64,000 bases of DNA, taken from the NCBI RefSeq assembly GCF_025791835.1, contig NZ_JAOXLP010000010.1:62001-126000 (forward strand). The letters are read 5' to 3'. Below the pieces are notes generated by a model. That model searched no databases. It was not told the origin of the DNA and worked only from the letters and a program-made list of their open reading frames with translations. Positions 1 to 64,000 of this stretch are shown here, one piece after another. The DNA is from Roseomonas xinghualingensis. Lineage in GTDB: Bacteria > Pseudomonadota > Alphaproteobacteria > Acetobacterales > Acetobacteraceae. Each line of letters starts with the position of its first letter. Position 1 is the first letter of the stretch. Position numbers and translations under genes: made by a program.

Positions 1-1
1 A

Positions 2-85
2 TGGGACGGCGAGACGGTGCTGGCGAAGCCCGGCGAAGGCCGATTCGTTCCGCGCCAACATGCGCGCGCGATCGATCTGGCATGA
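2..85 (+). CDS. C-terminal end of an unidentified protein (partial)
   Basis: Reading from base 2 gives 27 residues ending in a TGA at 83-85 that overlaps the next ATG (82-84) in the ATGA pattern used repeatedly in this window. The tail contains the run AKPGEGRFVPR and no recognisable motif. The gene begins outside the window, so no function is assigned. The overlap suggests cotranscription with the two small membrane proteins that follow. Confidence 0.5.
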   Translation, partial: WDGETVLAKPGEGRFVPRQHARAIDLA

Positions 86-258
86 GGCGAGGCCCCTCGC
101 CCACCGCCGTGGCGATCTTCAGCCTGGTGGGGCTGGCCATGGTTGGCCTCATCGTGCTGGGCCTTGGGCGAGGTGGGGTGGGGGTCGCCCATTATGCGGC
201 CGGCGCGATCATCGCGCTGGCCGGTGCCCTGCTGGCGGTGACGATGGGAAAACGATGA
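82..258 (+). CDS. Small membrane protein, unknown function
   Basis: This is a 58-residue protein with two hydrophobic stretches, at about residues 10-30 and 35-55, ending in a basic tail. It looks like a two-helix inner-membrane protein with almost no soluble part. The ATG at 82 was chosen because it overlaps the stop of the preceding frame (ATGA). The frame stays open back to base 1, but that extension is Arg-rich and lacks membrane character. The stop overlaps the next start at 255, so the three genes are probably translationally coupled. No family was recognised. Confidence 0.5.
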   Translation: MRRGPSPTAVAIFSLVGLAMVGLIVLGLGRGGVGVAHYAAGAIIALAGALLAVTMGKR

Positions 259-488
259 ACCGGCCACTGGTCATCGCCGTGCCTGCGGCGCTGCTGGGCT
301 TTGGATGCTGGGTATGGCTGACGGGACCGGGAACCTCCGTCCCGAACGCCATCCTCGCACTGGTCTGCGGCATCCTGTGTGGCCGCCTGGGCTGGTGGCT
401 GGGCATACGGGGAGGTGCCTCCAAGCCACGATCCGCCTCCGTGGCTGCCAAGGCAAAGCCATACCGCGATACCGACAAAATGGAGTAA
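255..488 (+). CDS. Small membrane protein, unknown function
   Basis: This is a 77-residue protein with two hydrophobic segments, near residues 5-22 and 28-48, and a basic Lys/Arg-rich C-terminus. The ATG at 255 overlaps the stop of the upstream gene (ATGA), which decides the start. It is followed 31 bases later by a phospholipase D-like gene and may share its transcript. The two tiny membrane proteins resemble each other in layout but not obviously in sequence. No function can be assigned. Confidence 0.5.
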   Translation: MNRPLVIAVPAALLGFGCWVWLTGPGTSVPNAILALVCGILCGRLGWWLGIRGGASKPRSASVAAKAKPYRDTDKME

Positions 489-519
489 GCCAGACATCGT
501 GAGTGGAAGATCAACCTCC

Positions 520-1155
520 ATGCCCGCGCTCGTTCCGCTTCTCGGGGGCGTGCTGCTCGGCGCGCTGCTCAGCTGGGGCTGGTTCACCACCCAGGGCCCC
601 GACATCCTGCCGCCTGAAGCCGGGCACATCATGCGCCCCGCCGTCTGCTTCACCCCGGGCGAGAAATGCACCGACCGCATCGTGGCTACCATCGGCGCCG
701 CGCAGCGGGAGGTGCTGGTGCAGGCCTATTCCTTCACCTCGCCACCGATCGCGGAGGCGCTGGAGGCGGCGCATCGTCGCGGCGTGCGCGTTCGAATCCT
801 GGTGGACGACAGCCAGATATCGGAGCGCTACACCCAGGCCGACGAAATGGCGGCGGCGGGCATCGAGGTCTGGGTCGATGATCCCTCCGGCATCGCCCAC
901 AACAAGGTCATGGTGATAGACGGGGAGCTGGTAATCACCGGCTCCTTCAATTTCAGCCGCTCCGCCCAGGAACGCAACACCGAGAACCTGCTGCTCATCC
1001 GGGACGCGACCCTGGCCGCGCAATACACGCAGAACTGGGAGCGGCGCCGTGCTGTCAGCACGCCCTACGCCGAGGCCGCGCGTCCTCCGGCTGCCGCCAA
1101 TGACAATGAGAGGGACCGCCGCAAGCGCGACAGCGCCATCTTCGGGCTGTTCTGA
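520..1155 (+). CDS. Phospholipase D-like nuclease, single HKD motif
   Basis: This 211-residue protein has an N-terminal hydrophobic anchor (about residues 4-20, opening MPALVPLLGG) followed by one phospholipase D domain. The catalytic HKD motif appears as HNKVMVIDGE followed by GSFNFSRSAQ and a downstream NTEN. This matches the Nuc/PLD endonuclease pattern HxKx4Dx6GSxN. Members with one HKD motif usually dimerise to build the active site and hydrolyse phosphodiester bonds in DNA or lipid. The anchor suggests action in the periplasm. ATG 520 has GGAAG about 11 bases upstream. An in-frame GTG at 499 is the alternative. The substrate is not predictable. Confidence 0.8.
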   Translation: MPALVPLLGGVLLGALLSWGWFTTQGPDILPPEAGHIMRPAVCFTPGEKCTDRIVATIGAAQREVLVQAYSFTSPPIAEALEAAHRRGVRVRILVDDSQISERYTQADEMAAAGIEVWVDDPSGIAHNKVMVIDGELVITGSFNFSRSAQERNTENLLLIRDATLAAQYTQNWERRRAVSTPYAEAARPPAAANDNERDRRKRDSAIFGLF

Positions 1156-1179
1156 CGCACACACATATATAGTGTGCGT
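1155..1179. promoter_or_regulatory. 8-bp inverted repeat upstream of the N-carbamoylase gene
   Basis: The arms ACGCACAC (1155-1162) and GTGTGCGT (1172-1179) are perfect complements around an AT-rich nine-base centre. The element lies between the stop of the phospholipase gene (1153-1155) and the start of the N-carbamoylase gene at 1204. The alternating AT centre and position fit an operator for a dimeric regulator. A weak hairpin is the alternative, but there is no T-run after it. The regulator is unknown. Confidence 0.4.
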
Positions 1180-1203
1180 GCCGCAACACAGAGGATGAGC
1201 TGC

Positions 1204-2172
1204 ATGTCCCGCCGCCTGACCGTCGCCGCCGCCCAGTTGGGCCCCATCCAGAAGGCAGAAGGCCGCGACGTGGCGGTGGGCCGCATGGTGCGGCTGATGG
1301 AGACGGCGCATCGCCGTGGTGCCGAGGTGGTGGTTTTCCCTGAACTCGCCCTCACCACCTTCTTCCCGCGCTGGTATGAGGAGGACCGCGCGACGGCGGA
1401 CAACTGGTTCGAAGCCGCCATGCCGTCCAACGAAACTGCCCCGCTCTTCGAGGCCGCGCGGAAATACGGCATCGCCTTTCATCTCGGCTATGCCGAGAAG
1501 ACCCCGGAGGGGCGCCACTTCAACACCGCCATCTTCGTTCATCCCTCGGGCGAGATCGTGCTGAAGTACCGTAAGGTGCATCTGCCGGGCCATGCTGAAT
1601 ACGATCCGATCCGTAAGGTTCAGCATCTGGAGAAGCGCTACTTCGAGGTGGGCGATCTCGGCTTCCCCGTGGTGCGCGCCCCTGTGGGCGGCGCGGGGCC
1701 CGTGAATGTCGGCATGCTGATCTGCAATGACCGTCGCTGGCCGGAGGCCTGGCGCGTGCTGGGGCTGCAAAGCGTGGAGCTGGTGATGATCGGCTACAAC
1801 ACGCCCAGCCTGAACATGGACAATCGCGGCTTCGAGGCGCACCACCTGCGCGTCCTGCACTCCCATCTTTCCCTGCAGGCCGGCTGCTACCAGAACGCCA
1901 CCTTCGGAGTCGCCGCCGCCAAGGCCGGAACCGAGGACGGGCATGAGCTGTTCGGCCATTCGATCATCGTGAACCCGCAGGGCGAGATCATGGCCCAGGC
2001 CACCTCCTGGGATGACGAGCTGATCGTGGCGGACTGCGATCTCGACATGTGCCGGCTCGGGCGAACCACGATCTTCAACTTCGCCGCTCATCGGCGCCCG
2101 GAGGCCTATGAGCGCATTGCCACCCAGACTGGCGCCGAGGCACCGCCGGAGTGGTATCCGAAGGCGGGCTGA
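1204..2172 (+). CDS. N-carbamoyl-D-amino-acid hydrolase
   Basis: This 322-residue nitrilase-superfamily amidase is predicted to hydrolyse N-carbamoyl-D-amino acids to the free D-amino acid, ammonia and CO2, the last step of hydantoin degradation. The Glu-Lys-Cys triad is visible: Glu47 in FPELALTTFF, Lys124 in YRKVHLPGH and Cys174 in MLICNDRRWPE. The last motif is nearly diagnostic for D-carbamoylases, and the family length is about 300-310 residues. ATG 1204 follows AGAGG by about nine bases. An in-frame ATG at 1195 is less well spaced. A hydantoin-racemase-like gene lies 1.3 kb away on the other strand, but no hydantoinase is in the window. Confidence 0.88.
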   Translation: MSRRLTVAAAQLGPIQKAEGRDVAVGRMVRLMETAHRRGAEVVVFPELALTTFFPRWYEEDRATADNWFEAAMPSNETAPLFEAARKYGIAFHLGYAEKTPEGRHFNTAIFVHPSGEIVLKYRKVHLPGHAEYDPIRKVQHLEKRYFEVGDLGFPVVRAPVGGAGPVNVGMLICNDRRWPEAWRVLGLQSVELVMIGYNTPSLNMDNRGFEAHHLRVLHSHLSLQAGCYQNATFGVAAAKAGTEDGHELFGHSIIVNPQGEIMAQATSWDDELIVADCDLDMCRLGRTTIFNFAAHRRPEAYERIATQTGAEAPPEWYPKAG

Positions 2173-2216
2173 CAACCCTTCCCGCCCGGGCGGCGTTTGA
2201 TGGGTGGAGGTATCCC

Positions 2217-2519
2217 ATGCGCCGCACCGCTCTTGCCCTCGCCATCCTCGCGGTTCCCGCGATCATGCCTGCCCTGGCGCAAAGCCCTGCTCAGCGCCAG
2301 GCACAGCAGAAGGTGGAGCGCGACCAGCAACGCGACCGCGTCGCCGAGGCCGCGCGAAACCTGGAGACCGGCGGCGCCGCGACCACGCCTGCCCTGGTGG
2401 ACGACATGAATCGTGAGCGCCCGACCCTGGAGCCCGACCGGCCGCAGGTGCCCGCGAACAACCCGCGCGCCAGGGCGCAAACCACCCTTCCGCTGCTCAG
2501 CGACAACCCACAGCGCTAG
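2217..2519 (+). CDS. Small secreted protein, unknown function
   Basis: This 100-residue protein opens with a clear signal peptide (MRRTALALAILAVPAIMPA, likely cleaved after ALA-Q). The mature part is rich in Gln, Arg, Glu and Pro, and its first half is probably a charged helix (QRQAQQKVERDQQRDR). There are no cysteines and no known domain. It is the first of three adjacent small exported proteins on this strand. The high charge suggests a periplasmic structural or binding role, but nothing specific can be stated. Confidence 0.6.
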   Translation: MRRTALALAILAVPAIMPALAQSPAQRQAQQKVERDQQRDRVAEAARNLETGGAATTPALVDDMNRERPTLEPDRPQVPANNPRARAQTTLPLLSDNPQR

Positions 2520-2615
2520 CCGGATTCTGCCGCACACAGGCCGTCCATCCGTCGCAACGGTGCCATTGGCGGGGCGTTTCCCTTTACACGGCGAGCTGCG
2601 CAAGGAGCCGCCGAG

Positions 2616-3095
2616 ATGGAGAAACCCATGCGCCGCCATATCCTGCTCTCTGCAACATTCGCCATGGTGGCGCTCGGTTCCTCCCAGGCCCCCGCGCAGA
2701 ACCTGAACCAGCTCCTCGAAGGTGCCGTGCGGCAGTTCGGCGGCAATCCCGAGGATGACCGCCGCCGCGCCGAGGATGAGGAGCGCCACCGCCGCGACCA
2801 GTTGCGCCGCGAGCGCGATGAGGATCGCAACCTCTCCAATGAACGCGCCCGCCGCCGTGACGAGGAGGAGCGTGAGGCTTTCGAGCGGCGCCGCGAGGCC
2901 TGGGAACGCGACCGCGCCCGCCGCGAGAGCCGGGGCGAACGTATTCCCAATGAGGAACGCGCCCGTTTCGAGCGCGAGCGCGAGCGGTTCAGCCGTGATC
3001 GCCCATTGGCCGAGCAGCAACGCCAGCTGGACGAGCAGCAGCGCCGTTTGGACGAGCAGCGCCGACGCCTTGAGGAGGAGCAGCGCCGCCGTTAG
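2616..3095 (+). CDS. Secreted, highly charged coiled-coil protein
   Basis: This 159-residue protein has a signal peptide ending near QAPAQ (residue 28). The mature chain is almost entirely Arg/Glu/Asp with short repeats such as ERARRRDEEER and a terminal series built on LDEQ-RRLDEQRRR. It is predicted to form one long single alpha-helix or coiled coil in the periplasm. ATG 2616 has AAGGAG about eight bases upstream. ATG 2628 is an equally plausible start with GGAG before it. No enzymatic motif is visible. Low-complexity exported proteins of this kind are often annotated hypothetical. Confidence 0.6.
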   Translation: MEKPMRRHILLSATFAMVALGSSQAPAQNLNQLLEGAVRQFGGNPEDDRRRAEDEERHRRDQLRRERDEDRNLSNERARRRDEEEREAFERRREAWERDRARRESRGERIPNEERARFERERERFSRDRPLAEQQRQLDEQQRRLDEQRRRLEEEQRRR

Positions 3096-3146
3096 CGGGC
3101 AACTTGCCCTTCGGGGTGGGCGTTCTAGGGGGGCAGGAGATCATTG

Positions 3147-3416
3147 ATGCCCCGTTACAGCCTCGCCGCCCTTGCCATTGCCGGCCTTGCCATGGCCATG
3201 CCCCAGTCCGCGCATGCGCAGGATGGGGTCTTTGGTAATCTCCTCAGCGGCTTCACCCGCTTTTCCGACGCGAAATCCACCGATCTGAGCGAAGCCCAGC
3301 TTCGGGATCGTGAGGCACGTAGCCTGCGGCGCGACTACTGGGAGCGTGAGCGGCAGCGCCTGGCGCGCGATACGCTTGCACGCGATGCCTCGAACCAGAC
3401 CATCGCGACGCGTTGA
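3147..3416 (+). CDS. Small secreted protein, unknown function
   Basis: This 89-residue protein has a strong signal peptide (MPRYSLAALAIAGLAMAM, cleavage near AHA-Q). The mature region is a charged helix with LRDREARSLRRDYWERERQR as its core. GGCAGGAGA lies a few bases before ATG 3147, whereas the in-frame TTG at 3144 is less likely. It shares the signal-plus-charged-helix plan of the two genes before it, but sequence similarity is not obvious. A GC-rich hairpin follows the stop. Confidence 0.6.
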   Translation: MPRYSLAALAIAGLAMAMPQSAHAQDGVFGNLLSGFTRFSDAKSTDLSEAQLRDREARSLRRDYWERERQRLARDTLARDASNQTIATR

Positions 3417-3440
3417 GCGCGGCACTTCCCCATCGTCTTG

Positions 3441-3460
3441 CCCGGCCCGGAGGGGCCGGG
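3441..3460. terminator. GC-rich hairpin between convergent genes
   Basis: CCCGGCCC and GGGCCGGG form a perfect 8-bp stem with a GGAG loop. It lies between the stop of the third secreted protein and the stop of the convergent racemase gene, so it could end transcription from both sides. There is no clear T-run. Confidence 0.55.
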
Positions 3461-3471
3461 CGTCTGGCGTT

Positions 3472-4113
3472 TCAGGCAACCGCCAGCAGCGCCTGCGCGG
3501 CAGCGGCCGCGCAGGGCTCGATCACCGGCACGCCAATCCCGGCTTCAAGGAAGGCCCGGTGCGCCGCCATCCCGGCGCAGCCCAGCACCACGGCGCCACT
3601 GCCCGCCGCCACCAGGCGCCGCCCGGCGGCGAGCAGGGCAGCGCGCGGGGCCTCCGGATCGGTCAGGGCGGACATGGGCAGGTTGAGCGCCTCGGTAGCG
3701 GCCATGCGGGCCTCCACGCCCAACGAGAGGAGCACGCGCCGCTGCCTCTCCTTGCTGGCCTCGACAAAGGCGATAACACCAAAACGATCCGCCCGCGCCA
3801 TGGCCGCCAGTACGGCCGAGCGGAAGGGCCCGAAGACCGGCCGATCCGTCACCTCCCGCACTGCCTCCACCCCTGGGTCCGAGACGCAGGCGATCACATA
3901 GGCATCGGCGGCCTCGGCCTGCACGGCGACACAGAGCGGCGGAACAACCCTGTACCAGTCACACCAGCTGGCAATGGCAGGCGGGCCGTCATCGAGCTGG
4001 ATGGTGTCGAAGCGTGCGAGGCCCGGACGCGCATAGGGCGTCATCGCCGCCGCGATTCCCGCCGTGCAACTCTTGTCTCGGTTGGGGTTGATCACGAGGA
4101 TACGGCGTTCCAT
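3472..4113 (-). CDS. Asp/Glu/hydantoin racemase family protein
   Basis: This 213-residue protein begins with RRILVINPNRDKSCTAGI, the typical opening of hydantoin racemases and related Asp/Glu racemases. The two catalytic cysteines expected of cofactor-independent racemases are present, in IACVSDPGVEAVRE and VLGCAGM. The predicted reaction is inversion of a 5-substituted hydantoin or related acidic carbon. The N-carbamoyl-D-amino-acid hydrolase nearby supports the hydantoin reading. The protein is slightly shorter than typical hydantoin racemases (about 240 residues). A maleate isomerase or aspartate racemase activity cannot be excluded. Confidence 0.75.
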   Translation of the reverse strand: MERRILVINPNRDKSCTAGIAAAMTPYARPGLARFDTIQLDDGPPAIASWCDWYRVVPPLCVAVQAEAADAYVIACVSDPGVEAVREVTDRPVFGPFRSAVLAAMARADRFGVIAFVEASKERQRRVLLSLGVEARMAATEALNLPMSALTDPEAPRAALLAAGRRLVAAGSGAVVLGCAGMAAHRAFLEAGIGVPVIEPCAAAAAQALLAVA

Positions 4114-4251
4114 TCCTGGATGGTGGCGGCGTGCTCCGGCAGGCACAAGCCCCGGCCCAGCTTGCCCCAGGCCCCACCCACGCCCATATTGCACCGCAGC
4201 AAAAGATGATGGGGCGGCGTTCTCGGCCAGACCCTCTGGAGGATCGCAATC

Positions 4252-4731
4252 ATGCCCAACCAGCCAGGCGTGCCCCCGCCCGAGACAATCTGGCGCCCGG
4301 CCTCCGCTCGGCTGGCGGAGGCTGGCGAGCAGCCCTCCATGCTCACCATGGTGCGGCGCGGCTTCATGAATCGCTGCCCCATTTGCAACCAGGGCCGGGT
4401 TTTCCGCAGCTTCCTCGGCGTGGTGCCGGAATGTGAGGCCTGCCATGCCCCGCTCGGCGTGCTACGGGCCGATGACGCACCCCCCTATATCGTCATCTTC
4501 CTGGCCGGCCATGTGCTGGTCCCGCCGATCTTCTGGATCGAGCGGGCCTATGAGCCGCCGATGTGGCTGCATATGGCCGTGTGGCTGCCACTCTTCGCCG
4601 TGGTCTGTACCCTGCTGCTGCGCCCCGTGAAGGGCGGCGTGGTAGGCTGGATGATGCGCCTGGGCTTTGCCGACCATGACAGGCCCGATGAACGTCCGCC
4701 CGCCCTGTCCGGCACCTCGCGCGATGACTGA
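4252..4731 (+). CDS. DUF983 membrane protein with zinc ribbon
   Basis: This 159-residue protein carries an N-terminal four-cysteine zinc ribbon (CPICNQGRVF, then CEACHAPLG) followed by two membrane helices at about residues 78-96 and 104-123. The arrangement is the DUF983 signature, common in alphaproteobacteria. The function is unknown. ATG 4252 is preceded by GGAGG. The 3' end overlaps the UPF0262 gene by eight bases, so the two are probably translated together. Confidence 0.8.
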   Translation: MPNQPGVPPPETIWRPASARLAEAGEQPSMLTMVRRGFMNRCPICNQGRVFRSFLGVVPECEACHAPLGVLRADDAPPYIVIFLAGHVLVPPIFWIERAYEPPMWLHMAVWLPLFAVVCTLLLRPVKGGVVGWMMRLGFADHDRPDERPPALSGTSRDD

Positions 4732-5224
4732 CCTCGCCGTGGCGGAGCCCAGCGTCTCCTCGCGCGACATCGTACGGATCGAGCTGGCGGAGCACGCCCC
4801 CCTGCCCTCCGCCTTTGCTGAGGCGGACCGGCAGCAGGCGGTGGCTGATCTGCTGGCACGCAATTGCTTCATTCCAGCCGGCCTGCCGCCAGGGCCCTAT
4901 GTGCTGCATCTGGGGCTGCGGGATGGGCGGCTGGTGCTGGATATCCGCGACCAGTCGGATGCGCCCCTGCATGCCTATGTCCTGGCCCTCGGCCCCTTCC
5001 GGCGGCTGATCAAGGACTACCAGATGGTCATCGAGGGCCATGAGCAGGCGGTGACCGAAGGGGCCGCCGAGGCCCGCATCCAGGCCATCGACATGGGCCG
5101 CCGCGGGTTGCACAACGAGGCCGCCGAGCTACTGCGCGAACGCCTGAAAGGCCGCGTGAAGCTGGATTTCGAGACGGCGCGCCGCCTTTTCACCCTGGTC
5201 TGCGCCCTGCACCAACGGATCTGA
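4724..5224 (+). CDS. UPF0262 family protein
   Basis: This 166-residue cytoplasmic protein has the UPF0262 pattern. It includes LRDGRLVLDIRDQ in the middle, then PFRRLIKDYQMVIEGHEQAV, then IDMGRRGLHNEAAELLRERL and a C-terminal LDFETARRLFTLVCALH. The family is restricted mainly to alphaproteobacteria and has no assigned function. ATG 4724 overlaps the DUF983 stop. The track continues four bases later into mtnA, suggesting one operon. Confidence 0.85.
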   Translation: MTDLAVAEPSVSSRDIVRIELAEHAPLPSAFAEADRQQAVADLLARNCFIPAGLPPGPYVLHLGLRDGRLVLDIRDQSDAPLHAYVLALGPFRRLIKDYQMVIEGHEQAVTEGAAEARIQAIDMGRRGLHNEAAELLRERLKGRVKLDFETARRLFTLVCALHQRI

Positions 5225-5228
5225 ACCC

Positions 5229-6323
5229 TTGAAGATTGACGGCAAGCCCTTCCGCAGCGTCTGGCTGGACGCTGACGGACATTCGATCTGCATCTTCGAC
5301 CAGACGAAGCTGCCCTGGGCGGTGGAGACGCTGCGCCTCTCGGACGAGGAGCAGGTGGCCCATGCCATCCGCTCCATGCAGGTGCGCGGCGCGCCGCTGA
5401 TCGGTGCGGTGGGTGCCTATGGGCTGGCTATGGCGCTGCGGCGGGACCCCTCCATCGAGAATCTCGAGCGGATGGCGGCGATGCTGAACGAGACACGCCC
5501 GACCGCCGTGAACCTGAAATGGGCGCTGGACCGCATCTGCGCCGCCGTCCGCAACCACCCGCCGGAGCGCCGCGCGGATGTCGCCTATGCCGAGGCGGCG
5601 GCCATTTGCGACGACGATGTGGAGACCAACCGCCGCATCGGCGGGCACGGCCTGCCCCTGCTGCAGGAGATCGCCGCCCGCAAGCCCAAGGGCGAGCCGG
5701 TTCGCGTGCTGACCCATTGCAATGCCGGCTGGATCGCGACGGTGGATTTCGGCACCGCCCTTTCCCCGATCTACCAGGCCCATGATTCGGGCATGGATGT
5801 GCATGTCTGGGTGGACGAGACGCGCCCCCGCAACCAGGGCGCGGCGCTGACGGCCTGGGAACTGGGCGCGCATGGCGTGCCGCATACCCTGGTGGCGGAC
5901 AATGCCGGCGGGCACCTGATGCAGCGGGGCATGGTGGATATCGTGCTGGTCGGCACCGACCGCGTGACCCGGCAGGGGGACGTGGCCAACAAGATCGGCA
6001 CCTATCTCAAGGCCCTGGCCGCGAAGGACAACAATGTGCCCTTCTGGGTGGCCCTGCCGCATTCCACCCTGGACATGAAGGTGCGCGACGGGCTGGTCGA
6101 GATCCCGATCGAGGAGCGCTCGGGCACGGAGGTGACCGATGCCACCGGGCGTCTGCCCGATGGCAGCGTGGCGACGGTGCGGGTGGCGGCGGAGGGTACC
6201 CCTGCCGCCAATCCCGCCTTCGACGTGACGCCCGCGCGGCTGGTGACCGGGCTGATCACCGAGCGGGGGCGCTGCGAGGCGAGTGAGGACGGGCTGGCCG
6301 CGCTCTACCCCGAGAAGGCCTGA
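5229..6323 (+). CDS. mtnA: S-methyl-5-thioribose-1-phosphate isomerase
   Basis: This 364-residue enzyme converts methylthioribose-1-phosphate to methylthioribulose-1-phosphate in methylthioadenosine salvage. Family blocks are clear: SMQVRGAPLIGAVGAYGLA near residue 50, the catalytic-cysteine region LTHCNAGWIATVDFGTA near residue 160, and the catalytic Asp in VGTDRVTRQGDVANKIGTY near residue 240. The CNAGW form resembles that of Rhodospirillum-type MtnA. The start is a TTG at 5229. The N-terminus KIDGKPFRSVW fits the family, and the next in-frame ATG would delete about 50 residues. No other mtn gene is nearby. Confidence 0.9.
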   Translation: MKIDGKPFRSVWLDADGHSICIFDQTKLPWAVETLRLSDEEQVAHAIRSMQVRGAPLIGAVGAYGLAMALRRDPSIENLERMAAMLNETRPTAVNLKWALDRICAAVRNHPPERRADVAYAEAAAICDDDVETNRRIGGHGLPLLQEIAARKPKGEPVRVLTHCNAGWIATVDFGTALSPIYQAHDSGMDVHVWVDETRPRNQGAALTAWELGAHGVPHTLVADNAGGHLMQRGMVDIVLVGTDRVTRQGDVANKIGTYLKALAAKDNNVPFWVALPHSTLDMKVRDGLVEIPIEERSGTEVTDATGRLPDGSVATVRVAAEGTPAANPAFDVTPARLVTGLITERGRCEASEDGLAALYPEKA

Positions 6324-6334
6324 GGCTTCAGGCC
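6317..6334. terminator. Hairpin overlapping two convergent stop codons
   Basis: GGCCTGA (6317-6323) and TCAGGCC (6328-6334) pair perfectly with a four-base loop. The two arms contain the stop codons of mtnA and of the convergent small membrane protein gene. It may act as a bidirectional terminator. Confidence 0.45.
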
Positions 6335-6525
6335 GCCGGGAGCGGCGAGGTGGCGCGCCGCTCCAGCACGACCAGTCCGCAGACGATGATCCCGCCCGAC
6401 AGGATGGCCCCGATGGCGGCCAGCATCGGCAGCCCGTCCGCGGACTGGCCGGTCACGACGGTGGCGATGGTGGCGAGGATCAGGACGAGCCCCGAGGCGA
6501 TGGCAGCGAGTGCAATGCGGTCCAT
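6328..6525 (-). CDS. Small two-helix membrane protein, unknown function
   Basis: This 65-residue protein is almost entirely hydrophobic, with helices at about residues 3-23 and 33-53, and a short basic tail. GGAGAA lies about seven bases before the ATG, which decides the start. It converges on mtnA and lies back to back with the amino-acid transporter gene cluster, with about 170 bases between. No family was recognised. Confidence 0.6.
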   Translation of the reverse strand: MDRIALAAIASGLVLILATIATVVTGQSADGLPMLAAIGAILSGGIIVCGLVVLERRATSPLPAA

Positions 6526-6691
6526 GGCAGTTCTCCGGTCCGGCCTTGATGCCGGGCGATGGGGGGATAGGGCGCCCGGCTCGCGGCAATGAAAGGACTG
6601 GATCGTGGCAGGATCGGGGCGTGTCCCCCTCCCCTGCACAGGTCTTGCATGCAAAGCTCGCATTGCCGCTGATTCCCATAAGGATCCTCGC

Positions 6692-7537
6692 ATGCGCCGC
6701 TTCCTGCTCGCCGCCGTGCTGGCCACCCTGCCAGCCGCCATCCTTCCCGCCCTTGCCCAGGGCGGCCCGCCTTTGCGGACGGCAGTGGACGGCACTTTCG
6801 CCCCTCACGCCTTCCCACGGATGGAAGGAGGCGTTCAGGGCTTCAATGTGGACCTGTTCCGCGAGGTCGCGCGCCGGATGGGGCGTGAGATCACCATCGA
6901 CAGCGCCTCCTTCTCGGGCCTCGTCCCGGCGCTGAACGCCGGGCGCTACGACTTCCTGGCGGCGCCGGTGACGGTGACGAAGGAGCGGGCGGAGTCGATG
7001 CTCTTCGCGGAGGGCTATCTCTACACCGAGTTCCAGTTCGGCATCCGCCGCGGCAATGCCCCGATCCGCAGCACGGATGACCTGCGCGGCAAGGTGATCG
7101 CGGTGAATAAGGGCAGCGCCTATGACGCCTGGGCCCAGGCCAATGCCGGGAAGCTAGGCTTCACCTTCCAGACCTATGACTCCAACCCGGATGCGGTGCA
7201 GGCCGTGGTCTCCGGCCGTGCCTATGCAGTGCTGGCGGGGAATACCGTGGTGAAATACGCCGCCAGCCAGCAGCGCAACCTGGTACCCGACTTTTCCCTG
7301 CGCGAGACCCGCGCCCATTGGGCCGCGCCCTTCCGCCGCGACAATGCGGAGTTGCGCAACGCGGTCGAGAATGTGCTGGAATGCATGAAGAAGGACGGTT
7401 CCCTCGCCGCCCTGTCGGAGAAGTGGTTCGGCGCCAAGCCGGCAGCCGATGACGCTGAGAACACCGTCTTCCCGGGCTATGGCGTGCCGGACCTGCCCGG
7501 CTACGACCCGACCCCGCACGAGCCCCGCTGCAACTGA
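6692..7537 (+). CDS. Amino-acid ABC transporter, substrate-binding protein
   Basis: This 281-residue periplasmic binding protein has a signal peptide (MRRFLLAAVLATLPA, cleaved near ALAQ). The mature chain follows the SBP_bac_3 pattern, with FNVDLFREVARRMG near the start, the RYDFLAAPVTVTKERAESM block and LRGKVIAVNKGSAYDAW. A polar amino acid is the likely ligand. ATG 6692 has AAGGATC upstream. Two HisM-type permease genes follow directly, but no ATPase gene is in the cluster, so the importer must borrow one from elsewhere. Confidence 0.85.
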   Translation: MRRFLLAAVLATLPAAILPALAQGGPPLRTAVDGTFAPHAFPRMEGGVQGFNVDLFREVARRMGREITIDSASFSGLVPALNAGRYDFLAAPVTVTKERAESMLFAEGYLYTEFQFGIRRGNAPIRSTDDLRGKVIAVNKGSAYDAWAQANAGKLGFTFQTYDSNPDAVQAVVSGRAYAVLAGNTVVKYAASQQRNLVPDFSLRETRAHWAAPFRRDNAELRNAVENVLECMKKDGSLAALSEKWFGAKPAADDAENTVFPGYGVPDLPGYDPTPHEPRCN

Positions 7538-7560
7538 TACACTGGGACCGCTAGTACCTC

Positions 7561-8244
7561 ATGGGTGGATTGGACGGCTTCGTCATCACCTTCCTGAATC
7601 TGGAGGTGATGGCGGAATGGCTGCCGAAGATCGCCTCCGGCTTCGTGCTGACAGTGGCCCTGGCCGCGTTGATCGTGGCGGCCGGGCTGGCGCTCGGCCT
7701 GGGGCTGGCGGTGCTGCGGGCCTTCGGACTGCGGGTACTGAACTGGGGGATCATCCTGCTGGTGGATGTCTTCCGGGCCCTGCCCCCACTGGTGATCATC
7801 GTACTGCTCTATTTCGGCCTGCCGGGAATGGGCATCTCCCTCTCCGGCTTCTGGGCCACCTGGCTGTCGCTTACCCTCGTCCTCGCCGCCTTCGCCGAGG
7901 AAATCTTCTGGGCGGGCATCACCGCCACGCCTAAAGGCCAATGGGATGCGGGCAAGGCGCTGGGGCTGCGCTTCCTGCCCATCCTCTTCCGCATCATCCT
8001 GCCCCAGGCGGTGCGGATGGTGATTCCGCCGCTGACCAACCGCACCATCGCCATTACCAAGGGGACCGCGCTGGCCTCCGTGGTCGGCGTGGCGGAAATC
8101 CTGGGTTCGGCTCAGTCGGCGATGGCCTTCTCCGGCAATCCCTCACCGCTGACGCTGGGTGCCATCGCCTATGCCTTGCTGTTCCTGCCGGTGGTCGGGA
8201 TCGGGCGCTGGATCGAGCGGCGCGCCGCATTGCCTGGGCGCTGA
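7561..8244 (+). CDS. Amino-acid ABC transporter permease (HisM/HisQ type)
   Basis: This 227-residue inner-membrane protein has about five helices. It contains the family's PPLVIIVLLYFGLP-type segment and an EAA loop written as DAGKALGLRFLPILFRIILP. It sits 23 bases after the binding-protein gene and three bases before the second permease gene. The three form one polar-amino-acid importer missing its ATPase. The two permeases are homologous and likely form a heterodimer in the membrane. Confidence 0.85.
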   Translation: MGGLDGFVITFLNLEVMAEWLPKIASGFVLTVALAALIVAAGLALGLGLAVLRAFGLRVLNWGIILLVDVFRALPPLVIIVLLYFGLPGMGISLSGFWATWLSLTLVLAAFAEEIFWAGITATPKGQWDAGKALGLRFLPILFRIILPQAVRMVIPPLTNRTIAITKGTALASVVGVAEILGSAQSAMAFSGNPSPLTLGAIAYALLFLPVVGIGRWIERRAALPGR

Positions 8245-8247
8245 ACC

Positions 8248-8925
8248 ATGTTCGAGGATTTCGTCGATTCCTTCCTGAACCTGGACATCGTCCTGCGCGC
8301 GCTTCCGATCCTCTGGCGCGGGCTGGGGCAGACGCTGCTGCTGGCGGCGGTCGTCGTCCCGCTGGGCCTTGCGGGCGGCATGGCCATCGCGCTGCTTTCC
8401 CGCGCCAAGAGCCGCTGGGTGCGCTGGCCCCTTGCTGTCTGGACCGACACCTTCCGCGCCCTGCCGCCGCTGGTCCTGCTGATCTTCCTCTATGCCGGGC
8501 TGCCCTTCCTGGGTGTGGATCTTGGCCCCTGGGGGGCCGTGGCGCTCGCCTTCTTCCTCAACACCGGCGCCTATTACGGCGAGGTGCTGCGCGCGGGGCT
8601 GGACAGCGTGCCGCCCGGGCAGATGGAGGCGGCACGCGCCCTCGGCCTGCGCCCCGCACAGGCGCTCGGGCTGGTGGTGATCCCGCAGGCGGTGCGCAAC
8701 GTACTGCCGGATCTCGTCTCCAACACGCTGGAGGTGGTGAAGCTCACCTCCATTGCCTCCGTGGTGGCACTGCCGGAACTGCTCTTCCAGGCCCGGCAGG
8801 CACAGAGCGTGACCTACAACGCCTCCCCCATCGTGGCGGCGGCGCTGGCCTATTTCGTCATCCTCTGGCCTGTGGTGCGGCTGCTGTCGCGGCTGGAGAA
8901 CCGGGCGGTGGCAGGACGCGGCTGA
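8248..8925 (+). CDS. Amino-acid ABC transporter permease (HisM/HisQ type)
   Basis: This 225-residue permease has the conserved TDTFRALPPLVLLIFLYAGL block and a well-kept EAA loop (MEAARALGLRPAQALGLVVI), followed by the IPQAVRN continuation. It pairs with the preceding permease. Its last 68 bases overlap the 3' end of the convergent HAD phosphatase gene on the other strand, so the two genes share a tail-to-tail boundary with no spacer. Confidence 0.85.
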   Translation: MFEDFVDSFLNLDIVLRALPILWRGLGQTLLLAAVVVPLGLAGGMAIALLSRAKSRWVRWPLAVWTDTFRALPPLVLLIFLYAGLPFLGVDLGPWGAVALAFFLNTGAYYGEVLRAGLDSVPPGQMEAARALGLRPAQALGLVVIPQAVRNVLPDLVSNTLEVVKLTSIASVVALPELLFQARQAQSVTYNASPIVAAALAYFVILWPVVRLLSRLENRAVAGRG

Positions 8926-9553
8926 TGGGGAAGAGCGCCCCCGCCACATCCTCCATGCGTTCAAGGAAGATGGTGGGATTGCGTGAGCGCAGCAGCTCGG
9001 GCGTCGCATAGCCCCAGGCGACAGCGCCTGACGCAATGCCGGCCTTGCGTGCCGCCTCGATGTCCCGCGCCTCGTCGCCGATGGCAATGGCCGCTTCCGC
9101 GGGCAGGCCAGTGCGGCGCAGAACGCGGCGCATCAGTGGCGCCTTGCCGAACAGCAAGGCCCGGCATTCCATCATCGCGAAGAGCCCAGCCAGTTCTGGC
9201 CCAAGGATGCGGCACACCGTGGCTTCCTCATTGGAGGTAACGATGGCCAGCACCGCGCCCTGGGCGGAAAGCTCCCGCAGCATCGCGGCCGCGCCGGGGA
9301 AGAGCAGGATGCTTCCCGCATCCTCCGCGATCCGCCGGCGCATGTGGCGCGCGATCATCGGCAGCTTCCACATCGGCACGCCAAGCGCGCGGATGATGGC
9401 GCGGTTATCCTGCCCTCGCAGCACCGCGATCTCCGCATCATCCAGGCGCCTGTAGCCGAAGCGGCCGGCACTCTCGTTGAACGCGCGCATCACCGAGCCC
9501 GCGCTGTCGGCGAGCGTGCCGTCGAAATCGAAGACAACGAGCCTGGGATTCAT
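8858..9553 (-). CDS. HAD-family phosphatase, phosphoglycolate-phosphatase-like
   Basis: This 231-residue protein has the HAD motifs in order. Motif I is VVFDFDGTLADS at residue 6, motif II is AIVTSNEEA near residue 105, the motif III lysine is in LFGKAPLMRR, and motif IV is IGDEARDIEAARKAG near residue 165. The helical cap is of the subfamily IA type. The substrate is probably a small phosphomonoester such as phosphoglycolate, but the sequence alone does not settle it. The Ala/Pro-rich last 20 residues lie in the overlap with the permease gene and may be poorly conserved. Confidence 0.8.
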   Translation of the reverse strand: MNPRLVVFDFDGTLADSAGSVMRAFNESAGRFGYRRLDDAEIAVLRGQDNRAIIRALGVPMWKLPMIARHMRRRIAEDAGSILLFPGAAAMLRELSAQGAVLAIVTSNEEATVCRILGPELAGLFAMMECRALLFGKAPLMRRVLRRTGLPAEAAIAIGDEARDIEAARKAGIASGAVAWGYATPELLRSRNPTIFLERMEDVAGALFPISRVLPPPGSPAATAAAPQARG

Positions 9554-9762
9554 AACGAGATCATAACATAAAGGGCGCGCCGAGTAGCCACGAGGACTGC
9601 CGTCAACGGGCCCGCGGTTCAGGTTCATCGGCGCCTCATGATGTGCGGCGCGTTCCGCCATGTCCGTTGCGGGAGCGTCGCTTGACGCCATGCGGCAGAG
9701 GTGGCCAGCCTGCGGGCCTGAACGGCAAGCCCCGGCAAGGGGCGCCCAGGAAAGGAACGACC

Positions 9763-10731
9763 ATGCTTCGACGCGCCCTGGTGGGAATGGCCTGCGCGCT
9801 CTCCCTCACGCCTCTCCCCTCCTTCGCCCAGGAGGCCTATCCCACCCGCTCCATCCGCATGATCGTGCCTTTCGCGGCGGGCGGTACCACCGACCTCATC
9901 GGGCGCCTGGTCGGCGCGGAAATGTCCAAACGCCTCGGCCAGCCCCTGGTGGTGGACAACCGCGCCGGCGCGGGCGGCAATATCGGCGCGGAGGCCTGCG
10001 CCAAGGCTGCGCCGGATGGCTACACGATCTGCATGGGCACGATCAGCAGCCATGCGATCAACCCGTCGATCTATCCGAAGATCCCCTTCGACAACCTGCG
10101 TGACTTCGTGCCGCTGGCCCTGCTCGGCAGCCAGCCCAACATGCTGGTGGTAGCGAACAACATCCCCGCCAGGACAGTGCCGGAGCTGATCGCGCTGATG
10201 AAGGCGCGACCGGGACAGATCAACTACGGCTCCTCCGGCGTCGGCACCTCGATCCATCTGGCGGGGGAGCTGTTCACGCAGCTCACCGGCACCCAGGCGG
10301 TGCATGTGCCCTATCGCGGCAGCGGCCAGATCATGACCGACATGCTGGCCGGCACCCTACCCATGGCCTTCGACAATTTCTCCTCCGGCTGGCCCCATGC
10401 GAAGGAAGGGCGCATCCGCGCCATCGGCGTGGGCAGCCTGCAGCGCGTTCCCCAGGCACCGGACGTGCCGACCATCGCGGAGAGCCTGCCGGGCTTTGAG
10501 AGCGTATCCTGGCACGGCATCTTCGCCCCTGCGGCCACGCCGGCCCCGATCGTGGAGCGGCTGAACCGCGAGGCGCTGGCGGCCCTGGCGAGCCCCGAGG
10601 TGAAGGCCCGCTACGCGGAGCTGGGCATCACCGCCGGGACCTTCTCCCCGGACCAGTTCCGGGATTTCGTCGCCGAGCAGACCCGCCGCTGGGGCGAGGT
10701 GGCGAAGCGCGCGGAGATCCGGGTGGAGTGA
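9763..10731 (+). CDS. TctC/Bug-family periplasmic binding protein
   Basis: This 322-residue protein has a signal peptide (cleavage near SFAQE) and the Bug/TctC fold. Visible blocks are YPTRSIRMIVPFAAGGTTD, the QPLVVDNRAGAGGNIGAE loop, NYGSSGVGTSIHLAGELF and VHVPYRGSGQIMTDMLAG. Bug proteins bind carboxylates such as citrate or aromatic acids. Most occur without TctA/TctB partners, as here. The aromatic catabolic genes about 1 kb downstream make an aromatic acid a reasonable guess. AAAGGAACG precedes ATG 9763. Confidence 0.88.
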   Translation: MLRRALVGMACALSLTPLPSFAQEAYPTRSIRMIVPFAAGGTTDLIGRLVGAEMSKRLGQPLVVDNRAGAGGNIGAEACAKAAPDGYTICMGTISSHAINPSIYPKIPFDNLRDFVPLALLGSQPNMLVVANNIPARTVPELIALMKARPGQINYGSSGVGTSIHLAGELFTQLTGTQAVHVPYRGSGQIMTDMLAGTLPMAFDNFSSGWPHAKEGRIRAIGVGSLQRVPQAPDVPTIAESLPGFESVSWHGIFAPAATPAPIVERLNREALAALASPEVKARYAELGITAGTFSPDQFRDFVAEQTRRWGEVAKRAEIRVE

Positions 10732-10741
10732 CCCACCCGGC

Positions 10742-10774
10742 CCCTGGCGCCCGCCTTCAGCGCTGGCGCCAGGG
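10742..10774. terminator. 10-bp inverted repeat between convergent genes
   Basis: CCCTGGCGCC (10742-10751) and GGCGCCAGGG (10765-10774) are perfect complements around 13 bases. The right arm is inside the last codons of the rhodanese gene. It is placed to stop transcription from both convergent genes. Confidence 0.5.
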
Positions 10775-11170
10775 CAGGTCCGAGGCTTTCCAGCCAGCCA
10801 CCCGGCCACGATGGCCTTCCGCGTCCACCGGTCCCTCGAAGCCATCGGCCACGTTGTAGGAATCCGGGAAGCCCGCCGCCTGCGCGGCCTGGGCGGCCGC
10901 CAGCGAGCGGGCGCCGGAACGGCAGAGGAAGTGCAGCTTGCTGAGCGGCGTCGCTCCCGCGCGGTGCAGATGCTCGATGAAGGCGCCGTTCACCTGCATG
11001 GATGGGTAAAGTTGCCAGGGAATCAGCACCGGCCGCTTCCCCGCCTCCGAGAGATCCGGGATGCCAACGAAGTTCCATTCGGCATCGGTGCGGACATCGA
11101 CGAGGATGGCATCGGGATCGCTCTTCAGGGCCTCGTAGCTCTCCCGGGGTGAGATGTCCTCGACCGGCAT
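10757..11170 (-). CDS. Rhodanese-domain protein
   Basis: This 137-residue single-domain rhodanese starts with the common EDISPRESYEALKSDPDAIL-type helix and strand. The active-site loop is FLCRSGARS with Cys near residue 83, the position that carries the persulfide in sulfurtransferases. AGGAAC lies just before the ATG at 11168-11170. The role may be sulfur transfer to cyanide, thiols or proteins. The neighbours give no hint. Confidence 0.82.
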   Translation of the reverse strand: MPVEDISPRESYEALKSDPDAILVDVRTDAEWNFVGIPDLSEAGKRPVLIPWQLYPSMQVNGAFIEHLHRAGATPLSKLHFLCRSGARSLAAAQAAQAAGFPDSYNVADGFEGPVDAEGHRGRVAGWKASDLPWRQR

Positions 11171-11336
11171 GGGCAGTTCCTCGCGTCTTGAAGCCGCGCA
11201 GATTGGGTGCCCCATGCCCGGGTGCCAAGGCCCGCTAGACCATTTCAGCTTTCAGCTCTGGCGCGTCCCTTGCTAGGCCTGCGCCGGAAGTGCACTGCGG
11301 GCCGCTTCGGGTAGCGGCGTAAAAGGATGAGTGGGG

Positions 11337-12188
11337 ATGAGCGGGTACCAAAAGCCCTTCGTGGAGATAGACGACGTCTCCATGCGCTATGGGGGCACGG
11401 AGGGGACGCTGGCGCTTCGCCATACCTCCATGCGGATCGGCAAGGGTGAGTTCGTAGCCGTTGTCGGCCCCTCCGGATGCGGCAAGTCCACGCTGATGCG
11501 GCTGGTCACGGGCCTTTGGCCCTGCTCGGCGGGCAGTGTGATCGTGGCCGGGCGAGAGGTGGATGGCCCCCTCTCCATCGCCGGCATGGCCTTCCAGGCC
11601 CCCACCATGCTGCCCTGGCGCACCATCCTTGAGAACGTGATGCTGCCGCTGGAGGTGGTAGAGCCGCACCGCCGCCGCCTGCGGGCCGAGCGCGCCATGT
11701 ATGAGGACAAGGCCCGCAAGCTGCTGGAGCTGGTCGGGCTGAAGGGCTTCGAGCACAAGACCCCGCATCAGCTCTCCGGCGGCATGCAGCAGCGCGCCAG
11801 CCTCTGCCGCGCCCTGATCCACGACCCGCAGCTGCTGATGCTGGACGAGCCCTTCGGCGCGCTGGACGTCTTCACCCGGGAGGATCTTTGGGTGGAGTTG
11901 GAGGGGGTCTGCGGCATCCTGAAGCCCACCGTGATCCTGGTCACGCATGACCTGAAGGAGGCGGTGTTCCTGGCCGACCGCGTGCTGATCATGTCCGCGC
12001 GCCCCGGCCGCATTATCGCCGAGCGGGCCATCCCCTTCGAGCGCCCCCGCAACCTCGATATCACCTACAGCCAGCCGTTCCAGGAGCTGGTCCACGACCT
12101 GCGCGAGCACATCAGCGCCGCGCGCCGCGGCGAGGAGATCGCCGCCACGGGCCAGCATTCCGGCCAGGAAGCCACCCATGCCGCTTGA
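11337..12188 (+). CDS. NitT/TauT-type ABC transporter ATPase
   Basis: This 283-residue ATPase has Walker A GPSGCGKST near residue 48, the signature LSGGMQQRASLCRAL near residue 145 and Walker B LLMLDEPFGALD near residue 165, followed by the H-loop VTHDLKEAV. The class imports nitrate, sulfonates or aromatic acids. ATG 11337 is about ten bases after AAAAGGA. An in-frame GTG at 11331 is the alternative. It overlaps the permease gene by 11 bases. No binding protein is in the pair, and the operon runs toward protocatechuate catabolism genes. Confidence 0.88.
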   Translation: MSGYQKPFVEIDDVSMRYGGTEGTLALRHTSMRIGKGEFVAVVGPSGCGKSTLMRLVTGLWPCSAGSVIVAGREVDGPLSIAGMAFQAPTMLPWRTILENVMLPLEVVEPHRRRLRAERAMYEDKARKLLELVGLKGFEHKTPHQLSGGMQQRASLCRALIHDPQLLMLDEPFGALDVFTREDLWVELEGVCGILKPTVILVTHDLKEAVFLADRVLIMSARPGRIIAERAIPFERPRNLDITYSQPFQELVHDLREHISAARRGEEIAATGQHSGQEATHAA

Positions 12189-13041
12189 CGACACCCCTCC
12201 CGCAATCCGGACCGCCGCGCAGCGCCGCATCGAGGCCATGGCTGCCGCCGCGCGCCGTCGCCGGCACCTTCAGACGGCGCTGCCCTGGCTGATCATCATC
12301 GGCGCCTTCCTGCTCTGGGAAGTCGCCTGCAGGGGCTTCGGCATTCCGCAATTCATCCTGCCGGCCCCCAGTGCCATCGCCGAGAGCATGGTGAAGTGGT
12401 GGGTGCCGCTGCTCGACAGCGCATGGCAAACGTTGATGACGACGCTGGTGGGCTTCGCCCTGGCCATCGTCTTCGGCCTGCTTCTCGGCGTCGCGATCGG
12501 CTCCTCCACGCTGCTCTATCACGGGCTCTACCCGCTGCTGATCGCCTTCAACTCCGTGCCCAAGGTGGCGGTGGTGCCGATCCTGGTGATCTGGTTCGGC
12601 ATCGGTACCGTCCCGGCCATCATCACCGCCTTTCTGATCAGCTTCTTCCCCATCGTGGTGAATGTCGCGACCGGCATCGCCACCGTGGAGCCGGAGCTGC
12701 GCGACGTGCTTCGGGCGCTGGGCGCGAAGCCAAGCGACATCATCCGCAAGGTCGGGCTGCCACGGGCCATGCCCTATTTCTTTGCCTCGCTGAAGATCGC
12801 GATCACGGTCGCCTTCGTCGGCTCGATCATGGCGGAGACGGTGGCGGCGAACAAAGGCATCGGCCATCTGATGATGCTCGCCTCCTCACGCTTCGACGTG
12901 CCGCTGGTCTTCGCGGGCCTCATCATCACCGGGGTCATGGGCGTAGTGATGTATGTCGTGGCGGTGGCCATCGAGAACCGCACCACCGGCTGGGCCATGC
13001 GCGGCCGGGATTCGGGGCAGGTCTCGGTGGTGGGGGTCTAG
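12178..13041 (+). CDS. NitT/TauT-type ABC transporter permease
   Basis: This 287-residue membrane protein has a basic N-terminus and about six helices. The EAA loop is LRDVLRALGAKPSDIIRKVG, and the IPQFILPAPSAIAESM block near the start is typical of SsuC/TauC-like permeases. It starts inside the 3' end of the ATPase gene and is followed 120 bases later by the pca genes. The location suggests uptake of the aromatic acid or precursor that those enzymes degrade, though that is inference. Confidence 0.87.
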   Translation: MPLDDTPPAIRTAAQRRIEAMAAAARRRRHLQTALPWLIIIGAFLLWEVACRGFGIPQFILPAPSAIAESMVKWWVPLLDSAWQTLMTTLVGFALAIVFGLLLGVAIGSSTLLYHGLYPLLIAFNSVPKVAVVPILVIWFGIGTVPAIITAFLISFFPIVVNVATGIATVEPELRDVLRALGAKPSDIIRKVGLPRAMPYFFASLKIAITVAFVGSIMAETVAANKGIGHLMMLASSRFDVPLVFAGLIITGVMGVVMYVVAVAIENRTTGWAMRGRDSGQVSVVGV

Positions 13042-13161
13042 CCGCCCCGCTTTCCCTCCCGGGGAACCCCATGATAGGGCTTCCGGCCGGCGTTCCTCCT
13101 CCGCCGTGGCCTTTCGGCCGGCGCGGAGCCCATGGGATCGCCAGGGGAGAATAACGGCCGG

Positions 13162-14313
13162 ATGTTCATCGCGCTTCGCGACATGGCGGTGCATGTACAG
13201 GTTCAGGGGCCCGCTGGCGCCCCTCCGCTCCTGATGCTGCACAGCCTCGGAACCAACCTCCATGTGTGGGACCCGCAGGCCGAGGCGCTGTCCCGCACCC
13301 ATCGCGTCATCCGCTGCGACCTGCGCGGCCATGGGCTGACCACGGTCGCCCCGGGGGAGGCGACGATGGCGGTGCTGGCGGAGGACGCCTTCGCCCTGCT
13401 GGACGCCCTGGAGGTGAAGGCGGCGCATGTCGCCGGCATTTCCATCGGTGGCCGGATCGCCATGGAAATGGCGGCGGCACAGCCGGACCGCGTGCTCTCC
13501 CTCTTCCTCCTCGACACCGCGCTGGAATTCCCGCCGCCCTCCAACTGGCAGGCACGCATCGACGCGGTGGGCGCCGGCGGCATGGCCGCTGTTGTCGAGG
13601 GTGTGATGGCCCGCTGGGTGGTGGACCAGGCCTCGCCTTGCTCCCGCGCGCTCCGCTCCATGCTGCTGGCCACCCCGCCCGAGGGCTATGCAGCCGCCAG
13701 CGCTGCTTTGCGCGACGCAGCCGCCGCCCCGCTGCAGGGCAAACTGCGGGGCCCGGCGACCGTGGTGGTGGGAGAGCTGGATCAGGCTTCCCCGGTTTCC
13801 GCCGCGGAGGCGATCCGCGACGCCATCCCCGGCAGCACCCTCACTGTGCTGCCCGGCGTCGCCCATATCCCGACCTTCGAGGCCGCTGAGCCGATCATCG
13901 CGGCGCTGCAGGCCCATCTGGCCCCGGGTGCGGAGGATGATTTCCTCGCCGCCGGCCTCGCCGTGCGGAAGGCGGTGCTGGGCGAGGCGCATGTCGCCCG
14001 CGCGCAATCCAACGTCACCCGGCTGGATGCACCCTTCCAGGAATACATCACCCGCAATGTCTGGGGGCAGATCTGGACCCGCCCCGGCCTGCCCCGCCAC
14101 ACGCGCTCCCTGCTGACGCTCGCCGTCACGGCGGCGCTGGCGCGGGAAGGCGAGTTCGGCCTGCATGTCCGGGCGACGCGGAACACCGGCGTGACGCCGG
14201 AGGAGATCGCTGAGGTGCTGCTGCAGGTCGGCGCCTATGCCGGCGTGCCGGTTGCCAACCACGCGCTCAAGATCGCCAAGGAGATCCTGGCGGAGATGGA
14301 GAAGACGCCATGA
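13162..14313 (+). CDS. pcaL: 3-oxoadipate enol-lactonase / 4-carboxymuconolactone decarboxylase fusion
   Basis: This 383-residue protein fuses two steps of the protocatechuate branch. Residues 1-255 are an alpha/beta-hydrolase (PcaD) with the nucleophile in GISIGGRIAMEM, the acid in GELDQASP and His in GVAHIPTF. Residues 265-383 are the PcaC decarboxylase, marked by VTRLDAPFQEYITRN and the LPRHTRSLLTLAVTAAL block. Such PcaD-PcaC fusions are known as PcaL. The start chosen is ATG 13162, about 11 bases after GGGGAGA. ATG 13132 would add ten residues. The ATGA overlap at the end couples it to pcaH. Confidence 0.9.
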   Translation: MFIALRDMAVHVQVQGPAGAPPLLMLHSLGTNLHVWDPQAEALSRTHRVIRCDLRGHGLTTVAPGEATMAVLAEDAFALLDALEVKAAHVAGISIGGRIAMEMAAAQPDRVLSLFLLDTALEFPPPSNWQARIDAVGAGGMAAVVEGVMARWVVDQASPCSRALRSMLLATPPEGYAAASAALRDAAAAPLQGKLRGPATVVVGELDQASPVSAAEAIRDAIPGSTLTVLPGVAHIPTFEAAEPIIAALQAHLAPGAEDDFLAAGLAVRKAVLGEAHVARAQSNVTRLDAPFQEYITRNVWGQIWTRPGLPRHTRSLLTLAVTAALAREGEFGLHVRATRNTGVTPEEIAEVLLQVGAYAGVPVANHALKIAKEILAEMEKTP

Positions 14314-15032
14314 GCGATGTCGTGCACGGCTATCGCCGCCCCGATCCCGCCACCCAGCCCCCGCTCAACTCCCCCGCCTATGGCAGCACCCGCGCGCGCC
14401 ACCCGCAGCAACCGGTGCTGGAACTGCCGCATACGCTGACGGAGACGAGCAGCCCCATCTTCACCCCGGCCCGCTATCCGGAAACCGCGGACCTTACCGT
14501 GCTGGAGAACGGCAAGGGCCATGCGATGGGCGAGCGCATCATCGTCGGCGGCCGCGTGCTGGACGAGGATGGCCGCCCCATCCGCAAGGCCATGGTCGAG
14601 GTCTGGCAGGCCAATGCCGCCGGCCGCTACAACCATGAGGGCGACACGCATGACGCCCCGCTCGATCCGAATTTTCGCGGCATGGGCCGGGTCTTCACCG
14701 ATGATGATGGCTGGTACCGCTACGTCACCATCCGCCCCGGTGCCTATCCCTGGCGGAACCACCAGAATGCCTGGCGGCCGAACCACATCCATTACAGCCT
14801 GTTCGGCGCCGGCTTCGCGCAGCGCATGATCACCCAGATGTATTTCCCGGGCGACCCGCTCCTGCCGCTGGACCCGATCTTCAACACGGTTTCCGACGAG
14901 AAGGCGCGGAACCGGCTCGTGGCGAATTTCGACCTTGAGCTGACCAAGCCCGAATGGGCCCTCGGCTACCGCTTCGACATCGTTCTGCGTGGCCGGGAAG
15001 CGACCCCCATGGAGGACAACCACCATGACTGA
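14310..15032 (+). CDS. pcaH: Protocatechuate 3,4-dioxygenase beta subunit
   Basis: This 240-residue subunit carries the non-heme Fe(III) site that cleaves protocatechuate between the two hydroxyl groups to give 3-carboxy-cis,cis-muconate. The expected ligands are present: Tyr in AAGRYNHEGD, Tyr in RPGAYPWRN and the two His of RPNHIHYS. The N-terminal DVVHGYRRPDPATQPP opening is typical of PcaH. It overlaps the preceding gene by four bases and pcaG by eight, so alpha and beta subunits are made together. Confidence 0.93.
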   Translation: MSDVVHGYRRPDPATQPPLNSPAYGSTRARHPQQPVLELPHTLTETSSPIFTPARYPETADLTVLENGKGHAMGERIIVGGRVLDEDGRPIRKAMVEVWQANAAGRYNHEGDTHDAPLDPNFRGMGRVFTDDDGWYRYVTIRPGAYPWRNHQNAWRPNHIHYSLFGAGFAQRMITQMYFPGDPLLPLDPIFNTVSDEKARNRLVANFDLELTKPEWALGYRFDIVLRGREATPMEDNHHD

Positions 15033-15630
15033 CGCGACCCCGGAACTCGCCCCGCCCGGCGCGCTGGCCGCCTCCGCCCACCAGACCGCCGGGCCTTACT
15101 GGCATCTGGTGGACTTCCCGGAATGGGCTGACACCACTCGCCACTTCGCCGGCAGCCTGCCGGAGGGCGCCGAGCGCATCACCCTGACCGGCACCGTCAC
15201 CGATGGCACCGGCGCCCCCGTGACCGATGCGATGATCGAGATCTGGCACGCCGATCCCTCCGGCCACTATCCGGAACAGGATGGCGACCCGGCCGCCTTC
15301 CAGGGCTATGGCCGCTGCGCGACCGACAAGCAGGGCCGCTTCCGCTTCGTGACGCTGAAGCCAGGGCCGGTTCCCGTCGGCCCCCATGCCAAGGGCAATG
15401 TGATGCAGGCGCCGCATGTCGCGCTCGCCGTTTTCGCCCGCGGGCTGCTCCAGCATCTCTCCACGCGTCTGTATTTCGAGGGTGAGCCCCTGAACGCCAC
15501 CGATCCCGTGCTGAAGGCGGTGCCCGAGACGCGGCGCGGCACCCTCATCGCGAAGCCGGCCGGCAACGGCGGCTGGAACCTCGATCTCCGCCTCCAGGGC
15601 GAAGGCGAGACCGTGTGGATGGCGGTCTGA
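15025..15630 (+). CDS. pcaG: Protocatechuate 3,4-dioxygenase alpha subunit
   Basis: This 201-residue alpha subunit is homologous to PcaH but lacks the iron ligands. It shows the TAGPYWHLVDF opening and the DAMIEIWHADPSGHYPEQD block, then the GYGRCATDKQGRFRFVTLKP strand pair. It pairs with PcaH in the (alpha-beta)n dioxygenase. ATG 15025 overlaps the pcaH stop. The upstream open frame from 14989 is part of pcaH in another frame. Confidence 0.92.
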   Translation: MTDATPELAPPGALAASAHQTAGPYWHLVDFPEWADTTRHFAGSLPEGAERITLTGTVTDGTGAPVTDAMIEIWHADPSGHYPEQDGDPAAFQGYGRCATDKQGRFRFVTLKPGPVPVGPHAKGNVMQAPHVALAVFARGLLQHLSTRLYFEGEPLNATDPVLKAVPETRRGTLIAKPAGNGGWNLDLRLQGEGETVWMAV

Positions 15631-15632
15631 CC

Positions 15633-16979
15633 ATGGCCGTCAATCCAGCGGATTCAGCGGTCTGGGGCGTCCTCTACGGCACCGAGGCCATGCGCGGCAC
15701 CATGGGAGAAATGGCACTCCTCCAGCGCATGCTGGATGTGGAGGCGGCCCTGGCCCGTGCCCAGGCCGGCCTTGGCATCGTCCCGCAGGAGGCCGCGAAG
15801 GCCATCACGGCGGCGGCCAGGGCCGATCGCCTGGACCTTCCGAAGCTGGCCGCCGCCACGCGCAACACCGGCTATCCGGTGGTGGGGCTGGTGAAACAGC
15901 TCGGCGCACTGGCGGGCGAGGAGGCGGCGCGCTGGACTCATTGGGGCGCGACCACCCAGGACATCCTGGACACCGCCCTGGTGCTCGCCCTGCGCGACGC
16001 CTTCGCCCTGATCCGCACAGATCTGGACGCCACCATCGCGGCACTCGCCGATCGCGCGCGGGAGCACCGGGACACGGTGATGGCCGGGCGCACCCATCTG
16101 CAGCACGCCCTGCCCGTCACCTTCGGCTATAAATGCGCCGTCTGGCTCGCCCCGCTCATCAATGCGCGGGAGACGCTGGATGCCCTGCTGCCGCGCCTGC
16201 TGCGCGTGCAGTTCGGCGGTGCTGTTGGCACCCTCGCCTCCCTCGGCGACAAGGGCCCGGCGGTGGCGGAGGCGCTGGCGCGGGAGCTGGACCTCGCCGT
16301 GCCGGACATCCCCTGGCATGTGGCGCGCGACACCGTCACCGAGGCGGTGTGCTGGTGCGGCATCCTCTGCGGCGCGCTGTCCAAGATGGCGACCGATGTG
16401 ATGCTGCTGATGCAGACCGAGGTGGCCGAGGTGTTCGAGCCGCATGAGGCCGGGCGCGGCGGTTCCTCCACCATGCCGCAGAAGCGCAATCCGATCGCCT
16501 GCGAATACGTGCTCGCCCAGGCGCGCTGCGTCCACGCGCTGGTGCCGCAGGTGATGTCCGCCATGGCGCTGGACCACGAGCGCGGCACTGGCCCCTGGCA
16601 GGCCGAGCCGCTGGCCATCCCCCAGGCGCTGCTGCTGACCCATGGCGCGCTGGATCATGCGCTGCAGATCGCCCAGGGCATGACGGTGGATGCCGCGCGC
16701 ATGCGCCGCAACCTCGATGTCACCGGTGGCGCCATCATGGCGGAAGCGGTGATGATGGGCCTGGCCCCGAAGCTCGGGCGCGGTGCGGCGCATGATACTG
16801 TCCACCATGCCTGCGACGTGGCGCTGGCCGAGCGCATCCCGCTGGCCGAGGCGCTGGGGCGTGACGAGGCGGTTTCCTCCCGCCTCGATGCCGCCGCCAT
16901 CGGGCGCCTCACCGACCCCTCCACCTATCTCGGCAGCGCCGGCCTCTTCGTGGACCGGGTGCTGGAACGGATTGCATGA
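15633..16979 (+). CDS. pcaB: 3-carboxy-cis,cis-muconate cycloisomerase
   Basis: This 448-residue protein of the fumarase/aspartase superfamily lactonises 3-carboxymuconate to 4-carboxymuconolactone. The superfamily signature GSSTMPQKRNPIACEY is at about residue 275. The THWGATTQDILDTALVLALR and AGRTHLQHALPVTFGYK blocks match PcaB. Adenylosuccinate lyase is the main alternative, but the operon settles the assignment. ATG 15633 follows the pcaG stop by two bases. An in-frame GTG at 15615 is less likely. The end overlaps the next gene by four bases. Confidence 0.92.
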   Translation: MAVNPADSAVWGVLYGTEAMRGTMGEMALLQRMLDVEAALARAQAGLGIVPQEAAKAITAAARADRLDLPKLAAATRNTGYPVVGLVKQLGALAGEEAARWTHWGATTQDILDTALVLALRDAFALIRTDLDATIAALADRAREHRDTVMAGRTHLQHALPVTFGYKCAVWLAPLINARETLDALLPRLLRVQFGGAVGTLASLGDKGPAVAEALARELDLAVPDIPWHVARDTVTEAVCWCGILCGALSKMATDVMLLMQTEVAEVFEPHEAGRGGSSTMPQKRNPIACEYVLAQARCVHALVPQVMSAMALDHERGTGPWQAEPLAIPQALLLTHGALDHALQIAQGMTVDAARMRRNLDVTGGAIMAEAVMMGLAPKLGRGAAHDTVHHACDVALAERIPLAEALGRDEAVSSRLDAAAIGRLTDPSTYLGSAGLFVDRVLERIA

Positions 16980-18226
16980 GCCCTCCAGACGCCAACGGGG
17001 CCGTCCCCGTTCCTCCGCCCGCGAAGAGCGTCTATCGCGCGGTCGCCAAGAATCTCCCGCGCCAACTCCGGCCGATCCTGGCGCTGGATGATTTCGAGCC
17101 GGCGGCCCGCCGCAAGCTGCCCCGCCCGCTCTTCGGCTATATCGCCGGCGCGGCGGAGACGAATGCCTCGCTGAAGGACAATCGCGGGGTCTTCCAGGAA
17201 TGGGCCTTCCGCCCGCGCTACCTGATCGACGTCTCTCGCCGCAGCATCGCCACGACGCTGTTCGGCAAGGAGTACAACGCCCCCTTCGGCATCGCGCCGA
17301 TGGGGATCAGCGCCATGATGTCCTATCGCGGCGACCTGGTTCTGGCGCGCGCCGCGCGTGACGCCGGCATCCCGATGATCATGAGCGGCTCCTCCCTCAT
17401 CCGCCTGGAGGAGATCGCGCGTGAAGCGCCGGGAAGCTGGTTCCAGGCCTATCTGCCGGGCGAGCCGGACCGCATCGCGGGGCTGGTGGAGCGCGTGGCG
17501 AATGCCGGCTTCGGCACGCTGGTGCTCACGGTGGACACCACCACCATGGGCAACCGGGAGAACAATGTCCGCAGCGGCTTCTCCACCCCGCTGAAGCCCA
17601 ATCTCCGCCTTGCCTGGGACGGCGCGATCCGCCCGCGCTGGCTGATCGACACCATGTGCCGCACGCTGCTCAACCACGGCATGCCGCATTTCGAGAATTC
17701 CTACGCGACGCGCGGCGCCCCCATTATCGCGCGCCATGTCGAGCGTGACTTCGGCGCGCGCGACCACCTGAACTGGACGCATCTCGCCCAGATCAGGCGG
17801 CAGTGGAAGGGAAAGCTGGTGGTGAAGGGCATCCTGCATGGCGAGGATGCCCGCCGCGCCGCGGAGGAAGGCGCCGATGGCGTGATCGTCTCCAACCATG
17901 GCGGCCGCCAGCTGGATGGTGCCATCTCCGCCTTCCGCGCCCTGCCCGAGGTGAAGGCGGCGGCCGGCTCCATGACGGTGATGATGGATGGCGGCATCCG
18001 CCGAGGCTCGGATGTGCTGAAGGCCATGGCGATGGGGGCGGATTTCGTCTTCGTCGGCCGTCCCTTCCTCTATGCGGCGGCGATGGGCGGCGAGGCCGGG
18101 GTGCGCCACGGCATCGACATCCTGACGCAGGAGGTGGACCGCAACCTCGCCCTTCTCGGCTGCCTGCGGCCCGGTGATGTCGGGCCGCAGCATCTCCTGC
18201 GCGTGGGCGGGGTGCCGCCCGCCTGA
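16976..18226 (+). CDS. FMN-dependent alpha-hydroxy-acid dehydrogenase (lactate/mandelate type)
   Basis: This 416-residue flavoprotein belongs to the glycolate oxidase/LldD/mandelate dehydrogenase family. Seen are NAPFGIAPMGISAMMSYRGD near residue 100, the catalytic His region VSNHGGRQLDGA near residue 300, and the FMN-phosphate loop DGGIRRGSDVLKAMAMGADF. It would oxidise an L-2-hydroxy acid to the 2-oxo acid. Translational coupling to pcaB (ATGA) suggests an aromatic hydroxy acid such as mandelate as the substrate, but no benzoylformate decarboxylase is present. Lactate remains possible. Confidence 0.85.
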   Translation: MSPPDANGAVPVPPPAKSVYRAVAKNLPRQLRPILALDDFEPAARRKLPRPLFGYIAGAAETNASLKDNRGVFQEWAFRPRYLIDVSRRSIATTLFGKEYNAPFGIAPMGISAMMSYRGDLVLARAARDAGIPMIMSGSSLIRLEEIAREAPGSWFQAYLPGEPDRIAGLVERVANAGFGTLVLTVDTTTMGNRENNVRSGFSTPLKPNLRLAWDGAIRPRWLIDTMCRTLLNHGMPHFENSYATRGAPIIARHVERDFGARDHLNWTHLAQIRRQWKGKLVVKGILHGEDARRAAEEGADGVIVSNHGGRQLDGAISAFRALPEVKAAAGSMTVMMDGGIRRGSDVLKAMAMGADFVFVGRPFLYAAAMGGEAGVRHGIDILTQEVDRNLALLGCLRPGDVGPQHLLRVGGVPPA

Positions 18227-18229
18227 TCC

Positions 18230-19630
18230 TCAATCCGCCGCCGGGGACAGCATGTCCCCCGGCGCGGAAATCGCCGGCAGGTCGGAAAGCTCCAGCGCCT
18301 CGATCGCCACGCCCCGGCGGGTGATCTTGCCGGTGCTGATCTCGATCTGGTCCACGTCCCGCTGCATCTCGATGAAGTGCCGGCGCAGCTTCGTCACGCG
18401 GTCGTCCAGCCGCGTGACATCCTTCATCAGCTCGGCGACCTGGTTCTTGATCTGCCCGGCCTCCGCCCGCATCCGCACATCCTGCATCAGCGCGCGCATG
18501 GTGCCGAGCACGGCCCAGAGCGTGCTGGGCGAGACGATATAGACGCCGCGCCGCGCGGCCTCGTCCACCACGGACGAATAGGCGGCATGGAGATCAGCAT
18601 AGATCGCCTCGCTGGGCACGAAGATCAGCGTGCCATCCGCGGTTTCGCCCGGGCAGATATACTTGCCCGCCACGTCATCGACATGCCGCTTCACATCGGC
18701 CGCGAAGCGCTTGGAGGCGGCGAGGCGCGTTGCATCATCCGTGGCATCGCGCGCCGCCAGCCAGGCTTCCAGCGGGAACTTGCTGTCCACCGCGATCGGC
18801 CCCGGCGGATGCGGCAGGCGGATCAGCACGTCGCAGCGCGTGCGGTTCGCCAGCGTGTGCTGCCATACGAAGCCGTCCGGCGGCAGCCGGTCCTCGACAA
18901 TCTGGCGTAGCTGCACCTCGCCGAAGGCGCCGCGCGACTGCTTGTTGCCCAGGATCTGCGCCAGGCTGCCCACCTGCGCGCCCAGCGCCTCCATATTCGC
19001 GCGCGCCGCGTCGATCACCGCCAGCCGCTCATGGATCTTGCCGGCGGTTTCCTCGGCCTTGATGGCATTCTCGTTCAGGATGCGGCCAATGCGCTCGTTC
19101 TGCGCGGCCACGGCTGCGCTGAGCGCCTCCTGGGTGCTTGCCAGCCGATCGGCCAGCGCCTTCTCCTGCGCCGCCAGCCTCTCGTTCTGGGCTGAGAGCG
19201 CATTGGCCAGGGTTTCGGTCAGAGCCAGGGAGGAGGCGGCCAGCCGCTCGTTCTGCGCCGCCGTGCTGTTCGCCACCGCCAGCCCCTGGGCCGCCAGGGC
19301 ATCGGCCATGGCTCGGGTAGCCTCCCCCAGCCGGTCCGCCAGGGCCTGCTCGGTCGCGGCCAGCCGCTCACGCTGGGCGGCCAGGGCCGCGTCGGTCGCC
19401 ATCCGGGCCTCGGCCAGTCGGTCGGCCAGGGCGCGCTCGGCGGCGGCGGCACGATCCGCGGCAGCACTCGCCTGGCGGTCCTGTGCCGCTCCCAGCGCAT
19501 CCAGCTTGCCCGAAAGAGCCGCCATCGCCTCCCCGCCACTTTCGGCGGGCCGCCGCAGCATCAGCGCCGCCACCCCCAGCAGGGCCAGACCGGCCAGGAT
19601 CAGGGGCAGGAAGGACGTCATCTCGGCCAT
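18230..19630 (-). CDS. rmuC: DNA recombination protein RmuC
   Basis: This 466-residue protein has an N-terminal membrane anchor (residues 8-24) and then a long Ala-rich coiled coil with repeated units of the form ALAAQNERLAA and ALADRL up to about residue 185. The conserved RmuC domain follows, with GNKQSRGAFGEVQLRQIVED and VDSKFPLEAW, then FVPSEAIYADLHA and SPSTLWAVLGTMRALMQD. RmuC is linked to restraint of DNA inversions and has a nuclease-like fold. It converges on the pca operon with three bases between stops and is divergent from the helicase operon. Confidence 0.92.
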   Translation of the reverse strand: MAEMTSFLPLILAGLALLGVAALMLRRPAESGGEAMAALSGKLDALGAAQDRQASAAADRAAAAERALADRLAEARMATDAALAAQRERLAATEQALADRLGEATRAMADALAAQGLAVANSTAAQNERLAASSLALTETLANALSAQNERLAAQEKALADRLASTQEALSAAVAAQNERIGRILNENAIKAEETAGKIHERLAVIDAARANMEALGAQVGSLAQILGNKQSRGAFGEVQLRQIVEDRLPPDGFVWQHTLANRTRCDVLIRLPHPPGPIAVDSKFPLEAWLAARDATDDATRLAASKRFAADVKRHVDDVAGKYICPGETADGTLIFVPSEAIYADLHAAYSSVVDEAARRGVYIVSPSTLWAVLGTMRALMQDVRMRAEAGQIKNQVAELMKDVTRLDDRVTKLRRHFIEMQRDVDQIEISTGKITRRGVAIEALELSDLPAISAPGDMLSPAAD

Positions 19631-19705
19631 GCAGAATCTTTCGGGTCAGAGTCCAGTGCAGCGCACCTCGCCGCCGGGCAAATCAATGCCATATACGCCA
19701 CGCCC

Positions 19706-22255
19706 ATGGGAACATTGCCGGAACCCTTCGCGGGCTGGTTCGCCGCGCGCGGCTGGACCCCGCGTGCTCATCAGTTGGCTCTCTGGAAGGCCGCCAAGGC
19801 CGGGGAAAGCGCCCTGCTCATCGCCCCCACGGGCGGTGGCAAGACCCTGGCCGGCTTCCTGCCGACCCTGCTGGACCTTCACGCCAACCCGCGTGAGGGG
19901 CTCCACACCCTTTATGTCTCGCCCTTGAAGGCCCTGGCGGTCGATATCGCCCGCAACCTGATGGACCCGGTGCGGGAGATGGACCTGCCGATCCGTATTG
20001 AAACCCGCACCGGCGACACCCCCCAGAACCGCCGCGCCCGCCAGCGCGAGACCCCACCCCAGATCCTGCTGACCACCCCCGAAAGCCTGGCGGTCCTTCT
20101 TTCCTCACCCGAGGCGCCGGAGCTTTTCGCCGGGCTGAAGACGGTGGTGGTGGACGAGGCCCATGCCATGGCCAGCACCAAGCGGGGCGATCAGCTCGCC
20201 CTCTGCATGGCCCGGCTTGATGTGCTGGCCCCCGGCCTGCGGCGCGTGGGCCTCTCGGCCACCGTCGCGCATCCGCAGGAACTGCGCGCCTGGCTCTCCC
20301 CGACCGCTCAGGCCGAGGATGTGCGGCTGGTCGTCGGCAAGGGCGGCGCCGAGCCGGTGTTGCAGCTCATGCTGCCGGAAGGCCATCTCCCCTGGGGCGG
20401 CCATATGGGCATCGCCTCCTCCCCCGGCGTGCTGGACCGCATCCAGGAGGCGGGCGTCACCATCGTCTTCGTCAACACCCGCGCCCAGGCGGAGCTGATC
20501 TTCGCCGCGCTGTGGAAGCTGAACGAGGAGAACCTGCCGATCGGCCTCCATCACGGCTCGCTGCAGATCGAGCAGCGCCGGAAGGTGGAGGCCGCCATGT
20601 CCGCCGGGAAGCTGCGCGCGGTGGTGGCGACCGCCTCCCTCGATCTGGGGATCGACTGGGGCGCGGTGGACCAGGTGATCCAGGTGGGTGCCCCGAAGGG
20701 CGTCTCCCGCCTGCTCCAGCGCATTGGCCGCGCCAACCACCGGATGGACGAACCCTCCCGCGCCGTGCTGGTGCCCGCCAACCGGTTCGAGGTGATCGAG
20801 TGCGTTGCCGCCGCCGAGGCCGTTCGCGCCCGTGAGCTGGATGGCGAGCCGCCCCGCCCTGGCGGGCTGGACGTGCTGGCCCAGCATATCCTCGCCATGG
20901 CCTGTCAGGCACCCTTCCTGCCGGACGACCTTTATGCGGAGGTGACGCGCGCCGGCCCCTATGCCGCCCTCACCCGCCGGGACTTCGACGACGTGCTGCG
21001 CTTCGTGGAGGATGGCGGCTACGCCCTCCGCGCCTATGAGCGCTTCCGCCGCCTGTTCCGGGATTCCGAAGGCCTGGTGCATGTGCGCGACCAGCGCGTG
21101 GCGCGGCAGGCGCGGATGAATCTCGGCACCATCGTCGATACCCCCATGCTGAAGGTGCGGCTGCGCGGCGGCCCGGTGCTGGGCGAGGTGGAGGAATGGT
21201 TCGCCTCCACCCTCGAGCCCGGGCATTGCTTCATCTTCGCCGGCCAGACCCTCCGCTATGAAGGCATCGATGCGCTCACCATGGTGGTGACCCGCGGAGG
21301 CGAAGGGGAGCCGCGCGTGCCGGCCTATGCGGGGGCACGCATGCCGCTCTCCACCAGCCTGTCCTTCCGGGTGCGCTCCATCCTGGCCGATCCGAAGCGC
21401 TGGCGGGCCCTGCCCGAGCCGGTGCGGGACTGGCTGCGCCTGCAGCAGCGCAAGTCCGAGCTGCCGCAACGGGATGGCATGCTGATCGAGACATTCCCGC
21501 GCCAGGGCCGCTGGTTCATGGTCGCCTATTGCTTCGAGGGGCGGCTGGCGCACCAGACGCTGGGCATGCTCGTCACGAAGCGCATGGAGCGCCTGGGCTA
21601 CGGCCCGCTCGGCTATCTCGGCACGGATTATGTCCTCGCCACTTGGTCCGCCTTCGAGCCGGAGGAGCCGGAGCGCCTCTTCGAGGAGGACATCCTCGGC
21701 GAGGAGCTGGAGGAGTGGATCGCGGAATCCTCCATGCTCCGCCGCACCTTCCGCAACATCGCCACCATCGCCGGGCTGATCGAGAAGAACCACCCTGGCC
21801 AGGAGAAGTCCGGCCGCCAGATGAGCATGAATGCCGACCTGATCTACGACGTCCTCCGCAAGCACGAGCCCGACCACATCCTCCTCCGCGCCACCCGTGC
21901 CGAGGCGGCCCATGGCCTGACCGATGTAGGCCGCATCGCCGCCCTCCTCTCACGCATCCAGGGCGCGATCCGCGTGCGGCGGCTGGACCGGGTCTCCCCC
22001 CTGGCCGTTCCCGCGCTGATCGAGGAAGGCCGCGAATGGGTGGCTGGCGGCGCCGAGGACGCGCTGCTCGCCGAGGCCGCTGCCCTGGTCGATGACGCCA
22101 CCGGCGGGGTGGAGCATTTCTCCGATGTGCTCTCCGAGGTGACGGAGGGCATCCGCGTGCGTTCTGGCGTCGTGGACCGGCCAAAAAGACGTGACAGGCA
22201 GAGAAGACCGCCGCCCCGGCGCTTCGTGCGAACCGCCAAGGGGCTTGCCCCGTGA
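19706..22255 (+). CDS. Lhr-like DEXH helicase, ligase-associated type
   Basis: This 849-residue protein is a superfamily 2 helicase. Walker A is APTGGGKTLAGFLP near residue 35, the DEXH box is VVVDEAHAM near residue 150, and the SAT motif is VGLSATVAHPQ. The C-terminal helicase half has ATASLDLGIDWGAVDQV and LLQRIGRANHR. The Lhr-specific C-terminal region is complete (MLVTKRMERLGYGPLGYLG). The length fits the ligase-associated (Lhr-C) group, usually encoded with a ligase, an exonuclease and PdeM. Here only pdeM follows, in GTGA overlap. Confidence 0.9.
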   Translation: MGTLPEPFAGWFAARGWTPRAHQLALWKAAKAGESALLIAPTGGGKTLAGFLPTLLDLHANPREGLHTLYVSPLKALAVDIARNLMDPVREMDLPIRIETRTGDTPQNRRARQRETPPQILLTTPESLAVLLSSPEAPELFAGLKTVVVDEAHAMASTKRGDQLALCMARLDVLAPGLRRVGLSATVAHPQELRAWLSPTAQAEDVRLVVGKGGAEPVLQLMLPEGHLPWGGHMGIASSPGVLDRIQEAGVTIVFVNTRAQAELIFAALWKLNEENLPIGLHHGSLQIEQRRKVEAAMSAGKLRAVVATASLDLGIDWGAVDQVIQVGAPKGVSRLLQRIGRANHRMDEPSRAVLVPANRFEVIECVAAAEAVRARELDGEPPRPGGLDVLAQHILAMACQAPFLPDDLYAEVTRAGPYAALTRRDFDDVLRFVEDGGYALRAYERFRRLFRDSEGLVHVRDQRVARQARMNLGTIVDTPMLKVRLRGGPVLGEVEEWFASTLEPGHCFIFAGQTLRYEGIDALTMVVTRGGEGEPRVPAYAGARMPLSTSLSFRVRSILADPKRWRALPEPVRDWLRLQQRKSELPQRDGMLIETFPRQGRWFMVAYCFEGRLAHQTLGMLVTKRMERLGYGPLGYLGTDYVLATWSAFEPEEPERLFEEDILGEELEEWIAESSMLRRTFRNIATIAGLIEKNHPGQEKSGRQMSMNADLIYDVLRKHEPDHILLRATRAEAAHGLTDVGRIAALLSRIQGAIRVRRLDRVSPLAVPALIEEGREWVAGGAEDALLAEAAALVDDATGGVEHFSDVLSEVTEGIRVRSGVVDRPKRRDRQRRPPPRRFVRTAKGLAP

Positions 22256-22947
22256 CACCTGCTCCGCTGCATCTGTCTGGCGAGCGCCTGATGCTCGACC
22301 CGATGGGCGTCGTCTCCTGGCCGGCGCGCCGTACCCTGGCCGTCTCGGACCTCCATCTGGAGAAGGGCAGCCATTTCGCGGCGCGCGGCTTTTTCGTGCC
22401 GCCCTATGACACGCGCGAAACCCTTTCGAAGCTGGCCCTGGCGGTGCGCCGCTATCGCCCGGCGCGGCTGATCCTTCTGGGCGACAGCTTCCACGACGCG
22501 CTGGGCTGCGAACGCATGGCCCCAGCCGATTGCGCCGCGCTGCTCCGCATCCTGGCCCCCGTGCAGGAGGTCGTCTGGGTGCTGGGCAACCATGATCCTG
22601 TGGCCCCCGTGGGCCTTCCCGGCATAGCAGTGAACGTTTTCTCGGATGGTCCCCTCACCTTCCGGCACGAGGCCGATCCACGCGCGACGGGCGAACTGAG
22701 CGGCCATTTCCACCCCAAGGCGACGCTGGCGACCCGCGCGGGCGGCGTCACCCGCCCATGCTTCGCCACCGATGGCCGCCGGGTGATCCTGCCCGCCTTC
22801 GGTGCCTATACGGGCGGGCTCGATGTGCGCGACCCGGCGCTGGGCGGGCTGTTCCCGCGCGGCGGGCGTGTCTTCATGCTGGGCACGGACCGGCTGTTCA
22901 GCGTGCCCATGGCGCCCATGCGGCGCCGGACGGAATCCGCGGCATGA
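22252..22947 (+). CDS. pdeM: Ligase-associated DNA-repair metallophosphoesterase
   Basis: This 231-residue calcineurin-like phosphoesterase has metal motifs in order: SDLHLEKGSHF, LGDSFHDALG, LGNHDPVAP and SGHFHPKA. Together with ARRTLAVSDLHLEKG near the start, this is the PdeM pattern found beside Lhr-like helicases and ATP-dependent ligases. The start is a GTG overlapping the helicase stop. The end overlaps the photolyase ATG. It probably acts on DNA ends, but its exact substrate is not established. Confidence 0.88.
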   Translation: MTPAPLHLSGERLMLDPMGVVSWPARRTLAVSDLHLEKGSHFAARGFFVPPYDTRETLSKLALAVRRYRPARLILLGDSFHDALGCERMAPADCAALLRILAPVQEVVWVLGNHDPVAPVGLPGIAVNVFSDGPLTFRHEADPRATGELSGHFHPKATLATRAGGVTRPCFATDGRRVILPAFGAYTGGLDVRDPALGGLFPRGGRVFMLGTDRLFSVPMAPMRRRTESAA

Positions 22948-24386
22948 CGGCGCCCTGCATCCTTTGGTTCCGCCAGGATCTGCGCCTGGGCGACAACCCG
23001 GCGGTGGAGGCGGTCCGGCACGGCGCGGTCCTGCCCGTCTTCGTGCTGGATGACGCGGCGGCGGGCGAACTGGCTTATGGCGGCGCGGCGCGCTGGTGGC
23101 TGCATCACAGCCTGGATGCCCTGCAACGCGATCTGGAAGCCCGCGGCGCATCGCTATTGCTTCTCAAGGGCGACGCGGTGGCCCTGCTGGCCGAACTGGC
23201 CCGCCGGACAGGCGCCACGGCCATCCATGCGGGCTGGCTGGCCGAACCGTGGGCGCGGGCACAGGAGGTAGCGCTGGCGGAGCGGCTTTCCGCCGATGGG
23301 CGGCGGCTGGAACTGCACCGCTCCTCCCATCTGCTTCACCCGGCCTCCATCCTGACGGGATCGGGCCGGCTCTATACCGTCTATGCGCCCTTCGCCCGCA
23401 AGGTGCTGGCCAGCGGGGAGGTGCCACCGCCGATCGACGCACCGGACCGGTTGAACGGCGTCACCCCGCCCGCCGGGCTGTCCCTGGCGGATCTGGCCCT
23501 CACCCCTGTCCCGCCCCAGCCCAATTGGGCCGCTGAATTCGGCACTGCCTGGACGCCCGGCGAGGCCGGCGCACGGGAACGCCTCGCCCAGTTTATCGAG
23601 GACGGGTTGGAGAACTACGCCACCCGCCGCAACGAGCCGGGTGTGGAGGGTTCCTCCAACCTTTCCCCGCATCTCCGCTGGGGCGAGATCTCCCCCCGCC
23701 AGGTCTGGCACGCCGCGCGCGGGGCGGGCGGCGCGGAGGCCCTGCCCTTCCTGCGGGAAATCCTCTGGCGGGAGTTCTCGCACCACCTCCTCTGGCACCG
23801 GCCTGAAATGCCGCGCGAGGCACTGCGCGCGCCCTTCGCCAGCTTCCCCTTCGCTCCGGACCAGGACTTGCTTCACGCTTGGCAAGGCGGGCGCACCGGC
23901 TACCCGATCGTGGATGCGGGGATGCGCCAGCTCTGGCGAATCGGGTGGATGCACAACCGGGTGCGGATGATCGCAGCCTCACTCCTGGTGAAACATCTTC
24001 TCCAGCCCTGGCAGGATGGCGCGGCCTGGTTCATGGATACGCTGGTGGATGCGGACCCTGCCAATAACAGCGCCTCATGGCAGTGGATCGCCGGCAGCGG
24101 CACCGATGCCTCACCCTATTTCCGCGTCTTCAATCCCATTCTGCAGGGCGAGAAGTTCGACCCGGAAGGCGCCTATGTACGCCGCTGGCTGCCGGAACTC
24201 GCCCGCATGCCGTCCCGCTACATCCACCGTCCCTATGAAGCGCCGGAGGAAATCCGCCACGCGGCCGGGGTGACGGAACAGTCCTATCCCCGCCCCGTGG
24301 TGGACCATGCCACCGGCCGCGCCAGGGCCCTAGCCGCGCTGCGCGCCACCGCCCGCGGGCCGGTGCCCGAGGGGGTGGAGGCGTGA
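22944..24386 (+). CDS. phrB: Deoxyribodipyrimidine photolyase, class I type
   Basis: This 480-residue flavoprotein repairs UV-induced cyclobutane dimers using light. The N-terminal antenna domain opens with CILWFRQDLRLGDNPAV. The FAD domain contains GRTGYPIVDAGMRQLWRIGW, the WMHNRVRMIAASLLVKHLL helix and NSASWQWIAGSGTDASPYFR with the FNPILQGEKFDPEG continuation. Both domains are complete, and the length matches bacterial PhrB (about 470). ATG 22944 overlaps the pdeM stop. Placement inside a helicase/phosphoesterase operon links light repair to strand-break processing. Confidence 0.92.
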   Translation: MTAPCILWFRQDLRLGDNPAVEAVRHGAVLPVFVLDDAAAGELAYGGAARWWLHHSLDALQRDLEARGASLLLLKGDAVALLAELARRTGATAIHAGWLAEPWARAQEVALAERLSADGRRLELHRSSHLLHPASILTGSGRLYTVYAPFARKVLASGEVPPPIDAPDRLNGVTPPAGLSLADLALTPVPPQPNWAAEFGTAWTPGEAGARERLAQFIEDGLENYATRRNEPGVEGSSNLSPHLRWGEISPRQVWHAARGAGGAEALPFLREILWREFSHHLLWHRPEMPREALRAPFASFPFAPDQDLLHAWQGGRTGYPIVDAGMRQLWRIGWMHNRVRMIAASLLVKHLLQPWQDGAAWFMDTLVDADPANNSASWQWIAGSGTDASPYFRVFNPILQGEKFDPEGAYVRRWLPELARMPSRYIHRPYEAPEEIRHAAGVTEQSYPRPVVDHATGRARALAALRATARGPVPEGVEA

Positions 24387-25096
24387 GGGATCTCCGCCGC
24401 CGTTTCGAGGGCATCCGGGTGGTCGGCGACGTCCATGGTGACGCGGAAGCCTTCCACGCCGCCGTGGATGGGGCGGCCGAGGAGCGACTTTTCGTCATCC
24501 AGCTCGGCGACCTGACGGATGGCGGCTCGGATGCCCCAGATGTGTTGCGCCGCGCCTTCGCCCTGCGGTCCGAAGGGCGCGGGATCTTCATGTTGGGCAA
24601 TCACGATCACAAGCTGCGCCGTGCCCTGGAGGGAGCGCTGATCCGGATCGAGCCGAACGGCCTGGGCCGCACGCTGGAGCAGATCGATGCCGCAGAGGAC
24701 GCCGAGGCGCTGCGGCGCCGCGCCGTGGCCGAGATCGGCCGCGCCCCGGCCTGGCTGCGGATCGACCAGCGCCTTTTCGTGCATGGCGGCTTCCACCCCC
24801 GGATGCTGCACGCCCAGTCACCGCCCGATGCCGGCGCCCGCAAGCCCGAGGGCCTCGTCCCGCGCGCTCTTTTCGGCCAGGTGACCAGCCGGATGCGGGA
24901 GGATGGCTTCCCGGAGCGCCTGCATGACTGGGTGGACCGCATCCCCCAGGGCTTCACCGTCTATTGCGGGCATGAGATGCGCAGCAGCAACGGCCGTCCG
25001 CTGATGCTGGTGGGAGCCGGCGGCGGTGCGGCGGTGTTCATGGACACCGGCGCCGGCAAGGGTGGCCACCTCTCCTGGGTGGACCTGCCCTGGTAG
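24383..25096 (+). CDS. PPP-family metallophosphatase
   Basis: This 237-residue protein has the serine/threonine-phosphatase metal motifs: VVGDVHGDAEAF at residue 12, QLGDLTDGG near residue 37 and MLGNHDHKLRRA near residue 72. Also present are the VHGGFHPRM histidine region and YCGHEM. Such small PPP proteins act on phosphoproteins, diadenosine tetraphosphate or nucleic-acid ends. The start is a GTG overlapping the photolyase stop, so it is the fourth gene of the repair operon. A role in end repair is inference from position. Regulatory dephosphorylation is equally possible. Confidence 0.8.
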   Translation: MRDLRRRFEGIRVVGDVHGDAEAFHAAVDGAAEERLFVIQLGDLTDGGSDAPDVLRRAFALRSEGRGIFMLGNHDHKLRRALEGALIRIEPNGLGRTLEQIDAAEDAEALRRRAVAEIGRAPAWLRIDQRLFVHGGFHPRMLHAQSPPDAGARKPEGLVPRALFGQVTSRMREDGFPERLHDWVDRIPQGFTVYCGHEMRSSNGRPLMLVGAGGGAAVFMDTGAGKGGHLSWVDLPW

Positions 25097-25102
25097 TGCC
25101 TG

Positions 25103-25204
25103 GAGCATGTTCCGTTCACATGCGTGAACTTCAAATGCTTCAGGCTATCGTTTGAAGAGCGGATTCACGCTCCCGCTCGATTCCGCCCTACAGCGATCCG
25201 CTCT
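25103..25204. repeat. Intergenic repeat, copy A
   Basis: About 100 bases between two convergent genes resemble 35688-35787, which sits in the same kind of place. Shared blocks in the same order include GAGCA, CCGTTC, CATGC, CTTCA, ATGCT, GAAGAGCGG and TCACGCT. Copy A contains GTTCAC-ATGC-GTGAAC and a second hairpin TCAGGC-TATC-GTTTGA. It is not a known insertion sequence and has no open frame. Confidence 0.65.
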
Positions 25205-25973
25205 ACTCCCGCCCGCGCAGCACCCAGCGCGAGAGCAGGGAGAGCGCCGCGAAGATCGCGATGCCCGCCACCGAGACCAGTGCCAGCGCCGCGAACATCC
25301 GCGGGATCTGGAGCTGGTAGCCCGCTTCCAGGATGCGATAGGCCAACCCGGATTCCGCGCCCCCGGCCCCTGCCACGAACTCGGCCACAATGGCGCCGAT
25401 CAGCGCCAGCCCGCCCGAAATCCGCAGCCCCGCGAGGAAAAGCGGCAGTGCCGAAGGCAGCCGCAGCCGCGTCAGCACCTGCCACCGGCTCGCGCCATAG
25501 AGGCGGAAGAGGTCGTGCAGGTTCGGGTCGGCGCTGTTCAGCCCGAGGGTGGTGTTGGAGAGCACGGGGAAGAAGGCAACGATCAAGGCGCAAAGCAGCA
25601 GCGCCAGCCAGACCTGGTCCACCCAGATGATGATCAGCGGCGCGATGGCGACGATGGGCGTCACCTGCAGGATCACCGCATAGGGAAAGAGCGCCGTCTC
25701 GATCAGCTTCGACTGCGCAAAGAGGATCGCCAGCAGCAGCCCCAGAACTGCCGAGGCCGCCAGCGCCATGGCCGTGACCTGCAGCGTCATCCAGAGGGAT
25801 CGCGACAGGAGCGGCCATTCCTGCACCAGTGCCGCGCCGATGGCGGCCGGACCGGGCAGGACATAGGGTGGCACGTCATAAGCGCGCACGGCCCATTCCC
25901 AGCCACCAAGGATGAGCAGCGCCACCAGCAGCGGCGCGGCGATGCGCGGCCATTGCGCGAGCAGGCTCTTCAT
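25203..25973 (-). CDS. NitT/TauT-type ABC transporter permease
   Basis: This 256-residue membrane protein has about six helices. The YVLPGPAAIGAALVQ segment is near the N-terminus and the EAA-loop region is LHDLFRLYGASRWQVLTRLR. It is the last gene of a three-gene importer on this strand (binding protein, ATPase, permease) and starts inside the ATPase 3' end with a four-base overlap. The closest named relatives are pyrimidine or sulfonate importers, but the substrate cannot be read from the permease. Confidence 0.85.
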   Translation of the reverse strand: MKSLLAQWPRIAAPLLVALLILGGWEWAVRAYDVPPYVLPGPAAIGAALVQEWPLLSRSLWMTLQVTAMALAASAVLGLLLAILFAQSKLIETALFPYAVILQVTPIVAIAPLIIIWVDQVWLALLLCALIVAFFPVLSNTTLGLNSADPNLHDLFRLYGASRWQVLTRLRLPSALPLFLAGLRISGGLALIGAIVAEFVAGAGGAESGLAYRILEAGYQLQIPRMFAALALVSVAGIAIFAALSLLSRWVLRGRE

Positions 25974-26725
25974 GCCGCCTCCTTCAGCATGGCGCGCGAA
26001 AGGGCATGGGACGCCTCGCGGCAGAGCGCGGCGTATTCGGCCGAGGTCCGGTATTCCGCGCCGCGCGGCACGGGCGCGTCCACGGCCAGTTCCTGCGCGA
26101 TGCGCCCGGGATGCGCAGCCATCACGGCGATGCGGCTGGAGAGATAGACGCTCTCGAAGACGGAATGCGTCACCAGGATCGCAGTGAAGCGCGTGCGTTC
26201 CCACAGCGACAGCAGGTCATCGTTCAGCCTGTGGCGCGTGATCTCGTCCAGCGCCGCGAAGGGCTCGTCCAGCAGCAGCAGGCGCGGGCGCGTGACCAGC
26301 GCGCGGGCGATGGAGACGCGCATCCTCATCCCGCCCGACAGCGCGCGTGGCCTGCTGCGCTCGAAGCCCGAAAGCCCGACCTGGGCCAGCGCCTCGGCGG
26401 CGCGCGGCTCGGCCTCGCGGCGCGCGATGCCTGAAAGGCGCAGGGGCAGCATGACGTTCCCGATGGCGCTGGCCCAGGGCATCAGCGTGGCATCCTGGAA
26501 GACGAAGCCGGTCTCTCCGCGTCGCGCGGCGCGCACCTCCACCTGCCCGCCGCTCGCGGGGATCAGCCCCGCGACGATGCGCAACAGGGTGGACTTGCCG
26601 CAGCCGGAGGGGCCGAGGAGGGAGAGGAACTCCCCTTCCTCCACCGCCAGGTCGATCCCCTCCAGGGCCTGCGTGCCGTTCGCGTAGCGCTTCGAGACCC
26701 CCGAGAGGAGGACCGAATGCGCCAT
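25970..26725 (-). CDS. NitT/TauT-type ABC transporter ATPase
   Basis: This 251-residue ATPase has Walker A GPSGCGKSTLL near residue 39, the signature LSGGMRMRVSIARAL near residue 130 and Walker B LLLLDEPFAALDEITR, then VTHSVFESVYLS. The signature has MRMR in place of the usual MRQR, as in some pyrimidine-importer ATPases (ThiZ-like). It begins one base after the binding-protein stop and overlaps the permease start by four bases. Confidence 0.86.
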   Translation of the reverse strand: MAHSVLLSGVSKRYANGTQALEGIDLAVEEGEFLSLLGPSGCGKSTLLRIVAGLIPASGGQVEVRAARRGETGFVFQDATLMPWASAIGNVMLPLRLSGIARREAEPRAAEALAQVGLSGFERSRPRALSGGMRMRVSIARALVTRPRLLLLDEPFAALDEITRHRLNDDLLSLWERTRFTAILVTHSVFESVYLSSRIAVMAAHPGRIAQELAVDAPVPRGAEYRTSAEYAALCREASHALSRAMLKEAA

Positions 26726-26726
26726 C

Positions 26727-27743
26727 TCAGCCGAGGCCGATCTTCCGGTTCACGAAATCCAGCGAATAGCCGCGCCGGATATCCAGCCCCGCGGGATAGG
26801 CACCGGTATCGCGCATGGTGGCGTAGAAGCTCGCCCAGCGCTCATGGGTCATGGCGCCGATGCCCAGCGTCTCCGCCTCATGCGACTGGACGATGCCGTG
26901 CTCCTTCATCGCACGCAGCCCATAGGCCAGCTTGTCTTCCGGCATCTCCGGGTTGTGCTGCCTGATGAGGGCGTTGGCGGCGCCGACATCCTCGCCCTTC
27001 ATGTATTCGGTCCAGCCCTCAATCGTGGCGTCGATGAAGCGCTGCACCAGGTCCCGCTTCTCGGCGACCATGCGGGCGGAGATGTCGATGGTGGTGTTGT
27101 AGGAGTCGTAGCCTGCATCGGCGATCATGTGCACGCGCGGGCGGATGCCGGCCTGCATGGCCGCGAAGGGCTCGGATGAGACGAAGCCCTGCCAGATCGA
27201 CTTCTTGTCCGCCATGAAGGGCTGCAGGCTGACGGATTTCGGGCGGATCTGGGAATCGTCAAAGCCGAAGCGGCTGCGCAGGAAGGGCCAGTGCGTGACG
27301 CGGCTGGCGGCGCTGATCGCCATGGGCTTGCCGCGCATTGCCTCGAAGCTGTCGATCCCGGCTTCCTCATGCGTCATGAAGATCACCGGCTCCTTCTGGA
27401 AGATCGCGGCGATGCAAAGGAACGGAAGCCCATCCCGCACATAGTTCAGAGGCTGGAACGGGTTGGACATGATCATGTCCGCGCGTCCCGTCACCAGAAG
27501 CTGCGCCGGGTTCAGCTGCGCGCCGCCCTGGCGCAGGTCGCATTCGATGCCATAGCGGCGGTAGATGCCCTTGGCGACGGCCTGGTAGTAGCCGCCATGC
27601 TCCGCCTGGGCGCGCCAGTCAGTCTGGAAGGAAACCTTGTCGAGCGTCTGCGCCGAGACGCGCGCGCCGGCCACCGGCACGAGGGAGAAGGCAGCGGCGC
27701 CCGTCAGAAGGGTTCGCCGCTGGATGCGGTACTTGGTGCCCAT
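26727..27743 (-). CDS. NMT1/THI5-like periplasmic binding protein
   Basis: This 338-residue binding protein has an N-terminal RIQRRTLLTGAAAFSLVP segment that looks like a Tat-compatible or Sec signal. The mature part follows the NMT1 pattern: FQTDWRAQAEHGGYYQAVAK, then RRYGIECDLRQGG and GRADMIMSNPFQPLN. Relatives bind pyrimidine precursors, riboflavin or sulfonates. The ATG at 27741-27743 was chosen for the signal peptide. The open frame upstream of it looks non-coding. It heads a complete ABC operon, divergent from the transglutaminase operon across a 21-bp palindrome. Confidence 0.84.
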   Translation of the reverse strand: MGTKYRIQRRTLLTGAAAFSLVPVAGARVSAQTLDKVSFQTDWRAQAEHGGYYQAVAKGIYRRYGIECDLRQGGAQLNPAQLLVTGRADMIMSNPFQPLNYVRDGLPFLCIAAIFQKEPVIFMTHEEAGIDSFEAMRGKPMAISAASRVTHWPFLRSRFGFDDSQIRPKSVSLQPFMADKKSIWQGFVSSEPFAAMQAGIRPRVHMIADAGYDSYNTTIDISARMVAEKRDLVQRFIDATIEGWTEYMKGEDVGAANALIRQHNPEMPEDKLAYGLRAMKEHGIVQSHEAETLGIGAMTHERWASFYATMRDTGAYPAGLDIRRGYSLDFVNRKIGLG

Positions 27744-27866
27744 GAATAGGGTCTCCGTCGTGTGGTGCCGGTTCCGGCTGCGGGCCCCATGCCCGCGCCG
27801 ATGCTCGATCCGTACCTCCTGATCGCATGCCAGGGCGCTCCCGCACCAGTCACCAGGCACGTCCGC

Positions 27867-27887
27867 TTCGCCGGGCAGCCCGGCGAA
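27867..27887. promoter_or_regulatory. 21-bp palindrome in a divergent promoter region
   Basis: TTCGCCGGGC and GCCCGGCGAA flank a single central A, giving a perfect palindrome. It lies between the divergent starts of the NMT1-like binding protein (27743) and the first transglutaminase (27971). This position suits an operator controlling one or both. With a one-base centre it cannot fold as a hairpin of the same size, which favours DNA binding. Confidence 0.45.
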
Positions 27888-27970
27888 CGGGTTATGCCGG
27901 GGCTTCCAGGCCGCTATGCTGCCCGGCTCCGTCTAACTGAACCGCCAGGCTGAGAGGCGAACCCGCCCGC

Positions 27971-28804
27971 ATGGTCCGCGCCGTCACCCTCACCCATGTC
28001 ACCACCTATCGCTATGACAGGCCGGTGTTCCTGGGCCCGCAGACGATCCGGCTCTCGCCGGCGCCGCATGCGGCCGCGCGCATCCTGCGCCATGCGCTGG
28101 TGGTGGAGCCGGGCAACCACAGCCTGTTCCACCGGCGCGACCCGCAGGGGAATCCGGAGGCACGGGCGGTATTCGACGGAAAGGTCGAGCATTTCACCAT
28201 CACTGCCATGCTGGAGGCGGAACTCCAGCCGGTGAATCCCTTCTCCTTCGTGCTGGAGGACGGGGCGCATCGCTGGCCCTTCGCCTATCACCCGTTGCTG
28301 GCGGCCGAGCTGGGGCCGAACCTACGCACCGGGCCCTTGAGCCCGGGGGTTTCGGCCCTTCTGCCGCCGCGCGGGCTGGAAGCGGACACGCTTCCTACCC
28401 TGCTGGACCTCGCCCGGCGCGTTGCAGCCCAGATATCCTATATCCGCCGCGACGAGCCTGGGATCTGGGAGCCCGAGGTGGTGATCGCGCGCGGCGAGGG
28501 CTCCTGCCGCGACAGTGCATGGCTGCTGGTGCATGCCTTCCGCGCCATGGGCATCGCGGCGCGTTTCTGCTCCGGTTACCTGCTGGACACGGATGAGCGG
28601 ACAGCGGAGCTGCATGCCTGGGCCGAGGCCTTCCTGCCTGGTGCTGGCTGGGTGGGCTTCGATCCTACCTCGGGCCTTCTCGCGGCGGAGTTCCACCTGC
28701 CGCTCTCCGCAGCCTCGGATCCTCGCCTCGCCGCGCCGGTCAGCGGCACGCATGAGGTTTGCGGCGTCACCTTCTCAGCCGCCCTGACGCTGGAGGTCGC
28801 GTGA
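27971..28804 (+). CDS. Transglutaminase-like protein
   Basis: This 277-residue protein has an N-terminal beta domain typical of the family (THVTTYRYDRPVFLGPQTIR with LSPAP following) and a C-terminal transglutaminase core. The catalytic triad is visible as Cys in GEGSCRDSAWLLVH, His in ELHAWAEAFLPG and Asp in GFDPTSGLL. Bacterial members of this type occur with ATP-grasp and alpha-E proteins, as here, and are predicted to act as peptidases or amide-exchange enzymes. No signal peptide is seen. ATG 27971 is the first in the frame. The stop overlaps the next GTG. Confidence 0.85.
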   Translation: MVRAVTLTHVTTYRYDRPVFLGPQTIRLSPAPHAAARILRHALVVEPGNHSLFHRRDPQGNPEARAVFDGKVEHFTITAMLEAELQPVNPFSFVLEDGAHRWPFAYHPLLAAELGPNLRTGPLSPGVSALLPPRGLEADTLPTLLDLARRVAAQISYIRRDEPGIWEPEVVIARGEGSCRDSAWLLVHAFRAMGIAARFCSGYLLDTDERTAELHAWAEAFLPGAGWVGFDPTSGLLAAEFHLPLSAASDPRLAAPVSGTHEVCGVTFSAALTLEVA

Positions 28805-31212
28805 TCTCCCCCATCGACGAGATGGTCGATGGGAGCGGCCGCGTCCGCCCCCATTGGCGCGGCCTGCTCGGCTCGCTCTCCAGCCTGCCCGATGGGGGGC
28901 TGGTGGAACGTGCGCGGCTGCTGGACCGTGCCTTCGAGGAGGAGGGCTCCGCCGGGCTGCTGCCCTCGGCCGGGCGCGGCACGGCGCGTCGGCTCGATCC
29001 CGTGCCGCTGGTGCTGAACAGCCGGGAGTTCGCCGGCCTTGCCGAAGGGCTGGCGCAGCGGGCCCGGCTGCTGGAAGCGATCCTGGCCGATCTCTACGGG
29101 CCGCAGGTGCTCCTGGCCGATGGCCTGATCCCGCCAGAGCTGGTCTTCGCCAATCCGGCCTTCCTGCGCCCCTGCCGCAGCACGCCGGCCGGCCGCTTCC
29201 TGCACAGCTATGCCGCCGATCTCATCCGCGGGCCGGACGGGTGCTGGCGGGTGGCCGCGGACAGCGTGGTGGCAATGGACGGGCTGGCCCAGGCCATGGC
29301 CAACCGCATGCACATGGCCCGCAGCATGCCGGAGAGCACGCGCGCGGTGCAGATGCGTCCCCTGCGCCCATTCATCGAAAGCTGGCGGGACGTGCTGCAG
29401 CGCGCGACGGGCGACGAGGTTCCGGGAGCGGCGGCGGTGGCGCTGCTGACGCCGGGCGTCGGCCATCCCTCCTGGGCCGAGCATGTCACCCTGGCGCGCG
29501 ACCTTTCCTGCGCCCTGGCCGAGGCCGGGGACCTGACGGCGCGCGGTGGCGCCCTGTTCCTCAAGACGCTGCGCGGGTTGCAGCCGGTGCGGGTGCTGCT
29601 CTCCCGCATTCCCGGTGCCTCGCTGGACCCGCTGGAGCTGGGCGGGCGGCCCGCCGGGGGGGTATCCGGCCTGCTGGATGCCATGCGGGCCGGGGCGGTG
29701 GTGCTGCACAACCATCCGGGCGCGGCACTGGTGGAGGCTCCGGCCCTTCCGGCCTTCCTGCCTGACCTGTGCCGGGCCCTGCTGGACGAGGCACTGACCC
29801 TACCCTCCATGGAGACGCTCTGGCTCGGCGATCCGCTGTCCCTGGAGCGCTATCTGGCGGTGCCAGGGCGACATGTGCTGCGCCCGGCGGCGGTCGCAGG
29901 GGTGGAGGCCCAGGCGATCGGGAATGATTCCCGCGGCTTCTGCGCCTCGGCGCGTCCGGTGCCTTCCCTTGCCCCCTCCCTGGCGGACGGCGTGCTGGAA
30001 CCCCGGCCGGTCACGCTGCGCCTTTTTCTTCAGCATGACGGTGAGGCCTGGGGCTGCCTGCCGGGCGGGCTGGCGCGGATCACGGACGAGGCAGGGCGCG
30101 CCGGCGAGGTCTGCAAGGATATCTGGGTGCTCTCCGATGAGCGGGGCGAGATACGCAGGCCCGGCATGCCGCATGGCCCGGCGCTTTCCATCCGCCGCGC
30201 GGCGGGGGACCTGCCTTCGCGCGTGGCCGACAACCTGTTCTGGCTGGGCCGCTATGTGGAGCGCCTGGACGACTCCGCCCGGCTGATGCGCGCCACCCTC
30301 GCGCGGCTGGAACGGGCGCCGATGCTGCCGCGTGACCTGGCGGAGATCGGCGCGCTGTCGCGCTGCCTGCTGGATGCGAAGCTGATCACGCGGGAGGAGG
30401 TACCGACCTCCGGCGATGACTCCGGACTGCGCCGGGCCCTCCTTCGCGCCGGATATGAGGGCGGGCGCCTGCACCGGCTGACCAGCGACGTGGCGCGGCT
30501 GGTGGAGGCAACGCGCGACCGGCTGACCGGCGACATGCACGCCGCCTTCACCGTGCCGCTGCGGGACAGCCGTGCCGCGCTGATGGAGGCGAGGACGCCG
30601 GCCGCGCTCGGTGCGGCTCTCGGCGGGATGGTGCGCTACGCCTCGGGCGTCGCTGGAGTGGCCGCGGAGAACATGGTGCGCGGGGGCGCGCACAGCTTCC
30701 TCGATCTCGGGCGGCGGCTGGAACGGAGCGCGAGCGTCGCGGGGCTGCTCGGCCATCTGCTGGAGGCGGAGCCGGCGCGGGTGGAAAGCGCCCTCGTCCT
30801 GGCACTCGAACTGTGCGATTCCGTCATTACCTACCGCACGCGATACCTGCATGTACTGCAGCCTGGGCCGGCGCTGGATCTGGTGATGGCCGATCCCGCC
30901 AATCCGCGCGGGCTCGTATTCCAGCTTTCCGCGGCCGAGGCGTTGCTGGCCGCGGTGGAGGGCGGCGACGATCCCAGCCTGTCCGCCTGGGCACGGCGGT
31001 TGCGGATGGAGGGCGAGGCGATGGCGGCGGAGGTGGCCGCTGCGTCGGATGGCGCCCTGGCGGCAACCGCGCTCTCCGCACGGCTGCTGGCGCTGGAGGA
31101 ATCGGTCGGCGCGCTCTCCGATGCGATCGGGCGACGCTACTTCACCCTCGTCGCCGCACCGCGGCTGCTCGGCGTGGATACAGCCGATGCGCTTGTCCGG
31201 GGGGCGGCGTGA
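28801..31212 (+). CDS. Circularly permuted ATP-grasp / alpha-E fusion protein
   Basis: This 803-residue protein has an N-terminal region of about 470 residues with the circularly permuted ATP-grasp (DUF404/DUF407-like) pattern, including ANPAFLRPCRSTPAGRFLHS and LDPLELGGRPAGGVSGLLDA. A C-terminal alpha-E domain (DUF403) opens with NLFWLGRYVERLDDSARLMR near residue 477. Published comparative analysis predicts such pairs to form peptide-like amide bonds with a transglutaminase partner. Several ATP-grasp positions look altered, so the N-terminal half may be catalytically weak or dead. The start is GTG 28801, overlapping the upstream stop. The end overlaps the next GTG. Confidence 0.8.
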   Translation: MISPIDEMVDGSGRVRPHWRGLLGSLSSLPDGGLVERARLLDRAFEEEGSAGLLPSAGRGTARRLDPVPLVLNSREFAGLAEGLAQRARLLEAILADLYGPQVLLADGLIPPELVFANPAFLRPCRSTPAGRFLHSYAADLIRGPDGCWRVAADSVVAMDGLAQAMANRMHMARSMPESTRAVQMRPLRPFIESWRDVLQRATGDEVPGAAAVALLTPGVGHPSWAEHVTLARDLSCALAEAGDLTARGGALFLKTLRGLQPVRVLLSRIPGASLDPLELGGRPAGGVSGLLDAMRAGAVVLHNHPGAALVEAPALPAFLPDLCRALLDEALTLPSMETLWLGDPLSLERYLAVPGRHVLRPAAVAGVEAQAIGNDSRGFCASARPVPSLAPSLADGVLEPRPVTLRLFLQHDGEAWGCLPGGLARITDEAGRAGEVCKDIWVLSDERGEIRRPGMPHGPALSIRRAAGDLPSRVADNLFWLGRYVERLDDSARLMRATLARLERAPMLPRDLAEIGALSRCLLDAKLITREEVPTSGDDSGLRRALLRAGYEGGRLHRLTSDVARLVEATRDRLTGDMHAAFTVPLRDSRAALMEARTPAALGAALGGMVRYASGVAGVAAENMVRGGAHSFLDLGRRLERSASVAGLLGHLLEAEPARVESALVLALELCDSVITYRTRYLHVLQPGPALDLVMADPANPRGLVFQLSAAEALLAAVEGGDDPSLSAWARRLRMEGEAMAAEVAAASDGALAATALSARLLALEESVGALSDAIGRRYFTLVAAPRLLGVDTADALVRGAA

Positions 31213-32078
31213 TCTACCGTCTGCGGCATGTGACCGCCTATGCCTATGAGACGCCGGTGGAGATGGCGACGCATCTCCTGCATCTCACGCCCCGGTCCCT
31301 GGCGCGGCAGCGCGTGCTGCGGAGCAGCCTGACCTGCGATCCGGTACCGGCGCGGCGGGAGGAGGGCACGGATTACTTCGGCAATCCGGCCATCTGGCTC
31401 CATCTCGACAGGCCGCACAAGCGCTTCACCGTCACGGCGGAAGCCCTCGTCGATGTCGCGCCGCCGCCCCTCCCAGCCGCGACCCCGGCCTGGGAGGCGA
31501 TCCGCGCCCTGGCGCTGCGCGACCGGGAGGCAGCTGAGTTCCTGTTCCCGAGCCCGTCCCTGCCCCCGGTGGAGGCCGCGCGCGCCTTCCTCGCCCCGCA
31601 TTTCACCCCGGGCCGCATGGCCGGGGAAGCGGCGGTGGAGATGATCGCCCGCTTCCGCGACCAGATGGCCTTCCGCGCGGGGGTGACCACCATTTCCACC
31701 CCTGTGGAGGAGGTGCTGAAGCGGCGGGCGGGGGTGTGCCAGGATTTCGCGCATCTGATGATCACCGGTCTCCGGATGCTCGGTATCCCGGCACGCTATG
31801 TCTCCGGCTATATCCGCACGCGCCCGCGGCCGGGCGGGGAGCGGCGCGTCGGCGTGGACCAGTCCCATGCCTGGGTAGCAGCCTGGCTCGGCCCCGAGGC
31901 CGGCTGGGTGGAGATGGACCCGACCAACAGTCTCTTCGTCGCGGACGAGCATGTAGTGCTTGGCTGGGGGCGGGATTTCGGGGATGTCTCGCCGCTGTTC
32001 GGCATGATCCTGGGCGGCGGCCATCACAGCGTGACGGTGGGCGTGGATATGAGCGAGGCCGAGCCCGTTCCTGGCTGA
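31209..32078 (+). CDS. Transglutaminase-like protein
   Basis: This 289-residue second transglutaminase of the operon begins with YRLRHVTAYAYETPVEMATH, the family N-terminal beta domain. It has catalytic Cys in RRAGVCQDFAHLMITGLRM, His in DQSHAWVAAWLGP and Asp in WVEMDPTNSLFVADEH. The C-terminal RDFGDVSPLFGMILGGG-HH ending is typical of alphaproteobacterial members. GTG 31209 overlaps the stop of the ATP-grasp/alpha-E gene. It differs clearly from the first transglutaminase, so the two probably have distinct roles rather than being a recent duplication. Confidence 0.87.
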   Translation: MIYRLRHVTAYAYETPVEMATHLLHLTPRSLARQRVLRSSLTCDPVPARREEGTDYFGNPAIWLHLDRPHKRFTVTAEALVDVAPPPLPAATPAWEAIRALALRDREAAEFLFPSPSLPPVEAARAFLAPHFTPGRMAGEAAVEMIARFRDQMAFRAGVTTISTPVEEVLKRRAGVCQDFAHLMITGLRMLGIPARYVSGYIRTRPRPGGERRVGVDQSHAWVAAWLGPEAGWVEMDPTNSLFVADEHVVLGWGRDFGDVSPLFGMILGGGHHSVTVGVDMSEAEPVPG

Positions 32079-32169
32079 TCGGGGGTGCCGGTCGCGGCAC
32101 TGTTCCTGCATAGGTGCAGCCGAACGCCGGTCGAGACCGGTGACAAGCGTGACCCGGAGAATGCCCGTC

Positions 32170-33192
32170 ATGACCTTTACCCGCCGCACCCTGCTGGCCG
32201 CCGGCGCCGCCGGACTGGCCCTGCCCCATATCCGCAGTGCCGCCGCCCAGGCGCCGGTCCGCTTCGTCCTGGACTGGGCACTGCAGGGGAACCACGGCAT
32301 GTTTGCCCTGGCCGAGGACCGCGGCATCTTCCGGCGCGAAGGGCTGGCCGTGCGCATGGACCGCGGCTTCGGCTCGGGCGACACCGCCATCAAGATCGCC
32401 TCGGGCGCCTATGACATCGGTTACACCGATGTGAGCACGGCGGTGAAGTTCAACGCCGAGAACCCGGAGAAGCGCCTCGTCTCCATCTATCAGGTGCTGG
32501 ACCGCACGGCGGCCGCGCTGACAACCGTGCGCAAGTCCGGCATCACCGAGCCGAAGGGCGTGGTGGGCAAGCGCCTGGGGGCGCCAGAGGGCGAGGCCAG
32601 CCGGATGATGTTCCCGGCTTTCGCCAAGGTACAGGGCTTCGACCCCGCCGCCGTGCGCTGGACCAGCATGGCCTCCAACCTGCGCGACACCATGCTCGCC
32701 CAGGGCCAGGTCGATGCCGTCACCGGCTTCATGTACACGACCCACTTCAACATTCTCGGCCTTGGCGTGAAGGAGGAGGACATCATCTCCTGGCCCTATG
32801 CCGAGAACGGGCTCGACATCTTCGGCTCGGCCATCATGGTCCGCCAGGAGTGGCTGGAGCGGAACGAGCAGATCGCCGCCAGCTTCGTGCGCGCCTCGGT
32901 GGAAGGGCTGAAGCTGCTGCTGGCCGAGCCGGACGCGGCCATGGCGGCGCTGAAGAAGCGCGAGCCGCTCTTCGACGAGGCGCTGGAGAAGCGCCGCTGG
33001 ACCATGACGCGCGACCGCTCGATCCTCACGCCTCATGTCCGCTCCAACGGCACCGGCGCGGTGGACATGGCGCGGGCGGAACTGCTCGTCCGGGTGAATA
33101 CCGAAGCCTATGGCGTGACGAACGCGCGCCCGGCTTCCGAACTCTTCACCGAACGCTTCCTGCCGCCGGCGAGCGAGCGCAAGATCGCCTGA
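32170..33192 (+). CDS. NMT1-like ABC transporter substrate-binding protein
   Basis: This 340-residue binding protein has a twin-Arg-like signal, MTFTRRTLLAAGAAGLALP. The core follows the NMT1/THI5 pattern: FVLDWALQGNHGMFALAEDR, then KIASGAYDIGYTDVSTAVKF and the MLAQGQVDAVTGFMYTTHFN block. ATG 32170 was chosen because GGAGA lies nine bases upstream. ATG 32161 and GTG 32140 are possible. No permease or ATPase is adjacent. It could serve the ATPase/permease pair at 11337-13041, which lacks a binding protein. That link is speculative. Confidence 0.84.
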   Translation: MTFTRRTLLAAGAAGLALPHIRSAAAQAPVRFVLDWALQGNHGMFALAEDRGIFRREGLAVRMDRGFGSGDTAIKIASGAYDIGYTDVSTAVKFNAENPEKRLVSIYQVLDRTAAALTTVRKSGITEPKGVVGKRLGAPEGEASRMMFPAFAKVQGFDPAAVRWTSMASNLRDTMLAQGQVDAVTGFMYTTHFNILGLGVKEEDIISWPYAENGLDIFGSAIMVRQEWLERNEQIAASFVRASVEGLKLLLAEPDAAMAALKKREPLFDEALEKRRWTMTRDRSILTPHVRSNGTGAVDMARAELLVRVNTEAYGVTNARPASELFTERFLPPASERKIA

Positions 33193-33200
33193 TCCGGCGC

Positions 33201-33231
33201 GGGCGGCCGGGCCTATCCGCTTCGGCCGCCC
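33201..33231. terminator. 9-bp inverted repeat between convergent genes
   Basis: GGGCGGCCG (33201-33209) and CGGCCGCCC (33223-33231) pair perfectly around 13 bases. The right arm lies in the last codons of the convergent endonuclease-family gene. It is a probable bidirectional transcription stop. Confidence 0.5.
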
Positions 33232-33941
33232 AGCATCGCCGTGTCGATCAACGCCTTCAGCGGCAGGTGGTCGGAAGCGCGGCGTGCCAGCGGCGTGTCA
33301 TGGGCCGCAACCGCCCGGACCAGGCCGTGCGGATGGCCCATGATCCGGTCCAGGCACAGGAAAGGCCGGAAGGCCGGGAAGCTCGGTACGGATGGTGGAC
33401 GGCCGAAAACCGGCTCCAGCACCGCCAGCGCCGGACCATGCTGGCGCCACTCGTTGAGGTCGCCGAGCAAAAGCGTCGGCAGGCGCGCACCCTGCCCTGT
33501 CTCCATCGCCGCAAGAAGCGCTGCCGCCTGCGCCCGCCTCCGCCTGGCCCCGAGGCTGAGATGCGTCGCGAGCAGGCGGAATGGCCCCCAGCCCAGGTCC
33601 AGTTCCGCCAGGATCGCGCCGCGCGGCTCCAGCCCCGCAAGGCGCAGGCCCACCGCCGGACGAAGCAGCCTGGCATTTCGCCGAAGAAGGACAAGGTTGC
33701 TGCGCCATCCCTGCTCGCCGGGCCTTTCCGGCAGGGGCAGCAGGCGAAGGCCTGCCTCACGCTCGATCAGCGCGGCGTCCAGCATGTCCTTTCCAGGCCG
33801 GAGGTAATGCTGCGCCTCCTGCAACGCGATGAGATCGGCGCCGATCTCGGCGATCACCTGGGCGATGCGCTTCGGGCGGAACAGCCCTGCTGACCCCCGG
33901 CCACGATGGATGTTGTAGGTGGCGGCCAGCATCCTCCTCAA
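33213..33941 (-). CDS. Endonuclease/exonuclease/phosphatase family protein
   Basis: This 242-residue protein has the EEP metal-dependent hydrolase motifs in order: ATYNIHRGRG, DLIALQEAQ, LATHLSLGARRR, LLLGDLNEW and a final ASDHLPLKA. The family includes DNA repair nucleases, phosphoinositide phosphatases and sphingomyelinases. The closest layout is that of small bacterial EEP proteins beside phospholipase-type genes. The start is taken as the TTG at 33939-33941, whose TTGA overlaps the upstream stop. ATG at 33930-33932 would sit directly on a GAGGAGG run. Confidence 0.82.
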   Translation of the reverse strand: MRRMLAATYNIHRGRGSAGLFRPKRIAQVIAEIGADLIALQEAQHYLRPGKDMLDAALIEREAGLRLLPLPERPGEQGWRSNLVLLRRNARLLRPAVGLRLAGLEPRGAILAELDLGWGPFRLLATHLSLGARRRRAQAAALLAAMETGQGARLPTLLLGDLNEWRQHGPALAVLEPVFGRPPSVPSFPAFRPFLCLDRIMGHPHGLVRAVAAHDTPLARRASDHLPLKALIDTAMLGGRSG

Positions 33942-34576
33942 TCACCCAGAGCGCCGCCCGCCCGCGTCGGGCCATGGGATACCGCCATAGTCCCGGGGTT
34001 CGGTTCCTCCGCCCTCCCCGGCTCATGGATCCGGGTGAAGGCTGCCGCGAGCGTCGCGCCAAGGGCGGTGAGTGCCGCATCGGTCCATGTGTCCGTCCAT
34101 TCGCCGATGAGGTGGGTGGCCCATTCGAAAACCTCCCATAGTATGCCGAGCGCGAGGCCGAAGGCGGCGCCGGTCAGGACCAGCCGGGCCCTCGGCCTTG
34201 CTCTGCCGTCCGCCTTAAGCAGTCCCAGGAAGACCAGCCCGGCCAAGGTGCCGTTCAGCAGATGCACCATCTCGTCATAGGGGTTGGCGCCGTGGAACCA
34301 GTGCAGCCCATATCCTGGGCTCACGACCAGCGTGCCCAGAACGACAGTGGCATCCAGGCGCCGCGGCAAGGCCCGGAGCCGCCAGGGCAGCGCCGTCATC
34401 CGCTCCCGTGGCGGCAGGATCAGCCCGAGGCAGCCGGCCAGGGCCGCGAGGCTGCCCATGGCGGCATTGTGCTTGTCGATGGCCCAGAACCAGCAGGCCA
34501 CCAGGGCGAGCAAGGCCAGGCAGGCCCAGGCGAAATGGGACTGACGCTGGATGTCGTCTCTCGTCAGCAGCGGCAA
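33938..34576 (-). CDS. YjdF/DUF2238-like membrane protein
   Basis: This 212-residue membrane protein has about six helices. The characteristic blocks are NPYDEMVHLLNGTLAGL near the middle and GLALGILWEVFEWATHLIGE, followed by TDTWTDAALTALGATLAA, resembling the YjdF/DUF2238 family of unknown function. The start is a TTG with an ideal AAGGAGG seven bases upstream. The open frame extends further 5' but that part looks non-coding. The end overlaps the EEP gene start (TTGA), so the two form a coupled pair. Confidence 0.7.
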   Translation of the reverse strand: MPLLTRDDIQRQSHFAWACLALLALVACWFWAIDKHNAAMGSLAALAGCLGLILPPRERMTALPWRLRALPRRLDATVVLGTLVVSPGYGLHWFHGANPYDEMVHLLNGTLAGLVFLGLLKADGRARPRARLVLTGAAFGLALGILWEVFEWATHLIGEWTDTWTDAALTALGATLAAAFTRIHEPGRAEEPNPGTMAVSHGPTRAGGALGD

Positions 34577-34687
34577 GCGCTGTCCTCCTTGCCCGTCCTT
34601 GCCGTGGCGCCGCGGCAGCGCGGCATGCCTGCCGATGCAGGCTGGACGTGATAGGCTTCTCCTTCTCCGACGGAAGGAACCCGCCCG

Positions 34688-35689
34688 ATGAAAGTCGCCG
34701 TGTTCAGTGCCAAGCGTTACGACCGCACAATGCTCAATGAGCTGAACGCGGCCCATGGCCATGCGTTGACCTTCCAGGAGGCGCGGCTGGAACCGGAGAC
34801 AGTGGCGCTCGCCAACGGCTATCCGGTCGTTAGCGTCTTCGTGAACGACCAGCTGGACGAGCCGGTACTCAAAGCCCTGGCGGCGGGCGGCACGCGGCTG
34901 GTCGCCACGCGCTCCACCGGCTTCAACCAGATCGACCTGCGCGCGGCGGCGCGGCTGGGTATCCGCGTCGTGCGAGTGGTGAATTACTCACCTCATTCAG
35001 TGGCGGAGTTCACGGTAGGACTGTTGCTGGCACTGAACCGGCATATCCACCGTGCCTATGGACGCACCCGCGACGGGAATTTCGAGCTGGACGGGCTCAT
35101 GGGATTCGACCTGCATGGACGTACGGTCGGGGTGATCGGCACGGGCAAGATCGGGCGTGTCTTCGCACGGATCATGGCAGGCTTCGGCTGCGTGCTTCTG
35201 GGATACGACATCGACCGAAATCCGGATTTCGAGGCGCTGGGTGGGCGCTACGTGCCGCTGGAGGAGCTGGCGCGGGAGAGCGACGTGATCTCCCTGCACT
35301 GCCCGTTGACGGAGGCGACCCGCCACATCGTCAATGCGGATTTCCTGGCGGGGACGAAGCCGGGGCTGCTGCTGATCAACACCAGCCGCGGCGGGCTGCT
35401 GGATACGAAGGCGGCGGTCGCGGCGCTGAAGAGCCGGCACCTCGGCGGGCTGGGGATCGATGTCTATGAGCAGGAGGCGAGCCTGTTCTACCGAGACCAC
35501 TCCAGCGACATCATCGATGACGACCTGATCCAGCGCCTGATCTCATTCCCCAATGTGCTGCTGACCGGGCACCAGGCCTTTTTCACGCGGGAGGCCTTCG
35601 GCACGATCTGCGCCACCACGCTCGAAAGCATCACGGCTTTCGAGCGTGGTGAGGCATTGGTGAACGAGGTGCGGGCGCCCTCCACCTGA
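34688..35689 (+). CDS. ldhA: D-lactate dehydrogenase, 2-hydroxyacid dehydrogenase family
   Basis: This 333-residue NAD-dependent dehydrogenase matches fermentative LdhA. The N-terminus MKVAVFSAKRYDR and the YSPHSVAEFTVGLLLALNR helix are distinctive. The dinucleotide motif is GVIGTGKIGRVFA near residue 150. Catalytic Arg is in NTSRGGLLD, Glu in LGIDVYEQE and His in TGHQAFFTREA. It reduces pyruvate to D-lactate or acts in reverse. It is divergent from the EEP/YjdF pair and is followed by an intergenic repeat. Confidence 0.9.
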   Translation: MKVAVFSAKRYDRTMLNELNAAHGHALTFQEARLEPETVALANGYPVVSVFVNDQLDEPVLKALAAGGTRLVATRSTGFNQIDLRAAARLGIRVVRVVNYSPHSVAEFTVGLLLALNRHIHRAYGRTRDGNFELDGLMGFDLHGRTVGVIGTGKIGRVFARIMAGFGCVLLGYDIDRNPDFEALGGRYVPLEELARESDVISLHCPLTEATRHIVNADFLAGTKPGLLLINTSRGGLLDTKAAVAALKSRHLGGLGIDVYEQEASLFYRDHSSDIIDDDLIQRLISFPNVLLTGHQAFFTREAFGTICATTLESITAFERGEALVNEVRAPST

Positions 35690-35787
35690 GCACTTCCCGT
35701 TCGCATGCATGCGCTTCAGATGCTCCGGGCTGTTGCCCGAAGAGCGGCCTCACGCTTTCGGGCGATCCATCCTAATCCGGCTGGATC
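35688..35787. repeat. Intergenic repeat, copy B
   Basis: This is the second copy of the element at 25103-25204, again directly after a plus-strand stop codon and running into the stop of a convergent minus-strand gene. It includes CCGGGC-TGTT-GCCCGA at the site where copy A has TCAGGC-TATC-GTTTGA. One A-T pair of copy A is G-C here and two G-T pairs are G-C, so the hairpin is preserved while the sequence changed. Confidence 0.6.
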
Positions 35788-36733
35788 TTTGCCTCACGCA
35801 CCACGCGGGTCCATTCGTCGAGTTCGCGGTTCACCCGCGCCTGCATCTCGGCGGGCTGCATGATGCGGATGATGGCGCCCTGCTCCTCCGCGCGGCGGCG
35901 GAATTCAGGCCCATCCACCACGGCGTTGCAGGCTTCCGTCAGGCGCTTCAGCACCGGCTCCGGCGTACCGGCGGGAGCGAAGACGGCGAACCAGCCGATC
36001 ACCTCCAGATCCGGCAGGCCGGATTCGGCAAGGGTGGGTACGTCCGGCAGCGCGGGGTGGCGCGTGGGGGCGGTGATGGCCAGCGCCTTCAGCTTGCCCT
36101 CGCGCACGAAGGGCATCAGCGGCGGCGGGGTGGTCATCATCATCTGCACGCGGCCGGAGACGAGATCCTGCGTCGCCGGGCCGGTGCCGCGATAGGGAAC
36201 ATGCGCCATGTCCGTGCCGGTGCGCAGCTTCAGCAATTCGGTGCCGAGATGCTGCAGGGAGCCTGTGCCGGAGGAGGCGTAGTTCATCTTGCCCGGATTG
36301 GCCTTGTATAGGCCACGAGTTCCTGCACGTTGTTCGCCGGCACGGAGGGATGCAGGAAGATCACCTGCGGCGCATCGAGCAGCAGCGCGACCGGGGCGAA
36401 ATCCTTGCGCACGTCATAGCCGATATTCGGCACGATGGCGGGCGAGCCGACATGATAGCCGGAATACTGCACCAGCAGCCGCGTGCCGTCCGGCCGCGCG
36501 CGGGCGACATCCTGCGTGCCGAGCGCGCCATTAGCGCCGCCCTTGTTCTCCACCACCACGGGCTGGCCGAGCTGGCGCGAGAGCGGCTCGGCCAGGAGGC
36601 GGGCGGCGAAATCGGTCGTGCCGGCCGGCGCGGTCGGCACCACGAGGGTGATGGTATTGGATTGCGCGGCCGCCCCACGTGCGATGAAGGCGGCTGCGAG
36701 GCCGGTGGCGGCCATCCTGCGGGTGACTGGCAT
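35772..36733 (-). pseudogene. TctC/Bug-family binding protein, frameshifted
   Basis: The two halves of one Bug-family protein are in different frames. The N-terminal half (signal peptide MPVTRRMAATG, then TLVVPTAPAGTTDFAARLLA and QPVVVENKGGANGALG) ends at ELVAYTRPIRAR and a stop at 36284-36286. The C-terminal half resumes with MNYASSGTGSLQHLG and runs to VREAKIQPD. One extra base near 36306 would give AYTKANPGKMNY, the expected family sequence. The rest of both halves looks intact, so this is either a recent inactivation or a sequencing error. No TctA/TctB genes are nearby. Confidence 0.82.
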
Positions 36734-36866
36734 GGAAGATTCCCCGTTTCGTTGCGGGGAGGATGCCCCAGGCGCACTGGGGCCGCCAGTCACGGCGCCT
36801 GTTTCCGCCAGGAGCCGGTCGGTCAAGCAGGAGGTGCTGGCGCTAGCCGGTGGCCTGGCGGAGTTG

Positions 36867-38351
36867 TCAGGCGGCGGCCGGGTCGCCCGGCGCCGTTTCC
36901 CAGGCCAGCCCCACCAGTGCCACCACGCGCCGCCCGCCGGCGGCGGGGCGGGTGACGATCAGCCCCTGCTCCTCGATCCAGCCGAGCAGGCGCCGGGCGC
37001 GCCCTGCGGAGCGGCTGCCATAGGCGCGGGCGATGGCGGCATCCGATGGGCAGGGCAGGCCCTGGCGCGCGGCATGGGCGATCAGGAGGAAGACGCCCTG
37101 TGTGTCCTCGGGCAGCCCCTCGGCGCGGGCAGCGGCCTCGGGCCAGCCAGGGTCGTTTGCGGCTTCGAGGGGGATGCCGGCGCGCGCTACGGCGAGCATG
37201 CGGCGGAAGGCCGGAAGCTCGGGCGGCTTGCCCGGTACGGCATGGATGCGCAGCCGCACCAGAAGATCCTGGTAGAGGACGCCGATCGGGCGGAAGGCAG
37301 CGTCGGGCTCGGCCAGCATGTCGTGCAGGATGGCGCGGGTGCGGGATTCGCGCTCGGCCATTTCCTCTGGCGAGGGCTCCGGCTCCGCCGCGCGGGCAGT
37401 GGCGGGCCGCGCGGTGGCCGATGCCTGGGCGAGTTGCGCCAGGATGTCCTGCGGTGGCGCGGGCGGCGGGCGGCGGGCCGGGCGCGGCGCCACCGGATCG
37501 GGCGCGGCCAGGATGAGCTCCCGCGCCTCCTCCGGCGCAGTCTGGGGCAGCGGCGTCAGGGACGGGCCGGAACCACGGCTCTGCGTCTCCACCTCGCCGA
37601 TGCGGATGGCGAGCGGGCGTCGGGACAGGGCGGGGCCCAGGCCGATGAAATGGCCGCGCTGGAGGTCACGGAAATGCTCGGCCTGACGGCGCTCCATGCC
37701 CAGCAGGTCCGCGGCGCGCGCCATGTCGATGTCGAGGAAGGTGCGGCCCATCAGGAAGTTGGAGGCCTCGGCCGCCACGTTCTTGGCCAGCTTCGCCAGG
37801 CGCTGGGTGGCAATGATGCCGGCAAGGCCGCGCTTGCGGCCGCGGCACATCAGGTCAGTCATCGCCGAGAGAGAGGCGCGGCGGGCATCGTCCGATGTGT
37901 CGCCGCCAGCGGCCGGGGCAAAGAGCTGGGCCTCGTCCACCACCACCAGCATGGGGGTCCAGTAGTCGCGCTCGGCGTCGAACAGCCCGCCCAGGAAGGC
38001 GGCGGTATGGCGGAGCTGGCGGTCCACCTCCAGCCCTTCGAGGTTCAGCACCACGGAAACCCGGTGCCGGCGCACCCGGTCCCCGGCGGCGGTCATGGCG
38101 TCCTCGGTATGGGCCGCGGCATCGATCACCAGATGGCCGTAGCGATCCGCCAGGGAGGTAAAGTCTCCCTCCGGGTCGATCACCGCCTGCTGCACCCAGG
38201 GAGCCGACTGTTCCATCAGGCGGCGGAGAAGGTGGGACTTGCCGCTGCCCGAATTGCCCTGGACGAGGAGCCGGGTGGCGAGAAGCTCCTCAAGATCCAT
38301 CATCCCGGGGGCGCCGGTGTTCGTGCGCCCCAAATCGATCGCGACCGTCAT
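36867..38351 (-). CDS. HerA-like ATPase with C-terminal winged-helix region
   Basis: This 494-residue P-loop ATPase of the HerA/FtsK group has Walker A QGNSGSGKSHLLRRL near residue 33, Walker B MLVVVDEAQLFAP near residue 140 and the sensor-like GLAGIIATQRLAKL. A Pro/Ala-rich linker (about residues 280-320) leads to a C-terminal region ending in ARRLLGWIEEQGLIVTRPA that looks like a winged helix. HerA proteins are hexameric DNA translocases, often with the nuclease NurA, but no nuclease gene is adjacent. GAGAGGGG precedes the ATG at 38349-38351. The role is unknown. Confidence 0.82.
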   Translation of the reverse strand: MTVAIDLGRTNTGAPGMMDLEELLATRLLVQGNSGSGKSHLLRRLMEQSAPWVQQAVIDPEGDFTSLADRYGHLVIDAAAHTEDAMTAAGDRVRRHRVSVVLNLEGLEVDRQLRHTAAFLGGLFDAERDYWTPMLVVVDEAQLFAPAAGGDTSDDARRASLSAMTDLMCRGRKRGLAGIIATQRLAKLAKNVAAEASNFLMGRTFLDIDMARAADLLGMERRQAEHFRDLQRGHFIGLGPALSRRPLAIRIGEVETQSRGSGPSLTPLPQTAPEEARELILAAPDPVAPRPARRPPPAPPQDILAQLAQASATARPATARAAEPEPSPEEMAERESRTRAILHDMLAEPDAAFRPIGVLYQDLLVRLRIHAVPGKPPELPAFRRMLAVARAGIPLEAANDPGWPEAAARAEGLPEDTQGVFLLIAHAARQGLPCPSDAAIARAYGSRSAGRARRLLGWIEEQGLIVTRPAAGGRRVVALVGLAWETAPGDPAAA

Positions 38352-38515
38352 TCCCCTCTCCGCCCGCACGCCCGCAGTGCGGGGCCGGCTCCTATAGCGG
38401 ATCGGGCAGGGCTGTGCAGGCCGGGGTGGCGTCGGGGCAGCTTCCACGGGAAAGCGTGCCACGGCCTTTCGGCAGGCAGCCTGCCCGCGCCAATCATGTG
38501 GTGCCGGGAAGTACC

Positions 38516-39052
38516 CTAGCTCTGAGTCTGGCGCGCCACGCAGGCGTACCAGTCTCGTCCGGAAACCCCTGCATCGGGCACGGACAGGGCCGGGGCGGAA
38601 ACACCGCTGCCGCTGACGCTCACCGTGCCGCCGCCGAGCAGGTCCCGGATCCGCCCCTCCCCTGTTCCGTCGAGCGTCATGCTGGCTGAGGCGGCGCGCT
38701 GCGCATCCGTTCGGCCAGGGAGCAGCCAGTTCCCTCCATCGCCCTTGAAGCCGATACGGACGGTGCGCCCGGCAGGCAGGCTCCTGGCCGGCGCGGTTAG
38801 GGAGAAACTGGCCTTTCCGCCCGGCCCGGCTGTGACGGCGAGCGTCATGCTCTCATGCGCCACCCGCGCGATGCAGCGGTCACCCGTGATGCGGAAGGAC
38901 CAGGCGCCCTCCACCTCGCTCGGCGTGGCGGCGGGTGGCGGCGATGGGGCGCGGGCGACGGGGCGCCTTGGTGCCTGGGTGGGCGCCGCCTGGCAGGCGG
39001 CGAGCCCGAGGAAGAGGGAGAGGGAGAGGAGGAGCGGCGACGGGCGGTTCAT
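38516..39052 (-). CDS. Putative lipoprotein, unknown function
   Basis: This 178-residue protein has a lipoprotein signal with lipobox LGLAAC (Cys at residue 20). A Pro/Ala-rich linker follows, then a beta-rich domain starting EVEGAWSFRITGDRCIARVA. Two later cysteine regions are seen (RCIAR and YACVARQTQS at the end). It overlaps the 3' end of the ExeA-like ATPase gene by four bases, so a shared envelope role is likely. No named family was recognised. Confidence 0.7.
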   Translation of the reverse strand: MNRPSPLLLSLSLFLGLAACQAAPTQAPRRPVARAPSPPPAATPSEVEGAWSFRITGDRCIARVAHESMTLAVTAGPGGKASFSLTAPARSLPAGRTVRIGFKGDGGNWLLPGRTDAQRAASASMTLDGTGEGRIRDLLGGGTVSVSGSGVSAPALSVPDAGVSGRDWYACVARQTQS

Positions 39053-40848
39053 GGTGGTGCCTCCCCTAACACGAAGTGCCGCCAGGGGGTTGCGGTGTAA
39101 CGGCGCGCGGCGCGCGAGACCGTCAGGACACGCCAGGCATAGCGGCCGGGGCGATTGAGGCGAACCAGCTGCTGGTCCGCCGCCTCGGCATAGCCGGCGA
39201 AGACCTCACGGGGGCGGCCTTCCCAGCCGCCGATGGCCACCACCTCCACGAAGCAGCAGCCCGGCTCCGTCTCCCCCGGCGCCAGCCAGGAAAGGGTCAC
39301 GCCTTGCTGCCCCGCCTCTGCGGACAACACCGCGCCATCATGCGGGCCCGACAGGATGGCGGCCGACGGCGCGGGCATCTCGGGCTCCTCCGCAGGCGGC
39401 GGGCGCTCATCGGATGCTCCGGCTGAGGCGGGAAGACCCAGCTCGATCGTGCCCGGGCGTGGCAGCGTGGTGCCAACCGGTCCCAGGCGCGGCGCTGTCT
39501 GGCCCAGCTGTGCCGCGCCGGCCTGCCTGACCCGGAGCGCCGCATCGCGGTCCTCCCGGAAGAAATAGCTCAGCTCAGGACCAGAGGGCGGGCGCGAGAT
39601 CGGGAAAGGCTCACCAACAGAAAGCCCCGCCCGGTCCAGCTCCGAGGAAAGGGCCGAGGCTCGTTGCGTGGCTTCCGCGATGCCGCGGGGATAGGTGATG
39701 ACGACCCGGACCATCGCGCCTGTCGGCAGCGCGGCGCCTGTGGCCTGCTCAGCCGGAGCAGCCGGCGTGCTTTCCGCACCAGCCTGCTGCGGGGCCTGCT
39801 GTGGCGCCTCCGCCATGGCGGTGCCCGGTACGGAAGCGCCCTCGGCCGTCGGGGGCGGGCCGAGCGCATGGAGAGGCGCCTGAGGGGCGATCGGCCCCAT
39901 CGGCTGCGACGGCCCCCGGAAGTCCGAGAAGAGGAGCCAGCCCAGGCCAGCGCTGATCACAATCACGGCCGCCACGCCCGAGAGCCGCTCGGCCCAGGGC
40001 CTGTCGGCAAGGGCGTCGCGCAGACGGTCGAGCAGCGGAACCGCGGGCCGTGCGCCTGGTGGCTGCGACGAGGCGGCAGACAGGCCGGCGGGCGGCGGGG
40101 CCGCGGGTTCGGCAGGCTGCGCGGGCTGTTGAGATGGCGCAGGTGGCGGCTCGGCCTCCACGGCCATTTCCGGCGGTGCAACCGTCGGCGCGCCTTCGGC
40201 GGGCAGGCCTAACGACTCCGCGCGGAGGGCTGCGGCCTCGTTCACATGCTCCGGCCGCACCTCCTGTGAACCCGCCATATCGGCCACCAGGAAGCTGGCG
40301 CCGATCAGCAGGTTCATCTGGCCCGGAATGCCGCCAGCGGCCTCGGCGAGCGCCTCGAGGGTGCCGCGAGCCAGCCTTGCCCTGTCCAGTCCCATTCGGG
40401 TCAGGCGCAGAGCGACATAGGCGGCGACATCGGCGGGGCGGAGCGGCCCCAGCTCCACCACCCGGTGCGGGAGGGTCTCCAGCCGCGCCCTGAAGGACGG
40501 CAATCCGATGACGACGGTGAAACCCACCACGCGATTGGCGAGCTGCTTCAAAGCCGTATCGGCCATCCGTCCCGCATCGTCCACGAGCAGCACCTGCGGT
40601 GCGACCGCGGCGTCCACCCATTCGGCACGCTCCAGCCGCAGCACGGGGAACTCGGGGGAACGGAGGGAATTCTCGATCTCGCGCAGGAGCAGGCTCTTGC
40701 CTACGCCTGACGGGCCAATGAGCGCGACGAGATGCTCGCCGGCCGCAAAGGCTTCCAGAATGTCACGTCGCGCTGCCGTCCAGGCGGCATGCGGCACCGG
40801 AGCCGTATTGCCCGCGGCCTGAGAAGTCGAGTTCGGCTCAGTCACCAT
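39049..40848 (-). CDS. ExeA-like AAA ATPase with periplasmic C-terminal region
   Basis: This 599-residue protein has an N-terminal AAA domain with Walker A ALIGPSGVGKSLLLREI near residue 42, Walker B PQVLLVDDAGRM near residue 85, and the ExeA/GspA-type EAAGGIPGQMNLLIGASFLV helix near residue 170. A Pro/Ala linker leads to one membrane helix (AAVIVISAGLGWLLF, about residue 305). A periplasmic part of about 280 residues includes a possible LytR/CpsA-type C-terminal fold (MVRVVITYPRGIAEATQRAS) and a final SWLAPGETEPGCCF beta domain. ExeA couples ATP hydrolysis to secretin assembly, but no secretin genes are here. It is cotranscribed with a lipoprotein gene. Confidence 0.75.
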   Translation of the reverse strand: MVTEPNSTSQAAGNTAPVPHAAWTAARRDILEAFAAGEHLVALIGPSGVGKSLLLREIENSLRSPEFPVLRLERAEWVDAAVAPQVLLVDDAGRMADTALKQLANRVVGFTVVIGLPSFRARLETLPHRVVELGPLRPADVAAYVALRLTRMGLDRARLARGTLEALAEAAGGIPGQMNLLIGASFLVADMAGSQEVRPEHVNEAAALRAESLGLPAEGAPTVAPPEMAVEAEPPPAPSQQPAQPAEPAAPPPAGLSAASSQPPGARPAVPLLDRLRDALADRPWAERLSGVAAVIVISAGLGWLLFSDFRGPSQPMGPIAPQAPLHALGPPPTAEGASVPGTAMAEAPQQAPQQAGAESTPAAPAEQATGAALPTGAMVRVVITYPRGIAEATQRASALSSELDRAGLSVGEPFPISRPPSGPELSYFFREDRDAALRVRQAGAAQLGQTAPRLGPVGTTLPRPGTIELGLPASAGASDERPPPAEEPEMPAPSAAILSGPHDGAVLSAEAGQQGVTLSWLAPGETEPGCCFVEVVAIGGWEGRPREVFAGYAEAADQQLVRLNRPGRYAWRVLTVSRAARRYTATPWRHFVLGEAPP

Positions 40849-40993
40849 TGATGTCTATGTGACCGAAGCTCGGGGAGGCCACAATGCCCCTCTGCGCGGA
40901 GCAGCTATTGAGGATAGGCGTTCGGAACCGGCACAGGGGAAAGGTAAGGCGCCTACCGGCGCGCCACCCGCCCCCGGCTGCTATAGAATCGGC

Positions 40994-42475
40994 ATGGACC
41001 GACTCCTGATCACCGACGCGCGGATTCTCGCGCCCGACGCCCTCTCCGCTCCCTTCATGGACATGCTGATCGAGGGTGGGCGCATCGCCGCCCTCCTGCC
41101 GCCCGGCACGGCCGTAGAGGACGCGCCCCGGCATGATGCCACCGGGCGGCTGGTAATTCCCGGGCTGGTGAATGGCCACACCCATGGACATGGCGGCCTC
41201 TCCAAGGGGATGGGCGACAAATGGGACCTGTCCCTGCTGCTGACGCATGCCCCCTGGATCGGCGGGCATCGGGGGCTGGAGGAAAAGCGCCTCGCCACCA
41301 CCCTCACCGCCGTGGAGATGCTGCGGAAGGGCTGCACCGCCGGCTACGACCTGGCCTTCGAATTCCCCGGCCCGACCGTGGAGGGGCTGCAGGCCATGGC
41401 CGAGGCTTATCGTGCTGTCGGCCTGCGCGCCGTGCTGGCGCCGATGGTGGGGGACCTCACCTTCTTCCAGGCGACACCGGGGCTGATCCAGGCCTTGCCG
41501 GAGGAGTACCGCAAGCGCGCCGCCGACATGTCGATGATGCGTGGCGAGAACGTGCTGGAGGCGATCCATCACGCGGTGCGGAGCTGGCGGGGCGATGACG
41601 TGCGGCTGGGATGCGCGCCCACCATTCCGCTGCATTGTTCCGATGATTTCCTGGAGGGATGCCGGGACCTGGCCGCCGAGCATGGGCTGCCCATGCAGAC
41701 CCATGTGGCCGAGGCCCGCTACCAGGCGGCCGGCGGGATGGAGCGCTATGGCGTGACGCTGCTGGCGCATATGGACCGGCTGGGGCTGGTGGGTCCGCGC
41801 TTCAGCGTGGCCCATGGCGTCTGGCTGGCCCAGGGCGACCTGGCACTGCTGGCCGAACGTGGCGCGGGGCTTGCGCATAATGCGGGGGCAAATATGCGCC
41901 TCGCCTCCGGCCTTGCCCCGGTGCGGCCTGCGATCAGGGCCGGGGTGACGGTGGGGCTGGGCACGGATGGCTCCGGCTCCTCGGACAACCAGAACATGTT
42001 CGAGGCGATGCGGCTGGCCGCCTTCGGTTCCCGCCTTTGGGAAGATGCGACAGAGGATGACTGGCTGGGCACCGCCGAGACGGTGCGGCTGGCCACCGAG
42101 GGTTCCGCGAAGCTGCTGGGGATCGATGCCGGGGTGATCGCGCTGGGCAAGCTGGCCGATCTTGTCTTCCTCGACCTCGCCCATATCAACTGGGCGCCGC
42201 TGAACAACGCCGCCAACCAGCTGGTCTGGACGGAAGATGGCGCGGCGGTGCGCGAGGTGATGATCGGCGGCGACTGGAAGCTGCGGGACGGGCGCGTGCT
42301 GGGCGTGGACGAGGCCGCCCTCGCCCGTCAGGCCCAGGAGACGGCGGATCGCCTCGCTGGGCTGAATGCCGGGATGCGGGAATGGTGCGAGGCCGTGGCC
42401 CCGCATGTCACCTGCCATTGCCGCAGCCTGGGATCGCGTTTCACCCAGGCGAAGCGCCTTCTAAAGGCGGAGTAA
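40994..42475 (+). CDS. Amidohydrolase, cytosine/guanine deaminase-like (TrzA/SsnA group)
   Basis: This 493-residue metal-dependent deaminase has the amidohydrolase metal site as NGHTHGHGGLSKG near residue 63, His in MQTHVAEARY near residue 235, His in SVAHGVWLAQGD near residue 272 and Asp in GLGTDGSGSSDNQNMFEA near residue 318. The NQNMFEAMR ending is typical of ATZ/TRZ and 8-oxoguanine deaminases. The likely substrate is an aminated purine, pyrimidine or triazine ring. ATG 40994 was chosen because the longer upstream frame looks non-coding. It converges on a molybdopterin dehydrogenase subunit, which also fits N-heterocycle metabolism. Confidence 0.85.
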   Translation: MDRLLITDARILAPDALSAPFMDMLIEGGRIAALLPPGTAVEDAPRHDATGRLVIPGLVNGHTHGHGGLSKGMGDKWDLSLLLTHAPWIGGHRGLEEKRLATTLTAVEMLRKGCTAGYDLAFEFPGPTVEGLQAMAEAYRAVGLRAVLAPMVGDLTFFQATPGLIQALPEEYRKRAADMSMMRGENVLEAIHHAVRSWRGDDVRLGCAPTIPLHCSDDFLEGCRDLAAEHGLPMQTHVAEARYQAAGGMERYGVTLLAHMDRLGLVGPRFSVAHGVWLAQGDLALLAERGAGLAHNAGANMRLASGLAPVRPAIRAGVTVGLGTDGSGSSDNQNMFEAMRLAAFGSRLWEDATEDDWLGTAETVRLATEGSAKLLGIDAGVIALGKLADLVFLDLAHINWAPLNNAANQLVWTEDGAAVREVMIGGDWKLRDGRVLGVDEAALARQAQETADRLAGLNAGMREWCEAVAPHVTCHCRSLGSRFTQAKRLLKAE

Positions 42476-42480
42476 AGGGC

Positions 42481-44820
42481 CTATTCCGCCGCCAGCCGCG
42501 CCCCGGCGCCGCTGGCGGCAAGGGCCCGCCAGACCTTCTCCGGTGTCAGCGGCATGTCGAGATGCGCGATGCCCAGCGCATCGCAGACCGCCGAGACTAT
42601 GGCTGGCGGCGCCCCGCAGGCGCCGCCCTCCCCTGCCCCCTTCACGCCAAGGTCGTTGGTGGGGGTTGGTACGATGTTCAACGCCAGATCGAATTCGCAG
42701 CCGTCACCCGCGCGGGGCATGCAGTAGTCCTGGAAGGTGCTGGTGAGGAACTGTCCGCTTTCGGGATCGTAGCGAGCCTCCTCCATCAGGGCCTGGCCGA
42801 TGCCGGTCATGATGCCGCCATGCATCTGGCCGTGGACGAGGAGCGGGTTGATGACATTGCCCACGTCATCCACCGCCGCGTAACGGACCAGCGCGACGCG
42901 GCCGGTCTCGGGATCCACCTCGACCTCGGCGACATGGCATCCGTTCGGGAAGTTGCACTCGCTGTCGCGCACATAGGTCAGCGCCTCATCGAGGCCGGGC
43001 GTCTCGCCTTCCGGCAGTTGCGCCGGATCATGCGCGGTGGCGACCACGCGGGACCAGTCGAGGTCCAGATCGGTGCCGGCGACGCGGAAGCGGCCGTCGG
43101 ACAGTTCCACATCCTCCGGCGCCGCCTCCAGCAGATGGGCAGCGATGCGGCGGGCCTTCTCCACGACGGCGTTGCTCGTCCGCAGCACGGCGACACCGCC
43201 CATCTGCGATGAGCGCGAGCCGCCCGTGCCCGTTCCCTGCTCGATTTCATCCGTGTCGCCCTGGATGAGGACAATATCCCTTGGCGGAATGCCCAGGCGA
43301 TCGGCCACGATCTGCGCGAAGGCGGTTTCGTGCCCCTGGCCGTGGCTGAAGGTGCCGACGCGGATCTCGGCCTTGCCCTCAGGGGTGATGCGGAGCCGCG
43401 CATGCTCGCTGGGCAGGCCGCCCGAGGCCTCGATGAAATAGCCGAGGCCGATGCCGCGTAGCCTGCCGCGCGACCGCGCCTCCGCGCGGCGGGCCTGGAA
43501 GCCATCCCAGTCAGCCAGGCGCAGCGCCATGGCCTGGGTGCCGGGGAAGTCGCCGCTGTCGATCAGGTTCCCGACCACGTTGCGGTAGGGCATCTGCTCG
43601 GGACGGACATAGTTGCGGCGGCGGATCTCGTCGCGCCCGATGCCGAAGGCGGCGGCGGCCTGATCGAAGAGGCGCTCCATGATATAGGCCGTCTCGGGCC
43701 GCCCGGCGCCGCGGAAACTGTCGGTCGGCACGGTGTTGGTGAAGACGCAGCGGACCTGGTTGTTGATGGCCTGCACGTCATAGACCGTGCCCATGATGCG
43801 GGCGCCCGCGACGGTGGGAATGCGCGCGCCCATGTCCTGCAGATAGGCGCCCATGCCCGCGACGGTGCGGATGCGAACCCCAAGGCATTTCGCCTTTTCG
43901 TCCAGCGCCATTTCGGCGCGCGTCACCTGGTCCCGGCCATGGGGGTCGGACTGGAAGGTTTCGGTCCGGCCGGCAAGCCACTTCACCGGGCGGCCGAGGC
44001 GCTTCGCGGCCCAGAGCACCATGGCATTCTCGGGCATCAGCTTGCCGCGCACGCCGAAGCCGCCGCCCACATCCGGGGAGATCACCCGCAGCTGCTCCGG
44101 CGGCACCTTCAGCGCGTGCTTGGCGAGGCCGTCACGCACGCGATGCGCCCCCTGGCTGGGGCCGTGAAAGGTGTAGCGGCCGGTGGCCGCATCCCACTGG
44201 CCCAGCGCGATGCGCGGCTCCATCGGGTTGCCGACCATGCGGTTGTTCACCAGCTCGATGGAGACCACGCGATGTGCGCCGGCGAAGGCAGCGTCGGTCT
44301 CCTCGGCACGTCCGCTGTCCCAGAACACGGCGGTGTTGTCCGGGCGGCCTTCCCAGATCACTGGGGCCTCCGGCCCGGCGGCGGCGGCTGTCTCGGTCAC
44401 GCTGGGGAGCGGATCGTAGTCGATCTCCACCAGTTCGGCGGCGTCCATCGCCTGCTGGCGCGTCTCAGCCACCACCAGCACGACGGGATCGCCGACATAG
44501 CGCACCCGCTCGGTCTGTAGGACCTCCCGCTTCGGGTCGAAAAGCGGAGCGTCGCGGCCGGGTACATCGAAAAGGGTGGGCAGCGGCCCAATGCCGTCCG
44601 CCTTTGCATCATGGCCCGTCAGCACCGCCAGCACGCCGGGCGTGGCCTCCGCCGCTTCGGTACCGATCGAAAGGATGCGCGCATGAGCGTGGGGGGAGCG
44701 GAGGATCACCACCTGGGCACAGCCCGGCGGGTCCATGTCATCCGTATAGCGGCCCTGGCCGGTGAGGAGGCGGATGTCCTCGCGCCGCCGCACCGGCTGG
44801 CCGATCCCAAATTTCTCCAC
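42481..44820 (-). CDS. Molybdopterin-binding subunit of xanthine/CO dehydrogenase family
   Basis: This 779-residue large subunit resembles form II CoxL-type proteins. It opens with FGIGQPVRRREDIRLLTGQG and has FRGAGRPETAYIMERLFDQA near residue 370. The cofactor loops GQGHETAFAQIVADRLG and GGSRSSQMGG are present, with the catalytic Glu in GVKGAGEGGACGAPPA near the C-terminus. It would hydroxylate an aldehyde or N-heterocycle. The FAD and iron-sulfur subunits are not adjacent. The start is the GTG at 44818-44820, about five bases after GGAGGG. The open frame further upstream is not protein-like. Confidence 0.87.
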   Translation of the reverse strand: MEKFGIGQPVRRREDIRLLTGQGRYTDDMDPPGCAQVVILRSPHAHARILSIGTEAAEATPGVLAVLTGHDAKADGIGPLPTLFDVPGRDAPLFDPKREVLQTERVRYVGDPVVLVVAETRQQAMDAAELVEIDYDPLPSVTETAAAAGPEAPVIWEGRPDNTAVFWDSGRAEETDAAFAGAHRVVSIELVNNRMVGNPMEPRIALGQWDAATGRYTFHGPSQGAHRVRDGLAKHALKVPPEQLRVISPDVGGGFGVRGKLMPENAMVLWAAKRLGRPVKWLAGRTETFQSDPHGRDQVTRAEMALDEKAKCLGVRIRTVAGMGAYLQDMGARIPTVAGARIMGTVYDVQAINNQVRCVFTNTVPTDSFRGAGRPETAYIMERLFDQAAAAFGIGRDEIRRRNYVRPEQMPYRNVVGNLIDSGDFPGTQAMALRLADWDGFQARRAEARSRGRLRGIGLGYFIEASGGLPSEHARLRITPEGKAEIRVGTFSHGQGHETAFAQIVADRLGIPPRDIVLIQGDTDEIEQGTGTGGSRSSQMGGVAVLRTSNAVVEKARRIAAHLLEAAPEDVELSDGRFRVAGTDLDLDWSRVVATAHDPAQLPEGETPGLDEALTYVRDSECNFPNGCHVAEVEVDPETGRVALVRYAAVDDVGNVINPLLVHGQMHGGIMTGIGQALMEEARYDPESGQFLTSTFQDYCMPRAGDGCEFDLALNIVPTPTNDLGVKGAGEGGACGAPPAIVSAVCDALGIAHLDMPLTPEKVWRALAASGAGARLAAE

Positions 44821-44926
44821 ACATCCCTCCGCCACTTGTTTCGGCGCAGTATAGGCGTGGCGAAGGGTACCGGAAGCCCGGCGGGCAGCCCCGCCGGGTT
44901 GGTCCGTCAGAGGGGTTGCCTTGCCC

Positions 44927-45340
44927 TCAGCGGGCGATCTCCTCGATGGAGTAGCCGAAGGCCGCAACGCCTTCCGCAAGGTAGTCGCCGAACAGTTCCA
45001 TGTTGGTCAGGTATTCCGCAGCGGTGCCAGCCTCGTTGCGTTCCTTGGCCAGGCGGAGCGCCTCATCCCATTCCGAGGCATCGTAATCGCCCCGGCCGAT
45101 CCAAGTGAGCGCGATCAAGGCCGCCTGCTCATCCTCGTTCAGTTCGTCGATGAGGCCCTTCAGCGTGTCGGCCAGCGCGTCCGGATCGTTCTCGTCCGGT
45201 ACCTCCTCATCCTGGACATCCTCGTTGTTGGCTTCCTCCTCCAGCTCGCCGACGGCGCGGGCGGCGTCGATAATGCCCGCGATGGTCGCGAGGCTGACGA
45301 CGAGATCCACCTCGTCATCGGGATCGGAACGGTCGCTCAT
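44927..45340 (-). CDS. DUF3775 family protein
   Basis: This 137-residue acidic protein has an Asp/Glu-rich stretch at about residues 30-55 and the conserved core LNEDEQAALIALTWIGRGDY followed by EWDEALRLAKER and NMELFGDYLAEGVAAFGYS. The pattern is the DUF3775 family of alphaproteobacteria, which has no known function. The ATG at 45338-45340 follows GAGAGGCGG. There are no cysteines or membrane segments. Confidence 0.78.
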   Translation of the reverse strand: MSDRSDPDDEVDLVVSLATIAGIIDAARAVGELEEEANNEDVQDEEVPDENDPDALADTLKGLIDELNEDEQAALIALTWIGRGDYDASEWDEALRLAKERNEAGTAAEYLTNMELFGDYLAEGVAAFGYSIEEIAR

Positions 45341-45455
45341 CTTTGCCGCCTCTCTCAGATTAGCCTTGCTGCCGGCCAACGCCGCAGGCCGCTCCCGGCT
45401 GCGCGCCGGATCGCAATTTCGGTGCGGGGATTCCAGGCACCGTCGGAACGATGGC

Positions 45456-45734
45456 CTATTCCTCCTCGCGCTCGATCATCCGGCGTCCGCGGATCGGCGA
45501 CACATCGACAGGGCCGCCCAGGGCCTGCGCCAGTTCGGACCTGTCGCCCGCCTGGAACTCGCCGGGGGAGACGGGCTCGTCGGCCGTACCTGCGGCAGGG
45601 TCCTCGCCCCGCTCCGGCGCCTTGCGTCCATGCGCCTGGCGCCGGGCACGCGGACTGTCCTGGATAGGGTCCACGCCCCTCTGTGAATCGGTGATCGGGG
45701 AATTGCCGGGCAGTCCGTCTGACTTGTCGCTCAT
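45456..45734 (-). CDS. Hypothetical hydrophilic protein
   Basis: This 92-residue protein is rich in Pro, Arg, Gly and Asp with no hydrophobic core, and is probably disordered. It starts MSDKSDGLPGNSPITDS. The upstream DNA contains CTCCTTAGAGG on the coding side as a possible ribosome-binding area. The C-terminus is PIRGRRMIEREEE. No family was recognised. It may be a small stress-type disordered protein or a spurious frame. Confidence 0.45.
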   Translation of the reverse strand: MSDKSDGLPGNSPITDSQRGVDPIQDSPRARRQAHGRKAPERGEDPAAGTADEPVSPGEFQAGDRSELAQALGGPVDVSPIRGRRMIEREEE

Positions 45735-45902
45735 AGCCGCGCTCCCTCTAAGGAGGAGAGAACGTCGCCTCGCAGGGGCAGTTGCCCGTATCGCCATGGA
45801 CGGCACAGCGTGAAGGGGCCCCTGGATTGGGCTGCCTGCACCTTGTCAGGCGCGGAAGCCGGACGCAGGCTCCGGCCAGTTTCATCCTGGGGAGGGAAAT
45901 CC

Positions 45903-46643
45903 ATGGCGGATCGCTATGCCGTCGTCACCGGCGCGGGGACGGGAATCGGGCGGGCGGCGGCGCAGGCGCTGCTGGCGGATGGCTGGAGCGTGGCGGTGCT
46001 CGGCCGTCGCCTGGCGCCATTGGAAGAGACCATCGCGGGCCATGCGAAGGCCTTCGCCATCAGTACGGATGTGGGCGTGCGGGAGCAGGTGGAAGCCGCC
46101 TTCGCCCAGGTGAAGGACCGCTTCGGCCGGCTGGACGTACTGTTCAACAATGCCGGGCGCGGGGCCCCCGCCGTGGATTTCGACGAGCTGTCGCATGAGG
46201 ACTGGACCGGCGTGGTGGCCGCCAACCTGAACGGCAGTTTCTACTGTGCCCAGGCCGCCTACCGGATCATGAAGAACCAGTCGCCAAAGGGCGGGCGGAT
46301 CATCAACAACGGTTCGATCAGCGCCCATGCGCCCCGCCCTGGTGCCGCCGCCTACACGGCGACCAAGCATGCCATCACCGGGCTGACGAAGCAGATCAAC
46401 CTGGATGGCCGCAAGCACGACATCACCTGCGGGCAGATCGATGTCGGCAATGCCGCGACGCCCATGACCGAGCGCATGGCCAAGGGCGTGCCGCAGCCGG
46501 ACGGCTCGATGATGGTGGAGCCGCGGATGGATGTGCAGCATGTGGGCCGCGCCGTGGCGCATATGGCCTCGCTGCCGCTGGATGCGAACATCCCCTTCAT
46601 GACCATCATGGCCACGAAGATGCCCTTCATCGGGCGCGGCTGA
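45903..46643 (+). CDS. Short-chain dehydrogenase/reductase
   Basis: This 246-residue classical SDR has the coenzyme motif TGAGTGIGRAAA at residue 10, NNAGRG near residue 84, catalytic Ser in NNGSISAHAPRPG near residue 138 and the YTATK Tyr-Lys pair near residue 152. The NADP or NAD preference is not obvious. The substrate is unknown. The start is ATG 45903, following a GGGAGGGAAAT run. It converges on the polyprenyl synthase gene across a strong hairpin. Confidence 0.86.
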   Translation: MADRYAVVTGAGTGIGRAAAQALLADGWSVAVLGRRLAPLEETIAGHAKAFAISTDVGVREQVEAAFAQVKDRFGRLDVLFNNAGRGAPAVDFDELSHEDWTGVVAANLNGSFYCAQAAYRIMKNQSPKGGRIINNGSISAHAPRPGAAAYTATKHAITGLTKQINLDGRKHDITCGQIDVGNAATPMTERMAKGVPQPDGSMMVEPRMDVQHVGRAVAHMASLPLDANIPFMTIMATKMPFIGRG

Positions 46644-46655
46644 GAACAGAGGCTG

Positions 46656-46681
46656 GCGCGCCCGCTTCGGGGCGGGCGCGC
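46656..46681. terminator. 10-bp GC hairpin between convergent genes
   Basis: GCGCGCCCGC (46656-46665) pairs with GCGGGCGCGC (46672-46681) around TTCGGG. It lies in the 48-base gap between the SDR and polyprenyl synthase stops and is followed by GGCTTTC. A bidirectional terminator is likely. Confidence 0.6.
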
Positions 46682-46691
46682 GGCTTTCGCG

Positions 46692-47711
46692 CTACCTTGC
46701 GCGGGCGATGCAGAACTCGACGATGCCGGCGAGCGCGCGGCGCTCCGGCCCGTCCGGGAAGATGGCAAGGGCTTCCAATGCGCGGCTCCCGTATTCGCGG
46801 GCGCGCTCGATAGTGGCGGCCAGCGTCCCGCGCGACTGCATGAGGGCGATGGCCCTGTCCAGATCGTCCTCCGCCTGCTCGCGCTCTTCCAGCACCCGGC
46901 GCCAGAAGGCCTTCTCCTCCTCATCGGCGGAGTTGAAAGCGAGCAGGATCGGAAGGGTGATCTTGCCCTCGCGGAAGTCGTCGCCGACCGTCTTGCCAAG
47001 CGCGGCCTGGCTGGCCGAGTAGTCCAGCGCGTCATCCACCAGCTGGAATGCGACGCCGAGGGAGCGGCCATATTCGCGCAGCGCCTCGGCCTCCTCCTGC
47101 GGGCGGTCGGCCACCACGGCGCCGATCTCGGTGGCGGCGGCGAAAAGGGCGGCGGTCTTGCCCTCGATCACCTGGAGATACTGCTCCTCAGTGGTCGCGG
47201 TGTCGTTCTGCGTCACCAGCTGCAGCACCTCGCCCTCCACGATGGTGGCGGAGGCGGTGGCGAGGATGTCCAGCACGCGCACCGAGCCATCGGCCACCAT
47301 CATCTGGAAGGCGCGGGCGAAGAGGAAGTCGCCGACCAGCACACTCGGCTTGTTGCCGAAGACGGCATTGGCGCTGGGGGCGCCGCGGCGGAGGGCGCTT
47401 TCGTCCACCACGTCATCATGCAGAAGCGTGGCCGTGTGGAGGAATTCCACGCAAGCGGCGAGCACAATATGGCGCTCCCCCTGGTGGCCGCAGAGCCTGG
47501 CGGCGGCCAGGGTCAGCAATGGCCGGATGCGCTTGCCTCCGGCCGCGACCAGATGGGCCGCGAGCTGCGGGATCAGCGCGACCGGGCTCTGCATCCGCTC
47601 GACGATGAGGCGGTTGCAGGCTTCGAGATCGCTTCGCACAAGCTCTGTTAGCGCTTCCAGCGCATGCTCGGGATCGCGCGCAGAGGTGACGGGCGCGGTG
47701 GTGACGCTCAC
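46692..47711 (-). CDS. ispB: Polyprenyl diphosphate synthase (ubiquinone side chain)
   Basis: This 339-residue trans-prenyltransferase has the first Asp-rich motif as ATLLHDDVVDESALRRG near residue 100 and the second as FQLVDDALDYSASQAALGK near residue 230. The GGKRIRPLLTLAAARLCG substrate loop is near residue 60. It elongates farnesyl diphosphate to the octa- or decaprenyl chain of ubiquinone. Chain length cannot be read with certainty. The start is a GTG at 47709-47711, giving MSVTTAPVTS. The longer frame upstream is not protein-like. It is divergent from a DUF2007/methyltransferase pair, an arrangement seen in related bacteria. Confidence 0.9.
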   Translation of the reverse strand: MSVTTAPVTSARDPEHALEALTELVRSDLEACNRLIVERMQSPVALIPQLAAHLVAAGGKRIRPLLTLAAARLCGHQGERHIVLAACVEFLHTATLLHDDVVDESALRRGAPSANAVFGNKPSVLVGDFLFARAFQMMVADGSVRVLDILATASATIVEGEVLQLVTQNDTATTEEQYLQVIEGKTAALFAAATEIGAVVADRPQEEAEALREYGRSLGVAFQLVDDALDYSASQAALGKTVGDDFREGKITLPILLAFNSADEEEKAFWRRVLEEREQAEDDLDRAIALMQSRGTLAATIERAREYGSRALEALAIFPDGPERRALAGIVEFCIARAR

Positions 47712-47800
47712 GCGGGCATTGACCTGTCCATAGGGGGCGGCACCATAACGGCGGGGGGGATGAGCGGCAACCGCAGCGGCCCCACCGTCAGGGGAATGCA

Positions 47801-48019
47801 ATGATCTGCGTATTGCTGTCCGAAGGCGATCCTGTCCGGCTGGGCTTCCTTCAGGCCCTGTTGCGGGATGGCGGGCTGCGCCCCCTGCTGCTGGACGCCC
47901 ATATCAGTGCCGTGGAGGGACGGATCGGCGCCTTCCCCCAGCGCCTGGCCGTTCCGGAGGAGGAAGCCGCGGCCGCAGAGGCGCTTCTGCGAGAGGCTGG
48001 TGAATGGCGGGAACCCTGA
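47801..48019 (+). CDS. DUF2007 small protein
   Basis: This 72-residue protein has the DUF2007 core: a first strand-helix ICVLLSEGDPVRLGFLQALL and then LRPLLLDAHISAVEGRIG followed by FPQRLAVPEEEAAAAEALL. The family is described only as a putative signal-transducing or PII-like small domain. It starts at ATG 47801 and overlaps the following methyltransferase gene by 16 bases, so the two are translated as a unit. Confidence 0.8.
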   Translation: MICVLLSEGDPVRLGFLQALLRDGGLRPLLLDAHISAVEGRIGAFPQRLAVPEEEAAAAEALLREAGEWREP

Positions 48020-48753
48020 TCGCCGGTGAGGTCCATACCCTGCTGGGCGGTATGGTCCGGCTGAGGCAGCCGGATCATGGGCTGCGTGCGGGGCTGGATG
48101 CCGTGATGCTGGCGGCCTCGGTCGATGCCCGGCCGGGGCAGGTGGTGCTGGATGCGGGCTGCGGGCCTGGTGGCGTGTTCCTCAGCGTGCTGGCCCGCTG
48201 CCCGGGCGTGCGCGCCGTGGCGGTGGAACGCGACCCTGTCCTGGCAGCACTGGCGAGGGAGAATGCCGCCCTGAACGGATGGGCGGAGCAGGTGGAGGTG
48301 TTGGAAGGGGATGTGGCCGATCCCCTTCTGCGGGCTCGGCTGCCCCGCTGCGATCATGCGGTGAGCAACCCGCCTTACTGGCCCGGCGGCTCCATGCCGC
48401 CCGAGGCGCTGCGGGCCGGGGCCACCCATGATGGCGGGCTGGGGCTGGAGGCCTGGGCGAGCCTGCTGGCGTCTTCGCTCAGGGGCGGCGGATGGGCGGC
48501 GATGGTCCTGCCGGCCGCCCGGCTGGATGAAGGGATTGCCGCGCTGCGCGGGGCCCGGCTGGGTGGAATCGCGCTGATGCCGCTCTGGCCGCGCGCCGGA
48601 CTGGCGGCCAAGCGGGTGCTGATTCGCGCCCGCCAGGGTTCCCGCAGCCCAGCCTCAGTCCTGCCGGGACTGGTGCTGCACGGGGAGAACGGGTGGACAG
48701 ATGCGGCCGATGCGGTCCTGCGGGGAGCCCTCCTACCCTGGGCTTCCGGCTGA
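48004..48753 (+). CDS. TrmN6-like methyltransferase
   Basis: This 249-residue SAM-dependent methyltransferase has motif I VVLDAGCGPGGVFLSVLAR near residue 50, an acidic strand end in AVAVERDPVLA and the N6-adenine-type catalytic motif SNPPYWPGG near residue 120. The family methylates adenine 37 of tRNA-Val or, in relatives, other amines. It overlaps DUF2007 and ends in a strong hairpin. Confidence 0.83.
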   Translation: MAGTLIAGEVHTLLGGMVRLRQPDHGLRAGLDAVMLAASVDARPGQVVLDAGCGPGGVFLSVLARCPGVRAVAVERDPVLAALARENAALNGWAEQVEVLEGDVADPLLRARLPRCDHAVSNPPYWPGGSMPPEALRAGATHDGGLGLEAWASLLASSLRGGGWAAMVLPAARLDEGIAALRGARLGGIALMPLWPRAGLAAKRVLIRARQGSRSPASVLPGLVLHGENGWTDAADAVLRGALLPWASG

Positions 48754-48762
48754 AGCCCAGGG
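48736..48762 (+). terminator. Hairpin at the end of the methyltransferase gene
   Basis: CCCTGGGCTT (48736-48745) and AAGCCCAGGG (48753-48762) pair perfectly around CCGGCTG. The stop codon TGA at 48751-48753 lies at the start of the right arm. No T-run follows. It separates two convergent genes. Confidence 0.5.
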
Positions 48763-48773
48763 CGGAGTCCCGG

Positions 48774-49049
48774 CTAGTCCCGGCTCTCCGGGTGCCGCAG
48801 GAGCCAGAGCCGCTCATGGGCCGCCACGAGGCTTTCCATGTTCTTGCGGCGATTGGTGTCCGGGGAAACCGTGCGGCGGGTGATGATCATCTCGAGGATG
48901 CGGAGCATCTCCTCGGCCACCTCGAAATCACCCTGATCGCAGGCATGATGAAAGGCTATGAGGATCTTGTCCGTCAGCCGACGCGTATGCCGGAGCCCCG
49001 CAGTCGGGCGACCCGCTGGCCTTGAACCTTCTGGCTCGTCCGCCGCCAT
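48774..49049 (-). CDS. Hypothetical alphaproteobacterial protein
   Basis: This 91-residue protein has a helical core TDKILIAFHHACDQGDFEVA and then EMLRILEMIITRR and NRRKNMESLVAAHERLWLLR. It looks like a small all-helical protein. The start chosen is ATG 49047-49049, 11 bases after GGGAGG. An upstream in-frame extension to 49103 exists. I recall similar short proteins in related genomes but no named family. Confidence 0.6.
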   Translation of the reverse strand: MAADEPEGSRPAGRPTAGLRHTRRLTDKILIAFHHACDQGDFEVAEEMLRILEMIITRRTVSPDTNRRKNMESLVAAHERLWLLRHPESRD

Positions 49050-49306
49050 GCCGAATGCAACCTCCCCAACCCGTTCAGATGCCGCGCCGGGAGCCGGCGC
49101 CAAGCCCCCTCACCTCGGGAGCGCAGATGCAGCATAACCGCGCAGCGCGGGATCGTGAACGGGCCCACACCCGAGAACGGCAGCAAAGCGCGGGGCGTTG
49201 CAGCAAATCACTCACGGAGTGACGAGATCAAAGATGGCTCGCCGCCACCGTCGCCACACTCAAACCACTCCGTTAACGTTCATGCAATCCCTAACCAGCG
49301 CCGCAA

Positions 49307-49329
49307 GCGGCCACCCCATGGGTGACCGC
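49307..49329. terminator. Hairpin downstream of nrdB
   Basis: GCGGCCACCC (49307-49316) and GGGTGACCGC (49320-49329) form a 10-bp stem with one mismatch and a three-base loop, just after the nrdB stop. There is no T-run on the nrdB side. The remaining 260 bases between 49050 and 49307 show no other gene. Confidence 0.45.
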
Positions 49330-49338
49330 CCGTAAGGC

Positions 49339-50406
49339 TCAGTGCCGCGGCGCCTCGCCCAACACGATCTCGCCCTGGGGTTGCGGCGAGCCGTTGAAGG
49401 CATGGTCTGCGAAGGCTTCCTCCCAGGTGCCCTGGGTCGAGGCGCGCGAGTACTCGGTCGCGCGGTTCTCGAAGAAGTTGGTGTGCTCCACCGCGTTCAA
49501 CATCTCATCGAGCCAGGGCAGCGGGTTCTTCTCGATATGGTAGAGTGGCTCGAGGCCCAGCTGCTGCAGGCGGCGGTCGGCGATGAAACGGATATACTCC
49601 TTCGTCTCCGCCGCGCTCAGCCCCTCGACATCACCCATGTTGAAGGCGAGGTCGATGAAGGCGTCCTCGTGGTCCACGATGGTCGCGCAGATCAGGTAGA
49701 GATCGCGGCGCAGCTCCTCGGTCCAGATCTCCGGGTTCTCCTGCACGAAGGTGCGGAAGAGGCGGATGACGGAGAGGCAGTGCAGCGTTTCATCGCGCAC
49801 GGACCAGGAGACGATCTGACCCATCCCCTTCATCTTGTTGTGGCGCGGGAAGTTCATGAGGATGGCGAAGGAGGCGAAGAGCTGCAGCCCCTCGGTAAAG
49901 GCACCGAACGCGGCCAGCGTCTTCGCGATCTCGGTCTTATTCTCGACCGAGAAGTTCTGCATGTAGTCGTACTTGTCCTTCATCTCCTTGTATTTGAGGA
50001 AGGCCGAGTACTCGAGCTCGGGCATGCCGATGGTGTCGAGGAGATGGCTGTAGGCCGCGATGTGGATCGTCTCGATGTTCGAGAAGGCCGACAGCATCAT
50101 GAGCACCTCGGTCGGTTTGAATACCTGCGAGTAGTGCTTCATGTAGCAGTTGTTCACCTCGACATCCGCCTGGGTGAAGAAGCGGAAAATCTGGGTGAGA
50201 AGGTTGCGCTCGCCCTCCGTGAGGTTCTTCTGCCAGTCCTTCACGTCATCGGCCATCGGAACCTCTTCCGGCAGCCAATGGACGCGCTGCTGGGTCAACC
50301 AGGCGTCGTAAGCCCAGGGATAGCGGAAGGGCTTGTAGACGGGGTTGGCGGTCAGCAGGTCGAACTGCACAGGCAGTTCATCGGGGGAAACGGCGCCGTC
50401 GGGCAT
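49339..50406 (-). CDS. nrdB: Class Ia ribonucleotide reductase, beta subunit
   Basis: This 355-residue subunit holds the diiron-tyrosyl radical cofactor. Iron-ligand and radical regions are visible: FTQADVEVNN near residue 78, SNIETIHIAAYSHLL near residue 110 with Glu, His and the radical-position Tyr, and VSWSVRDETLHCLSVIRLF near residue 200 with Glu and His. The C-terminal FFENRATEYSRA and final residues would dock on NrdA. It lies 104 bases downstream of nrdA on the same strand. It makes deoxynucleotides aerobically and is essential. Confidence 0.95.
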   Translation of the reverse strand: MPDGAVSPDELPVQFDLLTANPVYKPFRYPWAYDAWLTQQRVHWLPEEVPMADDVKDWQKNLTEGERNLLTQIFRFFTQADVEVNNCYMKHYSQVFKPTEVLMMLSAFSNIETIHIAAYSHLLDTIGMPELEYSAFLKYKEMKDKYDYMQNFSVENKTEIAKTLAAFGAFTEGLQLFASFAILMNFPRHNKMKGMGQIVSWSVRDETLHCLSVIRLFRTFVQENPEIWTEELRRDLYLICATIVDHEDAFIDLAFNMGDVEGLSAAETKEYIRFIADRRLQQLGLEPLYHIEKNPLPWLDEMLNAVEHTNFFENRATEYSRASTQGTWEEAFADHAFNGSPQPQGEIVLGEAPRH

Positions 50407-50510
50407 GGCGATGATCCTGGGTGTTCGTTGGACGAGCTTGGGCGTTTCCCGGCGGGCCTCAGCCCGCCAGCCGGCACGTCAGATTGCGGCCGCCCCAAGG
50501 GGCGGTCGAA

Positions 50511-52367
50511 TCATTGACAGGCGAGGCATTCCTCGTAATCGGTGCTGTTCTGGGCCGGCGCGGCAACCAGCGGCAACGGGGCCTCCACATCATTGGCAGC
50601 GAGACCGAGCCTCGGCTGCACCGCCACCTTCTCGCTGATCGTGTCCGCACGCTGGATGGAGAGGGAGCGGCAATAGTAGAGCGACTTGACGCCCTTCTTC
50701 CAGGCCATGAAGTGGATCTGGTGCAGGTCCCGCTTGTGGATATTGGCGGGCAGGAAGACGTTCAGAGACTGGCTCTGGCAGATATAGGGCGTGCGATCGG
50801 CCGCATGCTCGATCACCCAGCGCTGATCCAGTTCGAAGGCAGTCTTGAAGACGTCCTTCTCCTGCTGGGTCAGGAAGTTGAGATGCTGAACCGATCCCTT
50901 GGTGACCGTGATCGAGGTCCAGGTCTCCTCATCGTCGCGACCATGCTTCGCGAGCACCTTCTGGAGGTACGGGTTGCGGACGATGAAGGAGCCCGAGAGC
51001 GTCTTGTGGTTGTAGACATTGGCCGCGATCGGCTCGATCCCCGGCGAGGCGCCGCCGCAGATGATGCTGATGCTGGCGGTGGGCGCGATCGCGATCTTGT
51101 TCGAGAAGCGCTCCATGATGCCGTATTCGGCGGCATCCGGGCAGGGTCCGCGCTCGGCGGCCAGCTCGCGGCTCGCGGCATCCGCCTGGGCGCGGATGTG
51201 CTTGAACATCTTCATGTTCCACACCTTCGCGATCACGCTCTCGAAGGGGACGTTCTGCGCCTGCAGGAAGGAGTGGAACCCCATCACGCCGAGCCCCACG
51301 GAGCGCTCGCGCATCGCGCTGTACTTGGCCTTCACCATGGTGTCGGGCGCGGTGTCGATGAAGGACTGCAGCACATTGTCCAGGAAGCGCATCACATCCG
51401 GGATGAAGCGCGGCTCGTCCTTCCACTGGAACCAGGTCTCGAGGTTCAGGGAGGAGAGGCAGCACACCGCCGTGCGGTCGCGGCCGTGATGATCGCGGCC
51501 GGTGGGCAGGGTGATCTCGGAGCAGAGGTTGGAGGTCTTCACCTCCAGCCCGGCGAGCTTGTGGTGCTCCGGGCGATGCCGGTTCACATGGTCGGAATAG
51601 ATGATGTAGGGCTCACCCGTCTCGATCCGCGCGGTGAGCATGCGGATCCAGAGGGAACGCGCGGAGACCTTGCGGATCAGCGCGCCATCCTTCGGGCTGG
51701 TGAAGGCCCATTCCTCATCGGCCTCGACGGCCCGCATGAAGGCATCCGAGACCAGGATGCCATGGTGCAGGTTGAGCGCCTTGCGATTCGGGTCACCGCC
51801 GGTCGGGCGGCGGATCTCGATGAACTCCTCCACCTCCGGATGCGAGATCGGCAGGTAGACAGCCGCGGAGCCGCGGCGCAGCGAGCCCTGGGAAATGGCA
51901 AGCGTCAGGCTGTCCATCACGCGGATGAAGGGCACGACACCGGAGGTCTTGCCGTTCATCCCCACCTTCTCGCCGATGGACCGCAGATTGCCCCAATAGG
52001 AGCCGATGCCGCCGCCCTTGGAGGCGAGGGCGACATTCTCGTTCCACAGTCCGACGATGGCATCGAGGCTGTCATCGGCCTCGTTCAGGAAGCAGGAGAT
52101 GGGGAGGCCGCGCTTGGTGCCGCCATTGGACAGCACGGGGGTCGCCGGCATGAACCAGAGCTGGGAAATGTAGTCATAGATGCGCTGCGCATGGGCGGCA
52201 TCGTCGCCATAGGCACTTGCCACACGCGCGAAGAGATCCTGGTAGGATTCCCCCGGCAGGAGATAGCGGTCGCTCAGCGTGTCCTTGCCGAAGGCGGTCA
52301 GCAACGCGTCCCGCGAGCGATCGACCTTAACCTGGCCATGGCCCTCAAGCTGGATGGCATCGAACAT
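50511..52367 (-). CDS. nrdA: Class Ia ribonucleotide reductase, alpha subunit
   Basis: This 618-residue catalytic subunit has the active-site blocks VYNHKTLSGSF-type and SNLCSEITLPTG, the redox partner cysteines in AVCCLSSLNLETW, and the catalytic barrel segment IAIAPTASISIICGGASPGIE with IEPIAANVYNH. The C-terminus ECLACQ provides the external thiol pair. The N-terminus goes straight into the R1 domain (DTLSDRYLLPGESYQDLF), so the regulatory ATP cone of longer NrdA proteins is absent. The ATG is at 52365-52367. Two NrdR-like boxes lie 56-103 bases upstream. Confidence 0.95.
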   Translation of the reverse strand: MFDAIQLEGHGQVKVDRSRDALLTAFGKDTLSDRYLLPGESYQDLFARVASAYGDDAAHAQRIYDYISQLWFMPATPVLSNGGTKRGLPISCFLNEADDSLDAIVGLWNENVALASKGGGIGSYWGNLRSIGEKVGMNGKTSGVVPFIRVMDSLTLAISQGSLRRGSAAVYLPISHPEVEEFIEIRRPTGGDPNRKALNLHHGILVSDAFMRAVEADEEWAFTSPKDGALIRKVSARSLWIRMLTARIETGEPYIIYSDHVNRHRPEHHKLAGLEVKTSNLCSEITLPTGRDHHGRDRTAVCCLSSLNLETWFQWKDEPRFIPDVMRFLDNVLQSFIDTAPDTMVKAKYSAMRERSVGLGVMGFHSFLQAQNVPFESVIAKVWNMKMFKHIRAQADAASRELAAERGPCPDAAEYGIMERFSNKIAIAPTASISIICGGASPGIEPIAANVYNHKTLSGSFIVRNPYLQKVLAKHGRDDEETWTSITVTKGSVQHLNFLTQQEKDVFKTAFELDQRWVIEHAADRTPYICQSQSLNVFLPANIHKRDLHQIHFMAWKKGVKSLYYCRSLSIQRADTISEKVAVQPRLGLAANDVEAPLPLVAAPAQNSTDYEECLACQ

Positions 52368-52422
52368 CGATCAGAAACCCCTGAATTCCCCCGTTGCGGA
52401 GGATGCCTCTGGGAGGTGGCCA

Positions 52423-52470
52423 GCACAAGATACAGCGCGGCAGCGACTGAACGAGCCCTATATGTAGCGG
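52423..52470 (-). promoter_or_regulatory. NrdR box pair upstream of nrdA
   Basis: Two 16-base elements, GCACAAGATACAGCGC (52423-52438) and GCCCTATATGTAGCGG (52455-52470), each fit the core CwAtATaTwG of the NrdR consensus. The second matches nine of ten core positions and the first eight. Their centres are 32 bases apart, the three-helical-turn spacing known for paired NrdR boxes. NrdR would repress nrdAB when dATP/ATP is bound. The repressor gene is not in the window. Confidence 0.7.
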
Positions 52471-52507
52471 GTTGCCGTGGCGATTTCGCCACGCTGCCCC
52501 CCTTGCG

Positions 52508-52540
52508 CCGACGACTCGCAAGATATCAGCGAGTCGTTGG
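52508..52540. promoter_or_regulatory. 12-bp inverted repeat
   Basis: CCGACGACTCGC (52508-52519) pairs with GCGAGTCGTTGG (52529-52540) with a single G-T wobble around AAGATATCA. It lies between nrdA and the next upstream gene, beyond the NrdR boxes. It could be the 5' hairpin of the nrd leader or an operator. Confidence 0.45.
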
Positions 52541-52550
52541 ACGCCGCTCA

Positions 52551-52566
52551 CAGTTTAACAAAACTG
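52551..52566. promoter_or_regulatory. AT-rich 6-bp inverted repeat
   Basis: CAGTTT-AACA-AAACTG is symmetric and lies 10 bases from the longer inverted repeat. In this high-GC sequence such an AT-rich site stands out and may be part of a promoter or an operator. No factor is assigned. Confidence 0.35.
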
Positions 52567-52670
52567 GCACATTGCCGTGAGGCCGAAACGCCCCCGTGAT
52601 CCCCATGATCCACAGGCTCCCCAGGGCGGCGGGAGGCCGCCTCGGGGTTGAGCATGCCTGTCATGCCGCC

Positions 52671-53684
52671 TCAGCGAAGCGGCGGCGCGTACTGCAATCC
52701 GCCCTTTGTCCAGAGCGCGTTGACGCCACGCTGGATGCCGAGCGGGGTCATGTTCCGGTCCCATACCTCAGCGAAGTTGCCGACCTGGCGGACGATCTGC
52801 GCCGCCCAGTCATTGCTCATGCCCATCGCCTTCCCGAGGTCTCCGGAGCGCCCGAGGAAGCGCTGCACATCCGGGTTCGGATTATCGGCGAAGCTGTCGA
52901 TGTTGCGGCTGTTGATGCCCAGCTCCTCGGCGGTGACCATCGCGAAATGGGCCCAGCGGGCCATATCGAAGAAGCGCCAGTCCCCCTTCCGGACCGCAAC
53001 GCCGAGAGGCTCCTTTGAGATGATATCGGGCAGCACGAGGAAGCGGCTGGCATTCTCGCCATGGCTGGCGCGGTATGCCGCCAGGGCCGAGGCATCGGTG
53101 GAGTAGGTGTCGCAACGGCCCGAGAGGAAGGCGGCCCGCAGCTCCTCGATATTGTCCATCACCACGGGGGTGAAGCGCATGTTGTGCGTGCGGAAATAGT
53201 CCGCGACGTTCAGCTCATTGGTGGTCCCGGGAAGGAGGCAGATCGTGGCCCCATCCAACTGGCGGGCGGAGCTGATCCCCGAATCGGTCTTCACCAGAAA
53301 GCCCTGGCCATCGAAGACATTGATGCTGGCGAAGGCGATGCCGAGCGATGCTTCCCGGGACATGCTCCAGGTCGTTACGCGTGCCAGCACATCAATCTCG
53401 CCCGATTGCAGCATGGTAAAGCGCTGGGCGGTGCTGGCCGGCACGAATCGCACCTTCCGCGCGTCACCCAGCACAGCCACGGCAATGGCGCGGCAGGCAT
53501 CGACATCGATGCCCTGCCACTCGCCCCGGCTGTCCGGATAGCCAAAGCCGGCCGAATTGGGCGTGACGCCACAGGTCATCGTGCCACGCGCCCGGATCGC
53601 GGCCACGGTATCATTCGCTTGCTGGGCAAGTGCCGGCAGGGAGAGAAGCGCCGCCATTCCGGCGGCCAGGATTGCTTTGCGCAT
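52671..53684 (-). CDS. General L-amino-acid binding protein (AapJ-like)
   Basis: This 337-residue periplasmic protein has a signal peptide (MRKAILAAGMAALLSLPALA-Q). AapJ/BztA features follow: IRARGTMTCGVTPNSAGFGY near residue 31, GIDVDACRAIAVAVLGDA and the conserved TTWSMSREASLGIAFA region, then DGQGFLVKTDSGI. Cys residues near 38, 64, 148 and 190 match the family. It would bind a broad range of L-amino acids for an AapJQMP importer, but the permease and ATPase genes are not adjacent. Confidence 0.88.
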   Translation of the reverse strand: MRKAILAAGMAALLSLPALAQQANDTVAAIRARGTMTCGVTPNSAGFGYPDSRGEWQGIDVDACRAIAVAVLGDARKVRFVPASTAQRFTMLQSGEIDVLARVTTWSMSREASLGIAFASINVFDGQGFLVKTDSGISSARQLDGATICLLPGTTNELNVADYFRTHNMRFTPVVMDNIEELRAAFLSGRCDTYSTDASALAAYRASHGENASRFLVLPDIISKEPLGVAVRKGDWRFFDMARWAHFAMVTAEELGINSRNIDSFADNPNPDVQRFLGRSGDLGKAMGMSNDWAAQIVRQVGNFAEVWDRNMTPLGIQRGVNALWTKGGLQYAPPLR

Positions 53685-53784
53685 GTTCGTTTCCCCAGGG
53701 AGCGCCCCCCGGTTGACGGCGGGCTGGGACCATCATGGCGCTTCCCGCCCCAGCCTCCCAGAGGCGGCGCTCCCCTGCCCTATT

Positions 53785-54557
53785 CTAGGACTTGCGCGGC
53801 GCAACGAGGCCGAACATGGCGCCCTGGGATCACTGGCGACGATGATAAAGCTGCCTCCAGGCACCTCGGCAGGGCCGAAATGCACAGCGCCCCCTCCGGC
53901 GGAAACCCTCCCCGCCGCGGCATCGATATCCTCAACCCCGAAATAGAAGCGCCAGGCAGGCGGTGGCCCCTCCGGCATCCGGTTCATCACCGCGCCCAGC
54001 ATCACCCCGTGATAGAGGATGAAGCGATACTCGCCCTGCTCCCCCATCGGCATCGCATCGCCCTTTTCCCACCCGAAACGCGCCATGTAGAAATCGAGCG
54101 CGGCCGATTGGTCCGTGGTGGAAAGCTCGTTCCAGCTGCAATGGCCGGGCTGCATGGGCGCGAAGGAAGTGCTCCCCCCCTCCACCATGCCACGCATTAC
54201 ATAGAAGGAGACGCCCTGGGGATCCGTGACCAGCGCGAAGCGGCCGATGCCGGGGATATCGGTGGGGGGCACATGCTGGCATCCCCCCGCCTCCAGGATC
54301 CCGGCCACTGCGGCATCGACGTCATCCACTCCGATATAACCTAGCCATTGCGGCCGCATCCCGGCACCTGCGGCATCGGGCGGGATGGCCAGGAAGCCGG
54401 CGACCTCCGTCCCGCCCGCCACGAAGATCCGGTAACCTGGAGCGCCCGCGCCGGCACGCGACTGCCAGCCGATGACGGAGCCGTAGAACCTGGCCGCCGC
54501 CTCGGGATCGGAGGTCATCAGCTCATACCAGAGGAAGTCGCCCTGCCGGTTGCGCAT
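53785..54557 (-). pseudogene. Two-domain VOC (glyoxalase-fold) protein with a C-terminal frameshift
   Basis: Two consecutive VOC domains are seen. The first starts GDFLWYELMTSDPEAAARFY and the second starts GHCSWNELSTTDQSAALDFY. Such proteins bind metals and act on small electrophiles, and many are linked to stress or antibiotic resistance. The frame runs through IIVASDP and then goes off into Arg/Ser-rich sequence, ending at 53733. Adding one C near 53828 restores DPQGAMFGLVAPRKS and a stop at 53785-53787, the expected family ending. About 15 terminal residues are affected, so function may survive. ATG 54557 follows GAGGGG. Confidence 0.75.
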
Positions 54558-54567
54558 GACCGGCCCC

Positions 54568-54921
54568 TCAGACATCCAGGATGGGCATGAAGCCGCCGAA
54601 GATCATGCGCTTTCCGTCGAAGGGCATTTCGGCGCGCATGGCCTCCGTGCGCGGGTCGTTCATGAACTTCTGATGCGCGGCATCGCGTGCTTCCCTGGAC
54701 GGGAATTCGATCCAACTGAACACCACCACCTCACCCTCCCGCGCGTCCACCGCGCGGCGGAAATCGGTCAGCTTGCCGTCCGGGACATCGTCCCCCCAGC
54801 ACTCGACCAGGCGCGTCGCACCGAATTCCTTGAACAGGGGAGCAGCCTCCGCAGCATGCTTGCGGTAGCTCTCCTTGTGGGCGGCAGGAACGGCCAGCAC
54901 GAAGCCTTCGACATACTTCAT
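54568..54921 (-). CDS. DUF1428 family protein
   Basis: This 117-residue protein has the DUF1428 pattern: YVEGFVLAVPAAHKESYRKH at the start, then FGATRLVECWGDDVPDGKLT, and VVFSWIEFPSREARDAAHQK toward the end. The fold is a dimeric alpha-beta barrel as in YciI-like or antibiotic monooxygenase proteins. No activity is established. The ATG is at 54919-54921. It is followed by the VOC gene and is divergent from a MarR regulator across a palindrome. Confidence 0.85.
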   Translation of the reverse strand: MKYVEGFVLAVPAAHKESYRKHAAEAAPLFKEFGATRLVECWGDDVPDGKLTDFRRAVDAREGEVVVFSWIEFPSREARDAAHQKFMNDPRTEAMRAEMPFDGKRMIFGGFMPILDV

Positions 54922-54972
54922 CAGGACTCTCCCTCTTGCCTGGGGGCGGTCTGGCGCCTCCCTTGACGCTTT

Positions 54973-54986
54973 TGTTGATATCAACA
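54973..54986. promoter_or_regulatory. 14-bp palindrome, probable MarR operator
   Basis: TGTTGATATCAACA is a perfect palindrome containing the TTGATATCAA-type core common in MarR-family operators. It lies 11 bases before the MarR start and about 50 bases before the divergent DUF1428 start. It therefore probably mediates both autoregulation and control of the DUF1428/VOC operon. Confidence 0.65.
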
Positions 54987-54996
54987 TAAATGAGCC

Positions 54997-55437
54997 ATGT
55001 CAAAACAGACCGGGTTCGAAACAACAATCGAGGTGCGTGATACCTGCCTGTGCCTGCATGTGCAGCGTGCCGCACGCGCCCTCGCCCGCCGCTTCGACGA
55101 GGCGCTGCGGCCGGTAGGGCTGACGAATGGACAGTTCTCGCTTCTGATGGCCCTCAACCGCCCTAACCCGCCGACGCTGGGCCCCGTCGCGCAGTTGCTG
55201 GCTATGGACCGCACGACGCTGACAGCCGCGCTGAAGCCACTGGACCGCGATGGCCTCGTTTCCGTTGAAGCGGCTCCGCATGACCGCCGCAGCCGCCTTC
55301 TTCGCCTGACGGAAAAGGGACATGAGGTACTGGCATCCGCCGTTCCGATCTGGCGCGACACCCATAACCTGATCGAAGCCGGGATGCAGGGATTGGACCC
55401 TGACAGCCTAAGGGGCGCATTGAAGACGCTTTGCTAG
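54997..55437 (+). CDS. MarR-family transcriptional regulator
   Basis: This 146-residue regulator has the winged-helix core GLTNGQFSLLMALNRPNPPT, then the recognition helix LAMDRTTLTAALKPLDRDGL and the wing VEAAPHDRRSRLLRLTEKGH. Two cysteines near the N-terminus (TCLCLH) could sense oxidants, as in OhrR-like proteins, but this is only a suggestion. It is divergent from the DUF1428/VOC genes and has a perfect palindrome in front of it. Confidence 0.88.
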   Translation: MSKQTGFETTIEVRDTCLCLHVQRAARALARRFDEALRPVGLTNGQFSLLMALNRPNPPTLGPVAQLLAMDRTTLTAALKPLDRDGLVSVEAAPHDRRSRLLRLTEKGHEVLASAVPIWRDTHNLIEAGMQGLDPDSLRGALKTLC

Positions 55438-55609
55438 GGCAGATCGCCTCAAAGCGTGAACTGGCTCCACAAACAACATGCCGGAGCATTTCAACAGCAG
55501 CGTGCCAGCCCCGCGCAATACCCCATCAAAATGATGAAGGCAGGGATCCGGCACGATCCCCCGGCGCTGCATCCATCCTTGCCGGCACTAACTGCGCCTG
55601 CATCGTGGC

Positions 55610-56971
55610 TCACCTTGATTTCAAATATTCCGCCACAGCCCGGAACGCCGGAAGTGAGGTAGGATCGATCAGCGTATTTTCTGCGCGCGGGAAGGATGCA
55701 AAGCGCACCAGCACCATCTGCGCTGACGGATCCACGTAGATCGTCTGCCCGTGTACGCCACGGGCGGCGATGATGCCGTCATCTCCGGGATAGACCCACC
55801 ACATGCTGGAATAGCTGCCGCCCACCAGCGCCGGGTAGGCGGTGCCGAATTTCGCTGGATCGCCGCCCGCGCGAATCCGCTGCACCACCTCCGCCGGGAA
55901 TAGCCGCTCGCCATTGATAACGCCTTCATTCAGCATCAGAAGGCCGATCCGGCCCAGGTCACGCAGACCGGCGCTCAGGCCTCCCCCGGCGTAGGGCACG
56001 CCCTTGCCGTCAACCGTCATATAGGCGCCCTGTTCGGCTCCCATCCGGCGCCATAACCGTTCGGAGGCAAGATCAGTCACCGATTTTCCGGACACACGCG
56101 AGATGATCCAGCCCAGCATGTCCGAGTTGACTGTCTTGTAGTGGAACGCCTCGCCATGCTGACCCTCCGGCTGCACCTGCCGGAGATACGCCCAATATCC
56201 ATTTGGGCCCGTATAGCCCTCCGGCTTCGGGAAGGGGCTGGCGGCTGCGGAGTAAGCCCAGATGTCTGCGTTCGGGTCTGAATAATCTTCCGAGTAGCGA
56301 AGACCGGTGGTCATATCCATCACCTGCTGCACCGTGGCAGAGCCGAACGCGCTGCTCCTGATTTCAGGGATGATCTCAGAGACCAGAGCCGTCTCATTGA
56401 GCTTCCCTTCCACGACAAGGATCTCGGCAAGGAGACCGGTGAGCGACTTGGTCATCGACATGGCGGCATGCTTGCCATCATCGTCAAGGCAGCCGAAATA
56501 GCGCTCATAAACCACACGCCCCTTGTGCACGATCAGCATTCCGTCTGTGTAGTTGGCGTAGAGCGACTCTTCCCATGTCATCTCCCTATCGCCACTGATC
56601 GGCATGAACCTCAGGGCATCGATCGCTTGCCGCTCCCTCTCCAGTTCCTGCGCTGGGAGATACTGAAGTGGGACAGGCGCTCCAAGGCCGCGACTGATCC
56701 CCTCCGTCGGAAGCAACTCACGCATATGGCAGACTGACCAGCGCAAACGCGGGAAGCTGAAATAGACCGACGCGGGTTGCGTAATGAGCTTATCTTTCGG
56801 GGGTGGAAAACCCTGCATCCATCCCATTCTTCTGGGGTCAGACTCCTGCGCCGAAAGTGTGCCCGGTTGGATGCCATCTCTTGTGGCCGCTTGGCTGATT
56901 GCTTCAGATGCCGATCCGAGTGCCATGGCAATGCCCGTTGCAAGAGCGACATAAGTGGTTAACCACGACAT
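55610..56971 (-). CDS. Serine hydrolase, beta-lactamase class C / NylB-like
   Basis: This 453-residue protein has an N-terminal hydrophobic leader (MSWLTTYVALATGIAMALGS) and a penicillin-binding-type hydrolase domain. The nucleophile motif SxxK appears as MSMTKSLTGLLAE near residue 185. The Tyr motif is AFHYKTVNSDMLGWI near residue 290. The final HGQTIYVDPSAQMVLV block matches the 6-aminohexanoate-dimer hydrolase group. The substrate may be an amide, ester or peptide. The start at 56969-56971 follows GGGAGA. It lies next to a decayed transposase. Confidence 0.83.
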   Translation of the reverse strand: MSWLTTYVALATGIAMALGSASEAISQAATRDGIQPGTLSAQESDPRRMGWMQGFPPPKDKLITQPASVYFSFPRLRWSVCHMRELLPTEGISRGLGAPVPLQYLPAQELERERQAIDALRFMPISGDREMTWEESLYANYTDGMLIVHKGRVVYERYFGCLDDDGKHAAMSMTKSLTGLLAEILVVEGKLNETALVSEIIPEIRSSAFGSATVQQVMDMTTGLRYSEDYSDPNADIWAYSAAASPFPKPEGYTGPNGYWAYLRQVQPEGQHGEAFHYKTVNSDMLGWIISRVSGKSVTDLASERLWRRMGAEQGAYMTVDGKGVPYAGGGLSAGLRDLGRIGLLMLNEGVINGERLFPAEVVQRIRAGGDPAKFGTAYPALVGGSYSSMWWVYPGDDGIIAARGVHGQTIYVDPSAQMVLVRFASFPRAENTLIDPTSLPAFRAVAEYLKSR

Positions 56972-57605
56972 TGAAGAATCTCCCACCCATTGAGCAATAC
57001 CTGGGCATTTTAGGATGGAGGGGCAGCAGGAACCGGCCTCTGCAGAGTGAGCATCAGACGGGTGCGGCGAGATGGGCGAACGGCTGATGCATGATCGCTT
57101 GCCGCAGACGGGGCGGATTGGGTGATGGCGGCGGCCCCGGGATGCGGAGCGGCATTTTCCCCCGGCTAGCCTGGCGGTGTTGGGCAAGGCGGAGATGCCG
57201 CAGATAGGCAAAGGCAATGCAGGTCATCAGCGCGTGTCGGTACAGCCCGATCCAGGAGCGCCACTCGCCCACCAGGCCGACCGAGAACTCGCCCTTCATG
57301 GGCAGCGCCGTATCGTCGGTCACGAGGCACGCCCCCAGAGCGGGCCATCGTCCAGGCCCGTCGCGTCTTCCACGCCACCACATCGAGAAATGGCACAAGC
57401 CAGGTATCCGGACCGACCGCACCACGAACAGCACCTGCCATGGCAGCCTCCTGCCAAGGTTACTGTCCCACAAGTCGGCCGACCACGACGCGTCTGCAAG
57501 TACTCAGGCCGCGCTAATCGTTGAGTGTTAGCAATAATGCTGTAAAAGTCAGAGCCGGCACTCTATGGGCCGCAGGCACCTGTTGCGATCCGAGGACCGT
57601 GCAAG
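56972..57605. other. Gene-poor 634-base stretch with a transposase remnant
   Basis: No intact gene is seen. The centre (about 57060-57440) holds fragments of an IS701-like transposase on the minus strand in more than one frame. The last 100 bases before the porin gene are noticeably more AT-rich than the surroundings. No terminal inverted repeats or target duplication could be identified by eye. Confidence 0.6.
57060..57440 (-). pseudogene. IS701-like transposase remnant
   Basis: Fragments match the order of an IS701-family DDE transposase but in a broken frame and with a large internal gap. An N-terminal piece (PDTWLVPFLDVVAWKTR, about 57361-57414) is in one frame. A second piece, LVTDDTALPMKGEFSVG, is in another and joins almost directly to the C-terminal WRSWIGLYRHALMTCIAFAY and then GPPPSPNPPRLRQAI. 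About half of the catalytic region is missing. The element is dead. Its position near the start of the porin/nickel region suggests past insertion or rearrangement there. Confidence 0.65.
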
Positions 57606-58928
57606 ATGCGCCTAAGGGTAGTGGCCATATTCAGCGTGATGCTCTGCGCCGCGCCTGCCGGTGCGCAGGACATCGCTGCTGGGGAGAACACGCCCCTTTG
57701 CGAAGAAGGTGTTCGCATCGCCGCCGGAACCTGTCTCGCGGGGGAACTGCTGGTCGATGGTTTTGCCAACCTCCGCGGCGGTGTCCGGCGCGGCGTTGCC
57801 GCACTCGTGCTGTTGGAACTGGGCCTGAACGTCGATCTCGGGACCGTTACTGGCATCAAGGGATGGAGCTTCGGTGCCGGTATTTTCGGGATCTACGGGC
57901 GGCAGCCCACTCCAACCCTGATTGGTAGCCTGGCGCCTGTGAGCAGCGCTGAGGCGCTATCGACGCTGAGGCTTTCTGAACTCTGGCTGGAACGCCGCTT
58001 CGATGGCGTGGCTTCAGTTCGCTTCGGGCAACTCGCGGCGGATGCTGAGTTCTTCACGGCGGAGGCGACGGAGCATCTGACCAACGGCACCTTCGGCTGG
58101 CCTCTCGGCATGTCCACCGCCCTGCCATCCGGCGGCCCGGCTTACCCTCTGTCGGCACCGGGCATTCGCCTGGAACTGGGTGATCCCACCGAAGAGTGGG
58201 GGCTGCGCCTGGCGGTGTTCTCCGGAGATCCCGGAGGGCGCTACGGGATCGGCACCGATCCCCAGCGTCACAACCGCTTTGGAACGAACTTCTCCTTCGC
58301 CGGTGGCGCTTTCTACCTCGCGGAGGCTGCCATAGGCGCGCGTCGCCCGGTCGACGGCCAGCCCAGGCCATGGGTGCTGAAGGTGGGCGCCTGGAGGCAC
58401 ACCGGCGGCTTCGATGATCAACGCGGAGATCCGGCTCTCTACACTACGATCGCTTCCGGCATTCGCCCGGACCCGGAAGGCCCCATCCCTCGCCGCCACG
58501 GCAATCACGGATTCTATACGGTGGGCGAGGCGATACTCTGGCGGAACGGGTCGTCTAAGCTCGCGGTATTCGGGCGGATCTCCGCCACCCCGGCGGATCG
58601 CAATCCTCTGTCCTTGTATGCTGATGCCGGCTTTGCCTGGCGAGAGCCTTTCGGGCGCGAGGGAGACACGCTGTCATTCGGTGTGGCCTATGCACGCGCC
58701 AGCGGCGAAGGACGGGCACTGGATCGCGCTTTGGGCCTGCCTCTCCGCGACCGGGAAGTGGTGGCGCAGTTGAACTACGAGTTCCAGGTACTGCCTGACC
58801 GCCTGTATGTGAGGCCCCTGCTCCAATGGGTATCTCACCCCAATGCTGGCGCCCAGGACGATCGCGTGACGGACGGACGGATCCGCGACGCGGTAACGGT
58901 GGGAGTAAGGGTGCGGATTACTCTGTGA
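57606..58928 (+). CDS. OprB-family carbohydrate porin
   Basis: This 440-residue outer-membrane protein has a signal peptide (cleavage near PAGAQ). OprB features are a first block LLELGLNVDLGTVTGIKGWS, then LSELWLERRFDGVASVRFGQ and the EFFTAEATEHLTNGTFGWP segment. The pattern of alternating strands continues to the C-terminal VGVRVRITL, ending without the usual final Phe. The family forms beta-barrel channels for sugars or small polyols. GAGGA lies about 11 bases before ATG 57606. There are no sugar-uptake genes beside it. Confidence 0.85.
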   Translation: MRLRVVAIFSVMLCAAPAGAQDIAAGENTPLCEEGVRIAAGTCLAGELLVDGFANLRGGVRRGVAALVLLELGLNVDLGTVTGIKGWSFGAGIFGIYGRQPTPTLIGSLAPVSSAEALSTLRLSELWLERRFDGVASVRFGQLAADAEFFTAEATEHLTNGTFGWPLGMSTALPSGGPAYPLSAPGIRLELGDPTEEWGLRLAVFSGDPGGRYGIGTDPQRHNRFGTNFSFAGGAFYLAEAAIGARRPVDGQPRPWVLKVGAWRHTGGFDDQRGDPALYTTIASGIRPDPEGPIPRRHGNHGFYTVGEAILWRNGSSKLAVFGRISATPADRNPLSLYADAGFAWREPFGREGDTLSFGVAYARASGEGRALDRALGLPLRDREVVAQLNYEFQVLPDRLYVRPLLQWVSHPNAGAQDDRVTDGRIRDAVTVGVRVRITL

Positions 58929-59037
58929 CCGACGACTTTCTAAATCCGGCGGTTCACGCCGCGCTCCAACACGGCAACAAGATCATGCCGGTCCGGCCAG
59001 CAGCACCCGCAATCCTATCGTCATCAGGGCGGCAACA

Positions 59038-59694
59038 TTACGCTGGGCTCGCATAAAGGTGGCCGCCATGAATTGCCATGGCATGGCTCGCCAGCTCCGA
59101 CACCAATCCATCATCGTGAGATACGAGAAGCATTGCTCCGGGAAAGGTGCGCAAGCTGTTCTTCAGGCGCTGCCCGTGCTCCGCATCAACGCCATTCGTC
59201 GGCTCGTCGAGCAGAAGGACGTCCGGCCGCATGGCCAACAGCCCCGCGAGACAAACAAGCCTCTTCTCCCCGCCTGAAAGGTGATGGCTGATCCGATCGG
59301 CCAAATGACTGATATCGAGTTCCTCAAGAGCCGCATGTGCACGTTCCACGGCTTCCGAATGCGTGTATCCGATGTTCAACGGTCCGAAGGACACGTCCTC
59401 GATAACGGTAGGGCAGAAGAGTTGGTCGTCGCTGTCCTGGAAGAGGAATCCAATGCGGGAACGGAACTTACGGAATTGGTATTCCTCCGTGCAGGTATTA
59501 CCGAAGAGCTCGACGCGCCCGCTCGTCGCGCGATCGAGCCCCACGATGCTGCGCAGAAGGGTTGACTTGCCGGCACCGTTTGCACCAACGATCGCCAGCC
59601 TATCCCGTGTTCCCACGGTGAGGCTGACATCCACAAGCACCGAGATGCCTCCCCGGGCCACGGTTACTTGATGAAGTGCGATTACGTTGGTCAA
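59038..59694 (-). CDS. nikO: Nickel/cobalt ECF transporter ATPase
   Basis: This 218-residue ATPase of the CbiO/NikO group has Walker A GANGAGKSTLLRSIVGL near residue 37, the Q-loop FLFQDSDDQLFCPTVIEDV (distinctive for ECF ATPases), the signature HHLSGGEKRLVCLAGLLAM near residue 135 and Walker B VLLLDEPTNGVDAEH. The start is a TTG at 59692-59694 whose TTGA overlaps the nikQ stop. No ATG lies near the domain start. It is the last gene of nikKMLQO and powers metal uptake. Confidence 0.88.
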   Translation of the reverse strand: MTNVIALHQVTVARGGISVLVDVSLTVGTRDRLAIVGANGAGKSTLLRSIVGLDRATSGRVELFGNTCTEEYQFRKFRSRIGFLFQDSDDQLFCPTVIEDVSFGPLNIGYTHSEAVERAHAALEELDISHLADRISHHLSGGEKRLVCLAGLLAMRPDVLLLDEPTNGVDAEHGQRLKNSLRTFPGAMLLVSHDDGLVSELASHAMAIHGGHLYASPA

Positions 59695-60401
59695 AGCCGA
59701 TCCACCAGCAATGCCATGACGCCCACCCCGGCGACGCACCCGAAGGCGACCCAGTCCCACCGCGTTGGAGATGGCTGGGTGCGGTAGGGGAAGCTCCCCG
59801 TATAACCGCGGCAAAGCATCGCTTCCTCGACCCTTTGTGCCCGATCCAGAGCCCGCACGAGAAGCATCCCAATTAGATTGCCATAGCTGCGCCACGTGTG
59901 CCGGTTCGAGCGCGGCTGGAAGCCGCGCGCACGCATTGCTTCATGCAGACGCTGTGCCTCTGCGTAGAGAATAGAGTGGTAACGTATGGTCATCACGAAC
60001 AGACGGATCAGCCGCTCCGGCACATGCAGGCCGCGCAACGCGACGCCCAGGCGCACGGGTTCAACATTACCGAGAAGTGCCGTTATCAGAAGAACCGACG
60101 ACATGACCTTGCTTGCTATCAAGGCAGTGCGCCAAACGCCTTCCATGCTTGCCGACAAAGGGCCAAGGGTAAACAGCGGCTGCCCGGCCATGGTAAATGG
60201 CACTGTCAGGAAAAGCAGCAGCACGAATGCCTCAACATGCAGGAGCCGCCGCCAGCGACGAGCATCTGGCGCGGCACATGCCACCGCAAGCAGCACGGCA
60301 ATCAGCAGCCCCGCTGACACCGCAAGCGACTGCAGTTGCGATATCTCAGCAACCGCAACAAAGGTTGCAATGAGCCGGAGCCGTAGTTCGGTGGGTGACA
60401 T
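59691..60401 (-). CDS. nikQ: Nickel/cobalt ECF transporter transmembrane coupling subunit
   Basis: This 236-residue membrane protein of the CbiQ/NikQ family has about five helices. The conserved Ala-Arg-Gly motifs appear as AMRARGFQPRSNRHTWRSYG near residue 165 and AMLCRGYTGSFPYR near residue 205. These are the coupling helices that contact NikO. The ATG at 60399-60401 overlaps the nikL stop by one base. It couples ATP hydrolysis to the NikM core. Confidence 0.88.
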   Translation of the reverse strand: MSPTELRLRLIATFVAVAEISQLQSLAVSAGLLIAVLLAVACAAPDARRWRRLLHVEAFVLLLFLTVPFTMAGQPLFTLGPLSASMEGVWRTALIASKVMSSVLLITALLGNVEPVRLGVALRGLHVPERLIRLFVMTIRYHSILYAEAQRLHEAMRARGFQPRSNRHTWRSYGNLIGMLLVRALDRAQRVEEAMLCRGYTGSFPYRTQPSPTRWDWVAFGCVAGVGVMALLVDRL

Positions 60402-60970
60402 CAGCGCCGCCTCGCTCGTGCCCACAGTGCTGTTCCCACAACTCCAGCGATGAAGAACAGACCTGAAAGAACGTCAATGAATCGCAAGCGAGCATCCATC
60501 TGCTCGACCCGTTCGAGTACCGGCCCCACTTGGCGCTGGACCGCAGCTTCAACCAATACGGCAAGCTGCCGATCAGCTGAGGGCTGAAGTGGACTTGCAC
60601 CGGCCTCCGTCAAACTGCCGGCAGAATTGGACGCCGGCGCGGCGCCTGCACCTGCAATCCGGGCAGCCGGCAGCGTGATGGATGCGACATGCGCCTCGTG
60701 GGTATCGACTGTGATGGTGACGTCGGACGTGATAGGCGTGATCAGTTCGAATGCAAAGCGCCCTTCACCATCGGTTGTGCCCGACGCGATGGCCCTCCCC
60801 TGAGCGTCCTTTGCCGTCCACGAACTGCCCCCTGCCCTGCCGCCACCAACGAAGAAGGCGTATCCACCGACGGAATTACCCTGCGCGGCAGCAAACAGCT
60901 TCAGATTGTGGGCGTGCGCAGGCGCGCAGAGCATAACAGCCAGGAGGGCCCCGAGCAGAGCGCGCGTCAT
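60401..60970 (-). CDS. nikL: Nickel ECF transporter accessory subunit (NikL-like)
   Basis: This 189-residue protein has a signal peptide ending at AHAHN and a beta-rich periplasmic domain beginning HNLKLFAAAQGNSVGGYAFF with a GEGRFAFELITPITSDVTI block. It ends in one membrane helix near the C-terminus (LFFIAGVVGTALWARARRR). The layout fits NikL, the membrane-anchored accessory component of NikKMLQO nickel transporters. It sits between nikM and nikQ, overlapping both. Confidence 0.8.
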   Translation of the reverse strand: MTRALLGALLAVMLCAPAHAHNLKLFAAAQGNSVGGYAFFVGGGRAGGSSWTAKDAQGRAIASGTTDGEGRFAFELITPITSDVTITVDTHEAHVASITLPAARIAGAGAAPASNSAGSLTEAGASPLQPSADRQLAVLVEAAVQRQVGPVLERVEQMDARLRFIDVLSGLFFIAGVVGTALWARARRR

Positions 60971-61581
60971 GGCGCCAACGGCCTTAGTGCCTCAGGCTGC
61001 ACACGGCCGAGGAAAGCGACGATGCCTGCCGTGACAAAGCCTTCGCCAATGGCGAGTGGAACATAGGTAGCAATCAGCACCCTGGCGGCCGGCATGTATT
61101 CTGAAGCCGACAGCATCAACGAGAGCGCGACGAGCCCGCCCGTTCCCAGTACCGATAATGCCCCAGCCGCGCCCCCAAGCGCCATCCGCACCGCGCTTCC
61201 GTGCGTATTGCGGATGGCCGGCCTAAGGAGCGCCGCGAAGACAACTCCCGGCAAGGCCAGATTGACGGTGTTGATACCCAGCGTCGTCAAGCCGCCAAAA
61301 CCGAACAGAAGGGCTTGCAGAAGCAGGATCGCCAGCACTGCGGGGAAGGCGCCAGTGCCGAGCATGATGGCCATAATCGCGGAGAGAATAACATGCACGC
61401 TCGACGGCCCCACCGGCACGGCAATCAGGGAGCTGGCAAACGCGGCGGCCGACAGGATGCCTGCCCGTGGGAGCATGCGGTCATCGAGCCGGCGCAGCCC
61501 CAGCCCGACACCGACTGCGGCGATGACGCCACCGCCGATCAAGACAGGCGCGGAGAGGATCCCATCGGGAATATGTGCCAT
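60967..61581 (-). CDS. nikM: Nickel/cobalt ECF transporter substrate-specificity subunit
   Basis: This 204-residue membrane protein of the CbiM/NikM family has the N-terminal metal motif AHIPDGILSAP with His at position 3 and a second His in VGPSSVHVILSAIM at residue 63. About six helices follow. The N-terminus reads Met-Ala-His instead of Met-His. Removal of Met would place His second, as the known nickel-site geometry requires. It is encoded between nikK and nikL and provides the metal-binding channel. Confidence 0.88.
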   Translation of the reverse strand: MAHIPDGILSAPVLIGGGVIAAVGVGLGLRRLDDRMLPRAGILSAAAFASSLIAVPVGPSSVHVILSAIMAIMLGTGAFPAVLAILLLQALLFGFGGLTTLGINTVNLALPGVVFAALLRPAIRNTHGSAVRMALGGAAGALSVLGTGGLVALSLMLSASEYMPAARVLIATYVPLAIGEGFVTAGIVAFLGRVQPEALRPLAP

Positions 61582-61593
61582 CTGAGCCTCATT

Positions 61594-62364
61594 TCAGCCC
61601 ATGTCCGTCGCCTTCACCCAGATCAGGGCACCCTCTTCCACCGGAACTTGATTTCCATCCGGCGAAAGTCGCGGCCTCTCCGCTTCGAGCAGAGCGGCAA
61701 AGCCCCACCATCCGGCTCTCGGTATCGCATAGGTGAAGGTGCCGTTCGCGTCCGCCCTGATGACCTGCGTGGTGAAAGCGTCATTGGGCGCCGCCACCGA
61801 GCCATCATTGACGAACGCCACCTCCACTTCCGCAAAGGGAACCGGCTGGCTCTCCCTGAGGACGACGCCGGAGAACACGTTTCCGGTCCATATGCCAATC
61901 GGGCGGGTGAGTGGCCGGATCTCGACCGGAAGGCCAACCAGCGCGTCCCACCCCTCCCCCGACGCGAAGCTATCGACCACTACCTTGGCGTAGTGAAGGA
62001 TGAACTTGCCCTCGGCCTGTTCCCAATAGGGCTGGGGCTCGACAAAGAAGACCGCCGCGCCGGGTTCCGTAAGATCATGCGTCAGGGTCCATGCCCCTTT
62101 GCCATCGACCGGGCTTCTGACGACCTGCCCGCTCAGATCCGTCTGCCGTCCGCCCTTCAGCACGCCAACGCGCGCCGGCCTCTCCATCTCCATGACTGGG
62201 CCACGCTCGAAGGGGTGGGTGAAGATGAGGCCCAGGGTCACCTGGCCGCCTTGGGGAAGGACGTCGGCGGACGGTATGATCTCCTGAAAATGCGCAACCG
62301 CGGGACTGGCCCATATTACTAAGCCACATAGTCCGAGGCGAAGCGACGACACGAAACCGGTCAT
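61594..62364 (-). CDS. nikK: Nickel ECF transporter periplasmic subunit (NikK/DUF4198-like)
   Basis: This 256-residue protein has a signal peptide (MTGFVSSLRLGLCGLVIWAS, cleaved near AVAHF) and a DUF4198-type beta-sandwich with VTLGLIFTHPFERGPVMEME, then FFVEPQPYWEQAEGKFILHY and the final EGALIWVKATDMG. NikK is the periplasmic accessory protein of NikKMLQO transporters. The His after cleavage and HPFE are candidate metal ligands. The ATG at 62362-62364 is preferred over in-frame starts at 62424 and 62427, because those would run through the NikR operator. It heads the operon. Confidence 0.83.
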   Translation of the reverse strand: MTGFVSSLRLGLCGLVIWASPAVAHFQEIIPSADVLPQGGQVTLGLIFTHPFERGPVMEMERPARVGVLKGGRQTDLSGQVVRSPVDGKGAWTLTHDLTEPGAAVFFVEPQPYWEQAEGKFILHYAKVVVDSFASGEGWDALVGLPVEIRPLTRPIGIWTGNVFSGVVLRESQPVPFAEVEVAFVNDGSVAAPNDAFTTQVIRADANGTFTYAIPRAGWWGFAALLEAERPRLSPDGNQVPVEEGALIWVKATDMG

Positions 62365-62376
62365 GGGAGGGCTCGC

Positions 62377-62404
62377 GTATGAATTTTCGCAATCGGAATC
62401 ATAC
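62377..62404 (-). promoter_or_regulatory. NikR-type operator GTATGA-N16-TCATAC
   Basis: GTATGA (62377-62382) and TCATAC (62399-62404) are separated by exactly 16 bases, the full consensus known for the E. coli NikR operator. The site lies 13-40 bases upstream of nikK and about 105 bases before the divergent regulator gene. It explains how the NikR-like protein next door would repress the transporter. Confidence 0.88.
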
Positions 62405-62509
62405 AAAGATAGCTCTCGCTCCATCAAGTGAATCCAGCAAGAAGTCCAATGTTTAATTTGCGCCTCCGCTGCCGTTACATGAAATCTTCAAATTAGGAGG
62501 AGGGTGCGC

Positions 62510-62983
62510 ATGCAGCGGATGACCATCGCGATCGACGACGAGCTGGCCTCGGCATTGGATTCATTCATGACAAGCACCAGTGCGATTAGCCGCTCTGAGG
62601 CGATCCGCGATCTGGTGCGGCGCGGCTTGTCCGCACGCTCCTCGGCTCCCCCCGAAGCGCAATGTTACGGAATTATCAGCTGTGCCGTCGATCAGTCGGT
62701 CCGAAACCTCGCGGCCCGGGTTCCCCAGGGTCGTCTCGACCGCCATGATCTGGCTATGGCCGCGCTTTCGGTCCCTCTCGATCACACGACATCGGTTGAT
62801 GTCACGCTGATGCGAGGCTCAGTCGGGGACGTCTCGGGCTATGCGGAGACCCTGTTCCTGGAACGCGGTGTCGTTCACGGCGCACTACATCTCATCCCGC
62901 TCGACGCGGATACGGTACCGCATAGCCACGGTCAGGGCTTTCCAAACCGGCATACCCACCTGCGCGTGCGAAGCGGCTTCTGA
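62510..62983 (+). CDS. NikR-like ribbon-helix-helix regulator with altered metal site
   Basis: This 157-residue protein aligns without gaps to E. coli NikR over the first 100 residues. The DNA-binding RHH domain is intact, with MQRMTIAIDDEL (Arg3 and Thr5 kept) and NRSEAIRDL-like SRSEAIRDLVRRGL. In the metal domain, Leu76, Ser87, Pro89 and Ser95 replace the four nickel ligands His76, His87, His89 and Cys95. The C-terminus extends beyond NikR with HSHGQGFPNRHTH (His138, 140, 148, 150). AGGAGG lies nine bases before ATG 62510. It is divergent from nikKMLQO and faces a consensus operator. Confidence 0.85.
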   Translation: MQRMTIAIDDELASALDSFMTSTSAISRSEAIRDLVRRGLSARSSAPPEAQCYGIISCAVDQSVRNLAARVPQGRLDRHDLAMAALSVPLDHTTSVDVTLMRGSVGDVSGYAETLFLERGVVHGALHLIPLDADTVPHSHGQGFPNRHTHLRVRSGF

Positions 62984-63129
62984 TGGCAGCTCACCCTGCC
63001 GAGCCGCACAAGAGCAGGTGGGCGGGTGCGAAGGATTCAAAAAATCTGGTAGCTATTGGTCGCGCATGTATTCAAGCTTGGCCGGATGCACGCAGCCCAC
63101 CATAAGTTCCGGTGAGCGGGAGAGACGCG

Positions 63130-63519
63130 ATGCGGCCATTGGACATGATCTTCGTCGGTCTCGGTGGCGGCACAGGGTCGGTCCTGCGCTGGTGGGTCGG
63201 GAAGATCGTCGGGGAGCGCAATCACGGCAGCTTTCCACTAGGAACGTTCCTGATCAATGTCAGCGGCGCCTTTTTGATTGGCTACCTCTCCGTCCTGTTC
63301 TCGGTGGACTGGCGAGACCGCTTTGGGACCGCACTGAATGCAGGCGTTCTGACTGGCTTTCTGGGGGGGTATACGACCTTCAGTAGCATGCAACTCGACG
63401 CCGAAAAGCTCACCTCCCAGGGGCGGAGCCAATATGCCATTGGCTATCTTCTTGGGTCAGTCGCAGCAGGCTTGGTCGCAGCAGCGCTCGGTGCCAGCTT
63501 GGCACGACTGCAGGGATGA
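63130..63519 (+). CDS. crcB: Fluoride channel protein, first copy
   Basis: This 129-residue Fluc/CrcB protein has four membrane helices. Family signatures are GGGTGSVLRWW at residue 10, the channel Asn in FLINVSGAFLIG near residue 40, and GFLGGYTTFSSM near residue 72 with the Phe-box Phe. It exports fluoride as a dimer. ATG 63130 was chosen for GGGAGA upstream. An in-frame GTG at 63112 is possible. A second, different copy follows after 12 bases, so the channel may be a heterodimer of opposite orientations. Confidence 0.9.
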   Translation: MRPLDMIFVGLGGGTGSVLRWWVGKIVGERNHGSFPLGTFLINVSGAFLIGYLSVLFSVDWRDRFGTALNAGVLTGFLGGYTTFSSMQLDAEKLTSQGRSQYAIGYLLGSVAAGLVAAALGASLARLQG

Positions 63520-63531
63520 GGGCGCGCCAAG

Positions 63532-63921
63532 ATGCTCAACATCATTATCCTGGTTTTCGCTGGCGGTGCCCTGGGTGCCATTCTGCGTGAATTGCTGATG
63601 CTCGGTGTACCTCACCTTTCGGACGGGTTTCCGCTGGATATCCTCGTCGCAAACGTCGGCGCGGCCTTTCTCCTCGGGCTTGCGAGCGGGCTGCACCAGC
63701 GGCGCCTTTTGTCCGACAACCTCAACGTCATGATCGGCACGGGCATCATGGGGGGGCTATCGACCTTCTCAAGCTTTGTTTACGGCGCGTATGTGCTCAT
63801 GACTGCATCCGCCACCGGCATGGTCGTTGCGGTGATCTACCTGCTGGTCAGCTTGGCGCTTGGGTATGGCGCGGTCGTGCTGGGGCTGAGGATCGGCACA
63901 CAGCGCCAGAAGGCGCCATAG
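63532..63921 (+). CDS. crcB: Fluoride channel protein, second copy
   Basis: This 129-residue CrcB protein has GGALGAILRELLM near residue 10, the channel Asn in ILVANVGAAFLLGLASG near residue 40 and GIMGGLSTFSSFVYGAY near residue 72. It is only distantly similar to the copy before it. Tandem dissimilar copies are known to form heterodimeric Fluc channels. The remaining 79 bases of the window show nothing further. Confidence 0.9.
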   Translation: MLNIIILVFAGGALGAILRELLMLGVPHLSDGFPLDILVANVGAAFLLGLASGLHQRRLLSDNLNVMIGTGIMGGLSTFSSFVYGAYVLMTASATGMVVAVIYLLVSLALGYGAVVLGLRIGTQRQKAP

Positions 63922-64000
63922 AACAAGCTTGGCAAAATGCGCCAACCCCTGAAGATCGCGAAAATGCGATCCAGCACAAGGCATATCATTTCTTTGCCAA

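Follow-up and report, generated by a model that had tools for sequence, protein, structure and literature searches.

A NikR-type regulator without the His3Cys nickel ligands and with a conserved histidine tail adjoins nickel-uptake and urease genes in Roseomonas xinghualingensis

Analysis of a 64-kb stretch (64,000 nucleotides) of the Roseomonas xinghualingensis genome, hereafter the window, revealed close to its end a gene for a NikR-derived regulator that is divergent from a presumed target operon, nikKMLQO, with a NikR-type operator in the spacer between them (Table 1). The start codon of nikO is uncertain (the listed open frame reaches 59895), and its product scored 168 bits against TIGR01166, below the cut-off of 211.8. 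Beyond nikR come two crcB genes (63124-63921) and then the urease genes, which start about 1.3 kb beyond nikR and about 0.3 kb outside the window end. In this cluster, ureC scored above its profile cut-off and a urea transporter above its NCBIfam cut-off, the UreE profile matches of ureE stayed below their cut-offs, and the remaining ure genes, like an ammonium transporter gene, were named by eye from open frames. A UreE-like protein of the same genome (L151, 4888-5730) ends in a long HE-repeat tail. CrcB is a fluoride channel, and urease is inhibited by fluoride; the crcB pair, which here lies between nikR and the urease cluster, is found within the urease cluster in Roseomonas marmotae (L166, 27353-28129).

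Table 1. Features of the regulator gene, the spacer and the nik operon in the window
Feature	Position	Strand	Basis or remark
NikR-derived regulator, 157 aa	62510-62983	+	Open reading frame
Ribbon-helix-helix domain of the regulator	residues about 1-45
NikR_C/ACT-like domain of the regulator	residues about 50-131		Includes L76, S87, P89 and S95
Tail of the regulator	residues 138-140 (HSH) and 148-150 (HTH)
NikR-type operator, GTATGA-N16-TCATAC	62377-62404	.	Perfect; nikR-nikK divergent spacer
Sigma-70-like nikK promoter candidate (TTGATG, 18 nt, TATGAT)	62398-62427	-	Weak match
nikK (DUF4198), first gene of the presumed target operon	61594-62364	-	PF10670, E 2.8e-55
nikM (CbiM/NikM substrate-specific component)	60967-61581	-	NF004903, 239 bits, cut-off 193; PF01891
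nikL	60401-60970	-	NF058648 NikL family, 159 bits, cut-off 100
nikQ (CbiQ-type T component)	59691-60425	-	TIGR02454, 132 bits, cut-off 111.8
nikO (ECF ATPase)	59038-59838	-	PF00005, 111.9 bits, cut-off 25

Two further observations concern the nik genes themselves. NikK and NikL both seem, by eye, to carry a histidine as the first residue after the signal peptide (...AVA-HFQEII and ...AHA-HNLKLF). A DUF4198 protein binds nickel via an N-terminal-His site according to the available part of PMC12537917, although its second ligand, His18, is not found at that count in the window NikK. The nik operon is faced by a convergent OprB-family porin gene (57606-58928). Elsewhere in the genome, a 4.9-kb contig (G000:C113:1-4899, L169) carries a second perfect NikR operator (484-511), a second copy of nikK (82% identical) and a gene for an OprB-type porin (78% identical over the part compared), with identical transposase-like sequence at both of its ends; it may be a mobile duplicate of some of the nickel regulon. 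Because this relative of the window's porin gene comes after the second nikK, the OprB porin may serve as outer-membrane nickel entry under the same regulator.

The textbook example of a nickel sensor is NikR, which is defined by its square-planar His3Cys nickel site (H76, H87, H89 and C95). Residues 1-131 of the window protein align without gaps with Escherichia coli NikR (1q5v; phmmer, E 7.8e-23), and its predicted fold matches NikR across the same residues in a fold search. The preliminary description had read from the letters that L76, S87, P89 and S95 stand opposite the four ligands and that the DNA contacts R3 and T5 are kept, and both readings held on this alignment. The NikR_C profile (PF08753) scored 48.1 bits (cut-off 22) and NF002815 scored 111 bits (cut-off 83); another NikR profile, TIGR02793, stayed below its cut-off (107 bits, cut-off 175), as did NF003381, NF002169 and NF001884, and PF01402 fell slightly below its own (19.5 bits, cut-off 20.5). 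No other clear NikR was detected in the genome: the NikR_C profile matched this gene alone, and the sole second match to the protein had an E value of 0.29 and an internal stop. By descent, fold and operator the window protein is a NikR, without the defining feature of the classical nickel-responsive NikR. Source annotations label such ligand-less proteins 'nickel-responsive transcriptional regulator NikR' though the nickel site is gone.

The consensus operator that had been reported beside the gene is indeed a perfect one (GTATGAATTTTCGCAATCGGAATCATAC). It is the only site with at most two mismatches in the window, where 0.36 would be expected at that tolerance; when related loci were base-shuffled, 1.03 Mb of such sequence gave seven sites with two mismatches and none with fewer. 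The nikK promoter candidate is weak: it matches at 9 of 12 positions, and shuffles would yield 0.3 such sites by chance. Its second hexamer falls within the operator. We propose that the window NikR binds this standard operator, over the presumed nikK promoter, and that with enough metal it would shut off nikKMLQO.

To place the protein, we collected homologues: one search returned 255 matches, of which 120 were listed, and a query with a deeper relative returned 72, some of them shared. On a common alignment we chose as the ligand-less clade the 165 rows with S or T at position 87 and neither H89 nor C95, such that the absence of H87, H89 and C95 in these rows is the selection rule itself. 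H76 is missing in 158 of the 165, and seven rows keep it (HSPA, HTPA or HSPS). The rows are not independent observations because most are matches to clade queries and some proteins were fetched twice (e.g. L036/P0137). Left out were copies of the window locus (L001, L022 and L151), repeats (L133 and L134, of L041 and L034), a fragment (L150) and, from the clade count, P0139 (QTPC, which keeps C95), P0142 (MGPA, a garbled site) and the fragment P0191. The ligand-less rows formed one group (SH-aLRT 99) in two trees, both built without the ligand columns (26 of 116 and 35 of 133 rows), and under midpoint rooting of the first tree the clade was nested among mostly alphaproteobacterial and enteric NikRs with a support of 95. 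In the left-out relative P0139, C95 is present and H76, H87 and H89 are absent; from such sequences, H87 and H89 were probably the first to be lost.

The clade retains R3 in 164 of 165 rows (one gap), T5 and E30 in all 165 and D34 in 164; E30 and D34 are side-chain ligands of the interdomain K+ site, as given in the available part of PMC7055735. Because the ligand-less rows form one supported clade in which each of R3, T5, E30 and D34 is missing from at most one of 165 rows, decay is rejected; a pseudogene or chance origin was likewise ruled out, the reading frame, the tail and the operator being conserved over the clade. Of 48 genomes with a NikR_C match in a sample not chosen by similarity to the window protein, 3 had the variant (the window's genome, G501 and G768), and so did 1 of 21, the window's genome, in a second such sample that overlaps the first. 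NikR_C was found in five of 60 relatives, the other four of which, two in the same genus, have all four ligands. That the variant is a spare beside a normal NikR was ruled out as a general rule, as 15 of 15 genomes had one NikR_C match each; one exception is Roseomonas marmotae, whose two NikRs were seen on two plasmids. The full ligand set is also missing from a separate and divergent NikR_C branch (L019-L021, L137, L140 and L144-L146; e.g. VHFS, RHHT), where position 30 is Q in each of the five rows printed; one member, L140, has a perfect GTATGA-N16-TCATAC upstream.

The histidine-rich tail noted at the outset (H138-S-H140 and H148-T-H150) is present and is absent from E. coli NikR; the accompanying claim that it had been gained did not stand. 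An HxH...HxH tail occurs in 164 of the 165 clade rows, the remaining row having a single HxH by the same rule, which bears out the expectation that the tail is conserved among ligand-less relatives. It also occurs, at the same aligned columns, in 66 of 148 NikR rows that have all four ligands, and the clade therefore most likely inherited it; a gain in the clade was ruled out on these grounds. The idea that ligand loss always goes with the HxH pair holds throughout the clade; it was set aside as a general law, since the tailless L023 and L148 speak against it and the independent pairs were too few for testing it. Several NikRs with a partial ligand set (L041, L093/L103, L094/L096, L040 and L097, with HQQR, HRRC, HQHC, HRHC and HHPR) are all HxH...HxH-tailed; L093, L103 and L097 come from metagenome assemblies.

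Residue by residue, C52, H79, H92, H123, H138, H140 and H148 are each present in 165 of 165 clade rows and H150 in 164. The corresponding counts among the 148 four-ligand rows are 110 for C52, 130 for H79, 97 for H92, 118 for H123, 80 for H138, 76 for H140, 92 for H148 and 89 for H150. Within the four-ligand rows the tail goes together with C52 (raw Fisher p 1e-4), H79 and H123 (1e-5) and H92 (1e-14). Once relatedness was controlled for, 5 of the 6 informative pairs supported H92 (p 0.22), which ranked only third among 59 variable columns; no signal was left for H79 and H123, and any trend for C52 was in the opposite direction. Because the association was lost with independent pairs, it was not used to assign metal-binding residues.

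These counts bear on the possibility that nickel is still bound at the old tetramer interface, where neighbours such as H79 of one subunit and H92 of the adjacent one would form the site together with the tail. H79 lies three residues past position 76, and in the predicted structure H92 falls in the hairpin that follows position 89 (strands 82-89 and 94-104), which would suit such an arrangement, as would the invariance of both residues in the clade. Their frequency in NikRs with a normal site (130 and 97 of 148) speaks against a replacement role, and we consider this arrangement very unlikely.

Two monomer models were compared for the position of the tail. In the first (38 alignment rows, mean pLDDT 79.6) the tail is part of a hairpin on strand 121-138, and the second (118 rows, mean pLDDT 90.4) has strand 121-133 and, in the tail, only 151-153; its mean pLDDT was 86 over residues 151-157 and only 73 over residues 141-150, which contain the second HxH. 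The predicted path of the tail thus differs between the two models. Nearly all the matches listed in fold searches stop by about model residue 136, so that the tail is barely covered.

The use of the operator was followed in 16 genomes, 15 of the ligand-less type (LSP-like at 76/87/89, one HSPA) and Roseicella (G792), whose NikR has HQQR. Perfect GTATGA-N16-TCATAC sites were present in 13 of the 15 variant genomes, 14 sites in all, one in each genome and two in the window's genome; the scan of Roseicella gave no perfect operator, and the inverted control pattern was found in 1 of the 16 genomes. All 14 perfect sites precede nickel-uptake genes and 13 of them precede nikK, while the site in Salipiger thiooxidans (G790) precedes genes with the NCBIfam names nikA, nikB, nikC and nikE. 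In two genomes, those of Kaistia hirudinis (G783) and Fuscovulum blasticum (G791), nikR is on another contig than the site, which still stands before nikK; the Kaistia operator has a urease gene about 4.4 kb away, and in Fuscovulum a more distant nik-like cluster lies about 4 kb from nikR, with no perfect site in that 20-kb locus. G768 has a two-mismatch site only, in its nikR-nikK spacer, and G787 has the variant and neither nikK nor a perfect operator.

A perfect operator also lies upstream of a tailless NikR in Sneathiella limimaris (L023, 1489-1887), which has RQPY at the ligand positions. It looks like a singleton: all 15 other matches listed for it have four ligands. Ligand loss together with operator retention therefore needs no tail, and operator retention alone is therefore no proof of metal sensing. 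The Sneathiella protein is consistent with an alternative in which the clade protein is a metal-independent repressor: a fixed network of R75, S87, P89 and F116 would hold the DNA-binding form, uptake would be set by the amount of repressor or by another signal, and the tail would buffer nickel or do something else. R75 and F116 fit this account, being new and fixed in the clade (164 and 165 of 165 rows, against 0 of 148 four-ligand rows for either). The near invariance of the four tail histidines and of H79, H92 and H123 over the 165 rows would be difficult to account for if these residues had no metal-related function, and given that the Sneathiella case is apparently single we regard a metal-independent repressor as rather unlikely.

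To see which metal the context favours, we searched 14 genomes, 13 of the variant type and Roseicella. Urease alpha scored above cut-off in all 14 (13 of 13 of the variant type), NiFe hydrogenase was full-length in four with short matches in two more, and CobN was above cut-off in 10. Profile searches of the window's genome, in which urease adjoins the locus, gave no NiFe-hydrogenase match and no CobN above cut-off. According to the available part of PMC2868824, the nikKMLQO genes in a Brucella urease operon supply nickel for urease activity, as judged from mutants. Nickel is favoured as the regulated metal because of the urease, nikKMLQO and nikABCDE context, together with these Brucella genes and the nickel binding described for a DUF4198 protein. 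A sensor of cobalt or zinc, acting via the tail site on an ECF transporter for that metal, would agree with the frequency of CobN and with the prediction, in the available part of PMC2667541, that some NikK1ML1QO operons near B12 genes are cobalt carriers; moreover, an all-histidine site need not favour nickel. The presence of urease throughout, the make-up of the window's genome, the Brucella transporter and the position of the Salipiger operator before a nikA-B-C-E cluster argue against another metal, which we find distinctly unlikely.

Both kinds of NikR occur in Roseomonas marmotae. On one plasmid, a variant NikR, 65% identical to the window protein, stands beside nikKMLQO and a urease cluster with a two-mismatch site in the spacer, and on another plasmid a four-ligand NikR, whose short tail reads HSHEHAHE, stands beside nikABCDE with a perfect operator. 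The sequences of the pair fit two non-redundant regulators.

E. coli NikR (1q5v, 2hza) is a nickel-responsive repressor of nikABCDE with His3Cys, Q75 and I116 and without a tail, whereas the window protein has no His3Cys ligands, an HxH...HxH tail, R75 and F116. Tailed four-ligand NikRs (e.g. L044, L063 and L098) share with the clade the tail columns as well as H79 (66 of 66), H92 (64), H123 (63) and C52 (59); unlike the clade, they keep H76, H87, H89 and C95. As in the window, the Brucella ure2 locus (ureABCEFGDT-nikKMLQO) ties a nikKMLQO ECF nickel transporter to urease; it is, however, one operon for which the available part of PMC2868824 reports no NikR-binding site found, whereas the window has a divergent nikR and a perfect operator. 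Paracoccus yeei URE type 1 resembles the window in having NikR by urease and nickel transporter genes, and there nikR disruption abolished ureolytic activity, as described in the available part of PMC11578231; the NikR of Paracoccus yeei TT13 (L168), a strain other than those of that study, has four ligands and no histidine tail. The open-licence literature that we searched held no description of a ligand-less, histidine-tailed NikR of this type, nor a study of tailed four-ligand NikRs.

Because the clade lacks the nickel site and yet has a histidine-rich tail and apparent control of nickel uptake by a urease cluster, these sequences suggest that metal is probably sensed in another way. We propose that the clade has lost the square-planar His3Cys site that lies at the tetramer interface, and that metal sensing would now proceed via a second histidine site, one also carried by tailed four-ligand NikRs. 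This site would consist of the C-terminal HxH...HxH tail, docked against the metal-binding domain, with H92 as a probable and H79 and H123 as possible further contributors, and metal bound by the tail, most likely nickel, would be coupled to DNA binding. The available part of PMC7055735 describes a low-affinity NikR site that binds nickel with octahedral geometry; secondary metal sites are therefore not foreign to the family. What the sequences themselves show is descent from NikR, loss of the ligands, a conserved tail along with other conserved histidines, a conserved operator and nickel-uptake genes as targets. That the window protein is, beyond this, a functional nickel-uptake repressor whose sensing has moved from His3Cys to a second histidine site including the tail is an account that we judge about evenly balanced between right and wrong. 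In a broader form, NikRs would comprise two separable metal modules, of which the clade has discarded His3Cys and senses nickel only via the docked HxH...HxH module; we advance this tentatively, as falling a little short of an even chance. The HxH...HxH module itself is carried by a large share of NikRs and is absent from E. coli NikR.

Together, the retention of the operator and of nickel-uptake targets in a clade without His3Cys suggests that this site is dispensable for keeping the regulator there. The histidine tail, present in four-ligand NikRs and not in that of E. coli, is a possible second sensing site, and Roseomonas marmotae, with both NikR kinds in one cell, would offer a direct comparison.
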